A DNA stretch of 51,317 nucleotides from Oribacterium sp. NK2B42. Lineage in GTDB: Bacteria > Bacillota > Clostridia > Lachnospirales > Lachnospiraceae. A program made the position numbers and the translations under genes. Location: positions 1-51,317 of the forward strand of contig NZ_AUJX01000030.1 of assembly GCF_000424445.1 (NCBI RefSeq), read 5' to 3'. Positions within the stretch are counted from its first letter, which is position 1. Each line of letters opens with the position of its first letter. The notes beneath the pieces are model-generated. The model saw only the letters and a program-made list of their open reading frames with translations, had not been told where the DNA came from and did no database searches. Shown here in pieces: positions 1 through 51,317 of this stretch.

Positions 1-103
1 AAGGACCAAAACGAGTGAAAGCATCAGGATAGTATTGCTTTAGCAAAGATATCATCTTTGCCTGATAGGCGGCATGACCGCCTAGGTTAATAGGCTTGCA
101 CAT
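1..103 (-). CDS. 5' end of an unidentified gene, cut by the window edge
   Basis: An open frame runs off the left edge. Its ATG is at 103-101, with a good ribosome site (ggaggtg) at 111-117. The 34 visible codons contain no stop and begin MCKPINLGGHAAY, followed by a basic/aromatic stretch ending near TRFGP. I do not recognise the family. The ribosome site and clean frame suggest a real gene. The truncated HAD remnant just upstream suggests that this gene arrived on a mobile element, but no terminal repeats are visible because the element leaves the window. Confidence 0.55.
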   Translation of the reverse strand, partial: MCKPINLGGHAAYQAKMISLLKQYYPDAFTRFGP

Positions 104-168
104 GAACAAACACCTCCGATCGAGAATTATCCGGCGCCGCGAAGGACGCATTTACTTCTTAATCAGAT

Positions 169-183
169 AGGCCGCGAAGCGGC
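169..183. other. Short perfect hairpin upstream of the edge gene
   Basis: GGCCGC, a GAA loop and GCGGCC form a perfect 6-bp stem in the 5' region of the leftward edge gene. It has no T-tract, so it is not a terminator. It may be part of a leader or of a mobile-element end. The rest of 104-301 holds no other gene. Confidence 0.4.
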
Positions 184-262
184 CGCAGATTTGGGAGGAT
201 TTGTCAAGTCCTATATTTGGTATTTTTTAAAAAAATGGGGGGATTTGAGAAATGGAACAAAA

Positions 263-298
263 GAAAAAGCCCTTGGAATCTAGGCTAAAGATTCCGAG
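263..298 (-). terminator. Possible leftward intrinsic terminator after the HAD remnant
   Basis: Arms 272-281 and 289-298 pair over 10 bp, including one G-T pair, around a short loop. Reading leftward the stem is followed by a GGGCTTTTTC stretch. It lies a few bases beyond the stop of the truncated HAD reading frame. Confidence 0.35.
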
Positions 299-301
299 AG
301 C

Positions 302-403
302 CTATTCCAGAGTGGAAGGGGTGATCTTCCAGGTATTGTGATCCAGTAATGTATGATCCAGATCAAAGGCAACGAGGCCTTTGTATTTTTTGTTATTTGA
401 CAT
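302..403 (-). pseudogene. Truncated HAD-family hydrolase, N-terminal 33 codons only
   Basis: An ATG at 403-401 follows a ribosome site (gaaagaggt, 408-416). The frame reads MSNNKKYKGLVAFDLDHTLL and on to a TAG at 304-302. It contains HAD motif I as DLDHT (residues 14-18), where the family usually has DLDGT, and the adjoining LLDH segment typical of Cof-type phosphatases. All later HAD motifs (the lysine of motif III and the GDxxND of motif IV) are missing. This is a decayed or interrupted gene. It is unrelated in frame to the intact HAD gene that follows. Confidence 0.65.
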
Positions 404-576
404 AAAACCTCTTTCTAAAGGCTGAAAAACAGGAACGCTCCTATTGTAGCATAAGATTTAAGTTATATACTTCTTTACTTATTATGTCTTCGTTAGAAAT
501 ATTTTATGAATGTGTAGTTGACTCATATAACGCACATCAGATACTTTCACATTACTTTTTTACATCGAAACAGAAA

Positions 577-1242
577 CTACTCCTCTTCTATCATTTTTAT
601 CACCATTTTATCCATGGTATCGGAGTATTCCTTTTTGTAATGAAGGGCACTTAGTCCTGCATTTAAGGCCCCTTCCACATCCTTCTTTAGGCTGTCGCCT
701 ATCATAAGTATATTCTCCCTGTCCACACTGAATTTACTCACAAGCAGGTCATAGGCTGAAGGTGACGGCTTTTCAGCTCCTGCCTCCTCACTGGTCACAA
801 GCACCTCTATATAATCTTCAAGGCATAAACGTTCTATCTTTCTGTGCTGGATATGGGCAGTGAGATCTGTCAGCATGCCGATTCTGATGTCATGATCCTT
901 CAGATATTTCATAAGAGGAAGAACGTATGGAAAAGGCCTCATATTATCAAGTATGGAGTTCCAGTAAACATCATAAAGCTCAAGAGCCCCTTTTGCGGGA
1001 TTCAGTTTCATATCCTCCAGAAACTTCTGCATATAAAGTATCCTGTTATGTGAGGCCGCAACATTTTCACCTAAGGATTTTTTTACGGCAACTCTTGCTG
1101 CATCAAACCTCTGTTTAAATTCTTCATGGCTTAATGAATACTTGTCACATGCAAAACTGCAAAGCTCCGTAAGAGCGGTTTTTTCACAGCCGCTGTAATC
1201 ATAAATTGTATTATCGATGTCAAAGGCTATCGCTTTTATCAT
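577..1242 (-). CDS. HAD-superfamily phosphatase, YjjG-like
   Basis: 221 residues, a usual length for a subfamily I HAD phosphatase. Motif I is FDIDNT near residue 8, with the helical cap of about 80 residues after it. Motif II is the threonine of MLTDLT, motif III the lysine in AEKPSPSAYD, and motif IV MIGDSLKKDVEGA. The YjjG/YfnB group are house-cleaning nucleotide monophosphatases, and the DNT variant of motif I fits that group, but the substrate is not provable from sequence. The ATG is preceded by AGGAGAATTTA. It follows the pyr operon in the same direction, separated by a long palindrome, so it is probably a separate unit. The 173 bases between it and the HAD remnant hold nothing recognisable. 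Confidence 0.8.
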   Translation of the reverse strand: MIKAIAFDIDNTIYDYSGCEKTALTELCSFACDKYSLSHEEFKQRFDAARVAVKKSLGENVAASHNRILYMQKFLEDMKLNPAKGALELYDVYWNSILDNMRPFPYVLPLMKYLKDHDIRIGMLTDLTAHIQHRKIERLCLEDYIEVLVTSEEAGAEKPSPSAYDLLVSKFSVDRENILMIGDSLKKDVEGALNAGLSALHYKKEYSDTMDKMVIKMIEEE

Positions 1243-1278
1243 TAAATTCTCCTACTATGTGACAGAACGCAGCAGTTC

Positions 1279-1359
1279 AGCCGGTGAACCATGGGGGACG
1301 GAGTTGGTGGTTCGTTTTTTAAAATGAGCCACCAACTCCGTCCCCATGGTTCACCGGCT
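1279..1359. repeat. Long palindrome, family B (ATGGGGACGG type), copy 1
   Basis: Arms 1279-1310 and 1329-1359 pair over 31 bp with a single bulged G. The loop contains a T run. It lies between pyrI and the HAD gene. The arm starts AGCCGGTGAACCATGGGG and contains GACGGAGTTGGTGG. A second copy with the same core but shorter arms is at 26564-26624. There is no T-tract outside the stem, so it is better seen as a dispersed repeat than as a classical terminator, although it could stop transcription. Confidence 0.8.
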
Positions 1360-1385
1360 TGATTGTTACATATATTGGATTTATA

Positions 1386-1817
1386 TTAATTCAATTCTTC
1401 ACTTCTGACAATGGTATCACAATACATGCATCTGTAAAGCGCTTTTGTACGGTCAACGATCTTGAATACCTGGGGAAGCTCCTGCTCGATGGAGATGATG
1501 CATCTCGGGTTCTTGCACTTAAGAACGTTGGTAAGGGTTTCGGGAAGCTGAAGAGTTTTTTTGTCAACTCTCTTTCCGTCCTTGATGTAGTTTACGGTTA
1601 TGCCGGGATCGATATATCCAAGCACATCCAGGTCGATGTCCAGATCCTCAGAGATTTTCACGATATCCTTTTTGCCCATTTTACGGGAGGAACAGTTCTG
1701 TATGAGGGCCACCTGTGAATCAAGCTTGTCAAGATGAAGGTATTTGTATACAAGCATTGCCTTTCCGGCTTCGATATGGTCAAGTACTATTCCATTTTCA
1801 ATTCCATCTACTGTCAT
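1386..1817 (-). CDS. pyrI: Aspartate carbamoyltransferase regulatory chain
   Basis: 143 residues. The N-terminal allosteric nucleotide-binding domain begins with GIENGIVLDHIEAGKA. The C-terminal zinc domain carries the four structural cysteines C101, C106, C130 and C133 in the pattern CxxxxC...CxxC. In characterised class B enzymes this chain binds CTP/ATP and joins PyrB into the c6r6 holoenzyme. A GTAAGGAGGCG ribosome site precedes the ATG, which lies 11 bases after the pyrB stop. It is the last gene of the leftward pyr operon, so aspartate transcarbamylase here is probably subject to nucleotide feedback. Confidence 0.95.
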   Translation of the reverse strand: MTVDGIENGIVLDHIEAGKAMLVYKYLHLDKLDSQVALIQNCSSRKMGKKDIVKISEDLDIDLDVLGYIDPGITVNYIKDGKRVDKKTLQLPETLTNVLKCKNPRCIISIEQELPQVFKIVDRTKALYRCMYCDTIVRSEELN

Positions 1818-1828
1818 CCTGCGCCTCC

Positions 1829-2755
1829 TTACTTATCAAGACCTAAAAGGAATAAAATCAGAGCCATACGCATCTGTTTTCCGCATAAGGTCTGGTAGAA
1901 ATATTTAGCTCTTTCATCTTTGTCCACAGCCACTGAAATCTCGTTTACTCTTGGGAGCGGGTGAAGTATAGCCATGTCAGGTTTTGCGTTCTTGAGCTTT
2001 TCAGGAGTCAGAATGTATATATCTTTCAAACGGAGGTAATCCTCTTCGTTAAAGAAACGCTCCTTCTGAACTCTGGTCATGTAGAGAATATCAAGCTTGG
2101 GAATTGCCTCTTCAAGTGAGGTGGTTTCCTCGAATTCCACACCAGCTTCCTTAAGCTTATCAAGCTCATACTCCGGAATCTTAAGCTCTTCCGGTGAGAT
2201 GAGGATGTACTTGTTGTCGGGATAGCGGAGCATCGCATCTATAAGTGAATGAACTGTACGACCGAACTTGAGGTCACCGCAAAGTCCCAGGGTAATGCCG
2301 CTGAGGGAACCTCTGGTCCTCCTGATGGTAAGTACGTCTGCAAGAGTCTGGGTCGGATGGAAATGTCCACCGTCACCGGCATTAATGAATGGCACTGTGG
2401 TATGCATAGAGGCAACCACCGGCGCACCTTCCTTGGGGTGACGCATTACCATAATGTCTACATAGTTTGACATTACGGAGATTGTGTCGGCTACGGACTC
2501 GCCTTTTGCAGCGCTGGAGCTTGAGGCTCCCGCAAAGCCAAGGATCTGTCCGCCAAGAGCCAGCATGGCAGACTCAAAGCTCAGTCTGGTTCTGGTTGAG
2601 GGCTCGTAAAAGAGTGTTGCTAACTGTTTGTGGGCGCATTTGTCCTGATATATCTCCGGATTCTTCTCGATATCATCGGCAAGGTCCATGAGATGATCGA
2701 TTTCCTCAACTGTGAGGTCCAGAATGTTTATAATGCTTCTGGGGGTTGGTTGCAT
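1829..2755 (-). CDS. pyrB: Aspartate carbamoyltransferase catalytic chain
   Basis: 308 residues from the ATG at 2755, which has AGGAGAAAAATC just upstream. The frame stays open to 2920, but that extension is only the family C palindrome and is rejected. It condenses carbamoyl phosphate with aspartate, the first committed step to UMP. Signature motifs are STRTR at residues 53-57 (carbamoyl phosphate), HPTQTL near 133, and HPLPRVNEI near the C-terminus. pyrI follows directly. The 209-base gap before it, towards pyrE, is filled by a long inverted repeat that may tune the pyrE-pyrB readthrough. Confidence 0.95.
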   Translation of the reverse strand: MQPTPRSIINILDLTVEEIDHLMDLADDIEKNPEIYQDKCAHKQLATLFYEPSTRTRLSFESAMLALGGQILGFAGASSSSAAKGESVADTISVMSNYVDIMVMRHPKEGAPVVASMHTTVPFINAGDGGHFHPTQTLADVLTIRRTRGSLSGITLGLCGDLKFGRTVHSLIDAMLRYPDNKYILISPEELKIPEYELDKLKEAGVEFEETTSLEEAIPKLDILYMTRVQKERFFNEEDYLRLKDIYILTPEKLKNAKPDMAILHPLPRVNEISVAVDKDERAKYFYQTLCGKQMRMALILFLLGLDK

Positions 2756-2792
2756 GATTTTTCTCCTCCTGACATGTGTTTGTAAACCGTCC

Positions 2793-2947
2793 GGAAAATG
2801 CAAGGCATGTGCGCCGGCCCACGAGATTGAAAGTACATCCTGCTTGGAATGTTCGCACCCGATCACACTTACGTGTGTCGTGTACGTACATTCCAAGCAG
2901 TCTGTTCTTTCAACTCGCAAGCCTATGCACCCATCCCTTGTATTTCC
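2793..2947. repeat. Palindromic repeat, family C, copy 1 (long form, upstream of pyrB)
   Basis: Outer arms GGAAAATGCAAGG and CCCTTGTATTTCC flank a conserved block GTGCGCCGGCCCACGAGATT. Inside sits a second hairpin, ctgcttggaatgt pairing with acattccaagcag, plus further pairing of cgagattgaaag with ctttcaactcg. The copy at 13391-13458 has the same outer parts but lacks the inner hairpin. In both cases the repeat stops just before the ribosome site of a leftward gene (pyrB, lspA). Confidence 0.75.
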
Positions 2948-2964
2948 CTACATTTCTTAAAAAT

Positions 2965-3600
2965 TTAATTTCTCCATGACTCATCCGAGGGGTTATCACG
3001 GAATTTTAAGAGTCTCGCTTCATCTTCTGGTTTGATGTAGTTCTCCTGAACGGCAAGCTTTACGAGGGTGTCGAGGTCGCAGAGGGAGGTGTTTTCGATG
3101 TTTGCTTCTTTGAGGCGGTCGATGCCTTTCTGCATGCCGTAGGTGAAGATGGAGATTATTCCGAGGACGTCGGCACCTGCTTCACGAAGAGGATTTACGC
3201 AGTCAAGTACTGATCCTCCGGTAGAGATGAGGTCTTCGATGACAACGACCTTCTCTCCCTTTTCGAGGCGTCCTTCGATCTGATTCTTTCGGCCGTGGTC
3301 TTTTGCGGAGCCTCTTACATAGCCCATGGGAAGTCCGAGGATGTCGGCTGCTATAGCTGCATGTGCGATACCGGCTGTGCTGGTTCCCTCGAGGGCTTCT
3401 GCCTCAGGATAGAGCTCTTTTACTTTTTCTGCGATGGCGTGCTCTATGAGTGTACGTACCTCAGGGTAACTGAGTACCAGTCTGTTGTCACAGTAGATTG
3501 GGGATTTAATGCCTGATGCCCAGGTGAATGGGTCATCCGGTTTTAAAAATACTGCTTTGATGGATAAAAGTCCCTTAGCGATTTCTTCTTTTGTAGCCAT
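2965..3600 (-). CDS. pyrE: Orotate phosphoribosyltransferase
   Basis: 211 residues from the ATG at 3600, which is preceded by GGAGAGAATATC. An upstream in-frame start at 3630 has no better ribosome site. It transfers phosphoribosyl from PRPP to orotate. The type I PRPP-binding signature reads VVVIEDLISTGGS, and the flexible catalytic loop carries KDHGRKNQIEG. ASGIKSPIYCDNR near the N-terminus is the usual orotate-binding segment. It is co-directional with pyrF upstream (140 bases away) and pyrB downstream. Confidence 0.95.
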   Translation of the reverse strand: MATKEEIAKGLLSIKAVFLKPDDPFTWASGIKSPIYCDNRLVLSYPEVRTLIEHAIAEKVKELYPEAEALEGTSTAGIAHAAIAADILGLPMGYVRGSAKDHGRKNQIEGRLEKGEKVVVIEDLISTGGSVLDCVNPLREAGADVLGIISIFTYGMQKGIDRLKEANIENTSLCDLDTLVKLAVQENYIKPEDEARLLKFRDNPSDESWRN

Positions 3601-3740
3601 GATATTCTCTCCTTTATGAACTTCTGACAATTCTCACTGTCAGATAAGTGTCTTTGATGATTTCTCTTATTTTCCGATGTCGAAGAATGATCCAACGTCA
3701 TCCTTGCGGTTACACAAACGGTCAGTTAAAAGCTCTTGCT

Positions 3741-4439
3741 TCAGCCAACGAAATCCTTCATTGCTCTCTCGTATGCTTCAACGGGATCAGCAGCTGCGGT
3801 AATGGATCTTCCAACTACGATATAATCGGAACCGATCTCCTTTGCCTTCGCGGGTGTTGTAACTCTTGACTGGTCACCTACAGCGTCTCCTGCAAATCTA
3901 ATGCCCGGAGTTACAGTCATGAAGCTGTCGCCTAAAGTTTCGTGAATGCTTCCGGCCTCGAGAGGTGAACATACAACACCATCAAGTCCTGCGGCTTTGG
4001 CATTTTCGGCATACTTTACAACCACATCCTTTATGGGCTGATCGATGAGAAGCTCGTTTGCCATAGTCTCCTGGGAGGTTGAGGTAAGCTGTGTGACAGC
4101 AATAAGAAGAGGTCTTGTGCCGTCTTCTCTGGTAAGTCCTTCAACCGCAGCCTGCATCATTTTGATGCCTCCGCTTGCGTGAACATTAGTCATGTCTACG
4201 CCAAGGTCGCGAAGTGACTTCATGCCGCCTTTTACGGTATTTGGAATATCGTGAAGCTTCAGATCCAGGAATATCTTGTGGCCTCTGTTTTTGATTTCCT
4301 TTACTATACTTGGCCCCTCTGCGTAAAAAAGCTCCATTCCGATTTTAACAAAGGGTTTTCTTCCTGTGAATTTATCAAGGAACTCATAAGTCTTTTCTGC
4401 GCTTGGAAAATCCAGCGCGATGATCACATCTTTTCCCAT
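3741..4439 (-). CDS. pyrF: Orotidine 5'-phosphate decarboxylase
   Basis: 232 residues, the length of the short bacterial family. It forms UMP from OMP. The catalytic charged array is [10 protein letters not shown], with D59, K61 and D64. [14 protein letters not shown] is the N-terminal substrate strand, and the phosphate-binding end is VTPGIRF...VGRSITAA. The ATG follows GGAGATATT. The 145-base gap before pyrD's end is AT-rich and shows no clear promoter. Confidence 0.96.
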
Positions 4440-4584
4440 AATATCTCCATTTCTCCGGTCTTATTCAGACGGTATTTACTCAGTTAGTATCTTGATATTT
4501 AAAATCCGTTATTACGATATTTTAATCTATCAAGCTAAGATTAATTCAAGTAAGTCTATTTAATAGCCAATCGCTGTTTGTTTA

Positions 4585-5496
4585 CTACTCCACGCATCCA
4601 ATGATGTCACTTAATTTTTCTATCTTCAGTTCCTCAAGAAGCTCAGGAAGCTCCTCGATGATTTTCTGGCAGGCAAATGGATCCACCAGATTTGCGGCAC
4701 CAACTTCAACCGCACTGGCTCCGGCCATCATCATTTCAACCACATCCTTTGCGTTTGAAACACCACCCATTCCTATAACGGGAATGTTTACGGCCTTACT
4801 TACCTGGTAAACCATTCTTACTGCCACAGGGAAGATGGCCGGTCCCGAGAAGCCGCCCATCTTGTTGTGAATCACCGGCTGACGGCGTCTAATGTCTATC
4901 CTCATGCCAAGAAGTGTGTTGATAAGTGCAAGTCCGTCAGCTCCCGCATCCTCTGCCGCTTTGGCGATGTAAACGATATCCGTAACATTGGGACTAAGCT
5001 TAATGTAGACGGGCTTTTTTGCTGCCTTTTTAACTTCTCTTGTGACTTCCGCCACATTATCACTGCTGGTTCCAAAGGCCATTCCGCCGCCGTGAACATT
5101 AGGGCAGGAAACATTAACCTCAAGGATACCTACCTCAGGCACCTCGCTCATGGCCTCAGCAAGCTTTACGTATTCAGGGACGCTGAATCCGGAAATGTTG
5201 GCGATGAGGGGTTTATGAAAATGCTTCGCAAGCTCGGGGATTTCAAACTTGATGACTTCCTCCATGCCGGGGTTCTGAAGACCCACGGAATTGATCATGC
5301 CCTGATAGCACTCGGCTATACGGGGGAGCTCATTGCCATAACGCTCTTCGACTGTTGTTCCTTTGAAGGAAATGGATCCCAGTATATCAAGGTCATAAAG
5401 ATCCCAATATTCTTTTCCGAACCCGAAGGTTCCGGATGCCGGGATCACAGGGTTACTGAGTTTGATTCCGGAAAGCTCCGTCGTTAAATCTACCAT
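4585..5496 (-). CDS. pyrD: Dihydroorotate dehydrogenase, class IB catalytic subunit
   Basis: 303 residues. It is an FMN TIM-barrel enzyme oxidising dihydroorotate to orotate. The class 1 catalytic cysteine lies in EVNVSCPNVHGGG, and IKLSPNVTD and IPVIGMGGV are FMN-site segments. It is class IB (NAD-linked) because pyrK directly precedes it. The ATG overlaps the last codons of pyrK (ATGGTAG), indicating translational coupling and equal subunit production. Confidence 0.95.
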   Translation of the reverse strand: MVDLTTELSGIKLSNPVIPASGTFGFGKEYWDLYDLDILGSISFKGTTVEERYGNELPRIAECYQGMINSVGLQNPGMEEVIKFEIPELAKHFHKPLIANISGFSVPEYVKLAEAMSEVPEVGILEVNVSCPNVHGGGMAFGTSSDNVAEVTREVKKAAKKPVYIKLSPNVTDIVYIAKAAEDAGADGLALINTLLGMRIDIRRRQPVIHNKMGGFSGPAIFPVAVRMVYQVSKAVNIPVIGMGGVSNAKDVVEMMMAGASAVEVGAANLVDPFACQKIIEELPELLEELKIEKLSDIIGCVE

Positions 5497-6212
5497 GCGA
5501 TTTCCTCCATCATGAATATAGGACCGTCCTTGCAGACACGTTTAAATCCGTTCTTTGTCTTTTTGCTGCAGCCCATGCAGGCTCCGAAGCCGCAGCCCAT
5601 CCTGGTCTCGAAACTGAACTGTCCGTCCTTAACCACGTTGTAAACTGCTTTCAGCATTGGCTCAGGTCCGCAGCAAAGCGCATAGTCATGGTCTCCGATG
5701 ATGTCTGTGACGAAGCCTTTGGCGCCATAACTGCCGTCTACTGTTGCTATATTTACAGGTACGCCCAATGCCTTGAATTCGGCCTCATAGAAGACATCGG
5801 ACTTTGTGTTAAAGCCGAGAGCTACATAGGGGGTGATGCCCATCTGCTTGAGGCATTTTGCAAGAGCATACATAGGCGGAACACCGACTCCTCCTCCTGC
5901 TATAACAGGATTCTTTGGAATCTTCCGGAGGTCATATCCGTTTCCGAGACCAGTAAGGACGTTAATATAGTCTCCCGGTTCCATGTAGCTCAGGTCTTCG
6001 GTTCCCTCACCCACAACTTTGTAGATCAGAGTTAGTCTGTTCTCAGACCAGTCGCAAACCGATATAGGTCTTCTGAGAAAGCGTCCCGGTATTTTAATGT
6101 CTACAAATTGTCCGGGTCTCGTGACATCGCTTGTATCACCGTCCAATGTCATCTTAAAGATGTCAGCAGTAAGTGCTTCATTGGTCAGTATCTTGAACTC
6201 AACATCCTTCAT
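5490..6212 (-). CDS. pyrK: Dihydroorotate dehydrogenase electron-transfer subunit
   Basis: 240 residues of the ferredoxin reductase fold. The FAD contact is RRPISVCDW (48-55), the NAD-binding loop GGGVGVPPMYAL (107-118), and the [2Fe-2S] ligands are C207, C212, C215 and C227 near the C-terminus. It passes electrons from PyrD to NAD+. It is the first structural gene of the operon, with AGGAGATGTAA before its ATG. It lies about 50 bases beyond a strong terminator hairpin (6262-6309), which points to attenuation control. Confidence 0.95.
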   Translation of the reverse strand: MKDVEFKILTNEALTADIFKMTLDGDTSDVTRPGQFVDIKIPGRFLRRPISVCDWSENRLTLIYKVVGEGTEDLSYMEPGDYINVLTGLGNGYDLRKIPKNPVIAGGGVGVPPMYALAKCLKQMGITPYVALGFNTKSDVFYEAEFKALGVPVNIATVDGSYGAKGFVTDIIGDHDYALCCGPEPMLKAVYNVVKDGQFSFETRMGCGFGACMGCSKKTKNGFKRVCKDGPIFMMEEIAW

Positions 6213-6261
6213 TTACATCTCCTGACTTTGTTCATTTTCATAGATATGCCCTTTTTACGGT

Positions 6262-6309
6262 AAAAAAATACCAGCCTCAAACAAATGAAATAACATTTGT
6301 CGAGTCTGG
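6262..6309 (-). terminator. Intrinsic terminator (putative attenuator) in front of pyrK
   Basis: On the minus strand CCAG and CTC followed by ACAAATG pair with CATTTGT, GAG and CTGG across one A-G mismatch and a small bulge. The stem is followed directly by TATTTTTTT. It sits between the leader ORF and pyrK, so it would end most transcripts before the operon unless prevented. The stop codon of the leader ORF (6279-6277) lies in the descending arm, so a ribosome finishing the leader would cover the ascending arm. Confidence 0.8.
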
Positions 6310-6468
6310 AATATTAAACAAACCGTTCATGTCATAAACGGCACTTCTATGAATCGTATCTGTGAATTTCTTGAAAATAAATAAAAGAACCGGAAAATCA
6401 AAAATATAAATATCAGAGACCACAGGGCCTTTTCTATCTATATTTTGGGTCTTAAGAAGAGTTGTCAT
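6277..6468 (-). CDS. Putative pyr operon leader peptide (63 residues)
   Basis: The ATG at 6468-6466 has a strong ribosome site (gggaggaatt) and begins about 30 bases after a good promoter. The peptide starts MTTLLKTQNIDRKGP and has an F/I/L-rich middle (IFDFPVLLFIF) encoded by a strikingly uridine-rich stretch: 26 T in the 39 bases 6373-6411. The frame continues through an 8-bp hairpin (centred near 6330) and ends inside the terminator stem. In the characterised enteric pyrBI leader, a pause in a U-rich tract at low UTP lets the ribosome catch up and block the terminator. The same arrangement is visible here. There is no recognisable protein domain, so the peptide itself probably has no function. 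Confidence 0.6.
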   Translation of the reverse strand: MTTLLKTQNIDRKGPVVSDIYIFDFPVLLFIFKKFTDTIHRSAVYDMNGLFNIPDSTNVISFV

Positions 6469-6503
6469 AATTCCTCCCAAAAGTGGTTTCCAAGTTCTCG
6501 GAT

Positions 6504-6532
6504 AATATAACATAAGGAATAGGGTATGGCAA
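6504..6532 (-). promoter_or_regulatory. Sigma-70-type promoter of the pyr operon
   Basis: Minus strand: -35 TTGCCA (6532-6527), a 17-base spacer, and -10 TATATT (6509-6504). Transcription would start near 6497, giving a leader of about 285 bases before pyrK. That leader includes the leader ORF and the terminator. Confidence 0.65.
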
Positions 6533-6600
6533 GGGTAATTTAGTTGGCCGTACCCGCTGGCGCTCCGCCGGTCAGGTTCGGCGTTGATAGCCTCACCTGA

Positions 6601-6663
6601 TCCCTTCGGGACCAGAGCTTCGCTCTGGCCATATCGGTCGGAGTTTTCCTGATGGAAAACTCC
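6601..6663. other. String of three compact hairpins after hicB
   Basis: Three perfect stems follow each other: TCCCTTCGGGA (6601-6611), CCAGAGC with GCTCTGG (6612-6628) and GGAGTTTTCC with GGAAAACTCC (6640-6663). The last ends four bases before the hicB stop. None has a T-tract. They could stabilise the hicB mRNA end or be part of a small RNA. Function unknown. Confidence 0.5.
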
Positions 6664-6667
6664 TCCC

Positions 6668-6940
6668 TCACTCATCCCAGCCCTCACGTGGCATGATGAT
6701 CATCATTTCAACAAATCTTTCTTCGGGAGTAAGGTTTACATCGTCTTTGTGTGTTACTTCCGGGAGGTCGTTGGTGTCGGCCAGCTCGAGCTGGATCCAG
6801 TCGATGGCATTGGCTCTGGCATCTGCAAGGGCTTCGTCTTCTGTGGCTCCGTCTCCGAAACACTGGTCGAGATCAAAATACTCTACGCGGTATCCTCCTT
6901 CCGGTTTTTTATATAATTTAGCCGGGTAATAAAATGTCAT
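6668..6940 (-). CDS. HicB-like antitoxin-type protein (orphan)
   Basis: 90 residues from the ATG at 6940. AGGAGG (6953-6958) lies 12 bases upstream, within the end of the araC gene. An alternative start at 6964 overlaps araC. The sequence FYYPAKLYKKPEGGYRVEYF, then DLDQCFGDGATEDEALADA, is the HicB partial RNase H-like fold. HicB antitoxins normally pair with a small HicA ribonuclease (a double-stranded-RNA-binding fold with a key histidine). No HicA frame is visible on either side. It may be a solitary HicB-like regulator or remnant. Confidence 0.7.
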   Translation of the reverse strand: MTFYYPAKLYKKPEGGYRVEYFDLDQCFGDGATEDEALADARANAIDWIQLELADTNDLPEVTHKDDVNLTPEERFVEMMIIMPREGWDE

Positions 6941-6947
6941 GGTCTGA

Positions 6948-7835
6948 TTAATCCTCCTTGCCAAACCGTTTACGGAATTTATGCGGTGTTTCTCCGGTTA
7001 CGGATCGGAATATCTTTATAAAATTACCGATATTATGGAATCCGCACTCTTCAGCAATCTCATAGACATGAGTATCGGTGTCTTTAAGAAGTCTGGCGGC
7101 CTGTTCAACACGATATCTGTTGATATAATCAAGGGGAGATACCCCTGTGACACTTCCGAAAAATCTTATAAAGTACTGTTCGTTAAGTCCCGTAAGTTCC
7201 GATAAATTTCGTATATAAAGCTTTTCTTTATAGTGTTCTCTTATGAATATGATTGAATCCTTAATGGCCTTAACCTGCTTTTCCGTATCGGTAATTTCCT
7301 TGTCTTCTATCATACCGAAAGAATAGATAAGGGCTATCACATGCAAAAGATCTGCCTTTATCATAAGCTGATCTGCCACAGAATCAAGCTCATATTTACG
7401 TACACTCACACTGTTGGTATTGCTCTTTTTTCCAAACTCACGATACCTTCTCACCATATCATTAAAGGATCTCAGTACCTGTAGGAAACCAAAATCGGAT
7501 ACGGTAATGAATTCATTGAACCTGATACTGCCCTTAAGAAGCGGATAAATAAGAGCTTCATTAACCGGGTCGCTGTCATTTTTGAAGCAAAGATCCTCAA
7601 GCTTTACACGGATTGAGTATTCAACGCCCTTTTCATCAAGAGACTCAAGCTTACGGATAACCCCTGAATTCACGATACAGAAACACTCATCAGTGATGTC
7701 ATACTCCTTCAGGTTGAGCATAAGCTTATAATGTCCGTTTTTAAAATATATGATTTCCGGTTCGTCATGCCAGTCCAGACCAACATCAAGCTTTTCTTCC
7801 TGACTGTTTATGGACTCATAAAGTAATGCTGCCAT
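6948..7835 (-). CDS. AraC-family transcriptional regulator
   Basis: 295 residues. An N-terminal cupin-like sensing domain (about 1-110, starting MAALLYESINSQEEKLDVG) is followed by a linker. The C-terminal double helix-turn-helix spans roughly 195-290: IRNLSELTGLNEQYFIRFF forms the first part and EIAEECGFHNIGNFIKIFRS the second, with the usual GETPHKFRKRF ending. The ATG is preceded by GAGGATATA. The ligand is unknown. It is transcribed away from coaX and ends over the hicB ribosome site, so the two may be cotranscribed. Confidence 0.9.
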   Translation of the reverse strand: MAALLYESINSQEEKLDVGLDWHDEPEIIYFKNGHYKLMLNLKEYDITDECFCIVNSGVIRKLESLDEKGVEYSIRVKLEDLCFKNDSDPVNEALIYPLLKGSIRFNEFITVSDFGFLQVLRSFNDMVRRYREFGKKSNTNSVSVRKYELDSVADQLMIKADLLHVIALIYSFGMIEDKEITDTEKQVKAIKDSIIFIREHYKEKLYIRNLSELTGLNEQYFIRFFGSVTGVSPLDYINRYRVEQAARLLKDTDTHVYEIAEECGFHNIGNFIKIFRSVTGETPHKFRKRFGKED

Positions 7836-8025
7836 TATATCCTCGATTCAAAGCTACCATGTAAATGTAGCTTCGGTTAATGTTTACGTTCAAAATCATC
7901 GAAAAAGGATATTGAAACCTTTCGATATAGTACTAATGTCATGATAACATAATTTTTTGACGCAATCAAAGGATATTATGCCACCCAAATCTTACAAAAA
8001 TCATTTTATTGTATAATTTTTATTT

Positions 8026-8054
8026 TTGCAATGATACAAGTAATGATGTATATT
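8026..8054 (+). promoter_or_regulatory. Promoter upstream of coaX
   Basis: -35 TTGCAA (8026-8031), a 17-base spacer and -10 TATATT (8049-8054). The predicted start near 8061 coincides with the first base of a 7-bp closing stem. The remainder of the 350-base gap 7836-8025 is AT-rich and carries only the presumptive control region of the divergent araC gene. Confidence 0.55.
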
Positions 8055-8060
8055 ACTTTA

Positions 8061-8168
8061 TAACACCAACGGCTATCGTACCGGTTAAAGAAAAGGTTCG
8101 CTATGCCTGAATAAGGTGTTACAAAGCAAAGACATTAAACTTAAGTATATTCATTAAGTACTGTCTTT
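8061..8168 (+). other. Structured 5' leader of coaX, candidate regulatory RNA
   Basis: TAACACC (8061-8067) pairs with GGTGTTA (8115-8121), enclosing about 47 bases. A second hairpin then pairs AAAGACA (8128-8134) with TGTCTTT (8162-8168), with an inner ACTTAA/TTAAGT. It ends seven or so bases before the coaX ribosome site. There is no T-tract, so any control would be at translation or RNA stability. It matches no riboswitch class that I recognise. Confidence 0.35.
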
Positions 8169-8185
8169 AGCTGTTAGGAGGAATT

Positions 8186-8971
8186 ATGATTCTGGCTGTG
8201 GATTGTGGGAATTCCCATACAAAAATCGGATGCGTAGATAACGGAAAAGTTCTGGATCCGGTGGTTCGACTGGAAACAAATCAAAACAAAACACTTTTTG
8301 AATATGCTTCGGACATTGACCGCATATTATGTCTTACCAACCTGAAAGAGAAAAAAATAGACGGAGTCATCATTTCCTGCGTGGTTCCTCCATTGAGAGA
8401 GGTGCTTTCGGATGCACTTAAAGTAGTGACGGGGAAAAATGCCGTGATAGTTGGTGCCGGAGTAAAATCGGGAGTACGTTTAAAGATAGATGATCCCGGA
8501 ACCATAGGCTCAGATCTGGTTTCTGCGGCTTCAGCTGCCAAAAATCTATACAAGCTTCCTGCAATTATAGTTAACCTGGGAACAGCAACCACCGTAACTG
8601 TCATCGATAAAGAAGGGACATATACAGGAGGTGTATTCATGCCGGGAGTGACATTATCAATGAATGCTCTTTCCAGAGAAACCTCTCTTTTACCTTCCAT
8701 CGATCTGACACCGCCAAAAAAGCTTATATGCACACAGACAAATGATGCCATGAAGGCAGGTATAATCTACGGCGCAGCCGGAGCTATCGACGGAATCATT
8801 GACAGATTCATAGAAGAGATCGGTGATTCTTCGCCAACCATCATTGCAACCGGAGGAATAGCCCCAAAAATCATCAAATACACAAGACATAAAATGATAC
8901 TCGACGAAAACCTTTTGTTAGAGGGTCTTTGGTACATCTGGCAGGCTAATCAGAGTTCAAGATCAAAATAA
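8186..8971 (+). CDS. coaX: Type III pantothenate kinase
   Basis: 261 residues, the normal CoaX size. It phosphorylates pantothenate, the first step of coenzyme A synthesis, and belongs to the ASKHA fold. The phosphate-1 motif is DCGNSHTKIG (6-15). DDPGTIGSDLVSA is the pantothenate-site segment (GSDL where many homologues have GADR), and NLGTATTVTVID is the phosphate-2 segment (N where many have D). GVTLSMNALSRETSLLP is also typical. A TAGGAGGAATT ribosome site precedes the ATG. It stands alone between araC and tgt and ends at a 44-bp palindrome. Confidence 0.92.
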   Translation: MILAVDCGNSHTKIGCVDNGKVLDPVVRLETNQNKTLFEYASDIDRILCLTNLKEKKIDGVIISCVVPPLREVLSDALKVVTGKNAVIVGAGVKSGVRLKIDDPGTIGSDLVSAASAAKNLYKLPAIIVNLGTATTVTVIDKEGTYTGGVFMPGVTLSMNALSRETSLLPSIDLTPPKKLICTQTNDAMKAGIIYGAAGAIDGIIDRFIEEIGDSSPTIIATGGIAPKIIKYTRHKMILDENLLLEGLWYIWQANQSSRSK

Positions 8972-9002
8972 TCTTTCCAACAGAGGTATATCAACATAGT
9001 GA

Positions 9003-9046
9003 GGAGCCTGAGGGCATCCATTTTAAAATGGATGCCCTCAGGCTCC
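9003..9046. repeat. Perfect 44-bp palindrome, family A copy 1
   Basis: The 22-base arms are exact reverse complements, with no loop. The arm carries GAGCCTGAGGGCATCC followed by ATTTT. It lies between the convergent coaX and tgt genes. The same arm sequence, with a one-base change at the variable position, recurs at 12769 and 21137. It lacks a T-tract on either side. Confidence 0.9.
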
Positions 9047-9056
9047 GTATCATTTA

Positions 9057-10238
9057 CTACTCTTCCCCTCTGTCGTAGGTTCCGAGCTTATGGATAGCAT
9101 CCTCTTTCCACTCTGTCCAGTTGTCACCTCTGATGGCTCCGCGGATCTCTTCAGTGAGATGATTGTAGAAATACAGATTATGAAGTACGCACATACGCAT
9201 ACCAAGCATCTCTTTAGCCTTCAGAAGATGGCGGATGTAAGCTCTGCTGTAGCCGCCTGTATAAGAACCGTCCTCCCTCTTAAGACCTGCGCAGACAGGA
9301 CATTTGCAGCCCTCCTCTATAGGTCTTTCATCAAGCTCATATTTCTGATTGAAAAGATTCATCTTTCCCTTATGTGTATATACATGACCGTGACGACCGT
9401 TTCTTGAAGGATATACACAGTCAAAGAAGTCAATGCCTCTGTCCACCGATTCAATGATATTGGCGGGTGTACCTACTCCCATAAGGTATGTAGGCTTCTC
9501 CTTCGGAAGATGTGGGACAACAATATCAAGTATATGATACATCTGCTCATGTGTCTCACCGACTGCAAGACCGCCTACAGCATAACCATCCATATCCATC
9601 TTACTGATGATATCTGCATGCTGTATGCGAATGTCATCGATTATACCGCCCTGATTGATACCGAAAAGCAGCTGATCCTTATTTACTGTATCAGGCAGTG
9701 AATTTAATCTTGCCATTTCCTTCTTGCATCTTTCCAGCCATCTGGTGGTTCTTTCAACTGAAGGAAGTATATATTCTCTATCAGCAAGAGCAGGCGGACA
9801 CTCGTCAAAAGCCATTGCAATGGTAGATCCCAAATTTGACTGGATCTGCATGGATTCTTCGGGACCCATAAAAATTTTCCGTCCGTCTATATGGCTTTGG
9901 AAATAAACGCCCTCTTCCTTGATTTTTCTGCCGGTTCCTGCAAGGGAAAAAACCTGAAATCCACCGGAGTCTGTAAGTATGGGACGATCCCACTTCATGA
10001 ATTTGTGAAGACCGCCAAATTTCTTTATAAGCTGATCTCCGGTGCGTACATGCAGGTGATAAGTATTGGACAGCTCTACCTGTGTACCTATGGTTCGAAG
10101 ATCGTCTGTTGATACTCCGCCCTTTATTGCAGCAACAGTACCTACATTCATGAAAACCGGTGTCTCGATAGAGCCATGTACGGTTTCCATATGCGCCGAC
10201 TTTGCACGGCCGCTGGTTTTGATGATTTCATATTTCAT
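9057..10238 (-). CDS. tgt: Queuine tRNA-ribosyltransferase
   Basis: 393 residues. It exchanges guanine-34 of GUN-anticodon tRNAs for the queuosine precursor preQ1. The general acid region is ILTDSGGFQVFS and the nucleophile segment FFDCVYPSRNGRHG. The zinc site is CKCPVC near residue 317 with a downstream histidine (VLHNLYF). GINQGG and the YAVGGLAVGE segment are base-recognition parts. The ATG has GAGGTTC upstream. It lies downstream of secDF in the same direction, a common clostridial neighbourhood, though yajC and the SCIFF peptide genes often found there are absent. Confidence 0.96.
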   Translation of the reverse strand: MKYEIIKTSGRAKSAHMETVHGSIETPVFMNVGTVAAIKGGVSTDDLRTIGTQVELSNTYHLHVRTGDQLIKKFGGLHKFMKWDRPILTDSGGFQVFSLAGTGRKIKEEGVYFQSHIDGRKIFMGPEESMQIQSNLGSTIAMAFDECPPALADREYILPSVERTTRWLERCKKEMARLNSLPDTVNKDQLLFGINQGGIIDDIRIQHADIISKMDMDGYAVGGLAVGETHEQMYHILDIVVPHLPKEKPTYLMGVGTPANIIESVDRGIDFFDCVYPSRNGRHGHVYTHKGKMNLFNQKYELDERPIEEGCKCPVCAGLKREDGSYTGGYSRAYIRHLLKAKEMLGMRMCVLHNLYFYNHLTEEIRGAIRGDNWTEWKEDAIHKLGTYDRGEE

Positions 10239-10381
10239 TTTTGAACCTCAATTTCTTAGTTCCTGAAAGAGCACTCCGGGAAAGCAGCCCGGCGCCACTT
10301 TGATCATATCGTCCGGGGCAATACCATTTAACCGGTGAACATCGGTATGCAATGCAGACATCCCTACCCCTTTCGATACAG

Positions 10382-10409
10382 AAAAAGACCGACTCGCATG
10401 AGTCGGTCT
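10382..10409 (-). terminator. Intrinsic terminator after secDF
   Basis: Minus strand: AGACCGACTC, a 4-base loop, GAGTCGGTCT, then TTTTC. The 10-bp stem is perfect. It separates secDF from tgt, so tgt probably has its own promoter in 10239-10380. Confidence 0.8.
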
Positions 10410-10457
10410 CTAATTTATAAGAATATTCCAATTCCGTCAAGACTTGTGGCTAAGAGA

Positions 10458-12647
10458 TTATTTCTTAGCAGTCTTCTTTGCAGCCTTTGCTTCAAGCTTT
10501 GCTGCCTTCTCCGCTGCAGCCTTTTCAGCCTGCTTCTTCATGGCGCGATTTGTAAGGTCAAACCAGAGCGGACCTGCAATTGTTATTGAAGACCATGCAC
10601 CGGCTACGATACCAACCATAAGAGGCATTGTGAAATCACGGATTGAAGAAACTCCGAAGATATAAAGCACAATAACCATGATGAAGGTTGTAAGTGAAGT
10701 ATTGATGGAACGTGTAAGTGTCTGTGAAATAGCTGTATTTACACAGTCTGCCTTATCCTTTCTCTTTTCAGGATCTGCAAGATTCTCACGTATACGGTCA
10801 AATACAACGATTGTTGCGTTGATGGAATAACCAACGATAGTAAGAATACATGCAATAAAGGTTGAGCCAACTGCCCACTTAAGACCTGCATAGAATGCAA
10901 CTGTCACAAGTACGTCATGTGTAAGGGCAAGAACGGAAGCTGAAGCAAATCTGATATCCTTGAATCTGATCCAGATATAGATGAGCATGCAGATTATGGC
11001 AATGATAAATGCCCAAACTGCGTCAGCCTTCATTTCATTTGAAACAGCACCTGAAATGTTTTCTGTTGTAATCTTTGATTCATCAACTGCGAATTCGTCA
11101 ACCAGCTTCTGGTAAAGGTCTTTTCTCTCTTCTGTAGTGAGAGTTCTTGTCTTGATGATTACTTCGTTTGTACCGGCTACCTTAGAAGCCTGAACAGAAG
11201 CATCACCACCGGTTACTTCCTTGAATATAGGTGAAACCTTTGCATCCACATCTTCAAGTGAAAGATCCTCGTTAAAGGTTACGTTTGTTGAAGAACCACC
11301 CTGGAAATCAAGATCATAATTGAAAAGATTTCCGATAGATGCCTTGTTCATGCCAAGGAATATGAATCCTGCAAGGATCACAACTGCTGAAGCTGTATAA
11401 GCTTTCTTACGGAACTTGATGAAATCAAAAATCTTGATATCCTTACGTACACCATAAAGCTTAGGATCTGTAGCTCCGAACTGTACAAAAGTCCAAAGAA
11501 GGCTTCGTGTTACAAAAAGTGCTGTGATAAGTGAGATAACGATACCGATGGCCAGTGTTGAAGCAAAGCCCTTAACGGTACCTGAACCTCTTAAGTAAAG
11601 CACTGCAGCTGCGATAAGTGTTGTGATATTTCCGTCAAGGATGGCAGAAAGTGCCTTGCTGTAACCGGCCTTGATGGAATTCTCTACGCTGTTTCCGAGA
11701 CCAAGTTCTTCCTTGATACGTGTAAAAATGATGACATTGGCATCAACCGCCATACCTATGGAAAGGATGATACCTGCGATACCCGGAAGGGTAAGGGTTA
11801 CTTCAAATGCCTGTAATATAACAAGCTCAAGTCCTGTATACATGATAAGGGCAACAGAAGCTGTGAATCCGGGAAGGAGATAGAAAATGATCATGAAAAG
11901 CATTACAAGACCAAGTCCTATGATACCTGCCTTTATGGATGTTGAAATAGCTTCCTGTCCGAGAGTAGCACCGATAACATTGGAACGGAGCTCTGTAAGC
12001 TGTAAAGGAAGAGCACCGATACGGATGGTGGATGCGATCCTTGTTGCCTCATCATAGTCGGAAATACCGGTGATTGAAGCCTGTCCTCCGGAGATTGCCT
12101 CCTGAACCGTAGGAGCTGAAATTACATTGTCGTTATAAATGATAAACAGCGGATTGCCTACATTGTTGGCTGTGGCATCAGCAAACTTCTTTGCACCTTC
12201 ATCGGTAAATGTGAGCTGAATGATATACTCATTTGTACCATTGTTGTTTGTCATTCCGGCTGAAGCATTCTTAACATCATCACCTGTAAGAAGTACATTG
12301 CCCTGATTGTCAGCGAACTGAAGTGTACCCGGCTCACCGAGCTCAGCGAGGATCTCATTGGCATCTGTTGCACCGGGAATGTCAATGTTTATACGGTTTG
12401 ATCCTTCCTGATAAACCTGGGCCTCTGTTGAATAGCCCTGGGCCTTCAGCTGAAGCTTGTAAATAGTGTCGGACATCTGTTCCGCAGTTGGGTTTGGTTC
12501 AACGGTCTGATAGGTTATGGATACACCACCGTTCAGATCGAGACCGAGTTTAATGTCTCTTGCGCCATTCACTCCCAGGAAACAGAAACCGGCTGTTATA
12601 GCCAGTATCAGGAGCAGACCAAGAGCTGCTTTAAGCTTGTTGTTCAT
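10458..12647 (-). CDS. secDF: Fused protein-export membrane protein SecD-SecF
   Basis: 729 residues, with SecD and SecF in one chain. It uses proton flux to help the Sec translocon release exported proteins. The N-terminal membrane segment is at about 7-25. The SecD signature LGLDLNGGVSITYQ is near residue 34, and a periplasmic-type P1 region runs to about 220. The proton-path segment IGMAVDANVIIFTRIKEE comes at about 292. The SecF half starts near residue 405, with LDFQGGSS and GYSINATIVVFDRIREN. The last 27 residues are a Lys/Ala-rich cytoplasmic tail (EKAAKLEAKAAKK). lspA lies upstream in the same direction, with a family A palindrome between them. Confidence 0.96.
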   Translation of the reverse strand: MNNKLKAALGLLLILAITAGFCFLGVNGARDIKLGLDLNGGVSITYQTVEPNPTAEQMSDTIYKLQLKAQGYSTEAQVYQEGSNRINIDIPGATDANEILAELGEPGTLQFADNQGNVLLTGDDVKNASAGMTNNNGTNEYIIQLTFTDEGAKKFADATANNVGNPLFIIYNDNVISAPTVQEAISGGQASITGISDYDEATRIASTIRIGALPLQLTELRSNVIGATLGQEAISTSIKAGIIGLGLVMLFMIIFYLLPGFTASVALIMYTGLELVILQAFEVTLTLPGIAGIILSIGMAVDANVIIFTRIKEELGLGNSVENSIKAGYSKALSAILDGNITTLIAAAVLYLRGSGTVKGFASTLAIGIVISLITALFVTRSLLWTFVQFGATDPKLYGVRKDIKIFDFIKFRKKAYTASAVVILAGFIFLGMNKASIGNLFNYDLDFQGGSSTNVTFNEDLSLEDVDAKVSPIFKEVTGGDASVQASKVAGTNEVIIKTRTLTTEERKDLYQKLVDEFAVDESKITTENISGAVSNEMKADAVWAFIIAIICMLIYIWIRFKDIRFASASVLALTHDVLVTVAFYAGLKWAVGSTFIACILTIVGYSINATIVVFDRIRENLADPEKRKDKADCVNTAISQTLTRSINTSLTTFIMVIVLYIFGVSSIRDFTMPLMVGIVAGAWSSITIAGPLWFDLTNRAMKKQAEKAAAEKAAKLEAKAAKKTAKK

Positions 12648-12768
12648 TGGAATATCTTCCTTTTACCATAAAAATTTACTGGGGTCAAAAAGGCATAGTA
12701 TGCCCCTGACCTTTTAAACAGCAAACGATATTATAACAAAACTGGTGGAAACTGACAAGACATTGATT

Positions 12769-12839
12769 CAGGAGCCGGAGGGCATCCATTTAAATGCGAG
12801 GTTTCTCTGCGCATTTAAATGGATGCCCTCCGGCTCCTG
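12769..12839. repeat. 71-bp palindrome, family A copy 2
   Basis: Two perfect 30-base arms (12769-12798 and 12810-12839) flank an 11-base loop. The arm contains GAGCCGGAGGGCATCC. It begins right after the lspA stop and precedes the secDF promoter region. The arms are longer than in copy 1 (extra AAATGCG), so members grow inward while the outer sequence is conserved. Confidence 0.9.
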
Positions 12840-12845
12840 TCTGCA

Positions 12846-13370
12846 TTATTCTTCTCCGAAAAGTGCGGCTATGGTGTAGATTATGCCGCCTACATAGATG
12901 GCGATGTCGCCAATGTTTACTATCAGGGATTTAAGCCCCGATACTCTGATATTCATATAATCTGTGACTTTTCCGTTGACTATACGGTCGAGAACATTGG
13001 AAAGAGCGCCCCCGATTACGATGGCCATGCCAAGCTTTCTCAGCTTATATTTACCCGGATAATAATTTGTTAGGTATTGCAGCCCTCCTGCAAGAAATCC
13101 TACAGCTGCTACCGAAAGTGTCTTTACCAGCTCCGGATATTTTCCCAGGTGTCCTCTGGAAAATCCGGGATTATGAGCACGCATGATCTTTACATAGCCC
13201 TTGGTATGCGGCATTTCGCGTGGGAAATTGCTTTCGGGTTCGGTGTCGATTGCGCTTTTTACCATCTGGTCTACTGCGCAGATAAGGCCGGCTATGGTCA
13301 GCAGGTGAATGAATTCATTGCTTATCGTCCAGAAGAAGTGCGTCGCTTTTAAATTCTTAAATAATCCCAT
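12846..13370 (-). CDS. lspA: Divergent lipoprotein signal peptidase (LspA-like)
   Basis: 174 residues from the ATG at 13370, with GGGAGGAACCCC before it. The longer open frame to 13487 is only repeat family C. It is a four-helix membrane protein. An LspA-like start VDQMVKSAID, then HNPGFS in place of NxGaaFS, is followed by GGALSNVLDRIVNGKVTDYM and NIGDIAIYVGG, which hold the two catalytic aspartates (VTD and GD). LspA cleaves signal peptides of lipoproteins such as TctC in this window. The motifs are present but diverged, so it may be an LspA paralogue. Confidence 0.75.
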   Translation of the reverse strand: MGLFKNLKATHFFWTISNEFIHLLTIAGLICAVDQMVKSAIDTEPESNFPREMPHTKGYVKIMRAHNPGFSRGHLGKYPELVKTLSVAAVGFLAGGLQYLTNYYPGKYKLRKLGMAIVIGGALSNVLDRIVNGKVTDYMNIRVSGLKSLIVNIGDIAIYVGGIIYTIAALFGEE

Positions 13371-13390
13371 GGGGTTCCTCCCTCTACTCC

Positions 13391-13458
13391 GGAAAATACA
13401 ATGGACGTGCGCCGGCCCACGAGATTGAAAGCCTAGGCACCCATCCCTTGTATTTTCC
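13391..13458. repeat. Palindromic repeat, family C, copy 2 (short form, upstream of lspA)
   Basis: Arms GGAAAATACAA (13391-13401) and TTGTATTTTCC (13448-13458), with GTGCGCCGGCCCACGAGATT inside. Compared with the copy at 2793-2947 it lacks the inner hairpin insert. It sits between the truncated MocR gene and lspA. Confidence 0.75.
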
Positions 13459-13499
13459 TCATTGGCTTTTTTAGTCAGAAAATACATCGAACATTTCTA

Positions 13500-14585
13500 T
13501 TATATCACTTTATTCGCCTGTCTGCGCTTTCTTCTGACGCGGTTTATGTGGCGTTCGAAGTCGCCGCTGTTCAGGAATTCGGCCAGAACGTACTGATCGA
13601 AGGTTGGAACTGTGCAGGAATAAATGGAAATTCTGCTTTTCAGTTCTGCGGAAAGCTCCTTTGGGAGCAGCATGTAGCCTATACGGATAGATGGTGAAAT
13701 GGTTTTGGTGAAGGTGTTTATATAGATGACTGTACGAAGGGGCTCTAGGGAAAACAATGTATCCTCGGATTTTGTGGAGGTTGAGAATTCCGAAGCATAG
13801 TCGTCTTCCACTATGATGGCACCTCTGTTTTTTGCCCAGGCGATGTATTCCTGTCTTTTTCCGGCAGTTGCGGTAACTCCGCTTGGGTAACTGTCAAAGG
13901 GAGTGACATGGAGTACCTGAGCTGATGTTCTCTTGAGTTCACTGGTATGTATACCTCTTGATCCGAGCTTCAAAAGATCACAGGCGGCTCCGTTTGCCTT
14001 ATAAATACTTCTGATCTTTTCATAAGAAGGATCTTCCACTCCGTAGAGCTTATCCCTGCCTAACATCTGAACGATCAGCCCATACAGATACTCTGCACCT
14101 GCTCCGACTATAACCTGGTCACTGTCTACGTGTATTCCTCTGCTCCTTTTTATATAGCGGCTAATGCTTTCTCTCAGAAGCAATGAGCCTTCATTGGGAG
14201 ACTTCTCCAGTATCCTTTCGCCGTAGACTGAAAGGACATGTCTGACCGTTCTTGCAAATCCCGGAAAGGAAAAGGTTTCAATGCTTTCTTCGTACTTGTC
14301 TGTGGCAGCACCCTCTTCGTTGATGCTTATGTCCATTTCCTCCCCGACAGGAAAGGAATCTTCTGAAGTGTAGGTTACAAAATACCCCCGTCTCTGGCTT
14401 GCTTCGATGTAACCTTCATCCTGAAGCAGATCATAGGCATGTTCCACAGTTATGACGCTGGTCCCGGTCACTTCCGCAAAAACTCTCTTTGAAGGGAGCT
14501 TGTCTCCGGTCTTGAAATCGCCGTTTATTATTTGCTGTCTGAGATTTGTATATATGTTTAGATATGCTGCTGTCTTTGATTCCAT
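13500..14585 (-). CDS. MocR/GntR-type regulator, C-terminally truncated
   Basis: 361 residues; intact MocR proteins are usually about 440-490. An N-terminal winged helix (about 8-72) contains GDKLPSKRVFAEVTGTS and DEGYIEASQRRGYFV. An aminotransferase-fold domain follows, with VGAGAEYLYGLIVQML, DPSYEKI, EDDYASEF and the PLP lysine in NTFTKTISPSIRIGYML. The chain ends at about RRKRRQANKVI, so the final small subdomain is missing. Family C repeat DNA starts about 40 bases beyond the stop. It may still bind DNA and PLP or be decaying. It starts six bases after the adjacent AraC gene, so the two are cotranscribed. Confidence 0.8.
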   Translation of the reverse strand: MESKTAAYLNIYTNLRQQIINGDFKTGDKLPSKRVFAEVTGTSVITVEHAYDLLQDEGYIEASQRRGYFVTYTSEDSFPVGEEMDISINEEGAATDKYEESIETFSFPGFARTVRHVLSVYGERILEKSPNEGSLLLRESISRYIKRSRGIHVDSDQVIVGAGAEYLYGLIVQMLGRDKLYGVEDPSYEKIRSIYKANGAACDLLKLGSRGIHTSELKRTSAQVLHVTPFDSYPSGVTATAGKRQEYIAWAKNRGAIIVEDDYASEFSTSTKSEDTLFSLEPLRTVIYINTFTKTISPSIRIGYMLLPKELSAELKSRISIYSCTVPTFDQYVLAEFLNSGDFERHINRVRRKRRQANKVI

Positions 14586-14591
14586 GACTGA

Positions 14592-15509
14592 TCAAGCCTT
14601 CGTTTTATACTTTTCCCTGAAATCCGTAGGTGTTATTCCCTTTGCCTCTCTGAAGGTTTTTGCGAAATAACTCATATCCTGAAAACCACAGTCTATCGCA
14701 ATGTCTACTATCTTCTCTTCTGAAACTCTGAGAAGTTCAGCGGCTTTTCTTATCCGATAGTTCTTCAGGTACTGGATGGGAGTAGTTCCGAGCATGTTAT
14801 GAAAACATCTCATGGTCTCAGATTCACTGATCTCGGCATTTTCCGATAGCACAGAGATATTTATATCCTCTTTGTAATGATGATCGATATAATCAAGCAT
14901 CATCCTTATGCGGTCCGAGTCTCTCATATCCTTAGGTGACACTGCTCTTGTTTCAGAATCACAATGTGATGATAATAGGAATATCATCTGGGATACAATG
15001 TCCCTGACCCCGGATTCTATGGCTTCATCGAATTCGAGGCAGCTTCTCCAGCACTGCTCCGCAAGACGCAGGGTCTCCTTCTGCCAGGCCTCATCCTTAT
15101 TAAGAGCAAATCCTTTTAACGCATTGTTTGTAATGATGGGCGCTGCGTAGTTGTCATAGAACAGGCCATCATTCGGATCTCCCACAAGTGTCGGAGAGAA
15201 AACAATCGAACGAATGCTGCATTCACCCGTATGATCCGGATGATGGATGCAGGTGTTCAATGTTCCGGCATTGATAAAATAGCCATGGCCTTTACTTAAC
15301 GGAAACCGTTCAGCCTCCACACCGATTATTGCCTCTCCTGACATCACTATGCCTATTTCAAAAGCATTCTGCCAATGCCAGGGTATCTCTATCTGTTCAA
15401 GATTATCTTCATAACAAAGAACAGGAAGACTGTCTGTGCCTTCTTTTAGTGGAACTCTGCTTTTATCGCTTGTTGCAAAATTTTCTGATATTGTCATATT
15501 AATACCCAT
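14592..15509 (-). CDS. AraC-family transcriptional regulator with cupin sensor
   Basis: About 305 residues. The N-terminal cupin has PWHWQNAFEIGIVMSG and KGHGYFINAGTLNTC. The C-terminal helix-turn-helix pair starts near residue 205: NISVLSENAEISESETMRCF, then IVDIAIDCGFQDMSYFAKTF and the GITPTDFREKY ending. The start is uncertain: ATGs at 15509 and 15497 are both weakly supported, and a GTG lies at 15533. A GCCGCC/GGCGGC hairpin overlaps the ribosome-site region and could affect translation. It heads a two-gene unit with the MocR gene, and the ligand is unknown. Confidence 0.85.
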   Translation of the reverse strand: MGINMTISENFATSDKSRVPLKEGTDSLPVLCYEDNLEQIEIPWHWQNAFEIGIVMSGEAIIGVEAERFPLSKGHGYFINAGTLNTCIHHPDHTGECSIRSIVFSPTLVGDPNDGLFYDNYAAPIITNNALKGFALNKDEAWQKETLRLAEQCWRSCLEFDEAIESGVRDIVSQMIFLLSSHCDSETRAVSPKDMRDSDRIRMMLDYIDHHYKEDINISVLSENAEISESETMRCFHNMLGTTPIQYLKNYRIRKAAELLRVSEEKIVDIAIDCGFQDMSYFAKTFREAKGITPTDFREKYKTKA

Positions 15510-15647
15510 TCCGCCGCCTTTGGTCGGCGGCACAAATAGTGATGAAAAGTATTTTTCACACTATTCTCCAATCATCGAAATAAAAAAGTCAGAAACTCTG
15601 TTTTTTATGACAATATTATCATATCAATTTAGCGGATTAATTACAAA

Positions 15648-16250
15648 CTAAAAGAAATTAGTAATGAATATCTCTATTCCGATACCTATAAGAATAACGC
15701 CTCCGAAAATACCTGCTTTGTTTTTGAGAAATCTTCCGGCTGTTCTGCCTATCCTGAGACCAATGATACAAATGATAAAAGTTGTTACGGCAATGATGAC
15801 AGCAGTGATAAATGCTTCAAGAAGATGGTATTCTGAAATTGTGAAGCCAACCGACAGAGCATCTATGGAAGTTGCTATACCCTGCATGATAAGAGTGCTT
15901 GAAGAAAGTATCTCATCCTCACCGGTTGCTTCTGAATCCTCACCGATTTTTCCCTCCAGAATACTTTCATAGATCATATTCCCTCCGATATAGAAAAGAA
16001 GTATCAGTGCAATCCAGGGGATAAAAGCCTGAAAGGATTTAAAATACAATACAACTGTATGAACACAGACCCATCCGATCATCGGCATAAACCACTGGAA
16101 AAATGCAAAACAGCCCGCGATACGGCACATCTTTCCCGGTTTCATATTTGGATCCTTCAAACCATTTGCCATGGATACCGAAAAAGCATCCATAGCCAGC
16201 CCTATTCCCAGAATGATTCCATTTATAATAAATCCCGGTGTTAATGTCAT
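15648..16250 (-). CDS. mntP: Manganese efflux pump, MntP/YebN family
   Basis: 200 residues from the ATG at 16250, which is preceded by GGGAGTTATC. There are six predicted membrane helices in two homologous halves. The half-signatures are GLAMDAFSVSMANG near the N-terminus and ATSIDALSVGF in the second half, each with the conserved acidic residue needed for Mn2+ export. A hydrophilic loop (SILEGKIGEDSEATGEDE) separates the halves. The upstream region shows no manganese (yybP-ykoY) riboswitch signature, although that element commonly controls this family. Confidence 0.92.
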   Translation of the reverse strand: MTLTPGFIINGIILGIGLAMDAFSVSMANGLKDPNMKPGKMCRIAGCFAFFQWFMPMIGWVCVHTVVLYFKSFQAFIPWIALILLFYIGGNMIYESILEGKIGEDSEATGEDEILSSSTLIMQGIATSIDALSVGFTISEYHLLEAFITAVIIAVTTFIICIIGLRIGRTAGRFLKNKAGIFGGVILIGIGIEIFITNFF

Positions 16251-16467
16251 GATAACTCCCAAAATAATCAATTAGTTTTCTTCCTTAGTTTTAGAATTAT
16301 CTTACTGTTTTCGGACGTTAGTCAATAATAACCAATCGGATAGCGATAGGTTTTTCTCTCTATCACACAAATGAGACGAAAGTCTGCGAAGAAGACACAT
16401 TCCTGTTGACGACCTTGCTGAAAAGAAATCCCCCTGGTCCACTAACTGAACTGTAACTCTTATAGAG

Positions 16468-16497
16468 AAAAAACAGCCGGGACATAAATCCCGGCTG
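16468..16497 (-). terminator. Intrinsic terminator after the chemoreceptor gene
   Basis: Minus strand: CAGCCGGGA, a short loop, TCCCGGCTG, then a run of six T. It is a perfect stem directly after the receptor stop codon at 16512. Confidence 0.9.
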
Positions 16498-16511
16498 AAA
16501 TGAAATTCCTT

Positions 16512-18284
16512 TTATGAAAGTGTGAACTTGTTAACCTCATCGCTGAGACTCTTGGCCATTCTGGTCATTTCTTCACTGGCAGCCGCACTCTGCTCCGCAG
16601 TTGCAGCATTGGTCTGAACTACTGATGAAATCTGATCGATTCCAAGAGTGATCTGTCTGATACCGTCAGCCTGCTCACCTGATGCGATCGAAATATGATC
16701 CACAAGGTCTGTGATCTTCTGTGCACCCTTGGATACAGATGTGATGGACTCAGCAGTCTGAGCGGTTATCTCACCACCCTTTTGTACTGCTTCGATAGTC
16801 TGTTCAATAAGAACAGCTGTATTTTGAGCTGCCTCCTGAGACTTCTTAGCCAGGTTGCCTACTTCATCAGCAACAACCGCAAATCCCTTTCCTGCCTGAC
16901 CGGCTCTTGCAGCCTCTATTGCAGCATTGAGAGAGAGGATATTGGTCTGAAATGCGATGTCATCGATAGTCTTTATGATCTTTGAAATCTCGTTGGATCT
17001 TTCAACGATCTCTTCCATAGCTTGAGACATCTCTTCCATCTTGGTGTTACTGATCACCATATCTTCACTTACAGAGCTTGTGAGATCCAGAGCGGCCTTT
17101 GACATATCAGCAGTATCCTTTACCTTCAGTGATATATCATTCATAGTAGCTGAAAGTTCCTGTATAGAGGAAGCCTGCTCTGTAGCACCCTGTGCCAATG
17201 CCTGAGCACCTGAAGATACCTGCTCTGCGCCTCTGTTTACATTATTTGCTGCAGCATTGATTTCTCCTAATGTGGAATTCAAGTGGGATATCAGATTATC
17301 CGTATTGGTTTTGATCTTTGCAAACTGGCCTGTATACTGCTTTGTAAGCTGTACCCTGAGATTACCGTCAGCTAACTCGGAAAGTGCACTTGCAATCTCA
17401 TCGATATAACCCTGATAATTCCGGATCTGTTCTATGGTCTTGCCAAAGGAGTCAGCAAGCAAGCCTATTTCATTCCTGGATTTTATATCAAGTCTTACAT
17501 CCAGATCACCATCAGAAATTCTTTCTGCAACAGCTGTAACCTTCTGAAGAGGTCCTACTACCTGACCGCCTATGACCATAGCAGCAACGAAAAGAATCAC
17601 AAACCATATGATGATAAATATGATCATATTTCTTATTATACCTGTTATAGCTTCGTTTGCCTTCTGCATGTAAATTGCACTTGCATCATCGAGATCATCG
17701 ATCCACACACCGGTTCCGAGCACCCACTGATAAGGTTCATAGGCACAGGTATAATTTTTCTTTGGTAATGGCTCTGTCTCATTAGGCTTCGCAAACATCA
17801 GATCTGTAAATCCGCCACCCTCTTTTTTTCCGTTGGCGATCATTTCCTGAATGAAATAGGTTCCGTTTGGATCCACAGAATCCCATCTGGACTTACCTTC
17901 CGTATCTCTTCCCAACAGGACAACATTTACACCCTCATAGGTATCTACCCAGAAATACCCATTTCCGTTATCATACCTCATTTCACGTACCAGATCCGCC
18001 GCAAATTTCTTTGCTTCACTTTCCGTGAATTCTCCTGCAAGCTGTCTTTCATGAATCTGATCAATGACACTTACAGCAATTTCAGTTTCCTGCTTCAGTT
18101 TCTCCATTACATCGGTTTCAAGGCGGCTCCTATAGGCTGCAGCCTGATCGTTGTTATTTCTAATGGTTCCTATTATTGAGAATACAGCAATTCCCAAAGC
18201 CGTCAGAAAGCACGAAACAAAGAGTGACATAACTACTACAAACTTCAAACTGTGAATACCGAGATTCTTTCCTTTTGTGTCCAT
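16512..18284 (-). CDS. Methyl-accepting chemotaxis protein with single Cache domain
   Basis: 590 residues from the ATG at 18284, with AAAGGAATTGATC upstream. Membrane helix 1 lies at about 13-40. An extracellular sCache_2-type ligand domain spans about 45-200, recognised by [19 protein letters not shown] and [11 protein letters not shown]. Membrane helix 2 is near 215-240, then HAMP (about 240-295, [14 protein letters not shown]). The signalling coiled coil has the conserved tip [20 protein letters not shown] and [15 protein letters not shown]. It reports to CheA/CheW. sCache_2 domains often sense small carboxylates, which fits the tct cluster, but the ligand is inference. The gene is monocistronic. 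Confidence 0.94.
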
Positions 18285-18461
18285 GATCAATTCCTTTCAA
18301 AATCATTATTCGGTCTGAGAATCACTTATTGATATCCTGCCAGACAGGGACTTCAAACCCGTCATATTTACTTCGTCGACACTATATAAAGAAAAATAAT
18401 AATATTTGAAAACAATTGTTAAATTTCGCCTTATCATGGCAAAAAGGTATACTTTCATTTA

Positions 18462-18475
18462 AGGAAGTACTTCCT
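18462..18475. promoter_or_regulatory. 14-bp perfect palindrome in the chemoreceptor promoter region
   Basis: AGGAAGTACTTCCT is exactly self-complementary. A TATAAT lies just upstream on the minus strand (near 18478-18483). An operator is possible. The 376-base gap 18285-18660 otherwise contains only this region and the nfnB terminator. Confidence 0.35.
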
Positions 18476-18559
18476 CATTATAGTGTTTAAATTTAGTGTG
18501 TTTACACTTCAAGGACGCTTCTTTCTGACGAGATCTTTCCCCGGTGATTCTGATGATAT

Positions 18560-18621
18560 AAAAAATGGGCGGTTCAGTGTGTATCCTCCGTTTGAGGAAC
18601 TAACTTACTGAACCACCCATT
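18560..18621 (-). terminator. Intrinsic terminator after nfnB
   Basis: Minus strand: AATGGGTGGTTCAGT pairs with ACTGAACCGCCCATT over 15 bp with one mismatch, followed by a T run. An inner CCTC/GAGG stem lies in the loop. Confidence 0.85.
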
Positions 18622-18660
18622 CATATATTTTAGATCAATCTATAGTCTGATGACTTTACA

Positions 18661-20052
18661 TCAGCTTCTGCCATTAAGGAAATCGTCGATACCCTTTGCA
18701 GCTGCCTTTCCTGCGCCCATTGCGAGAATAACTGTTGCTGCACCGGTAACTGCATCACCGCCGGCAAATACAGCCTTCCTGGAAGTCTCACCGTTCTCTT
18801 CCTTGGCTATGATACAGCCATGTTTGTTAGTATCAAGCCCCTCTGTTGTCTGCTTGATAAGAGGGTTAGGTGATGTTCCGAGGGACATGATAACCATATC
18901 ACACTCAAGATCATATACATCACCCGGAATAGGCTCAGGTCTTCTTCTGCCGGATGCATCAGGCTCTCCGAGCTGCATTCTCTGGATCTTTACGCCCTTA
19001 ACCCAGTCATTTTCATCAGCATAGATCTCAACAGGATTCTGGAGAAGATCAAAGATGATACCCTCCTCCTTAGCGTGATGAACCTCTTCAACTCTTGCAG
19101 GAAGCTCTTCTTCCGAACGTCTGTAAACTACATGAACCTCAGCTCCGAGACGAAGTGCTGTTCTTGCAGCGTCCATTGCTACGTTTCCGCCGCCTACAAC
19201 TACAACCTTCTTGCCAACCTTGATAGGGGTATCAGCTTCCTTAAGGAATGCCTTCATAAGGTTGTTACGAGTAAGGAACTCGTTTGCTGAATAAACTCCG
19301 TTTGCAGTCTCACCGGGAATATTCATGAACTTAGGAAGTCCTGCACCTGATCCGATAAATACTGCATCGAAGCCTTCCTCATTAAGAAGCTCATCAATTG
19401 TGAGAGAACGTCCAACGATAACATTGGTATCAATCTTAACACCCAGCTTCTTAACGTTTTCGATCTCAGGACGAACTACGCGGTCCTTTGGAAGACGGAA
19501 CTCAGGTATACCGTAAACCAGAACGCCGCCGGGCTGATGGAATGCCTCGAAAATAGTGACATCATAGCCAAGCTTAGCAAGGTCTCCCGCACAGGTAAGA
19601 CCTGCGGGACCTGAACCGATAACTGCGACCTTCTTGCCGTTTGGCTCTCCTGCCTTTGCAGCTACATAATCATGCTCTCTTGCCCAGTCGGCAACATATC
19701 TCTCAAGCTTACCGATGGAAACCGGCTCACCCTTGATGCCTCTTACACACTTGCCCTCGCACTGTGTTTCCTGAGGACATACACGTCCGCAGACTGCAGG
19801 AAGTGCAGAAGATAATGCTATAACATCGGCAGCACCTGCGATATCTCCCTCTTTAACCTTAGTGATAAAATCAGGAATATGAATAGAAACAGGGCATCCC
19901 TTCATGCAAAGAGGATTCTTACAATTAAGGCATCTTTCAGCCTCAAGCTTAGCTTCCTCATCATTATATCCAAGACATACTTCTTCAAAGTTTGTTGCTC
20001 TTACCTTAGGCTCCTGCTCACGAACAGGAACTCTTGTCATAGAATTGTTCAT
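18661..20052 (-). CDS. nfnB: NfnB/GltA-type large subunit, NADP-ferredoxin transhydrogenase
   Basis: 463 residues. The N-terminal iron-sulphur domain has two four-cysteine clusters, C41/44/49/53 (CLNCKNPLCMKGC) and C88/92/98/102 (CGRVCPQETQCEGKC). The FAD site is GSGPAGLTCAGDLAKLG and the NADPH site VVVGGGNVAMDAARTALR. This is the glutamate-synthase small-chain fold (GltA). Because its partner upstream is an FNR-like NfnA and there is no glutamate synthase large chain, the best call is the electron-bifurcating NADH-dependent reduced ferredoxin:NADP+ oxidoreductase. GGGGAGGC precedes the ATG, 15 bases after the nfnA stop. Confidence 0.88.
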   Translation of the reverse strand: MNNSMTRVPVREQEPKVRATNFEEVCLGYNDEEAKLEAERCLNCKNPLCMKGCPVSIHIPDFITKVKEGDIAGAADVIALSSALPAVCGRVCPQETQCEGKCVRGIKGEPVSIGKLERYVADWAREHDYVAAKAGEPNGKKVAVIGSGPAGLTCAGDLAKLGYDVTIFEAFHQPGGVLVYGIPEFRLPKDRVVRPEIENVKKLGVKIDTNVIVGRSLTIDELLNEEGFDAVFIGSGAGLPKFMNIPGETANGVYSANEFLTRNNLMKAFLKEADTPIKVGKKVVVVGGGNVAMDAARTALRLGAEVHVVYRRSEEELPARVEEVHHAKEEGIIFDLLQNPVEIYADENDWVKGVKIQRMQLGEPDASGRRRPEPIPGDVYDLECDMVIMSLGTSPNPLIKQTTEGLDTNKHGCIIAKEENGETSRKAVFAGGDAVTGAATVILAMGAGKAAAKGIDDFLNGRS

Positions 20053-20067
20053 TTTGTGCCTCCCCGA

Positions 20068-20949
20068 TTATTTATCTGCTTCGCAGCCGCCGGAGTGTGT
20101 TGAACCCTCCTGTAATGCCAGCATAGCTCTGCCTTCTTCATCCATGTACTGTCTCTGACGCTTCATAGCAAGGTCAAAGTTAACCAGATGACCGTCAAAC
20201 TCAGGTCCGTCAACACATGCGAACTTAACTTCATCACCTACGATAAGTCTGCAGGCACCGCACATACCTGTTCCATCGATCATGATAGGGTTCATGGAAA
20301 CGATAGTCGGGATTCCTAGATCCTTTGTTGTAAGGCATGCAAACTTCATCATGATAACAGGTCCGATAGCGATACACTGTGTGTACTTCTTGCCCTGCTC
20401 ATTAACAAGTTTCTTAAGAATATCGGTAACGACACCCTTGTCACCGTATGAACCATCATCTGTACATACATAAACATTGGCAGCTACCTTACGAAGATCA
20501 TCTTCCATGATAAGAAGATCCTTGTTTCTTGCACCGAGGATAACATCTGCCTCTACTCCGTGCTCATGGAGCCACTTAACCTGTGGATATACAGGAGCTG
20601 CTCCTACACCGCCGGCTATGAATATGATAGACTGCTTCTTCAGCTCTTCTATCGGGGTATCTATCAACTCAGATGGCTTTCCGAGAGGTCCCACAACGTC
20701 TGTAAAGCAGTCTCCTACTTTAAGATGGCTCATCTTCTCTGTAGATGCACCAACTACCTGGAATACGATAGTGATAGTACCTTCTTTTCTATCGTAATCT
20801 GCAATAGTTAATGGAATTCTCTCACCAAGCTCACCGAGCTTTACAATCAAAAACTGACCGGGTTCGCATTTCTTTGCAACAAAAGGTGCCTTTACGACCA
20901 TGAGCCAGTCTTTATCAACTAAGTGCTCAACTTTGGTTATTTCGTACAT
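20068..20949 (-). CDS. nfnA: NfnA-type FAD/[2Fe-2S] subunit
   Basis: 293 residues from the ATG at 20949, with GGAGGAGATC upstream. It is a ferredoxin-NADP reductase fold. The FAD segment is RIPLTIADYD and the NAD-binding part FIAGGVGAAPVYPQVKWL. The [2Fe-2S] cysteines lie in GMCGACRLIVGDEVKFACVDG. In characterised Nfn complexes this subunit holds the NADH site while NfnB holds the bifurcating FAD. It is the first gene of a two-gene operon with its own promoter and a Rex-like site. Confidence 0.88.
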   Translation of the reverse strand: MYEITKVEHLVDKDWLMVVKAPFVAKKCEPGQFLIVKLGELGERIPLTIADYDRKEGTITIVFQVVGASTEKMSHLKVGDCFTDVVGPLGKPSELIDTPIEELKKQSIIFIAGGVGAAPVYPQVKWLHEHGVEADVILGARNKDLLIMEDDLRKVAANVYVCTDDGSYGDKGVVTDILKKLVNEQGKKYTQCIAIGPVIMMKFACLTTKDLGIPTIVSMNPIMIDGTGMCGACRLIVGDEVKFACVDGPEFDGHLVNFDLAMKRQRQYMDEEGRAMLALQEGSTHSGGCEADK

Positions 20950-21032
20950 GATCTCCTCCACGCGTTTTATCGAATTTGCAATAGTTTATGGTCTTTAAGC
21001 CTCCATACTTAATTCCCTATCGCAACGTCCTA

Positions 21033-21061
21033 ATTATAATCATTTTGTACCGAGATAACAA
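21033..21061 (-). promoter_or_regulatory. Promoter of nfnAB
   Basis: Minus strand: -35 TTGTTA (21061-21056), a 17-base spacer, -10 TATAAT (21038-21033). The start would be about 80 bases before nfnA. Confidence 0.7.
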
Positions 21062-21077
21062 TAAATTTTTAACAACA

Positions 21078-21095
21078 TTGTGACGATTTTAACAA
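21078..21095. promoter_or_regulatory. Rex-like operator upstream of nfnAB
   Basis: TTGTGACGATTTTAACAA matches the Rex redox-repressor consensus TTGTTAAnnnnTTAACAA at 12 of 14 fixed positions. It lies just upstream of the -35 box. Rex responds to the NADH/NAD+ ratio, which suits a pyridine-nucleotide transhydrogenase. No rex gene is in the window. Confidence 0.45.
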
Positions 21096-21136
21096 AAAAT
21101 ACAAAAAAATGCTGTATACAATGGTGTAAATGACTA

Positions 21137-21359
21137 AGAGCCAGAGAGCATCCATTTACATACGAGTCGCTCCGGCGGATAAATCTATAATCGGCCCCCT
21201 AAGAACCACTAGGCCCTCGCCAATGTCAGAGTTCTCTTTATGACAACATCTGACTTGGCGAGGGAGCTAAGGAAAAGGGAACCAAGTGGTTCTAAGGGGG
21301 CCGATTATGATTTATCAACGCCGTAGCTCAACGTATGTAAATGGATGCCCTCTGGCTCT
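21137..21359. repeat. 223-bp nested palindrome, family A copy 3
   Basis: The outer arms (21137-21164 and 21332-21359) are the family A arm AGAGCCAGAGAGCATCC, with one mismatch. Inside, ATAATCGGCCCCC plus AAGAACCACT pairs with its complement, and the core CCCTCGCCAATGTCAGA pairs with TCTGACTTGGCGAGGG, leaving a loop of about 18 bases. Almost the whole 223 bases can fold into a single hairpin or cruciform. It occupies much of the 532-base gap between the divergent nfnA and mgtE genes and carries no open frame of note. Confidence 0.9.
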
Positions 21360-21410
21360 GATCTACATATTACAATGATTTACAATCATCTTTTTTGTAA
21401 TTAAAACAAG

Positions 21411-21439
21411 TTGCCCAAACCGGAGATTTATTTTAAAAT
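21411..21439 (+). promoter_or_regulatory. Promoter of mgtE
   Basis: -35 TTGCCC (21411-21416), 17-base spacer, -10 TAAAAT (21434-21439). The short leader has no M-box-like structure. Confidence 0.5.
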
Positions 21440-21481
21440 TAAAGTTCGTGGATATGATTTTTTAACTACAGGAGGTGCATT

Positions 21482-23113
21482 ATGGACAAACTGAAAAACC
21501 AGGATACAGAGCTTGTTCAGGACCGGAAAACCAAAGATGCAGAGATTCCTGTAGCAAATGATGAGGCAGCTCTCGCAAGCAGAAGGGCCTTTCTGAAAGC
21601 CCAGGCCGAGGCTATGGAGGAGGATCAGGAACCTGAATTTCCTGAAGAATCAAAACCCAACCTCACCGATCTTATAGAATCCATCCCTGACGAAAACAAA
21701 AAGGATAATGAAGACCGTAATCTCATCCATACCGATTCCGACGAATTCGATGATACGCCGGATGATGAAGAGGAGGATGAGGACGAACTCGAGGATCTCA
21801 TTGATGAAGGTAACAAGCAGGACATCAGTGAGTACTACGAAGACATGCAGCCTGCGGACTTCGTTGAAGAGATTGATGATCTTGATGATGAAGACATTGA
21901 GAAGCTCCCTGAGTTCCTTAATACCGAACAGCTGACCGAGATCATGGAGGAAGCTGACGATGATACACGTCAGCGTATCGGAGATCACCTTCCTGATGAT
22001 ACTCTCCTTGAAATGTTCGAGGACATGTCAAAGGACGATATCGTTGATATCCTTGGAGAAATGGAGATCGCCCGTCGTAAGAGACTTCTTAACCGTATGA
22101 AGTCCGGCGACCGAAAGATCATTCATACTCTCCTTCAGTATCCTGATGACAGTGCAGGCGGTATCATGACGACAGAGTATATCGCTCTTCGTGAGGACAG
22201 AACCTGTGCAGAGGCCCTGGACACCATCAGAGATATAGGTCCAAAGACAGAAGTTATCGAAACCATATATGTAACAGATGAGGATCGTCTGAAAAAGCTG
22301 GTGGGAACCGTTGACCTGAGGGATCTTCTGAGTTCACCGAGAAACACAAAGCTTTGCGATATCATGGATGACCAGGTGGTTTCAGTTGAGCCGGAAGTTG
22401 ATCAGGAGGAGGTTGCCCAGGTTGTTTCAAAGTATGACCTGCAGGCTATTCCGGTGGTTTCAAGCAAGGGTTCCATTCTCGGAATCATCACCGTTGATGA
22501 TATCATCGATGTCATCAATGAGGAGCACGATGAGGATATCGCTCACCTGGGAGGAACTTCAGCAGAGGAAGGCCTCGATACCACTCTTTGGGAATCGGCG
22601 CGTTTACGTCTTCCCTGGCTTTTGGTAAACCTTCTTACCGCGTTCCTTGCATCCTTTACAGTTAAGATTTTTGAATCCACCATAGCTCAGGTGGTCGCGC
22701 TCTCCGCAACCATGACCATCGTTTCAGGTATGGGCGGTAATGCAGGCACCCAGACCATGTCCGTAATGGTCAGAGAACTTTCAAACGGAGATGTGGATTT
22801 CAAGGAAAACTGGAAATCCTTCGTCAAGGAAATTTTTCTAGGGGTTGTAGACGGAGCCGCCACAGGACTCGTTACAGGAATCATCGTTTCCCTGGTTTAT
22901 GGCAATGCTTTCCTCGGACTTATCATTTTCCTTGCAATGATAGGAAACCTCATGGTTTCAGGAATATTCGGATTCCTGGTTCCGCTGATCCTTGATAAGC
23001 TTCATGCTGATCCGGCATTGGCCTCCAGTATATTTGTTACTACGGCAACAGACGTCCTGGGATTCTTTATTTTCCTGGGTCTTGCGGATCTGTTTCTTCC
23101 GTTTCTGACATAA
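21482..23113 (+). CDS. mgtE: MgtE-family magnesium transporter with acidic N-terminal extension
   Basis: 543 residues; typical MgtE proteins are about 450. Residues 1-115 are an added, very acidic, probably disordered segment (DDTPDDEEEDEDELEDLIDE). The MgtE N domain (about 115-215) includes PADFVEEIDDLDDEDIEKL and LLNRMKSGDR. A CBS pair follows (about 220-350, GGIMTTEYIALRE and LQAIPVVSSKGSILGIIT). The membrane domain (about 370-543) has the selectivity signature GMGGNAGTQT. MgtE is a Mg2+-gated channel in the plasma membrane. AGGAGGTGC precedes the ATG, and a terminator follows. Confidence 0.95.
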   Translation: MDKLKNQDTELVQDRKTKDAEIPVANDEAALASRRAFLKAQAEAMEEDQEPEFPEESKPNLTDLIESIPDENKKDNEDRNLIHTDSDEFDDTPDDEEEDEDELEDLIDEGNKQDISEYYEDMQPADFVEEIDDLDDEDIEKLPEFLNTEQLTEIMEEADDDTRQRIGDHLPDDTLLEMFEDMSKDDIVDILGEMEIARRKRLLNRMKSGDRKIIHTLLQYPDDSAGGIMTTEYIALREDRTCAEALDTIRDIGPKTEVIETIYVTDEDRLKKLVGTVDLRDLLSSPRNTKLCDIMDDQVVSVEPEVDQEEVAQVVSKYDLQAIPVVSSKGSILGIITVDDIIDVINEEHDEDIAHLGGTSAEEGLDTTLWESARLRLPWLLVNLLTAFLASFTVKIFESTIAQVVALSATMTIVSGMGGNAGTQTMSVMVRELSNGDVDFKENWKSFVKEIFLGVVDGAATGLVTGIIVSLVYGNAFLGLIIFLAMIGNLMVSGIFGFLVPLILDKLHADPALASSIFVTTATDVLGFFIFLGLADLFLPFLT

Positions 23114-23118
23114 AAAGC

Positions 23119-23164
23119 AAACACCGATTGAAGATTTATTTGATCCTCAATCGGTGTTTTTTAT
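23119..23164 (+). terminator. Intrinsic terminator after mgtE
   Basis: AAACACCGATTGA (23119-23131) pairs with TCAATCGGTGTTT (23147-23159), followed by further T. The insertion sequence begins about 15 bases later. Confidence 0.92.
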
Positions 23165-23367
23165 TTACCGGGTACTATCCATCGGGGACGGTTCCAATGT
23201 CATTCAGATTACTCAATGCCCTAAATTGGTGTATAATGGGTTTCGCGATAAATTCCTTGCGGATATGCTTCAAAAATAACACTTTGCAGGTCCAGATTAA
23301 ATTCTGGGTACAGCAAACAAACAGTCGGTTATGGCTGTTTCGATGAAAGTATTCTGTTTTTAAGGAT

Positions 23368-24669
23368 TTATCTGTAGTTTAATGTATCAGCCGACTGTCG
23401 TCGGAGTAATCGGTCAAATTTCCTATCCAGTCGGACTGGTACATAGTGTTTCAATATCAGCTTCTCTAAATCCTTAATAATACCTTTTAGGTATTTAACG
23501 CAGGACTTTTGTGCCTGAGTGTGATTTACTTTATAGGTATACTTACCTGTCTTTTTATCCGGTGCAGTTTCTTTCATGATAAAAGATGAAAAGTTATACA
23601 TTGTCAGCTTTGCATAAATCTCCTGTATGGTGAAATCAGGCTTCAGTGAATGTAGTTTCACCATCTTTCCGGCATATTTCAGATGTCTAAAAGCAGTTTC
23701 CTCATTCCACCGCAAGTGATAGAGCTTTTTTATTACGGCTTCGCCGAAAGAATAGACAGGAAGGTTTGTAGCAATGTACTCGAACGAACATTTTCCGATG
23801 GGGAATTTCAGTATTCGGAATTTCAACGTATCTATCTCATCTGATCCGGCTTTGGCGTAATCATAACGTGTGGATTTGATCAGGTGATAATTCTCGAACT
23901 GACAGTTTTTCTTAGTATTACGGCGACCAATGTTTATGGTCACTTCTCTGTCTACATGCTCACCATACAGCCAATTTCCCAGATCCGGACATAAAGTTTT
24001 GACATTTGATTCCGACATTCTGATAAGGAAGAACTGGTTGTTGTGGATTGCGTGTGCAAAAACATTGAATGACGCATATCCACGGTCTCCCATATAAATC
24101 CTCTTTCTTGCTTTATCTTGAAGTCTGTTTTTATCAAGAAGCTCACAGAATGCAGCCTTTTCATCCATTTGTGGAACGCTCTGCAGGAACACATCCAGAA
24201 AAACATCATTCAGTGGGTCATAAAGTGAACTCATATGCAGCTGGTTTAGACCTTTTCGTTCTTTCACGGGAGTATAAAAAGTGTAGGAATCAGAAGGATT
24301 GTAAGGGAGATTGAGTCTTGTCCCATCGCAGGCAACGAGCTGATATCCCATAAAAAATTCATTGAGGGGAATCCGTTCGGTAAAACAATCAAATAATCTG
24401 ACAAACGCTTTAGGCTTTATCTGGCTGCGCCTCTGGATCATAGCAGAAGGATAAGGAGTTTCATCTTCTCCAAAGAAAGACAGGAGCTCTTCATTTGCAT
24501 CGCCGGATCCGATTGTCATGGTAAAAAGAACGGTCTGCAAAAAGGATATCTTCTTTTTACGAGTAAAACTTGAAGCGGGATTATATAGAAGAGCATCCCT
24601 TTCATCGAGCAGTGAATTAATTGAAGAAAATAGTTCTTGACGTACATCGTCAACAGAAAAATGTATCAT
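23368..24669 (-). CDS. IS4-family DDE transposase
   Basis: 433 residues from the ATG at 24669 (MIHFSVDDVRQELF), which has GGAGGTACTGA upstream. A longer frame to 24732 lacks a ribosome site. The RNase H-like catalytic core has its first aspartate in VACDGTRLN, the second in YMGDRGYASFN, and the glutamate in the IS4 signature YHLRWNEETAFRHLK, which fits Y-(2)-R-(3)-E-(6)-K exactly. The frame is intact, so the element could be active. Its length and fold are typical of the family. Confidence 0.93.
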   Translation of the reverse strand: MIHFSVDDVRQELFSSINSLLDERDALLYNPASSFTRKKKISFLQTVLFTMTIGSGDANEELLSFFGEDETPYPSAMIQRRSQIKPKAFVRLFDCFTERIPLNEFFMGYQLVACDGTRLNLPYNPSDSYTFYTPVKERKGLNQLHMSSLYDPLNDVFLDVFLQSVPQMDEKAAFCELLDKNRLQDKARKRIYMGDRGYASFNVFAHAIHNNQFFLIRMSESNVKTLCPDLGNWLYGEHVDREVTINIGRRNTKKNCQFENYHLIKSTRYDYAKAGSDEIDTLKFRILKFPIGKCSFEYIATNLPVYSFGEAVIKKLYHLRWNEETAFRHLKYAGKMVKLHSLKPDFTIQEIYAKLTMYNFSSFIMKETAPDKKTGKYTYKVNHTQAQKSCVKYLKGIIKDLEKLILKHYVPVRLDRKFDRLLRRQSADTLNYR

Positions 24670-24782
24670 TTCAGTACCTCCAAAAAAGTAGTTTCTAACA
24701 AGGCGGGCCGCATTTTTTCGTTGATTTGTCAAGCTTTTTTGTGAAAAAAATCGAACTATTTTCTTTTGATTTTCAATATGTT

Positions 24783-24868
24783 CAGCCTTCCCTCATGAGC
24801 TGGGGTGGGGCCGTCACATATCGGTTAATGTAAACGTGAATGGGGTGGGCGAAATGAGAGGAAGGCTG
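24783..24868. repeat. Inverted repeat in the transposase leader
   Basis: CAGCCTTCCCTCAT (24783-24796) pairs with ATGAGAGGAAGGCTG (24854-24868) with a one-base offset, separated by about 57 bases. It lies between the IS end and the transposase start and could limit read-through translation, a known strategy of insertion sequences. Confidence 0.6.
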
Positions 24869-24880
24869 TATTTAAGGCAT

Positions 24881-24910
24881 AAAAAAATCAGAGGGTATTT
24901 CACCTCTGAT
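24881..24910 (-). terminator. Intrinsic terminator inside the IS, upstream of the transposase
   Basis: Minus strand: ATCAGAGG, a short loop, CCTCTGAT, then seven T. It would stop transcription entering the IS from the right (from the adh side) before the transposase gene. Confidence 0.8.
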
Positions 24911-25028
24911 CTAAATAGATATAATTTGGCAAGGGGGGGTCCCATTATCTGAATGACATTGGGACGGTTCTCGCTGTCGAGAACCGTCCCCGATGGTCTC
25001 TATTCGAATGTGATAGAAATTATGCATG

Positions 25029-25055
25029 CAAAAAGGAGGGGCACTGCCCCTCCTT
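25029..25055 (-). terminator. Intrinsic terminator after the alcohol dehydrogenase gene
   Basis: Minus strand: AAGGAGGGGC, loop of three, GCCCCTCCTT, then T residues. It is 33 bases after the stop at 25088. Confidence 0.9.
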
Positions 25056-25087
25056 CCCGCTATGTAATATCAACCGGTAATTGTAAA

Positions 25088-26305
25088 TCAAAAATCCACT
25101 TCTGTGTCATAGTAACAGCACTTAAGAAGCTTCTCCATCTCTTCCTGAGACGGCTGACGGGGATTTGATCCTGTACATGCATCGCCGATGGCAAGTTCAG
25201 CAATCTTTGGAAGTCTCTCAAGGAATACTTCCTCAGGAACAAAGCCCTGTTCTGTAGGATATGAATCCTTGCCGTAATTCTTGATGCAGTGAGGAATGTT
25301 CATATCATCATTCATCTTGCGGAGATACTTGATAAGAAGCTCAACCTTCTCGTCATCGTTTGAACCGCCAAGGTGCATATAATCAGCGATAACACCGTAT
25401 CTCTTCTTTGCTGTCTCATCCTTTGCATTGAAAGCGATAACCTTTGGAAGGTACATAGCATTTGCAGCACCATGGATGATGTGTGCACCGTAATCAGCAA
25501 AAGCAGCACCTGTCTTATGAGCCATGGAATGTACGATTCCGAGAAGAGCATTGGAGAATGCCATACCTGCAAGGCACTGAGCATTGTGCATAGCATCACG
25601 TGAAGCCATGTCCTCATTGTAAGACTTGACAAGGTGCTCCTGGATCATCTCGATTGCATGAATGGCAAGAGGATCCGTATAGTCACAGTTGGCTGTTGAA
25701 ACATAAGCCTCAATGGCATGTGTCATGGCATCCATTCCGGTATGTGCAACCAGTTTCTTTGGCATAGTCTCGGCAAGATCCGGATCTACGATGGCAACAT
25801 CCGGTGTGATCTCGAAATCAGCGATAGGATACTTAACACCATTAGCATAATTTGTGATGATCGAGAATGCTGTCACCTCTGTAGCTGTTCCTGAAGTTGA
25901 AGATACAGCACAGAAATGAGCCTTGTGACGAAGCTCAGGGATACCGAATACCTTGCACATATCTTCAAATGTGCAATCAGGATACTCATACTTGATCCAC
26001 ATAGCCTTTGCAGCATCTATAGGTGATCCGCCGCCGATGGCAACGATCCAGTCAGGCTGGAACTTAGCCATAGCCTCTGCACCTCTCATAACAGTCTCAA
26101 CAGAAGGATCTGACTCGATACCTTCGAAGATCTCAACCTCAAATCCTGCTTCCTTTAAATAATCTTCTGCTCTTTGAAGGAAACCGAACTTCTTCATTGA
26201 TCCACCACCAACGCAGATCATAGCTCTCTTACCCTTGAAGTTCTTAAGCTCTGCTAATGATCCTTTTCCATGATACAAATCTCTTGGTAAACAAAATCTT
26301 GCCAT
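25088..26305 (-). CDS. Iron-containing alcohol dehydrogenase (class III)
   Basis: 405 residues. It is an NAD(P)-dependent oxidoreductase acting on primary alcohols or aldehydes. The dinucleotide site is GGGSPIDAAK (91-100). Metal ligands by comparison with FucO-type enzymes are D192 and H196 (GMDAMTHAIEAY), H259 (GIVHSMAHKTG) and the histidine of the IIHGAANAM segment (H278). A few extra residues lie between the third and fourth ligands. AAAGGAGATAACGTC precedes the ATG. It is probably a fermentative butanol/ethanol dehydrogenase, with substrate not provable. It has its own promoter, overlapped by a Rex-like site. Confidence 0.92.
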   Translation of the reverse strand: MARFCLPRDLYHGKGSLAELKNFKGKRAMICVGGGSMKKFGFLQRAEDYLKEAGFEVEIFEGIESDPSVETVMRGAEAMAKFQPDWIVAIGGGSPIDAAKAMWIKYEYPDCTFEDMCKVFGIPELRHKAHFCAVSSTSGTATEVTAFSIITNYANGVKYPIADFEITPDVAIVDPDLAETMPKKLVAHTGMDAMTHAIEAYVSTANCDYTDPLAIHAIEMIQEHLVKSYNEDMASRDAMHNAQCLAGMAFSNALLGIVHSMAHKTGAAFADYGAHIIHGAANAMYLPKVIAFNAKDETAKKRYGVIADYMHLGGSNDDEKVELLIKYLRKMNDDMNIPHCIKNYGKDSYPTEQGFVPEEVFLERLPKIAELAIGDACTGSNPRQPSQEEMEKLLKCCYYDTEVDF

Positions 26306-26368
26306 GACGTTATCTCCTTTTGGAATTGATATAGTAAATAGAATGTTATTTATTTAACGTTCTCAGCT

Positions 26369-26397
26369 ATTATATCACCGGCTCAGCAGTATGACAA
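26369..26397 (-). promoter_or_regulatory. Promoter of the alcohol dehydrogenase gene
   Basis: Minus strand: -35 TTGTCA (26397-26392), a 17-base spacer, -10 TATAAT (26374-26369). Confidence 0.75.
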
Positions 26398-26408
26398 TTA
26401 ATTAACAA
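26391..26408. promoter_or_regulatory. Rex-like operator over the adh -35 box
   Basis: ATGACAATTAATTAACAA has one perfect Rex half-site (TTAACAA) and matches 11 of 14 fixed consensus positions. It overlaps the -35 hexamer, a position suited to repression. The DNA is AT-rich, so chance is a real alternative. Confidence 0.35.
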
Positions 26409-26563
26409 TTAACTGTTATACGAAATTTACCTTGTATTTTTGTACATATTTACATATAAAAATATCTTAACAGAACTATAATTTAAAGATATTGCACACG
26501 AACTATTGCATCAATCCTTTTTCAAATCCTGACATAACCAACACTCTTTCCAATCAGATATTA

Positions 26564-26624
26564 GTAACAGTTCAGCCGGTGGACCATGGGGACGGGGTTA
26601 GTGGTCCACCGGCTGAACTGTTAC
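26564..26624. repeat. Palindrome, family B copy 2
   Basis: Perfect 22-bp arms (26564-26585 and 26603-26624) flank the loop ATGGGGACGGGGTTAGT. The arm starts GTAACAGTTCAGCCGGTGG. The arm and loop correspond to the copy at 1279-1359. It lies in the 458-base gap between the divergent adh and the ThyX-like gene. Confidence 0.85.
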
Positions 26625-26763
26625 AGATATTATTATCCGGATTATTGTTATATAAATCACTATCCTATCATTTTCTTTGAATATTTGTTAGAATATATAG
26701 AAATAGTGATTAGATATATCAGAATTGTAAATTTTTTGATTCTGATGCGGAAAAGAGGTAATT

Positions 26764-27408
26764 ATGATTAAGATTGAGAGAACTTCTGTGATGAATCTCG
26801 AGAATGCCATGCGTGGCGCTCGTAATCCATTGAATTCCTGGGCACGTTCCGACAGCTCCTATGATGACAATGGTGACTACATTCTCGGACCTAACGATCT
26901 TTCACTTGCAAAGCGCCTTCGTGTTGCAGGTTCGGATCACCGTAAATATGTCCGTATGATCATGGTTTGCTGCGATATCACTGCTCCTCTTTACTGGTGG
27001 AAGGAGTATGATACCTACAAGGTTGCAACAGTTGCAAACTCAACTTCAACCATGCATAAGATCCACAGTAAGCCTATCGAATATGATGATTTTTCTCATG
27101 ACCATCTCACACTGGATGCCGAGAAGATCATGAAGGATTATATCGCTGAAATCGAGAAGATCCGTGTTCGCTACATGGAAGAGGGTAAAAACAAGGAGGA
27201 CTGGTATGATCTCATCCAGATGATTCCGTCATCTTATAACCAGATGAGAACGGTTACTCTGAATTATGAAACTCTTATCAATATTTATTTCGCACGTCGT
27301 ACTCATAAGCTTGATGAGTGGCACACATTCTGTGAGTGGATCGAGACACTGCCTTACGCTAAGGAGATTATCATCGCAAAGAATGATGAGGTAGAACCTT
27401 TAGATTAG
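26764..27408 (+). CDS. Conserved protein resembling ThyX (thymidylate synthase-like)
   Basis: 214 residues with a GAGGTAATT ribosome site. The layout recalls flavin-dependent thymidylate synthase: an N-terminal strand region (SLAKRLRVAGSDHRKYVRMI), then CDITAPLYWWKEYDTYKVAT, then NSTSTMHKI at the place where ThyX has NExSxRY. A C-terminal helix RTVTLNYETLINIYFARRTH and DEWHTFCEWIETLP is like the ThyX dimer helix. The hallmark RHRxxS flavin/dUMP motif is not preserved, so activity as a thymidylate synthase is doubtful. It may be a ThyX-fold protein with a new role. It is monocistronic, with a terminator after it. Confidence 0.55.
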   Translation: MIKIERTSVMNLENAMRGARNPLNSWARSDSSYDDNGDYILGPNDLSLAKRLRVAGSDHRKYVRMIMVCCDITAPLYWWKEYDTYKVATVANSTSTMHKIHSKPIEYDDFSHDHLTLDAEKIMKDYIAEIEKIRVRYMEEGKNKEDWYDLIQMIPSSYNQMRTVTLNYETLINIYFARRTHKLDEWHTFCEWIETLPYAKEIIIAKNDEVEPLD

Positions 27409-27417
27409 TAAAGTGAA

Positions 27418-27467
27418 TATGACACGCAGTTAATTTAATTCCGGTTATCTGCGTGTCATATTTTTTT
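27418..27467 (+). terminator. Intrinsic terminator after the ThyX-like gene
   Basis: TATGACACGCAG (27418-27429) pairs with CTGCGTGTCATA (27449-27460), followed by T7. It lies between convergent genes and ends seven bases before the addA stop. Confidence 0.92.
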
Positions 27468-27473
27468 CTATGC

Positions 27474-30400
27474 TCAGACCGATATGGTTTTTCCCAGTAT
27501 CACTGAATATATCAGCTTTTCCTTTACTGTTTTCCCTGTGATTGATTCCAACGCGCGGGCGTAGAGGTCAAGCTGTTTTTTATACCGTCCGACGAGGGTG
27601 TCTGCGTCACGGACATGATCGGTTTTATAATCCACCAGTACGATTTCATCGTCTTCCAGGAAGAAGGCGTCGATTATCCCCTGTAACAGAACATCTTCTG
27701 AAATAGTGCTTCCTTCGAAAAGTTCGTTGTGGGGAAGTCGCAGCATAAAGTGCTGTTCCCGGAACAGAACATCGGTTTTCTGTGCTTCCCGGAATCTTTC
27801 CGCAAGCTCAGACTGAAGAAAGGTTTTAAAACGATAATCTTTTATGAGTTCGATTTCGTTTTCGGGAAGTTTTTCTCTCAGCTGATCCATGAAATGACCG
27901 GGATCATCACTGTAATCATATTTCTCAAAGGCATGGTGATACGCATCACCAACATCGGCTCCTGCTTTCTCACTATAGTGTTTCTCTGTTGCCGGAAAGT
28001 TGCCTTCCTTGATAGTTGTTTCCACCTGGTCATCGAAAATCCCCTGCTTACCTAAAGTCTCTACGCCATTAGTAAAATCGTTCTGACTATCTGCCAGATT
28101 GCCATTCTGCTTATCTATATCCGTAGAACTATGATTATCGGTGATATTGTACCTCACTTCTGTATCCGAATTATCTGCCTTTATATGCCAATGCTCCTGT
28201 CCCTGAGCCTTTCTCTCCTCTTCAAACTTCTCGATCTCCACTTCTTTAAGCTCTGAAACCGAATGCTTTGGATATAGGGTTGTGGATTCTATATAAGGAT
28301 AAACATATGAAAAATCCTCAAGTATCGCTTTATAATCAGAGCTTTCCGGATCCACCTTATTGATCTGTCCGATAAGGGATTTCTGCTGTTCCGTGAAGCT
28401 TTGATCCTTTTCGGCCATTATCTTCTTAAGCATTTCCATGTCGTATTTTTTCAGCTTTACAGGTTCGTTAATGCTTCTTTCTCCTGATTCATCGCAAAGC
28501 TTTCTGGCTCCTTCTGCCATCATGATCCAGTCAAGAAAGCAGGAGGCACTTCTTATGGTTGAGATACTGAGGCCTTTTCCCGCCTCGGCATACTTGTCCA
28601 GCAGTTTCTGCAGATCCTGTGTTCCGGCTGTCAGTATCAGCTTATCAACCGCACGGGTCATGCCTACATAAAGTACTCTTAGCTCCTCTCCCAGCAGTTC
28701 TGTCTCAAGCTTCAGTTTCAGTGCCTGTTTTTTTAATGCAGGTACCTTTACCTTTTCCTGAAGATCCACATAATCAAAGCCTATTCCGTATTCCGAATCC
28801 ACAAGTACCTTGTTCCTGAGATCCTGTTTATTGAACCTTCGTCCAAGTCCCGACAAAAACACAACCGGGAACTGAAGTCCTTTTGATTTATGAATAGACA
28901 TGATCCTCACAAGGTCATCCTGATCCGAATAAACCGAAGATTCTCCCTGGTCATTGTCATATTTTTTCAGTTTTTCAATGTATCTGATGTAATCGAACAA
29001 ACCCTTATAAGAGGTTTTTTCAAAGGATAATGCCATATCCACAAGCGCATCAAGATTGGCCTTTCGTCTGTTTCCGGAAGGCATGGCTGTAACGTAATTA
29101 TAGTAGCCGGTCTCGTCATATATTCTGTAAAGGATCTCATGAATGGAAAGATATCGGGACATCTGCCTGTAGCTTTCTATATCCTTATAAAATGACAGAA
29201 GTTTTCTGGCCAGCTCATCTCTCAAAGGTTCAGAAGAAGAAACCTTCTTTTCGTCCAAAACAGCATAGATACCATATACCTCCGCATCTCTCTCCCACAG
29301 CTCCTCCGTTGTCAATTCCTTCTCAGGGAGTGCCAGCTCCGACTCTTCTTTTTCTGCAAGAAGTCCCCTGTATAAGGGCTGCAATGTTCCTCTGGAAGCC
29401 ACTATCTCTGCCATTTCATCATCGCTGAAATCATATATGGCTGAATGCATAATGGCAGCCAGAGCGATATCCTGCTCCGGATTATCTATAACATTAAGCA
29501 TTGAAAGAATGGTCTCAACTTCTACAGTATTGAAGTAGCCTTCAATGCTGGTGCAATATGCCGGGATGCCCTCTTCATTAAGCACATCCACAATGGTATC
29601 CGCCCAGGCCCCCGGGGATCTTGTAAGTATAACAATGTCTCTGTAGGGAATTTCTTCTGCGCCGAAATGAAGCTCATGAATCCTGTGAGCTATCATCCGC
29701 GCTTCTGCTTCTTCCTTGCTCATTGGATCTTCCCTGCTCATGAATTCTTCCTTGCTCGCCGGTTCTTCCTTGTTCCCAGGTACTTCCTTGTTCGCAGGGT
29801 CTTCTTTACCTGAAGATTCTTCCGATGAGGTTTCCGCATCTTTGCCGGGATTCTCCATTAGAAGAAGTTCTGTTTCATATTCCGGCTTCAGGATGTCACT
29901 GTACTCCGCATTGGGAAAACCATAGTGGAGTGCAGCATTGTCCGTATAATCAATTCCTCCGACAGTGGCCTTCATAACGCATTTGAAAACATCATTAGAA
30001 GCACTGATGACTTCATTTCTGCTTCGGAAGTTTTGGCTTAACTCAACGGTAGGATAATTCACATCATTATACTTCCGAAGGAACAGCTCGGGCTTTGCCT
30101 GTCTGAAACTGTAGATGGACTGCTTCACATCTCCTACCTGAAAAACATCCGGTCTTCCGAAACGTTCTGAAGACAAGGCTTCAATGAGCGTCTCCTGAAC
30201 GAAGTTCGAATCCTGATACTCATCCACAAGTATTTCACGGTATTGTTTTGCAAGGTCATCGGCGAGGGCGGAAAATCTCCTGTTGCCTTCCTCATCCGAA
30301 ATGTAAAGTATTTCCAATGTCTTATGCTCGAGATCACCGAAATCCAGCATATGTCTCTTAAGCTTTTCTGCCTGAAATCTTTCGACGAACTCTTTCGTGA

Positions 30401-31391
30401 TACCGATAAGGACAGTAACATGACTTAAGCTGTCCTTTTTCATTCGTGCCAGAGTCTCCGGATCGGGTATCACTATCTCCTTCTGCATACCCTTTATGTC
30501 GTCCTTAACGCTGTCTCTCAAACCCTTTGCCGCATCCTTTAACTCTGCCTTTGACGCCTTAAGTCGTCCGAAGACAACAGAAAACAGACCTTCAAAAAGC
30601 GACCTGATATCGGGAGCCTCCATCAATCTGTCAAGAGCATTAAGCTCAGCGGTGAATTCCTCAATATAGCTTTCCGGTCCATCCGGATCCTCGCATATGG
30701 AAAGAGCATCCTCCATGGTCTCGATATCGTCCTTTATTCTTTGCTTAAGCTGATTAAAATAATACTTCTCCCAGCCCTTGTCAACATCCTCCCGGGACTC
30801 CTCCAGAAGGCACCTGTCCAGATACTCCATAGGCCAGGGATTGGCCTCCGCAAACTCATAAAGCTTCAGGACGATTTCCTCGATTCCCGAATCCCCCTTA
30901 CCCGTTGCGAAGGAATCCACAAAGTTAAGGAAGTCTGCATTATCCTCCATAGCATAATGTTCCTCCAGAATCTCTGCTATCACATCACTTTTAAGCAGCT
31001 TAAGCTCACCCGTATCTCCTATACGGAAGCCCGGATCCAGATTTATGGCTGCATAATTTTCGGTTATCAGCTTTTTACAGAAGGAATCAATGGTGGAGAT
31101 ATTGGCATTCTGGATATTTCCGGCTTCACGGATAAGCCCCGGGTCATGAGGGTTTAACTGAAGCCTGGCTTCTATTGCAAGCTTTATACGTTCTCTCATT
31201 TCCTGGGCGGCTGCATCGGTGAAGGTCATGATGACCATTTCATTAAGAGATACCGGATCCTCCTTATCTGTGATCCGGTTTATGACATGCTGAACCAGAA
31301 CTGCGGTCTTTCCCGATCCCGCAGCCGCTGCCACAAGCAGATTTCCTTCTTTATGATCTATAACCTTTTGCTGATCACTCGTCCACTTCAT
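27474..31391 (-). CDS. addA: ATP-dependent helicase/nuclease subunit A
   Basis: 1305 residues. It is a UvrD-type superfamily 1 helicase fused to a RecB-like nuclease. Walker A is VAAAAGSGKTAVLV near residue 20, Walker B VDEYQDSNFVQE near 392, then KQSIYSFRQAKPELF, RIMSIHKSKGLQFPV and VLYVGMTRAVDKL. The C-terminal nuclease motif is GIIDAFFLEDDEIVLVDYKT. With AddB it resects double-strand breaks to Chi. Two unusual inserts are visible: a 6-residue repeat linker (about 524-560) and a long polar, Asn/Asp-rich linker at about 1067-1140 before the nuclease. The start overlaps the addB end by 17 bases, and GGAGG precedes it. Confidence 0.95.
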   Translation of the reverse strand: MKWTSDQQKVIDHKEGNLLVAAAAGSGKTAVLVQHVINRITDKEDPVSLNEMVIMTFTDAAAQEMRERIKLAIEARLQLNPHDPGLIREAGNIQNANISTIDSFCKKLITENYAAINLDPGFRIGDTGELKLLKSDVIAEILEEHYAMEDNADFLNFVDSFATGKGDSGIEEIVLKLYEFAEANPWPMEYLDRCLLEESREDVDKGWEKYYFNQLKQRIKDDIETMEDALSICEDPDGPESYIEEFTAELNALDRLMEAPDIRSLFEGLFSVVFGRLKASKAELKDAAKGLRDSVKDDIKGMQKEIVIPDPETLARMKKDSLSHVTVLIGITKEFVERFQAEKLKRHMLDFGDLEHKTLEILYISDEEGNRRFSALADDLAKQYREILVDEYQDSNFVQETLIEALSSERFGRPDVFQVGDVKQSIYSFRQAKPELFLRKYNDVNYPTVELSQNFRSRNEVISASNDVFKCVMKATVGGIDYTDNAALHYGFPNAEYSDILKPEYETELLLMENPGKDAETSSEESSGKEDPANKEVPGNKEEPASKEEFMSREDPMSKEEAEARMIAHRIHELHFGAEEIPYRDIVILTRSPGAWADTIVDVLNEEGIPAYCTSIEGYFNTVEVETILSMLNVIDNPEQDIALAAIMHSAIYDFSDDEMAEIVASRGTLQPLYRGLLAEKEESELALPEKELTTEELWERDAEVYGIYAVLDEKKVSSSEPLRDELARKLLSFYKDIESYRQMSRYLSIHEILYRIYDETGYYNYVTAMPSGNRRKANLDALVDMALSFEKTSYKGLFDYIRYIEKLKKYDNDQGESSVYSDQDDLVRIMSIHKSKGLQFPVVFLSGLGRRFNKQDLRNKVLVDSEYGIGFDYVDLQEKVKVPALKKQALKLKLETELLGEELRVLYVGMTRAVDKLILTAGTQDLQKLLDKYAEAGKGLSISTIRSASCFLDWIMMAEGARKLCDESGERSINEPVKLKKYDMEMLKKIMAEKDQSFTEQQKSLIGQINKVDPESSDYKAILEDFSYVYPYIESTTLYPKHSVSELKEVEIEKFEEERKAQGQEHWHIKADNSDTEVRYNITDNHSSTDIDKQNGNLADSQNDFTNGVETLGKQGIFDDQVETTIKEGNFPATEKHYSEKAGADVGDAYHHAFEKYDYSDDPGHFMDQLREKLPENEIELIKDYRFKTFLQSELAERFREAQKTDVLFREQHFMLRLPHNELFEGSTISEDVLLQGIIDAFFLEDDEIVLVDYKTDHVRDADTLVGRYKKQLDLYARALESITGKTVKEKLIYSVILGKTISV
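29712..29819. repeat. In-frame 18-bp minisatellite in addA (six copies)
   Basis: Six adjacent 18-base units start at 29712, 29730, 29748, 29766, 29784 and 29802, each beginning ttcc/ttct. On the coding strand they give hexapeptides KEDPAN, KEVPGN, KEEPAS, KEEFMS, REDPMS and KEEAEA. Copy number changes would keep the frame. The segment forms a charged linker in the helicase region. Confidence 0.85.
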
Positions 31392-34300
31392 CCTGCTGTT
31401 CCTCCGGCATTATCTCCTGCCATATCTCCGATCTTTCCTTAACTATCTGTTTTCTGAATTTAAATCCGTTTATACGTTTATCAAATTTGCAAATGCTGTG
31501 ATAAGGGCACCAGTCACAGGCATTATGATCCTTATCGATTTCTACGGGATCTATGGCAACTCTTCCGGAGATGATATCCCGGGAGAATTGTTTCATGAGC
31601 TTATCCACATAGTTTTCCAGGGCCTCGAACTGTTTTGTTGATGCAATATTCTTTTTACCCGTATCAACCACGCCCTTTTTCATGGTGACCGGAACAACTT
31701 CAGATTTATCTGACATATCCCTGTCAAGCAGCTTTACGATCCCGGCATCCGGGTTTACAAGACCGTCCAGCTTTAGCTCATTAAGCCACTGCTTTTCCCT
31801 GTCCTCCGGAGTTCTTCCGGGATCATAATCAAGAAGCGGTTCCTTTATCCGGTAGTAAAGCATGGCTGCCGGCAGAACCTCTTTTTCAGGAAAACGGTTT
31901 TGATAATCCGTCATGGCATAGCTCATGTAGGTCACAAGCTGAAGCTGAAGGCCGTTATACACCTTCGTGAGATCAAAGGCAGTGCTGCCGGTTTTATAAT
32001 CAATGATCTTCACATAAACATGTCCTTCATCCTGAGCGATATCGATACGGTCGATACGTCCCTTAAGCTTAAGCCCGTTACGTACGTACTCAAAGCTTTT
32101 CTCAATATCAGCAACGTAAAACTCTCCGTGTCTTAACTGCTCTCTCAGGGCCCACATGGTGGTGCCTGCGATACTCTGAGCTTTATGGATGATATATCTG
32201 TTCCTTGCGGTGCCGAGAAGCATGCTGTACTTATAGGCTTCTGCCACTTCTTCAACATTAGCCGAAGTCAGACTGTAAAGCTCTTCGTTACTGAGATCGG
32301 TAATGCTTCTGTTCTGAGCCTCCACATCCCTGAAGCTCTTTTCGATGGCGGCATGGTAAAGATTACCTATGTCAAACATCTGTATCTCAAAGGTATCTCT
32401 TTCCTTAAGTCTGAGGCCGTACTGAAGAAAGTGTGCATAGGCACACTGACTGTACTTTTCAAGCCGGGTAATGGAGGAATCCGTGATCATATCCCCGTAC
32501 AGTTCCCTGGCCACTTCATCCTTGAGTCCGGCTTCCTCATAACGTGTAAATGCTCCGGAAATAAGCTTTGCCACCTTCTCCCGGAACTCTTCGTCATTTT
32601 TTAGAATGCTTAGGAAATTCAGCATCCTTTCATAATCCCTGCCGGCTGAGATTTCGGCATCTACTGTTTCCGCAAGCTCTCTGGAAACAAATCGTTCGGC
32701 TTCCTTTTTTGTATATATATGACCTTTCTTTCCACGCAATTTCTCTATGCATAAATCCGAGAACATATTCTTTATCTCACCGATAAGACCTGAGGGCTTT
32801 ACACCCTTTCCGTCTCTGCCCTTTGTAGGGTAACTAAGGATCTGTCTCTCGGAGGGATTAAGCAGCGCCCTGTAGATATAGAATCTCTGTATCAGCGCGT
32901 CCTCCAGCCTTCCGGGGGCAAGCTCAACACCTATATTTTCAAAGAGCTTTCTGTCTCTGTCTGAGATTATCTTATGATCGCTCTCAGCCTTCGGGATTCT
33001 GTCAGCAGTGATGCCGGCTATAAAGAATACCAGAGGATTTGAGAATCTTGAGCGGGTAAGGTCTCCTATGACCACCTGATCGGAGGTTGCCGGGATCACT
33101 CGTACAGATGCCTGATTTAATCCGGCATCCAGGATATCTTTAAAGTCTCCTGAAGACATATAGGTGGTTCCCAGAAGCTTTGACATCTGATCCAGCACCG
33201 AATCTATGGCACCGATACTTTCACGAATGGCTTCCGCTCTGTTCTGGTCACCAAGAGCCCTGAGTTTTTCGGTAAGAAGAAGTACCTTATCTTTGCTCCT
33301 GATATCCTCCATAAATTCCTTGAGAGAAAGGATCTTCTCAGAAACATTGGCATCCTTACCTCTTAGCTTTTTATGAAGCTTTAGTAACGGGCTCATAAGT
33401 TTATCACGGAGGGGTTCCATTTCGTCAGCATTACCCTCTTTATCAAGCCAGGTTTCACTGTATTTTCCGATGCCGCGCTTGCCGGTCTTTCTCAGGTAAT
33501 TGTCCATGGCATCTACTTCATGCTCTTCGTCGGGGTCATCCTTTGGCAGGGACTTGAGATATCTGGTGACTGAATCAAAGCTGAAATTCTGATCAATGAC
33601 AAGAAGTGCCGAACAGAGTATCTCCGCATAGGGCGAATCCTTAAGACTTATGGGATCATCAAAAAAGTAAGGAATATCCGCTTCCGAGAAAATCTTGTAT
33701 ATGATGTCCCTGTAGCTTTCCGGCTCCGTCAGGATGATTCCGATATCCTGATAACGCATTTTCCCGTTTCTGATAAGGGACTCGATTTCTGTGGCTATGG
33801 CCTCTATTTCCTGTCTCTGATCTGCGGCCTCACGAATAACCAGGGTATCTCCTGCCCCGGTTTTATCTTCTTCCTTATTTCCGTATCTGTACAGTCTTCT
33901 TTCTATAACATCAAAGGCATGACCATGATCCGTATCAAACCTGTATGCAGGTTTTTGGGCGTCTCTTGTTTCTCCGGTCCTTGCGTCGTATCGGTTCACG
34001 TCTATAGTCGGAGTGACCTCTACCTCAAGCTTCTTTGCCATAGCTGTAAGCTTCTTTACGGTCTGACGGGAAAGGTAGAAAAGATCCTCCGGACCTCTTT
34101 CGTCATATATGGAGTCCTCAGGGTCAATGCTTACATCGCAGGTCACCAGGGTTTCTTTGGTCACCGGAAGTACTTCCTCAAGGATGTTTAGCTGTATGGG
34201 AGTGAAGCCTGTGAAGCCGTCGAAGGCAACCACGGAATCCTGTAATAGCTTAGAATCCGGCATGACTCTGTACAGCTTATCAAGGATTTCCTCCTGAGTA

Positions 34301-34836
34301 AGATAGCCGTGATCTGTCATATAATCCTGAAAGCCCTGATAGATGAGAGCCAGGTCATGGAGTTTACTTCTGGTATAGGCAGAGTCTGTGTGTGCAGCCG
34401 CCGTGTCGATCATATCCGGAGTGACGCGATACTGGTAGAATTCCGATATCTGGGATTTAAGTTCATTCAAGAATCCGGGTTTATCCAGTTCCCTCTGATA
34501 GAGTTTCAGCTTGTCCTTCATGTTTTCCGTGACTGCTCTCAGGATCATAACTTTTCCCATGTCGTCGATCACGGTCATATCGCTGAGACGGATATTCTGT
34601 TCTTCGAACACGCGGTAGGCCAGTCTGTTGAAGCTAAGGACATCTATGTTCAGGATTCCGTTTCCTTTATTAAGGATGTGTCCTGTTATCTTTTTCTGCA
34701 TTGCAAGGGTGTCCTGCTCCGGCACTATGAGAAACCAGTTCTTTTTCAAGTTCCCCGGGGCGTGCTTCAGGAAATACTGCAGGATATATTCTGTTTTACC
34801 GGCGCCGGTGGCACCGAATACGAAGGTAAGACTCAT
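31375..34836 (-). CDS. addB: ATP-dependent helicase/deoxyribonuclease subunit B
   Basis: 1153 residues from the ATG at 34836, with GGAGATCCAC upstream. The frame stays open to 34902, without a ribosome site. The N-terminal Walker A is FGATGAGKTEYIL. The inactivated helicase part follows, which in studied AddB scans for Chi. The RecB-like nuclease carries KGRIDRIDIAQDEG and KIIDYKTGS. The iron-sulphur cysteines are one in YSQCAYAHFL plus three in CDWCPYHSICKFD near the C-terminus, the classic 1+3 arrangement. It is the first gene of the addBA operon. Confidence 0.95.
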   Translation of the reverse strand: MSLTFVFGATGAGKTEYILQYFLKHAPGNLKKNWFLIVPEQDTLAMQKKITGHILNKGNGILNIDVLSFNRLAYRVFEEQNIRLSDMTVIDDMGKVMILRAVTENMKDKLKLYQRELDKPGFLNELKSQISEFYQYRVTPDMIDTAAAHTDSAYTRSKLHDLALIYQGFQDYMTDHGYLTQEEILDKLYRVMPDSKLLQDSVVAFDGFTGFTPIQLNILEEVLPVTKETLVTCDVSIDPEDSIYDERGPEDLFYLSRQTVKKLTAMAKKLEVEVTPTIDVNRYDARTGETRDAQKPAYRFDTDHGHAFDVIERRLYRYGNKEEDKTGAGDTLVIREAADQRQEIEAIATEIESLIRNGKMRYQDIGIILTEPESYRDIIYKIFSEADIPYFFDDPISLKDSPYAEILCSALLVIDQNFSFDSVTRYLKSLPKDDPDEEHEVDAMDNYLRKTGKRGIGKYSETWLDKEGNADEMEPLRDKLMSPLLKLHKKLRGKDANVSEKILSLKEFMEDIRSKDKVLLLTEKLRALGDQNRAEAIRESIGAIDSVLDQMSKLLGTTYMSSGDFKDILDAGLNQASVRVIPATSDQVVIGDLTRSRFSNPLVFFIAGITADRIPKAESDHKIISDRDRKLFENIGVELAPGRLEDALIQRFYIYRALLNPSERQILSYPTKGRDGKGVKPSGLIGEIKNMFSDLCIEKLRGKKGHIYTKKEAERFVSRELAETVDAEISAGRDYERMLNFLSILKNDEEFREKVAKLISGAFTRYEEAGLKDEVARELYGDMITDSSITRLEKYSQCAYAHFLQYGLRLKERDTFEIQMFDIGNLYHAAIEKSFRDVEAQNRSITDLSNEELYSLTSANVEEVAEAYKYSMLLGTARNRYIIHKAQSIAGTTMWALREQLRHGEFYVADIEKSFEYVRNGLKLKGRIDRIDIAQDEGHVYVKIIDYKTGSTAFDLTKVYNGLQLQLVTYMSYAMTDYQNRFPEKEVLPAAMLYYRIKEPLLDYDPGRTPEDREKQWLNELKLDGLVNPDAGIVKLLDRDMSDKSEVVPVTMKKGVVDTGKKNIASTKQFEALENYVDKLMKQFSRDIISGRVAIDPVEIDKDHNACDWCPYHSICKFDKRINGFKFRKQIVKERSEIWQEIMPEEQQDEVDE

Positions 34837-35042
34837 GTGGATCTCCAATTTATTAAATGTGGCGGGTTCATAAGATCTATTTTTTAGGATTACATTATAC
34901 AATAGAAATTACGTTTTAAGAAATCGGGAATCTGGTTATATAATAATTTTAGAAACTGGTGATTACAATGTGGTCAGTCAGGTTCTATAATTCATATCAA
35001 CTTAGGGGAACTAAAATTTGAAGTTATGGGGAGGAAATAATT

Positions 35043-35624
35043 ATGATTCAGAATAATACTTACAAGCTTTCGCTGGCGGCTCTTTTTGCGGCTCTGTCGT
35101 ATGTAGTATTTACTTTTTTGCAGATAAAGATTCCGGTTGGCGGAGATATGACTTCCATACATCTCGGAAATGCGGTTGTGGTTCTTGCTTCACTGATCAT
35201 CGGCGGACCCCTTGGTGGTCTTGCAGGCGCAATCGGCATGAGTATCGGAGATTTCTTTGATCCGGTTTATGCTCCGCTTGTTCCGAAGACTCTCATCTGC
35301 AAGTTATGCATCGGTCTCATCACAGGTTTCGTTGCTCACAGGATCGGTAAGATCACTTCGAGCAATGATGAAAAATACGTACTCAGGGTTTCGGCTATCG
35401 CTGCCGCTTTAGGTCTTCTGTTCAATGTCATCGCCGACCCTATCATCGGCTACTGGTACAAGATCCTGATTCTCGGAAAGCCTGCCGCAGATCTTTCACT
35501 GACTATCAATTTTGTTTCATCCGGTATCAATGCTGTTATTTCTTTGATCGTCTCTGTAGTGGTTTATATGGCGCTTCGCCCGGCACTTAAGCAGTCAGGA
35601 TTCTTCCTGAAGCTTGCAAACTAA
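35043..35624 (+). CDS. ECF transporter S component, substrate unknown
   Basis: 193 residues with about six membrane helices. It starts KLSLAALFAALSYVVFTFLQ, the usual S-component helix with small residues for docking to EcfT. IPVGGDMTSIHLGNAVVVLASLIIG and GPLGGLAGAIGMSIGDFFDP match the PF07155-like group that includes vitamin-precursor carriers. It binds a vitamin and uses a shared EcfAAT module, not encoded here. GGGGAGGAAATAATT precedes the ATG. I see no TPP, folate or preQ1 riboswitch in the 206-base upstream gap, so the substrate stays open. Confidence 0.85.
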   Translation: MIQNNTYKLSLAALFAALSYVVFTFLQIKIPVGGDMTSIHLGNAVVVLASLIIGGPLGGLAGAIGMSIGDFFDPVYAPLVPKTLICKLCIGLITGFVAHRIGKITSSNDEKYVLRVSAIAAALGLLFNVIADPIIGYWYKILILGKPAADLSLTINFVSSGINAVISLIVSVVVYMALRPALKQSGFFLKLAN

Positions 35625-35697
35625 AAAGATACAAATCTTAAAATATATCAGGCGAGTATCACCGGATTGTTTCCGGTGTACCCTTTACTTAAAATGT

Positions 35698-35751
35698 AAA
35701 GACCATTGAAGATGATTCTCATTTTCGAGAACCTTCCTCAATGGTCTTTTA
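35698..35751 (+). terminator. Intrinsic terminator after the ECF gene
   Basis: AAGACCATTGA pairs with TCAATGGTCTT across a longer imperfect stem (35698-35747), followed by T residues. Confidence 0.75.
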
Positions 35752-35816
35752 ACACATAAACTATACTCACATATAAATATATATAACCAATTACGTTATA
35801 TAAACTGTAAATTGCT

Positions 35817-36821
35817 TCAATCTTCCACTGGATTAAGAACTGCTTTTATCACCTTTTCTTCATCATAGTCAGGAGCGAATTCTGCTGCGGTGTCGCAAAT
35901 GACCTGAACTCTGATTTCGCTCTCTTCAAGTTCATCAGCTATCTGACTAATATTTTTACCCTTGCGAAGTTTGCGACATATCTGCCTTACAAGCCGAGTT
36001 TCCTCTCCTTCAGCAACTGCCGCATCATATTTTCTAAGCCATTCCAAAGTACTGTCCATCATTATATCACCTACCTTCCTGATGACATTCACTCTATTTT
36101 CATTAAGTCTTTTGGTCACTTTTTCCATTTCCTTGATTATAACACCCTTGGTTCTTAGCGACAATACAGCCTCCGGGAGCTGATGTATACGCTCAATCAC
36201 CTCGAAATATATATCCTCAAACTCCTTTAATTTCTCTTTGTCGTGTTCATAGATATCCATTTGGCTTTCGAGATTAAATGCAAAGAATGGTAACAAGAAA
36301 TGCAATTTGTTTTCAAACATCTCTTCAATGCTGAACCATGCCTCACAGATCACCGGGGCCTCGTAAGATACTTCACCTCCCGGAGTTATGATTCTGAATT
36401 TGGCTTTTTCAGGAGGCTTACCCTTGTCTCTTAGCACAAATAATACACTCTGAGGTATTTCGATTTTGATTTCATCATATTCGTAGGTGCTATCGTCAAT
36501 AGCAGTTTGGAACGCATATTGAATTATCCGAATCAACATGCTCCCGGAATATCCATTACTCTGACACTCCATATTATATTTCTTGGTTTTTCCACGGAAA
36601 GTAATGCTAAAGTGTGAATCTGTGATTTGTTCTTCTGTTTTACCATCTGTATGCTCTACAAAGTGTTGATTGCGTAGCCTGATTATCTTTGCAGTATTAT
36701 CGTAATCCTCGTGAAAAATAAAATTCACAAATTGCAGCAATGCATCATCACATTCTGTTTCAAGAATTCTTACAGCTTTATCATATGCAGTGTAACTCAC
36801 TGTTCTCTTTTTTTTTGACAT
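35817..36821 (-). CDS. Rpn/PD-(D/E)XK-type nuclease-family protein
   Basis: 334 residues from the ATG at 36821 (MSKKKRTVSYTAYD), with GAAAGGAGTAC upstream. The N-terminal half resembles the Rpn/transposase_31 nuclease fold: AYDKAVRILETECDDALLQFVNF, then DSHFSITFRGKTKKYNMECQS with the candidate D...E-x-Q core of a PD-(D/E)XK site. A C-terminal segment (EETRLVRQICRKLRKGKNIS, then IADELEES) is a known tail of this group. Such proteins are common in Lachnospiraceae, often in several copies, and are linked to RecA-independent recombination. The neighbourhood is AT-rich and accessory in character. Confidence 0.75.
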   Translation of the reverse strand: MSKKKRTVSYTAYDKAVRILETECDDALLQFVNFIFHEDYDNTAKIIRLRNQHFVEHTDGKTEEQITDSHFSITFRGKTKKYNMECQSNGYSGSMLIRIIQYAFQTAIDDSTYEYDEIKIEIPQSVLFVLRDKGKPPEKAKFRIITPGGEVSYEAPVICEAWFSIEEMFENKLHFLLPFFAFNLESQMDIYEHDKEKLKEFEDIYFEVIERIHQLPEAVLSLRTKGVIIKEMEKVTKRLNENRVNVIRKVGDIMMDSTLEWLRKYDAAVAEGEETRLVRQICRKLRKGKNISQIADELEESEIRVQVICDTAAEFAPDYDEEKVIKAVLNPVED

Positions 36822-37120
36822 AAAAGTACTCCTTTCTACGCCAATATTATAGAACAGCAGTTCTTGTATGTCAATATACACGAGTACATATGTTCCGCTT
36901 TTTGTTTTTTTGTTTAATTACGCTTCTACTTGAACATTAACTTGAGCAATATTAGCGCCTCGGTAAACATTTCTATGCTCATTAAAACCTCAAAGCGCTT
37001 TGTGATCTTTTTATAATCTTTTAATGGTGCTACTATTGCACGAAAAATTTATACTAGTAAAATTAAACTAAATGAGTCATGTTTTTTGAATTACATATAA
37101 GGATCAGGAGGGTAATAAGC

Positions 37121-37627
37121 TTGAAATATTTTAAATTATTTTTTGTTACATTGATGGTTTCAATCCTAATGATGATATCTGCATTTGCCGGACAGTGGCA
37201 GCAAGATGCTCTTGGAAGTCGTTATCTGAAGGATGATGGTTCTAATGCTATCGGTTGGGAATGGATTGATCGCAACAATGATGGAATAGCTGAACGATAC
37301 TATTTCAATGAATCCGGTTATTGCCTCATAAATACTGTCACACCGGATGGATGTATAGTTGATGCTAATGGTGCATGGGTTGTAAACGATGCAGTTCAAA
37401 CACAGGCATTGGCTGCACAACAATCTATAACGCAGAATGCTTCGGCTTCTGCGTCAACGTCAAAATCGGAGCAAAGTAACCTCGGAACAGTATGGCTCTC
37501 CGCAACCGGATCCAAGTATCATTCACGCAATAACTGTGGAACCATGAACCCGGCTAAAGCCAGAGAAGTATCTCTGGATGAAGCTCAAAGTTTGGGAATG
37601 ACAGCTTGTAAAAAATGCTTTAAATGA
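37121..37627 (+). CDS. Small secreted protein with cell-wall-repeat-like and Cys motifs
   Basis: 168 residues from a TTG at 37121 with a strong AGGAGGGTAATAAGC before it. An earlier in-frame ATG at 37079 lacks one. The signal peptide is MKYFKLFFVTLMVSILMM with a likely cut after AFA. Residues about 28-95 look like choline-binding-type aromatic repeats (GQWQQDALGSRYLKDDGSN, GWEWIDRNNDGIAERYYFN). A Ser/Ala/Gln linker follows. The C-terminal 45 residues hold YHSRNNC...CKKC, a pattern seen at the end of extracellular nucleases and related wall proteins. Function unknown. Confidence 0.7.
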   Translation: MKYFKLFFVTLMVSILMMISAFAGQWQQDALGSRYLKDDGSNAIGWEWIDRNNDGIAERYYFNESGYCLINTVTPDGCIVDANGAWVVNDAVQTQALAAQQSITQNASASASTSKSEQSNLGTVWLSATGSKYHSRNNCGTMNPAKAREVSLDEAQSLGMTACKKCFK

Positions 37628-37779
37628 TCCCCCTGAAATAAGATATTAAAAGGCGTTTGGCACATTCGCCTGATGCGCTGTGCAGGAAGATTGAAATACA
37701 CCAGTATCCCGACAAGCATTGCCAGAAGAATTACTGTCACTATAGAAATAATTAAAACCAAATGTGATTTCTTTTCCAT
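37585..37779 (-). pseudogene. Broken membrane-protein gene, N-terminal signal-anchor remnant
   Basis: A 64-codon frame starts MEKKSHLVLIISIVTVILLA and continues with a single membrane helix to NLPAQRIRRMCQ. This is the usual start of Lachnospiraceae membrane proteins whose next part is a TPR-like repeat (LAEKYL..). Here the homology stops after MCQ, and the frame runs into the antisense end of the secreted-protein gene. The ribosome site is weak (aggggtatgt). It is probably a truncated remnant rather than a working small protein. Confidence 0.5.
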
Positions 37780-37990
37780 ACATACCCCTGATCGCTCTTT
37801 ATGGTTAATACCTTCCAAATATAATACATATTTCCGCAAAGAAAAACGCCCAAATAAATTCTATCGAGATATTTTGAATGTTTTCTTTTGTATGCATGTA
37901 TATTAACATTTGCATCTAAAATTTCGTTTTTAATCTGACATAATGCATTATTCGCTGATGGATTGTAACGAGCATCAATTTGTCCGGACT

Positions 37991-38037
37991 AAAAGACCAC
38001 CGGAGACGGTTCTCACATGCGTGGACCGTCTCCGGTG
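37991..38037 (-). terminator. Hairpin/terminator downstream of hepT
   Basis: CACCGGAGACGGT (37998-38010) pairs perfectly with ACCGTCTCCGGTG (38025-38037), with a short T run on the minus side. It shares the GACGGTTCTC word with the IS ends. The rest of the 417-base gap 37780-38196 is AT-rich and featureless. Confidence 0.65.
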
Positions 38038-38196
38038 AATCTTATTACGTCAGGAACATCTACAACCACAGATTTATCAAATAAACGTAGCCATATAAAG
38101 TAGCAAAGTAATGATTCTATCTTCGCTTACCCCAATATTTCCATCAATAAATCTATATAAGACAGTTTCATATCTTACATCCGGAACCTAAAATTA

Positions 38197-38535
38197 TTAT
38201 TCAGATAATTCTTTTATCTTTTCTATCAATAATGGAATTTCATCCAAAACAACATCTGCAATGATATTCCAATTCGTTCCATCATAATCATGGATAAGTC
38301 TATGTCTCAACCCGGCTATCATATTCCACTCTATGTCCGCATGAAGATTTTTGAAATCATCACTGATATGGTATGCATGTTCGCCAATATTATATAAAGG
38401 GGTTGTTACAAGCCACTGTAGGGCATAATCATCCATTAATCTATCTTTGGTGACTTTATTGCTCTTAATGTATTCGTTTAGTTTTGAAGCATTTTCATAA
38501 ATCTTTTTAATGCGTTGTTCATCTGAATACTTCAT
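38197..38535 (-). CDS. hepT: HepT-family toxin (DUF86)
   Basis: 112 residues, all helical. The HEPN active motif Rx4HxY is exact in GLRHRLIHDYDG. In characterised MntA-HepT pairs HepT is an RNase-type toxin, silenced when MntA adds AMP to the tyrosine of this motif. The start overlaps the mntA stop by four bases (translational coupling). AT-rich coding and accessory context suggest horizontal transfer. Confidence 0.88.
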   Translation of the reverse strand: MKYSDEQRIKKIYENASKLNEYIKSNKVTKDRLMDDYALQWLVTTPLYNIGEHAYHISDDFKNLHADIEWNMIAGLRHRLIHDYDGTNWNIIADVVLDEIPLLIEKIKELSE

Positions 38536-38834
38536 GCAACAAGAACCTTCTCTTTCATTATGGTTTTATAAAACTCACTATCCTGATTAACTTCATTTAT
38601 TTCAAATACATCCACATCTTTATCCAAGGCTTTACGTAATTCTTCAGCAAAAGCAAAAATTCTAGTCAATTTAAAACCGGCTCCACCATATACAAGAAAA
38701 TCTAAATCACTTTCGGAATTAGCCTCTTTTCTTGCATATGACCCAAACAAATACACTTCTCTTATTCCATACTTTTGTGCTATGGGGGCAACAACACGTA
38801 TGATATCTTGAAGTGTTAATATATCTCTTTTCAT
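38532..38834 (-). CDS. mntA: MntA-family nucleotidyltransferase antitoxin
   Basis: 100 residues of minimal nucleotidyltransferase fold. The catalytic signature GSx10DxD is exact: LFGSYARKEANSESDLDFLV. A further acidic residue lies in DKDVDVFEINE. It is expected to AMPylate and so inactivate HepT encoded directly downstream. GGGAGAGGAT precedes the ATG. There is no other gene in the unit. Confidence 0.88.
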   Translation of the reverse strand: MKRDILTLQDIIRVVAPIAQKYGIREVYLFGSYARKEANSESDLDFLVYGGAGFKLTRIFAFAEELRKALDKDVDVFEINEVNQDSEFYKTIMKEKVLVA

Positions 38835-38921
38835 ATCCTCTCCCGATATTATTAATCACCACACAACACATATAACTATGATTTGATTATACGTTTATAA
38901 TCAGATTCTTTCAATCGTAAG

Positions 38922-38969
38922 AAAAGCTCCGGAAACAAGTCATTCACATAACTTGTTTCCGGAGCTTTT
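38922..38969. terminator. Perfect 19-bp stem, terminator after glycerate kinase
   Basis: AAAAGCTCCGGAAACAAGT (38922-38940) pairs perfectly with 38951-38969 around a 10-base loop. The stem ends in TTTT in both directions. It lies 11 bases beyond the glycerate kinase stop and upstream of mntA. Confidence 0.88.
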
Positions 38970-38979
38970 ACTTTTTAGC

Positions 38980-40122
38980 TTACTTTTTCATTTCCATTCC
39001 TGCCTTCAGGAATCTGAACATTCTGATTGCGCCTTTGTAGTAAAGGTCTTCGGCATTATCAAGTGCATCCTTGAGGGGCATGGGGCCGTCAACGGTTGTC
39101 ATGATGGAGCTGATTCCGTGAGCGTAGATCTTGTCGTAGTCGCGGCCGAGGCTTCCGCAAAGAGCTGCTACGGGAACGCCATGCTTCTTTGATCTGTCGC
39201 CGATTCCCTGCATTACCTTTCCGAAGCAGGACTGCCAGTCTGTGCGGCCTTCGCCGGTAACTACTACATCTACTCCCTGAAGACGTCCTTCGAAGTCGAT
39301 GAGGTCAAGTACTGTCTCAATTCCGGACTTCATCTCTGCATCAAGGAATACCTTAAGAGCTGCACCGAGACCGCCGGCAGCACCGGAACCCTGGATGGTA
39401 TCAACGTCGATACCGAATTCCTTCTTTATGACATCACGGTAGTTCTGCATTCCCTTTTCAAGCTCATCAAGAATTTCAGGAGTACCGCCCTTCTGCTTTC
39501 CGAAGGTATAGGTTGCGCCATCAGGTCCGCAAAGAGGGTTTGTAACATCACACATTACTGTAAAGTGAGCATCCTTAACCTTAGGATCAAGGCCGCTAAT
39601 GTCTATATGCTCTACCTTTATGAGGTCGCTTCCCTTTCCTTCCAGAACGTTGCCGTCCTTATCGAAGAATCTGACTCCGAGGGCTGAAGCAAAGCCCATT
39701 CCGCCGTCATTTGTAGCTGATCCGCCGATTGCGATGGCAATCTCCTTGTAGCCTGCATCGAGAGCAGCCTTGAGAAGCTCACCGGTTCCGTAGGTTGTGG
39801 TGTTTAAAGGATTTCTCTTCTCTTCCGGAACCATAGGGAGTCCGGATGCGGCAGCCATTTCAAGGATTGCTTCTGTATCAGAAAGTCTTCCGTAGAAGCC
39901 GTGCTCAGTCTCCATCAAAGGGCCGTGGACGTCAACATTAATCATCTCTCCGTTACGGGCTTTTACAACTGCTTCTGTGGTGCCTTCACCGCCGTCAGCA
40001 ACAGGAACGCCGCTGGTTTCGCAGTCTCCGAAAACCTCGTGAGCTGCCTTCGTGAGAAGTTCTATTGTCTGGTCACTTGAAAGGGTGCCCTTGAATGAGT
40101 CTGATGCAAAAAGTAATTTCAT
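38980..40122 (-). CDS. glxK: Glycerate kinase (GlxK/GarK type)
   Basis: 380 residues from the ATG at 40122 (GGAGGACAGAACC upstream). It phosphorylates D-glycerate, giving 2-phosphoglycerate in this family. Typical segments are the start MKLLFASDSFKGTLSS, then VPVADGGEGTTEAV, GGSATNDGGMGFASALG, GSGAAGGLGAAL and VVVTGEGRTDWQS. It is the last gene of the co-oriented catabolic block, following the PPC protein and GarR. With GarR it would complete tartronate semialdehyde to glycerate to phosphoglycerate. Confidence 0.94.
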   Translation of the reverse strand: MKLLFASDSFKGTLSSDQTIELLTKAAHEVFGDCETSGVPVADGGEGTTEAVVKARNGEMINVDVHGPLMETEHGFYGRLSDTEAILEMAAASGLPMVPEEKRNPLNTTTYGTGELLKAALDAGYKEIAIAIGGSATNDGGMGFASALGVRFFDKDGNVLEGKGSDLIKVEHIDISGLDPKVKDAHFTVMCDVTNPLCGPDGATYTFGKQKGGTPEILDELEKGMQNYRDVIKKEFGIDVDTIQGSGAAGGLGAALKVFLDAEMKSGIETVLDLIDFEGRLQGVDVVVTGEGRTDWQSCFGKVMQGIGDRSKKHGVPVAALCGSLGRDYDKIYAHGISSIMTTVDGPMPLKDALDNAEDLYYKGAIRMFRFLKAGMEMKK

Positions 40123-40318
40123 TGGTTCTGTCCTCCTGCGTGAAAACATCTTTCTATGTATAATTCACTGTTTCATAGCTGATGTGATTTTTAAATATCT
40201 TAACGTAAACCATTTACGATACACCCAATATACAAAGAGCAAACGTACTCGAATTCCGTTCAGATTCATTTGTCATTTTTGTTTGTGCTGATACCTGATA
40301 TGCTCCATGAAGTTTTTA

Positions 40319-40747
40319 TCAGTCAAAACAGAAAAGGTTCAACCCGGTATCAGTTATCTTATCTTTTTCTCTTCCCACATGTCCGTCTATTACTGTAATA
40401 AACAGCTCACTTGTACCGCTGATACGCACTTCCTTAAGGTGACCGCCGTAGGCATGTCCCTCCGAATCAGCAGCTGTTATATGAACATGCAGGTAAGGCT
40501 TTCCATCCATTTCCGTAACGCTTCCGACTATGGAAGTGAGTTCCAGCGGAATGTCCAGCCTTGTTTCATTAAATTCCTGCCTGCCCACATCATAGAGTCC
40601 CATGACCAAATGGTCCGCAGCACCTAAGCCTTCTATGGAAGCCAGTAATATCTTTTCTTTTTCACACAGCTCCATAATGGATGACATTACCTCTTCGCCA
40701 CGGTCAATCCTGAGAACTATCTTGCTTTCGAATTTTCTGTAGTCCAT
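40319..40747 (-). CDS. PPC/DUF296-domain protein
   Basis: 142 residues, a stand-alone plant-and-prokaryote-conserved domain. Metal-binding or structural histidines are seen in YLHVHITAADSEGHAYGGHL, and GLGAADHLVMGLYD is the usual earlier strand. Members form trimers; some plant proteins with this domain bind AT-rich DNA, but the bacterial role is unsettled. GGAGATTAAAT precedes the ATG. It lies between garR and glxK in one direction, so it may regulate or serve that pathway. Confidence 0.82.
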   Translation of the reverse strand: MDYRKFESKIVLRIDRGEEVMSSIMELCEKEKILLASIEGLGAADHLVMGLYDVGRQEFNETRLDIPLELTSIVGSVTEMDGKPYLHVHITAADSEGHAYGGHLKEVRISGTSELFITVIDGHVGREKDKITDTGLNLFCFD

Positions 40748-40933
40748 ATTTAATCTCCTAACTGAAATCTGATCACCGACAATGATTTTTAGTTGTTAGA
40801 TAATATTTTCATATATGGAGAAAGAGACCGCAAGTACCTCTCACGATCTCACCTCAGATGTATCATTTTCTATAGACCAATATAGATAATACCTTAATCG
40901 CTTATAAGCCCCCGATCAACGCAGGACTCATAG

Positions 40934-40971
40934 GCAGGATACCGGATTTCCGGAGAAAGAGGGTATCCTGC
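40934..40971. other. Hairpin after garR
   Basis: GCAGGATACC (40934-40943) pairs with GGTATCCTGC (40962-40971), with CCGGATTTCCGG folded within the loop. There is no T-tract, so it is more likely an mRNA-end stabiliser or weak terminator. Confidence 0.5.
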
Positions 40972-40996
40972 TTATATGAAATTGGGATAAAGGAGA

Positions 40997-41887
40997 TTAC
41001 TTCTCAACGATTGAAGTTCCTGACATACGCTCATAATATCTTACGATATCGTCGTGGTCGCAGGCACCTTCGTCATGGTTCATGAGCTCCTGCATTACTT
41101 CCATCATCTGAGCAGTCATAGGAACCGGCATGTTGATTGCATGAGCTGCGTTTAAGGCATTGGTCAGATCCTTGATATGAAGGTTGATACGGAAGCCCGG
41201 CTCATAGTTTCCTGAAAGCATCATCGGAGCCTTTGCATCCATAACCGTTGAACCTGCGAGACCGCCGCGGATTGCCTGATATACAAGCTGTGGATCTGTG
41301 CCGGCCTTCTTTGCAAATGTTAATGCCTCTGCAACGATACCGATGTTTGCGACAACGATCATTTGGTTTGCAAGCTTTGCAACATTACCTGAACCGATAG
41401 GTCCGACATAAACAACTGATGCTGCCATAGCCTTGAGTACTGGGAGATACTTGTCAAATGTCTCCTTATTTCCGCCTGCCATAACCGAAAGTGTTCCGTC
41501 GATGGCCTTTGGCTCTCCGCCTGAAACGGGGCAGTCAAGAAGCTCGATACCGCTCTTTGCAAGCTCTGCAGAGATCTTCTGTGACTCAACCGGATCGATG
41601 GAAGACATATCCAGAACTGTGATTCCGCTCTTTCCTCCTTCAACGATTCCGCCTTCACCAAGTGCAACCTCACGAACCTGTGGGCTGTTGGGAAGCATTG
41701 TGATGATAACTTCGCATCCCTGCTTAACGATATCTGCGGCATTCTTTGCGCCTGCAGCACCCATTGCAACAAATTCATCTATAACAGCCTGCTTATGTGT
41801 TGTAACAACAACCTCGTATCCTGCCTTAACAAGATTCTTAGCCATTGGCTTGCCCATGATTCCAAGTCCGACAAATCCGATCTTCAT
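40997..41887 (-). CDS. garR: Tartronate semialdehyde reductase (2-hydroxy-3-oxopropionate reductase)
   Basis: 296 residues from the ATG at 41887 (GGAGTTTCAT upstream). It is a beta-hydroxyacid dehydrogenase with Rossmann start GFVGLGIMGKPMAKNL. The substrate loop is DCPVSGGEPKAIDGTLSVMA, and the catalytic lysine lies in GSGNVAKLANQM. NADH-dependent reduction of tartronate semialdehyde to D-glycerate is inferred from the adjacent glycerate kinase. 3-hydroxyisobutyrate dehydrogenase is the main alternative within the same family. Confidence 0.88.
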   Translation of the reverse strand: MKIGFVGLGIMGKPMAKNLVKAGYEVVVTTHKQAVIDEFVAMGAAGAKNAADIVKQGCEVIITMLPNSPQVREVALGEGGIVEGGKSGITVLDMSSIDPVESQKISAELAKSGIELLDCPVSGGEPKAIDGTLSVMAGGNKETFDKYLPVLKAMAASVVYVGPIGSGNVAKLANQMIVVANIGIVAEALTFAKKAGTDPQLVYQAIRGGLAGSTVMDAKAPMMLSGNYEPGFRINLHIKDLTNALNAAHAINMPVPMTAQMMEVMQELMNHDEGACDHDDIVRYYERMSGTSIVEK

Positions 41888-42052
41888 ATGAAACTCCTTT
41901 TCCGGCATAGTGGTTCAATGCCTAAAAAACTGATATTTCCGGTAGCTAAACTACTGATAAAACCTGTTAAAAGTTTTATAAATCCGTGCCTTGGGGAACT
42001 TTTCCTCTGCACGATTTATATCTTATTAGAAATGAAATTTTTAAACAATCTG

Positions 42053-42091
42053 CATTTAGCACAAAGGAACGCTTCGTAAATATGCTAAATG
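42053..42091. promoter_or_regulatory. Inverted repeat upstream of garR, candidate operator
   Basis: CATTTAGCA (42053-42061) and TGCTAAATG (42083-42091) are exact inverted copies, with centres 30 bases apart, about three helical turns. They lie about 170 bases upstream of garR in the 402-base gap that separates it from the PrpR-like regulator. This is a plausible binding site for that Fis-type helix-turn-helix protein. Confidence 0.45.
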
Positions 42092-42209
42092 TTAATCGGC
42101 GCAGGTTGCGTTTCTATATATTTTAATATGGTTCATTTCGGTTCAGATGTTTGCATAGATTTAGCTGTTACAAATATATCATTCCATTTCTTTATACAGT
42201 TTTAATATT

Positions 42210-42269
42210 TAAAAAGGAGCCATCGATGAAAGTGTCCCGGCCGGGAGGCACATATCAAATCGATGACTC
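42210..42269 (-). terminator. Intrinsic terminator after the PrpR-like gene
   Basis: Minus strand: GAGTCATCGAT pairs with ATCGATGGCTC, with an inner TCCCGGCCGGGA, followed by CTTTTTAAA. The AAGGAG plus ATG seen on the plus strand here is part of this hairpin and is not taken as a gene. Confidence 0.75.
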
Positions 42270-42289
42270 TCTGAGATCATTAGTATTTT

Positions 42290-43936
42290 TTAAAGTAATC
42301 CGTATTTCCTTAGCTTCCTCCAAAGAGTGGTCTTGCTGATACCAAGCTCTGCGGCTGTTTTTTCACGGTTGCCCATGTTGTCACTAAGGGATTTAATCAG
42401 TCTGTTTTTCTCCAGATCCCCGACTGTTATGGTCTGTTTTTTAGAAGCAGCTTCCTTCTGACCGTTGCTGAAACTTAAAGGTATATCCTCTGATTCCATC
42501 ATATTTTCAGAGCTTAACCTGAAGGGCATATCCTCCTCGGAACTGATACCCGGATTAAAATCCGGAACCGCCCTCGGATCGTAATCCGTATCTGAGATTT
42601 TTCCGGGCTCAGCATTAGCCTCAGGGCCAATGTCTCCGCCATAAAGTTCCTCATAAAGTTCACATACATCGGTAACCTTCAGGCTTCTATGGTCCGAGGT
42701 GATCACCAGTCTTTCGATGAAGCTTTCAAGCTGTATCCTGCCTCCGGGCCAGTAAAAACTCTGAAGCTTTTTCTCGGCATCCTTTGTCATTACATGATAC
42801 ATTCCGTAGCGTTCTGTGCAGTTCTGCATGTAAATATTGGAAAGATACGGAATATCCTCGGAGGTTTCCATAAGTGTGGGTATCCTTATGGCAAATGCCG
42901 AAAGTCTGGCATACAGTTCAGGTATCAGGTAGGCTTTCGGGTTCCTGGTTTTCGCTATCAGGATGACATTCCTGAACATAAGTATCTCCAGAAGCTTCTT
43001 CTGGGAACGAACATCCATGTATTGGAAATTGTCTATGACGAGAGTGCCCCGGAGGGAATCATTCACCCTGCCCTGACGTCCGTAAAGATCATCATAGGAA
43101 GACTGGCCTTTTATGCATTCGTAGCTCACAAGCTTTTCCTGTGAATGTTTTGAGTGGTTGTGCATGGCGTTCACAAAGGCCTTGTGGAGATTTCCTATAG
43201 GCTCAAGAATAAGCTTCGGGCAGTCGGTTTTTGACAGCTTTTCTGCCAGGTCAACGGCCGCCTGCATTTTTTCGCTCTTATAGGGGAAGTTCACAAACTG
43301 CTCTTTACGTTTACCGGAGGATTTTCCTTTTTCAAGGACAGCATGGGCCGGTATGTCGCTGTTTTCAAAGGTGTCTGCAAGAAGAAATGCTTCTTTAATG
43401 GCATTCTTCATGGCATCTTCGGTATTGGCCATAAAAAGTGCCGGGATGCCTGCATTATCAGCAATGGTGAGAACGGTTTTTCCGCCCAAGATGAGATCAG
43501 CCTTATCTTCCACTGCCTGAAGTGCGGCGGCTTTCAGAAGTTCAGGGTTCTGCACCAGATATTCCTTCAGCTGAACATGGCATTGCTCACTTATACCGGT
43601 CATATCACAAGTCATGTTCTTGAACATAACTATGGCGATGTTGGGATTCTCTTTTCCAAGTACCCTCTTCGCCTTCTCGATCATATTGATGAGTCCCTGC
43701 CGGGTCATAACGATCTCCACAACCGGGATATCCGTGTACTGTTTAATGATGGTAGCCTGGAGACCTCTGGCGATAATGATATCTGTTCCCTGATTTATGG
43801 CCTGTCTTGCTTCCGAAACAGCGCTTTCGGTTTCGATGACCTTCATCATAAAAAGGCGCTTCTTCATTTCCTGTAAGGCGTCGTGGGCAAGGCGGAACAG
43901 TTCGTCATTTGGTACAAGCAGGGTTATGTTTGCCAT
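42290..43936 (-). CDS. PrpR-like regulator with degenerate AAA+ domain and Fis-type HTH
   Basis: 548 residues. The N-terminal PrpR_N sensor (about 1-190) contains MANITLLVPNDELF and EKADLILGGKT-like features. The central region aligns in order with sigma-54 activators but has lost the working parts: Walker A is LILEPIGNLHKAF, the GAFTGA region is DLYGRQGRVNDS, and Walker B is TLVIDNFQYM. The C-terminus is an intact Fis helix-turn-helix (NREKTAAELGISKTTLWRKL). It should bind DNA but is unlikely to hydrolyse ATP or remodel sigma-54 polymerase. GGAGGAAAT precedes the ATG. It lies between the esterases and garR. Confidence 0.82.
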   Translation of the reverse strand: MANITLLVPNDELFRLAHDALQEMKKRLFMMKVIETESAVSEARQAINQGTDIIIARGLQATIIKQYTDIPVVEIVMTRQGLINMIEKAKRVLGKENPNIAIVMFKNMTCDMTGISEQCHVQLKEYLVQNPELLKAAALQAVEDKADLILGGKTVLTIADNAGIPALFMANTEDAMKNAIKEAFLLADTFENSDIPAHAVLEKGKSSGKRKEQFVNFPYKSEKMQAAVDLAEKLSKTDCPKLILEPIGNLHKAFVNAMHNHSKHSQEKLVSYECIKGQSSYDDLYGRQGRVNDSLRGTLVIDNFQYMDVRSQKKLLEILMFRNVILIAKTRNPKAYLIPELYARLSAFAIRIPTLMETSEDIPYLSNIYMQNCTERYGMYHVMTKDAEKKLQSFYWPGGRIQLESFIERLVITSDHRSLKVTDVCELYEELYGGDIGPEANAEPGKISDTDYDPRAVPDFNPGISSEEDMPFRLSSENMMESEDIPLSFSNGQKEAASKKQTITVGDLEKNRLIKSLSDNMGNREKTAAELGISKTTLWRKLRKYGLL

Positions 43937-44017
43937 ATTTCCTCCGGTTCATTTCGTTTCAAAGTGTTTCATCTTCACTATTTTATCAATCGTGTCTGAA
44001 GGTTTCAATCCTAGAAC

Positions 44018-44078
44018 AAAATTAGTTCAGTGGGCTGCCTACGGAACCTATTGTCCGGATGTAATCCACTGAACTAAT
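44018..44078 (-). terminator. Terminator hairpin after esterase 1
   Basis: ATTAGTTCAGTGG (44021-44033) pairs perfectly with CCACTGAACTAAT (44066-44078). On the minus side it ends in TTTTG. The remaining bases of the 229-base gap hold nothing else visible. Confidence 0.7.
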
Positions 44079-44165
44079 CTTAGTACTTTATTTATGGTGT
44101 TAGATTGCTTTCTGGCTTTCTTCTGCGTGTCATATACCAGACCAACCTTTTTTACGCTTAACGCC

Positions 44166-45098
44166 TTATTTATTCTTCAGGTTTCTATCGAAAAACTCTG
44201 CAATCAATTCCTTAACGGAATCCTGGAAGAAATCCTTTGTGCCGTGACCGGCGTTATGAAGGATATAAAGATCTGCCTTGTCACCCTGACCGGCATCAAT
44301 TATCTTCTGGTAAAAATCTTCACTTACATCTACCGGTACCAGCTTGTCAATGTCTCCGTGCATGATCATCATAGGACACATTTTGTCGCTGATGAGATAT
44401 GGAGGACTAACCTTCTTTGAACGCTCTATCATATCTTCATTATACTCCCCACCCATAACTGCTCCGCCATGGGATGCCGCAACATTTTCCCAACGATAGT
44501 TTGCTGGATCAGCTTTATAAAGGCTTTCCTCGAATTTAAGGAGCCAGGGAATGTCTACCGGACCGAACATATCAACGCAGGCCTGCACTTCGTCAGACTC
44601 TGATGCCCACTCGCTTCCGTGGAAATCATCAACATTCATTCCTGCAAGGGATGCCAGATGTCCGCCTGCTGAGCGGCCGATGATTCCAATACGGTTCGGG
44701 TCAATCTCATATTCTGCTGCATGAGCTCTTAAAAATCTTATTGCCGTTTTGACGTCGATGATCTGATCCGGCATATGTCCTTCCGCAGAGCTTCTGTAGT
44801 AAATGGATGCAACCACATATCCCCGGTCTGCAAGAAATGCCATCTCAGCCACCATGAGATTTTTGTCGCAGCCTCTGTAGCCGCCGCCCGGTACCCATAC
44901 GATACAGGGCTTCGGGGTCTTGTCCTCTTCGTCTACGATACCTGCCGCAAATCTCATCTCACTGTTTCCGTTCTGAAGCATTACAGACATTTCCAGTTTC
45001 ATGGGATTTCCGTTCAGATCCTTTACTTCACTATAAACTATACTATCCAGGAAATTGATACTCTTTCTTTTCTTTCCCGGTTCTATAACATTTCTCAT
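44166..45098 (-). CDS. Alpha/beta-hydrolase esterase (acetyl-esterase type), esterase 1
   Basis: 310 residues from the ATG at 45098 (AAAGGATATCG upstream); a TTG at 45122 is the alternative. The oxyanion loop is WVPGGGYRGCD, nucleophile serine GRSAGGHLA, acid HGDIDKLVP and histidine NAGHGTKDFF. There is no signal peptide, so it is cytoplasmic. It belongs to the BD-FAE/lipase-esterase group that removes acetyl or acyl groups from sugars or small esters. A phased repeat array lies directly upstream. Confidence 0.88.
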   Translation of the reverse strand: MRNVIEPGKKRKSINFLDSIVYSEVKDLNGNPMKLEMSVMLQNGNSEMRFAAGIVDEEDKTPKPCIVWVPGGGYRGCDKNLMVAEMAFLADRGYVVASIYYRSSAEGHMPDQIIDVKTAIRFLRAHAAEYEIDPNRIGIIGRSAGGHLASLAGMNVDDFHGSEWASESDEVQACVDMFGPVDIPWLLKFEESLYKADPANYRWENVAASHGGAVMGGEYNEDMIERSKKVSPPYLISDKMCPMMIMHGDIDKLVPVDVSEDFYQKIIDAGQGDKADLYILHNAGHGTKDFFQDSVKELIAEFFDRNLKNK

Positions 45099-45140
45099 TA
45101 TTTTCGATATCCTTTCCTTCAACTATCAAATAGTTTTTTC

Positions 45141-45299
45141 TTGACTCATAACCAGATTTTGAGGGAATTAGTCATATACAATAGGCTGATTTATTGACTC
45201 ATATTACGATTTTAGAGATATAGGTCATATAGAATTTATAAGCTAATTGACTCATAATCTATATTTTAGGATATAAGTTCTATATAGATGATGATAAAA
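45141..45299. repeat. Three 53-bp tandem repeats, each of two half-units, upstream of esterase 1
   Basis: TTGACTCATA starts at 45141, 45194 and 45247, exactly 53 bases apart. Midway in each unit is a related word (TTAGTCATA, TAGGTCATA, TAAGTTCTATA). The CATA/TATA ends fall at 45150, 45176, 45203, 45229, 45256 and 45282, giving spacings of 26, 27, 26, 27 and 26. That makes six half-sites about 2.5 helical turns apart. The position suggests a regulator-binding array for the esterase promoter. Confidence 0.75.
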
Positions 45300-45301
45300 G
45301 T

Positions 45302-45326
45302 AATTCCGCGGTTTAGCCGCGGAATT
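45302..45326. terminator. Hairpin after esterase 2
   Basis: AATTCCGCGG and CCGCGGAATT form a perfect 10-bp stem with a TTTAG loop. The T-tract is on the plus side; on the minus side, after the esterase 2 stop, the T stretch is weak. Confidence 0.6.
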
Positions 45327-45369
45327 TTTGAACTTTATTACTGTTCATAAAAATCTGTAGAGACTCTCT

Positions 45370-46269
45370 CTATTTTATTCCGGCCTTTGCCTTCAAACTG
45401 TCAATTATGAACTGCTGTGCTTCTTCCCACTCTCCCGTACAGTGAATGATAAATCCATGACTTGAGTTAAGGAAGCACTTCATGGTTACCTTTACTCCGG
45501 AAAGCATAAGCTTAACCGCATAGTCACCATCTTCAAATCTGAAGTTATCCGATCCTGCAGTTATTACCAGTGCCTCTGGAACACCTTTAAGCTGTTCAAA
45601 GGAGGCCTTAACAGGACTGCAATAAGGTGATGCCAACTTTTCAGGATCATTCTCCGTGTAGCACTCGTTGAACATCCTTCCTCTTTCGGCAGGAATAAGG
45701 TTTTTGTCTGCATCCGGCTTGTCAGCAGGGTCTGTCACCATGTCAAAACAGCCATATCCAAGTACCTGGTAACAAAGTTTGAAATCCTTTGTTTCATTTG
45801 ACTTAATGGAAACCACCGCAGCCAGATTTGCTCCGGCACTGTAGCCTCCGATGGAAATCTGCTCTTTGTCAGCCTTCCACTCTTCTGCCTTTGAGAATAC
45901 CCATTTTGTGGCATCATAGCACTGATTAACAGCAGTTGGATATGGATATTCCGGCGCCAGACTGTAGTCAAGATCTACAGCTATTCCCTTTAATGCATCT
46001 GCCACCTTGCAGGACCATACTTCATCTCTTATTACATGTGGTCTTACAAATCCTCCGCCATGGATATTGATATGAACCGGACAGTTTTCTGTTCTGTTCT
46101 TAGCTTTGAATACATAAAGCTTCAGAGGTCCGCCTGCGGTTTCGATTGTAAATTCTTCCCTGTCGCACAGGAGAAGATTCTTTTTATATTCTTCGGTAAT
46201 GTTTTCTTTTGCAACGCTGTGGCCTCTCAATGCCTCAAGCAGCACAGCTTTTCTTTCTTCACTGATCAT
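45370..46269 (-). CDS. Alpha/beta-hydrolase esterase, HSL family, esterase 2
   Basis: 299 residues. Hormone-sensitive-lipase family motifs are HINIHGGGFVRPH (oxyanion), DYSLAPEYPYPTAV, nucleophile GGYSAGANLAA, acid AGSDNFRFEDG and histidine SSHGFI. It is cytoplasmic, since no signal sequence is seen. AAGGAGTAGATC precedes the ATG. It follows tctA after 216 bases in the same direction. It probably hydrolyses a short acyl or aryl ester brought in by the transporter or made inside; the substrate is unknown. Confidence 0.9.
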   Translation of the reverse strand: MISEERKAVLLEALRGHSVAKENITEEYKKNLLLCDREEFTIETAGGPLKLYVFKAKNRTENCPVHINIHGGGFVRPHVIRDEVWSCKVADALKGIAVDLDYSLAPEYPYPTAVNQCYDATKWVFSKAEEWKADKEQISIGGYSAGANLAAVVSIKSNETKDFKLCYQVLGYGCFDMVTDPADKPDADKNLIPAERGRMFNECYTENDPEKLASPYCSPVKASFEQLKGVPEALVITAGSDNFRFEDGDYAVKLMLSGVKVTMKCFLNSSHGFIIHCTGEWEEAQQFIIDSLKAKAGIK

Positions 46270-46485
46270 TTGATCTACTCCTTGATTTCACTATGTCGGA
46301 AAGCTTCATGCCTGTATTACAACTCATCATTCGAGAATTAAATGGTCTTGATTAATGATTTGACAGATTTAAGTGCTTTAAATTCATTTGTCTATATATC
46401 TATATAATGCGCTACAAGTGCTACATGAGGCATTCCGATTATAAAATTCAGATTAATCTGACATCCTTTTATCCTTTACGCTGCC

Positions 46486-47979
46486 TTAGCCAGCTTGCTT
46501 GCGTTGTTTTTTTAATGCTTTCTGGATCATAGGTCCAAACAAGCTGTAAACAGTTATAAGAATAAAGATAAGTGAAATAGGTCTTGTGAAGAAAAGTGAA
46601 TAGTCTCCCTTTCCGTATGAAACACCCATTCTGAAGTAGCTCTCGATCTTTCCGCCCAGGATAAATGCAAGCATAAGCGGAGTCATGGGAAGTCCAAAGT
46701 AATCCATCACTATACCAACCAGTCCGAAGAAAAGTACCAGATAAACCGAGAACATGGAGGTTGTTGATGAAAATGCTCCCATGAATGCGATCATAAGGAT
46801 AGCACTGTAAAGGTAGTGATATGGTGCCTTAAGGAGCAGAGGGAAATATTTCTTTGTAAGGAGCTCAGTTACAAAAATAAGGATTGCAGAAACAAGTACT
46901 GTTGCGAAGATAAGATCTGCAAGTACAGGGTTTGTTCTTATGAACATAGGTCCCGGCTGAAGTCCATGGATGGTCATAGCAGACATGAGAAGTACGGTTG
47001 TAGCATCTCCCGGGATACCAAGAGATATCATAGGAATGATAGCACCGCCGACGCCGGCATTGTTTGATACCTCTGTGGCCCATACACCCTCATCCACACC
47101 AGTTCCGAAAAGCTCCGGATGCTTTGACATTTTCTTAGCCTGACCGTATGCAAGGATGTTAGAAATACCTGAACCCATGCCCGGAAGGAATCCGATCCAT
47201 AGACCGATGAACAGTGAAACGACAATTACCTTAATGTTATCTGTAAGGTCCTTAAGTGTAAGTCCGATTCCGCCGAGAGCGCCCTCGTCTACCTTGGGCA
47301 TCTCCTGGTTGCCCTTAGCATAGCTTGTAGCCACCTGCTGAAGGGCGAAGGTTCCCATGAGAAGGCAGACAACATTGATACCACCGAAAAGGTTATAGTT
47401 GTTAAATGTAAATCTCATCTGATTTGTTACGGAATCAGTTCCGACGCAGGCAAGCCAGAGACCAAGGAAAGCTGCTGTCATTCCCTTGAAAACAGAACCG
47501 TTTGAAAGTCCAACAACCATGGTTATGGCCATGAGGCATAGGCTGAAATACTCCCATGGTCCCAGTTTTAATGCTATCTCCGCAATATATGTGGAGCAAA
47601 GTGTAGCAACGATGATGGAAATGAAAGTACCGATGAAGGAACCTGTGATACCGATGGAAAGTGCCTTTGCAGCCTTTCCTTTTTTAGTCATGGGATAACC
47701 GTCGTAACAGGTTGCGATGGATGCAGCCGAACCGGGAATTCCAACTAGAACCGCTGCGATAAAGGAACCCGAAACACCACCGACATACATACCGACAAGC
47801 ATTGAGAAGCTGAGCTCAGTGCTCATTGCAAATGTCAAAGGAAGTATAAGTGTGATACCCAGTCCTCCGGAAAGTCCGGGGATGGCACCGAGAACTGCAC
47901 CCACCAGCGTACATAAGTACATCATTATGAAATTCATGGGCTGAAGCAGTGTCAAAAGCGCTGTCATATAATCTGCCAT
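46486..47979 (-). CDS. tctA: Tripartite tricarboxylate transporter large membrane subunit
   Basis: 497 residues, about 12 membrane helices. The family signature appears in GAIPGLSGGLGITLILPLTF and again in the second half as IGFLPGMGSGISN, the two re-entrant repeats. SLGIPGDATTVLLMSAM is also typical. It drives uptake of a carboxylate using ion flux with TctB and the binding protein TctC. AGGAGAAATAAA precedes the ATG. It is third in the tctC-tctB-tctA order. Confidence 0.95.
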   Translation of the reverse strand: MADYMTALLTLLQPMNFIMMYLCTLVGAVLGAIPGLSGGLGITLILPLTFAMSTELSFSMLVGMYVGGVSGSFIAAVLVGIPGSAASIATCYDGYPMTKKGKAAKALSIGITGSFIGTFISIIVATLCSTYIAEIALKLGPWEYFSLCLMAITMVVGLSNGSVFKGMTAAFLGLWLACVGTDSVTNQMRFTFNNYNLFGGINVVCLLMGTFALQQVATSYAKGNQEMPKVDEGALGGIGLTLKDLTDNIKVIVVSLFIGLWIGFLPGMGSGISNILAYGQAKKMSKHPELFGTGVDEGVWATEVSNNAGVGGAIIPMISLGIPGDATTVLLMSAMTIHGLQPGPMFIRTNPVLADLIFATVLVSAILIFVTELLTKKYFPLLLKAPYHYLYSAILMIAFMGAFSSTTSMFSVYLVLFFGLVGIVMDYFGLPMTPLMLAFILGGKIESYFRMGVSYGKGDYSLFFTRPISLIFILITVYSLFGPMIQKALKKQRKQAG

Positions 47980-48127
47980 TTTATTTCTCCTATTTTTTGT
48001 TTATCTGCTTTCTATTACCGAAATGCAAATGTCTATACATTAGCTTTTATTACTACACATCAAGTCTCTTTCAGAATTCATCAGAGGCTTATGGTATACA
48101 TGTACTATCTGATCAAAAATCGTAACA

Positions 48128-48613
48128 TCAGATCATCTTGATCCCAAGACTGCTCCAAAGTGTTCCCTTCGGAAGTGGGATGTTGAAGCCCTTTGTAAAT
48201 CCGAAATAGCAAATGCTTCCCAGAAGCATGCAGAAAATAATGCAAAATACTACATTGAATTTCTTCTCACCCTTTAGCGTGAAGATAAACATAAACAGTC
48301 CTGCCATGGAAGTGATCCAGAAGCCAATGAAGTTCATGAGAAAAGCAAACAGGAGACATTCGGCTATAATGATTGCAAGGCGTGTGTAACCTGCCTTATC
48401 GAGATACTCTTTGTTTTCATCTTTCTTACCGTCGAATACCATTGAAAGAATTGCAAATACTGCTATGCCTATGGCAGAGATAAAAGGGAAAAGTCTCGGT
48501 CCCGGCTCATTTGAAACAAGCAGCTCGGGGATATGGGTACTTTCAAATGCTATCCATGCTGAAAACAGAACCATGAAAATCCCCATCACATATGTACGGT
48601 TAAGTTTTTTCAT
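48128..48613 (-). CDS. tctB: Tripartite tricarboxylate transporter small membrane subunit
   Basis: 161 residues with four predicted helices, the normal TctB topology. Helix 1 is YVMGIFMVLFSAWIAF, followed by SNEPGPRLFPFISAIGIAV, where PGPRLFP is the family mark. The last two helices are FLMNFIGFWITSMAGLFMF and VVFCIIFCMLLGSICYFGF. AAAGGAGCAACC precedes the ATG. Confidence 0.92.
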   Translation of the reverse strand: MKKLNRTYVMGIFMVLFSAWIAFESTHIPELLVSNEPGPRLFPFISAIGIAVFAILSMVFDGKKDENKEYLDKAGYTRLAIIIAECLLFAFLMNFIGFWITSMAGLFMFIFTLKGEKKFNVVFCIIFCMLLGSICYFGFTKGFNIPLPKGTLWSSLGIKMI

Positions 48614-48664
48614 AAAAGGTTGCTCCTTTAAATGTTTTATTTAGAGATGATTTTTAGAGAGGAT

Positions 48665-48693
48665 GAGCCCGGCAGCATCAACATACCGGGCTC
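48665..48693. other. Hairpin between tctC and tctB
   Basis: GAGCCCGG (48665-48672) pairs with CCGGGCTC (48686-48693). There is no T-tract. Such hairpins after binding-protein genes often protect the upstream mRNA or partly stop transcription, favouring excess TctC over the membrane subunits. Confidence 0.6.
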
Positions 48694-48715
48694 TGAAAAA
48701 ATATGAAAAAATTTA

Positions 48716-49849
48716 TTATTTCTTGAGACCCATTGATGTTACAAGAGCATCAAGATTTGACCACTCATCATCGAGACCCTTCTGTGAATCAGCAAGATTT
48801 GTAGGCTCTGCAAAGGTTGCCATCTTGTTCATGCCGTCAACATAGGAAGTCTGCTCTTCTGCCTTTACGATAGCCTGGTTGATAGCCTCAGCAGCTTCAT
48901 CTGAGACACCTGCAGGTGCAAGGATATAGTAGTTGGAATCCCATGTTGTTTCTACACCCTGCTCTACTGTTGAAGCAAACTTGGCATCAAGCTCTGAACC
49001 AAGGAGCTTGCTCATGGACTCAAGTGTAGAAGCTTTAGGTCCGAGGGTTCCGAGAACAGTAAGCTTTCCGTCAGCGTCATAATCCTGAGCATTAGGAATT
49101 GAGCAGTTTGCAATGTTGATTGCATTTGAAGCTACGTTTGTAAGCTTGTCAGCCTCTGATGAGCACTGTACGTAGTTTACAAGTGAAGCATCACCGACAA
49201 GTGCATCCATAAATGAAGTGAAAAGGATCTGTGTTGTTCCGCCAAGTGAGCATCCTACAGTAAGCTCGCCCGGATGAGCCTTGATATACTCAGCAAGTTC
49301 TGTGAAGTTTGTGTAAGGTGCACCGGGATTTGTAATGATAGCCTGTGGACCACCCTGATTGAGAAGTCCTACTGCTCTCATATCATCCTTTACGGAAACG
49401 CCTGAAGCGCCGGTCAGGAACTTGATAACAGCACCGCCATGGCAGGTAAGAAGTGTTGTTCCATCAGCCTGAGCATTCTTGGCATGCTGCATACCAACTT
49501 CTTCAGTATCATAGTTAGTAACTACGAAGTTAACATTAGGACAAACCTCTGTAAGTGCCTGTGTAAGATAACGTGTGTAAAGGTCGGTTCCGCCGCCTGC
49601 CTTTGCAGGAACATCTACATAAACTGTGGTTCCGTCAGGCCATACTGAGCTTACATCTACTGCTCCTGCTGATCCTGTATCGGCAGCTGCGGCAGTTGTT
49701 TCACTTCCTGCTTCCTGCTTTGCTGCTGTTGTTTCAGCCGGCTTTGCTGCAGCTATTGTTGCAGCTGTGTTTGATGAAGATCCGCAGCCTGTAAGCATGC
49801 TAAGTGCCATTGCCGCTGTGATTACTGTTGCCATAAACTTCTTTTTCAT
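48716..49849 (-). CDS. tctC: Tripartite tricarboxylate transporter substrate-binding lipoprotein
   Basis: 377 residues. The lipoprotein signal is MKKKFMATVITAAMALSMLT with the lipobox cysteine in LTGCGSS, then an Ala/Thr-rich linker to about residue 68. The Bug/TctC periplasmic-binding fold follows, with PAKAGGGTDLYTRY, TCHGGAVIKFL, GGPQAIITNPGAPY and VGCSLGGTTQIL. It is anchored outside the membrane and delivers the substrate to TctAB. TTAGGAGGATTT precedes the ATG. It is first in its operon and divergent from the LysR gene. Confidence 0.93.
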   Translation of the reverse strand: MKKKFMATVITAAMALSMLTGCGSSSNTAATIAAAKPAETTAAKQEAGSETTAAAADTGSAGAVDVSSVWPDGTTVYVDVPAKAGGGTDLYTRYLTQALTEVCPNVNFVVTNYDTEEVGMQHAKNAQADGTTLLTCHGGAVIKFLTGASGVSVKDDMRAVGLLNQGGPQAIITNPGAPYTNFTELAEYIKAHPGELTVGCSLGGTTQILFTSFMDALVGDASLVNYVQCSSEADKLTNVASNAINIANCSIPNAQDYDADGKLTVLGTLGPKASTLESMSKLLGSELDAKFASTVEQGVETTWDSNYYILAPAGVSDEAAEAINQAIVKAEEQTSYVDGMNKMATFAEPTNLADSQKGLDDEWSNLDALVTSMGLKK

Positions 49850-50128
49850 AAATCCTCCTAACAGACTGTATTTCTCATTAGTACAGGTTATTTTTGAACA
49901 GGCCTCCCTCTTTTAAATCAATAAAAATTTTTCGGGTTTATAATTTTCAAAAATCAGGGTATACTTATGCAGAAATACATAAATCTTTTTGATTTGTCTT
50001 GCGACCTTTCTTAATATGGTTTGATTATAGGGATTTATAAAAAATGTATCAATCTTGAAATAGTTATCCGATTTATTAGTAAAAGTTATAGATATATGGC
50101 AACATTAATAGATGAGGAGAATGATAGC

Positions 50129-51112
50129 ATGAATATAAAGGCATGTACCTACCTTGTAACAATAGAAGAATGTAAATCACTTTCAAAGGCAGCCAAACAG
50201 CTTGGTATCTCCCAGCCTGCACTTTCGAAATTTCTGGCAAATACCGAAGCCGGTTTAGGGCATCAGCTTTTCATGAAAAGCCGTAAATCTCTGATACCTA
50301 CGGATGCCGGAAAAATATATCTTAAGACTTGCAGAAATATCATAAACATTAAGCAACGTACCTATGCTTCCATTGCTCAGCTTTCTATGGTACCATCCAG
50401 TACCATCACCATAGGGATTACACCTTTCAGAGGTTCCCGGTTTTTCAGTAATATCTATCCTGCTTTTTCTGAAAGATTTCCATTTATACAGATTCAGACA
50501 AAAGAAGGATATATGTATGAACTCAAAGAGGCTGTTAAGAAATCAGAAGTAGATTTGGTGATCGGAACGATAACCCCCTCTGATGAAAAGGATTTTACAT
50601 TTGCCTCCGTAGCCTATGAGCAAATGTGTCTGGCGGTTCCCCTTTCTCATCCCGCAGCTTCAAAAAGCGATGACTCAGGGAACTATTTTCCGACCATAAA
50701 CATTAAAGAATTTTCAGATGCCCCTTTTGTTATGTGGGGATCAAGTACAACAAACTCGAAAATAGTAGAAGAATATATGGCAAGAAATAACTTCACTCCC
50801 ACAGTTGTACAGCGAAGCAACAATGCCCTTATGATGAATGAAATGCTTAAGACCGGTGTGGGCGTCGGATTTCTCCCCCGATCCTTCTGCAGAGCTCACG
50901 AGGGAAGAGTCTACTTTTCCACCTGGCCGCCGGTGCAGACCTTCAACGGAGTCTTTTACCTAAAGGACAGACGGCTTTCAGAAGCAGAACGCTATTTTAT
51001 TTACCTTATGATCAAAAACTCCCTTATATCCGATACACATATCGGTACCAATGTTTATTTCAACAAAACCTCCCGAGCCGTAATCAATGAATTCGGGGGC
51101 TTTGAGATGTAA
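50129..51112 (+). CDS. LysR-type transcriptional regulator
   Basis: 327 residues from the ATG at 50129 (MNIKACTYLVTIEEC), with GAGGAGAATGATAGC upstream. The frame is open further left, without a ribosome site. The winged helix has SLSKAAKQLGISQPALSKFL (about 16-35) and the PTDAGKIYL segment. The co-inducer domain starts at about 90 (STITIGITPFRG). It is divergent from tctC, so it probably controls uptake in response to the transported carboxylate. A GTAT-N12-ATAC sequence at 49959-49978 in the shared region is a weak candidate box. The last 205 bases of the window show no gene. Confidence 0.9.
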   Translation: MNIKACTYLVTIEECKSLSKAAKQLGISQPALSKFLANTEAGLGHQLFMKSRKSLIPTDAGKIYLKTCRNIINIKQRTYASIAQLSMVPSSTITIGITPFRGSRFFSNIYPAFSERFPFIQIQTKEGYMYELKEAVKKSEVDLVIGTITPSDEKDFTFASVAYEQMCLAVPLSHPAASKSDDSGNYFPTINIKEFSDAPFVMWGSSTTNSKIVEEYMARNNFTPTVVQRSNNALMMNEMLKTGVGVGFLPRSFCRAHEGRVYFSTWPPVQTFNGVFYLKDRRLSEAERYFIYLMIKNSLISDTHIGTNVYFNKTSRAVINEFGGFEM

Positions 51113-51317
51113 GCACGATAAATAAAAAATGAGCCGGCATGCTTCCTTTTAAATACAAATCGCTGTAGCTGTAAAATCCATAACAGCTGAACGTACAAAA
51201 ATGGGTGACAATTCAGTCGATGGATAGCCTTTCGGAATCCAACCGGATTTTGACCATATAACAAGGGGATTAGCCCCGAATGAACATTGAAAAGAGAATA
51301 CTATCCTAAAAACAGAA

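Follow-up and report, generated by a model that had tools for sequence, protein, structure and literature searches.

The pyrimidine operon of Oribacterium sp. NK2B42 is preceded, directly upstream of pyrK, by a short, U-rich open reading frame (ORF) that stops inside an intrinsic terminator, and this raises the question of what the ORF does and where it came from. In Bacillota the textbook pyr regulator is PyrR, and translation-coupled UTP attenuation is known from enteric bacteria. We analysed the locus within the whole 51,317-nucleotide stretch of DNA under study (the window) and in the genomes of near and distant relatives.

Architecture of the pyrK leader

The features of the locus, in window coordinates, are as follows.
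6504..6532, minus strand: extended -10 promoter, TTGCCA-17-TATATT (10 of 12 matches; TG precedes the second hexamer)
6485..6500, minus strand: transcript 5′ end, block CGAGAACTTGGAAACC, with predicted pairing to 6397-6384 in the U-rich tract
6472..6478, minus strand: ribosome binding site GGGAGGA (GGAGGA kept in all eight remnant leaders described below)
6277..6468, minus strand: leader ORF of 63 codons, pyrC 5′-end remnant (ATG at 6468, stop TGA)
6373..6411, minus strand: U-rich tract within the leader ORF (26 T in 39)
6322..6342, minus strand: small hairpin, then U-rich TTGTTTA (predicted 9 bp, −8.8 kcal/mol; 1 of 200 shuffles as stable)
6262..6309, minus strand: intrinsic terminator, hairpin 6309-6271, then TA and seven T to 6262
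5490..6212, minus strand: pyrK, first structural gene (clear match, below the NCBIfam cut-off; nearest 216.6 versus 219 bits)
4585..5496, minus strand: pyrD (above the NCBIfam cut-off)
3741..4439, minus strand: pyrF (above the NCBIfam cut-off)
2965..3630, minus strand: pyrE, longest frame (above the NCBIfam cut-off)
1829..2758, minus strand: pyrB, ATG start assumed (above the NCBIfam cut-off)
1386..1817, minus strand: pyrI (above the NCBIfam cut-off)

A first-pass annotation, made from the letters of the window, had listed the promoter, the ribosome site, the 63-codon ORF, the T-rich stretch at 6373-6411 and the terminator with the ORF stop in its descending arm, and all of these were confirmed; the small hairpin that it had given as 8 bp is present, but with a predicted 9 bp. 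By NCBIfam matches the gene order downstream of the leader is pyrKDFEBI. The terminator hairpin has a predicted energy of −15.9 kcal/mol, with none of 200 shuffles as stable, and the stop codon of the leader ORF (6279-6277) lies inside its descending arm. The fold of the 247-nt leader as a whole was better than that of shuffled sequences (z = −3.0; 1 of 200 as good). Translation of the ORF is indicated by its start codon, ribosome site and open frame. The T fraction is 0.39 in the leader versus 0.23 in pyrK, and 39-nt windows with at least 26 T occur on the minus strand at 4 of 51,279 positions, in a single cluster at the leader, and on the other strand at 2 of 51,279, in a single cluster near 47978. 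The 1.4 kb scanned held five promoter-like sites where 2.9 would be expected by chance, so the promoter match alone is little proof; CTTGC and TATATTAT of the promoter are kept in all eight remnant leaders. The small-hairpin pattern is present, with at most three mismatches, in 11 of 17 genomes of the genus, and is possibly a pause hairpin.

The leader ORF as the front end of pyrC

The window ORF shared 46% identity over 61 aa with the N-terminus of the intact PyrC of a genus relative, G008 (BLASTP, single-comparison E value 1e-8), and its homologous N-terminus occupies the same place as the intact pyrC of genus relatives, with the same blocks and frame. The catalytic body of dihydroorotase is absent from it, the ORF ending at codon 63, and no Pfam or NCBIfam family matched the ORF up to an E value of 1. 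Among the 17 genomes of the genus, all of which have pyrK, a remnant leader precedes this gene in eight (G000, G004, G005, G006, G007, G010, G012 and G013) and an intact pyrC stands at the same place in another eight (G001, G002, G003, G008, G009, G011, G015 and G016); in the seventeenth, G014, the contig begins at pyrK, and the genome therefore enters neither count. The eight remnants form one clade (support 99/97) whose nearest row, G011, has an intact pyrC, so that one loss of the pyrC body suffices. The window's own genome has one dihydroorotase gene elsewhere above the TIGR00857 cut-off, and this other pyrC is of another type, with neither the hairpin nor clear U-enrichment.

These comparisons give good support to the view that the leader ORF is what remained of pyrC (dihydroorotase), namely its first ~60 codons, once the body of the gene had gone. 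In the history we propose, the window's clade would have lost the body of pyrC once but kept its promoter, ribosome site, U-rich codons and terminator, and the remaining front end would have become the leader gene for pyrKDFEBI, with the dihydroorotase encoded elsewhere supplying the enzyme. Because the ORF is homologous to pyrC, its common descent with enteric pyrL is unlikely. The first-pass annotation had regarded the leader as independently evolved; as worded this is not supported, because it overlooks a truncated pyrC 5′ end whose attenuator-like element is already found in intact pyrC genes, often alongside PyrR.

A terminator-like hairpin within the signature codons of intact pyrC

All eight intact pyrC genes of the genus carry a matching hairpin and U-run in their own 5′ coding part. 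The in-gene hairpin sits at the signature PGFxDVHVHLREPGFSYKE, where the codons for PGFxDVHVHLREPGF read CCGGG...CCCGG and then TTTT, forming a terminator-like hairpin followed by a U-run. The residues of the PyrC signature are involved in metal binding and catalysis. When the 16 genus sequences (eight remnants and eight intact genes, 14 of them distinct) were aligned, 95.4% of cells were paired, and sliding the partner by 1 to 3 columns left at most 45.8% paired. Cells changed on both sides numbered 13 versus 4.0 in shuffled alignments (0 of 500 as high), and pairs changed on both sides numbered five versus 2.0 (equalled in 4 of 500). Pair types, at 11, showed no excess over the shuffles (10.5).

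The search was widened in three samples. The first, of relatives, yielded 74 motif copies, in which L064 repeats L020; one carrier of the in-gene element here is L124, from the cultured Anaerotignum lactatifermentans DSM 14214. In the class sample, 244 of 291 genomes had a pyrC match, and the best 90 ranked pyrC places were used; the ranking was by likeness to the element-type protein, so that this sample leans to element-type genes. Three of the 90 lacked the motif (L247, L267 and L276), leaving 44 element-type and 43 other genes. From the phylum sample the best 30 loci were taken, of which 29 were scored (none from L175), and one was element-type: L158, whose genome, G366, belongs to a different class from the window. 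The second pyrC type is L077. The peptide pattern that defines element-type was picked once the data had been seen, which in part predetermines the contrast with other-type genes but does not affect the synonymous and wobble tests. The label Clostridia for the carriers rests on named relatives in the protein tree.

Across many families, 115 distinct pyrC genes carry the in-gene terminator, which is rare in other-type pyrC. Compared with synonymous recodings, the hairpin was stronger than the mean null in all 115 element-type genes and the tail was U-richer in 111. Against null sequences built from the codon usage of the gene concerned, the joint p was ≤0.05 in 111 of 116 element-type versus 8 of 73 other-type genes; among those for which the joint test fails are L198, L207, L223 and L228. 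The proline wobble bases form a Watson-Crick pair in 109 of 116 element-type genes (seven lack it), as compared with 76.6 ± 3.4 after shuffling (maximum 89 in 5000), a shuffle that ignores relatedness; in other-type pyrC the same bases are Watson-Crick in 23 of 73, versus 18.7 ± 3.6 shuffled. In a quick protein tree of 116 rows, those with a G-C wobble pair fall into five separate groups among C-G rows, with seven changes of the G-C label, six of them forced by starred branches, and fewer full swaps than this since some of the changes are losses to mismatched states. Synonymous choice is also marked in the codons after the hairpin, where TTT encodes Phe in 114 of 114 genes, as against 61% in the remainder of these genes, TCT encodes Ser in 62 of 93 (12% in the remainder) and TAT encodes Tyr in 105 of 112 (58% in the remainder).

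U-rich codons and promoter-proximal position

The codons that lead up to the hairpin are rich in T. At 69 loci, 67 of them element-type and two not, with start codons that were inferred by script and are in some cases doubtful, the mean T fraction before the hairpin was 0.34 (0.39 in the last 20 codons) versus 0.21 in the rest of the gene. A profile in blocks of five codons climbed to 0.42 and then 0.53 T in the two blocks before the hairpin, the second of which had T at 82% of pyrimidine third positions, and stood at 0.13-0.28 from codon 20 to codon 119 after the motif start. In the controls, the first part of pyrK had 0.26 T versus 0.235 in the rest (52 loci, p = 9e-6), and other-type pyrC had 0.25 T before the motif versus 0.23 (43 genes, p = 0.003). 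A small general 5′ T effect therefore exists, but without the peak seen before the element-type hairpin.

Start codons could be inferred in 98 of 115 element-type and 44 of 45 other-type genes. Of the 98, 78 had a promoter-like site (at least 10 of 12 matches) no more than 180 nt from the start (11 after shuffling), as against 3 of the 44 (1 after shuffling). The hairpin begins at a median of 48.5 codons from the start, the 10th to 90th percentiles being 36 to 56 codons (~108 to 168 nt). Comparison of these genes thus shows, at the level of sequence, that the hairpin, the U-run and the U-rich codons are under selection and that the element is promoter-proximal; the hairpin would be expected to terminate transcription in vivo.

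What the remnant leaders keep

The first-pass annotation had asked whether in relatives the ORF, U-rich tract and terminator are kept while the peptide drifts. Besides the selection on tract and terminator just described, this is supported in the remnants, all eight ORFs being open into the terminator while most of the peptide changes. Six of the eight stop inside it. In the two exceptions, the ORF of G006 has 72 codons and that of G007 (L011) has 79, reading through the terminator to end exactly at the pyrK start codon; this overlap might couple translation of pyrK to that of the leader, in a genome that is 73% complete and where a sequence error is possible. For six of the eight remnants dN/dS was compared (15 pairs), and it ranged from 0.29 to 1.27 over alignment columns 1-43, which drift. 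Columns 44-54, holding the small hairpin and TTGTTTA, were unchanged in five of six remnants compared, synonymous sites included, and this lack of synonymous change makes it probable that selection acts on the nucleic acid, the segment perhaps serving in pausing. G006, left out of the dN/dS count, has two base changes in these columns, both altering the peptide.

A possible helix at the transcript 5′ end

GAACTTG at the transcript 5′ end is kept in all eight remnants. Over 14 genus leaders, comprising remnants and intact genes, pairing of the 5′ end with the leader's own U-rich tract averaged −12.0 kcal/mol versus −10.5 when permuted, with 14 of 20,000 permutations as good, the region having been chosen after looking and relatedness not being removed. 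Against shuffled 5′ blocks, single leaders ranged from 2 to 59 of 200. The pairing of the 5′ end with 6397-6384 also appears in the predicted fold of the 247-nt leader. These predictions suggest a second helix, between the transcript 5′ end and the U-rich tract. Pause hairpins hold polymerase in other leaders, and by analogy this helix could hold polymerase in the U-rich tract until the ribosome opens it; it could also be a binding site or a riboswitch-like piece. We know of no counterpart of it in the pyrBI attenuator.

Pairing of the ascending arm of the terminator with the 5′ end was considered as a conserved antiterminator and is not proposed. Its maximum probability was at least 0.5 in three of eight remnants, the window included, and 0.00 in the other five, and shuffled 5′ ends equalled these three in 28 (the window), 36 and 4 of 60. 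Four of seven intact genes scanned also reached 0.5, making seven of 15 leaders, among which the start of G006 was mis-set and G016 lacked a -10. A classical antiterminator may nonetheless act in some of the leaders.

PyrR and known RNA families

The first-pass annotation had recognised no PyrR-type anti-antiterminator sequence, and family searches of the window's own genome (99% complete) found no PyrR gene at the cut-off. The PyrR-related matches there were a uracil phosphoribosyltransferase and a weak match that appears, by eye, to be hpt beside tilS. PyrR was above the cut-off in 0 of 17 genomes of the genus, four of which are only 72-87% complete. The wider samples had PyrR at the cut-off in 12 of 299 family genomes (the other 287 having none above it), 163 of 291 class genomes and 222 of 249 phylum genomes. 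In the class sample PyrR is present in the genomes of 18 of 44 element-type genes, so that the in-gene element is no mere substitute for PyrR, and both controls can coexist.

No Rfam family reached its gathering score within the window, and the PyrR site (RF00515) did not reach it in L005-L012, L054, L055, L059 or L061-L065; the PyrR negative is weak, because the model missed sites in an 11-locus scan that included genomes with PyrR. Scans of 18 and 11 loci gave only Clostridiales-1, near the pyr operon in L055 (2017-2203) and L074 (2241-2398), and in another scan, also of 11 loci, the matches were PyrR in L129 and the ZTP riboswitch in L079 (10797-10882). In L129 the PyrR site (4734-4844) lies directly before a pyrC whose in-gene hairpin is 12 codons from the inferred start, and PyrR may act on the in-gene terminator there. 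Read by eye, 11 other loci of the family showed no obvious leader before pyrC, pyrF or a nearby start. L032 (G183), which has no PyrR match, carries upstream of pyrK, as read by eye, a different short ORF that is U-rich near its end and stops in a terminator-like hairpin; this may be a further leader, distinct from the first, that works along the same lines.

A proposed mechanism and its alternatives

We propose that the leader is a transcription attenuator derived from the pyrC 5′ end which senses UTP by the logic of pyrBI, a reading to which we give a probability of about two in three. In that logic, as described in PMC5021804 and PMC4824070, the UTP-dependent speed of polymerase sets its gap to the first ribosome and so decides whether the hairpin forms, and in E. 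coli the pyrBI terminator is described as lying inside a 135-bp leader gene (PMC4824070). In relatives with an intact pyrC at the head of the operon, U-richness extends over the first ~50 codons, and the signature codons would also encode the intrinsic terminator. With plentiful UTP, polymerase would cross the U-rich codons fast and leave the first ribosome behind; the hairpin would then form and cut the transcript off within pyrC. With scarce UTP, polymerase would dwell in the U-rich codons, perhaps held there in part by the helix of the 5′ end with the tract, and the ribosome would close up and cover the ascending arm, allowing readthrough. UTP would then be the signal and the leading ribosome the antiterminator. 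For many Clostridia we regard it as probable that pyrC contains such an attenuator in its coding sequence, with the signature codons as terminator and the U-rich first codons as UTP sensor, and that this front end outlived the gene body in the window's clade; the nascent N-terminus of the enzyme itself would be the leader peptide.

Whether a ribosome can catch up is made uncertain by runaway transcription, which is reported, in PMC7858274 and PMC13323073, for B. subtilis and for Gram-positive and other bacteria; with such transcription, termination would be expected by default and slowed polymerase would be exceptional. PMC13323073 also describes a purine bias, in view of which the pyrimidine-rich start of pyrC is unusual. 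The conserved 5′ block and its suggested helix lie outside the pyrBI model and count against UTP coupling. They speak for an attenuator run not by such coupling but by a trans-acting factor or ligand, such as an RNA-binding protein, a small molecule at the 5′ helix or Rho at the pyrimidine-rich start, to which the arm pairing predicted in some leaders, the PyrR genes in the genomes of 18 of 44 element-type genes and the PyrR site of L129 also lend weight; Rho is reported to prefer pyrimidine-rich RNA (PMC13323073). We nevertheless consider such an attenuator unlikely, if worth keeping in mind: PyrR is above the cut-off in no genome of the genus, the window and the genus leaders scanned match no Rfam family at gathering score except Clostridiales-1 in L055, the arm pairing is not common to all leaders, and the terminator, having its own U-run, needs no Rho. 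Moreover, a pure RNA-ligand switch would give no reason why all eight ORFs run open into the terminator while their peptide drifts.

The same drift bears on the idea that the window leader is decaying pyrC debris whose regulation is lost, its terminator being a constitutive brake or inactive. The gene is clearly truncated, peptide columns 1-43 evolve fast and two of eight ORFs no longer stop within the terminator, as decay would have it, yet none of the eight genomes of the clade has lost the promoter, the ribosome site, the open frame or the terminator, the stem changes are compensatory and the leader remains T-rich relative to pyrK. Columns 44-54, too, are unchanged in five of six remnants while columns 1-43 differ strongly in most pairs, and decay is an improbable account. 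Still harder to sustain, and in our judgement very improbable, is that the hairpin and U-run of pyrC are a by-product of protein or codon constraint, or serve translation or mRNA stability. The ancient catalytic signature PGF...REPGF is indeed palindrome-friendly in its codons (CCN GGN ... CCN GGN), but the element-type genes beat the synonymous nulls where other-type genes mostly do not, the U-run is kept by synonymous choice, with TTT invariant for Phe, and the element tracks promoter-proximal position.

Relation to known attenuators

Attenuation by UTP through pyrC codons, as favoured here, has its closest likeness in pyrBI (pyrL) of E. coli and Salmonella, which also has a pyrimidine operon, a leader ORF with the intrinsic terminator inside it and a peptide mostly free to drift, here over columns 1-43. 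In enteric pyrBI, too, a U-rich stretch precedes the terminator. The present element differs in belonging to another phylum, in that the ORF is pyrC itself or its remnant, with the terminator in signature codons, and in that the first controlled gene is pyrC or pyrK; it is known from sequence, and its response to UTP is the presumed part. In E. coli rph-pyrE, as here, a real enzyme gene is the translated region coupled to a UTP-sensitive terminator. There the terminator lies beyond the end of rph, whereas here its place is in the first quarter of pyrC, and a terminated transcript would break off inside the gene. The PyrR attenuators of Bacillota (RF00515) likewise place a terminator near the 5′ end of a pyr operon, and L129 has both; unlike them, the window's genus has no PyrR gene at the cut-off and the leaders scanned have no PyrR match. 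Amino-acid leader-peptide attenuators such as those of his, reported in bacilli (PMC2965389), share a small translated ORF before a terminator. Amino-acid attenuation was rejected for the window, since the leader peptide has no run of a single control codon, and the signal would instead be a nucleotide.

Searches of the open-licence literature listed no title or abstract on a pyr attenuator inside pyrC or on the leader of the window, which is weak evidence of novelty as most subscription papers lie outside it. What would be new is a terminator written in the codons of an enzyme and a leader gene born by truncation. In many Clostridia one stretch of DNA appears to be under protein and RNA selection at once; if this is true, the remnant illustrates how an enzyme gene can give rise to a leader peptide, and recoding or moving such a pyrC would remove the control element.

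Sequences upstream of the leader

Directly upstream of the leader promoter, at 6540-6600 of the window (minus strand), lies a GC-rich palindromic repeat of the type GACCGGCGGAGCGCCAGCGGGTACGGCC, which is found also in L006 and L011 and as a variant in L007, and is possibly a REP-like element. Farther upstream are a 98-aa ORF (6668-6964, minus strand), which has no NCBIfam match at 1e-10, and an AraC-type regulator (6948-7835, minus strand), whose matches are below the cut-offs. ORFs similar to these two also lie upstream of intact pyrC in genus relatives.
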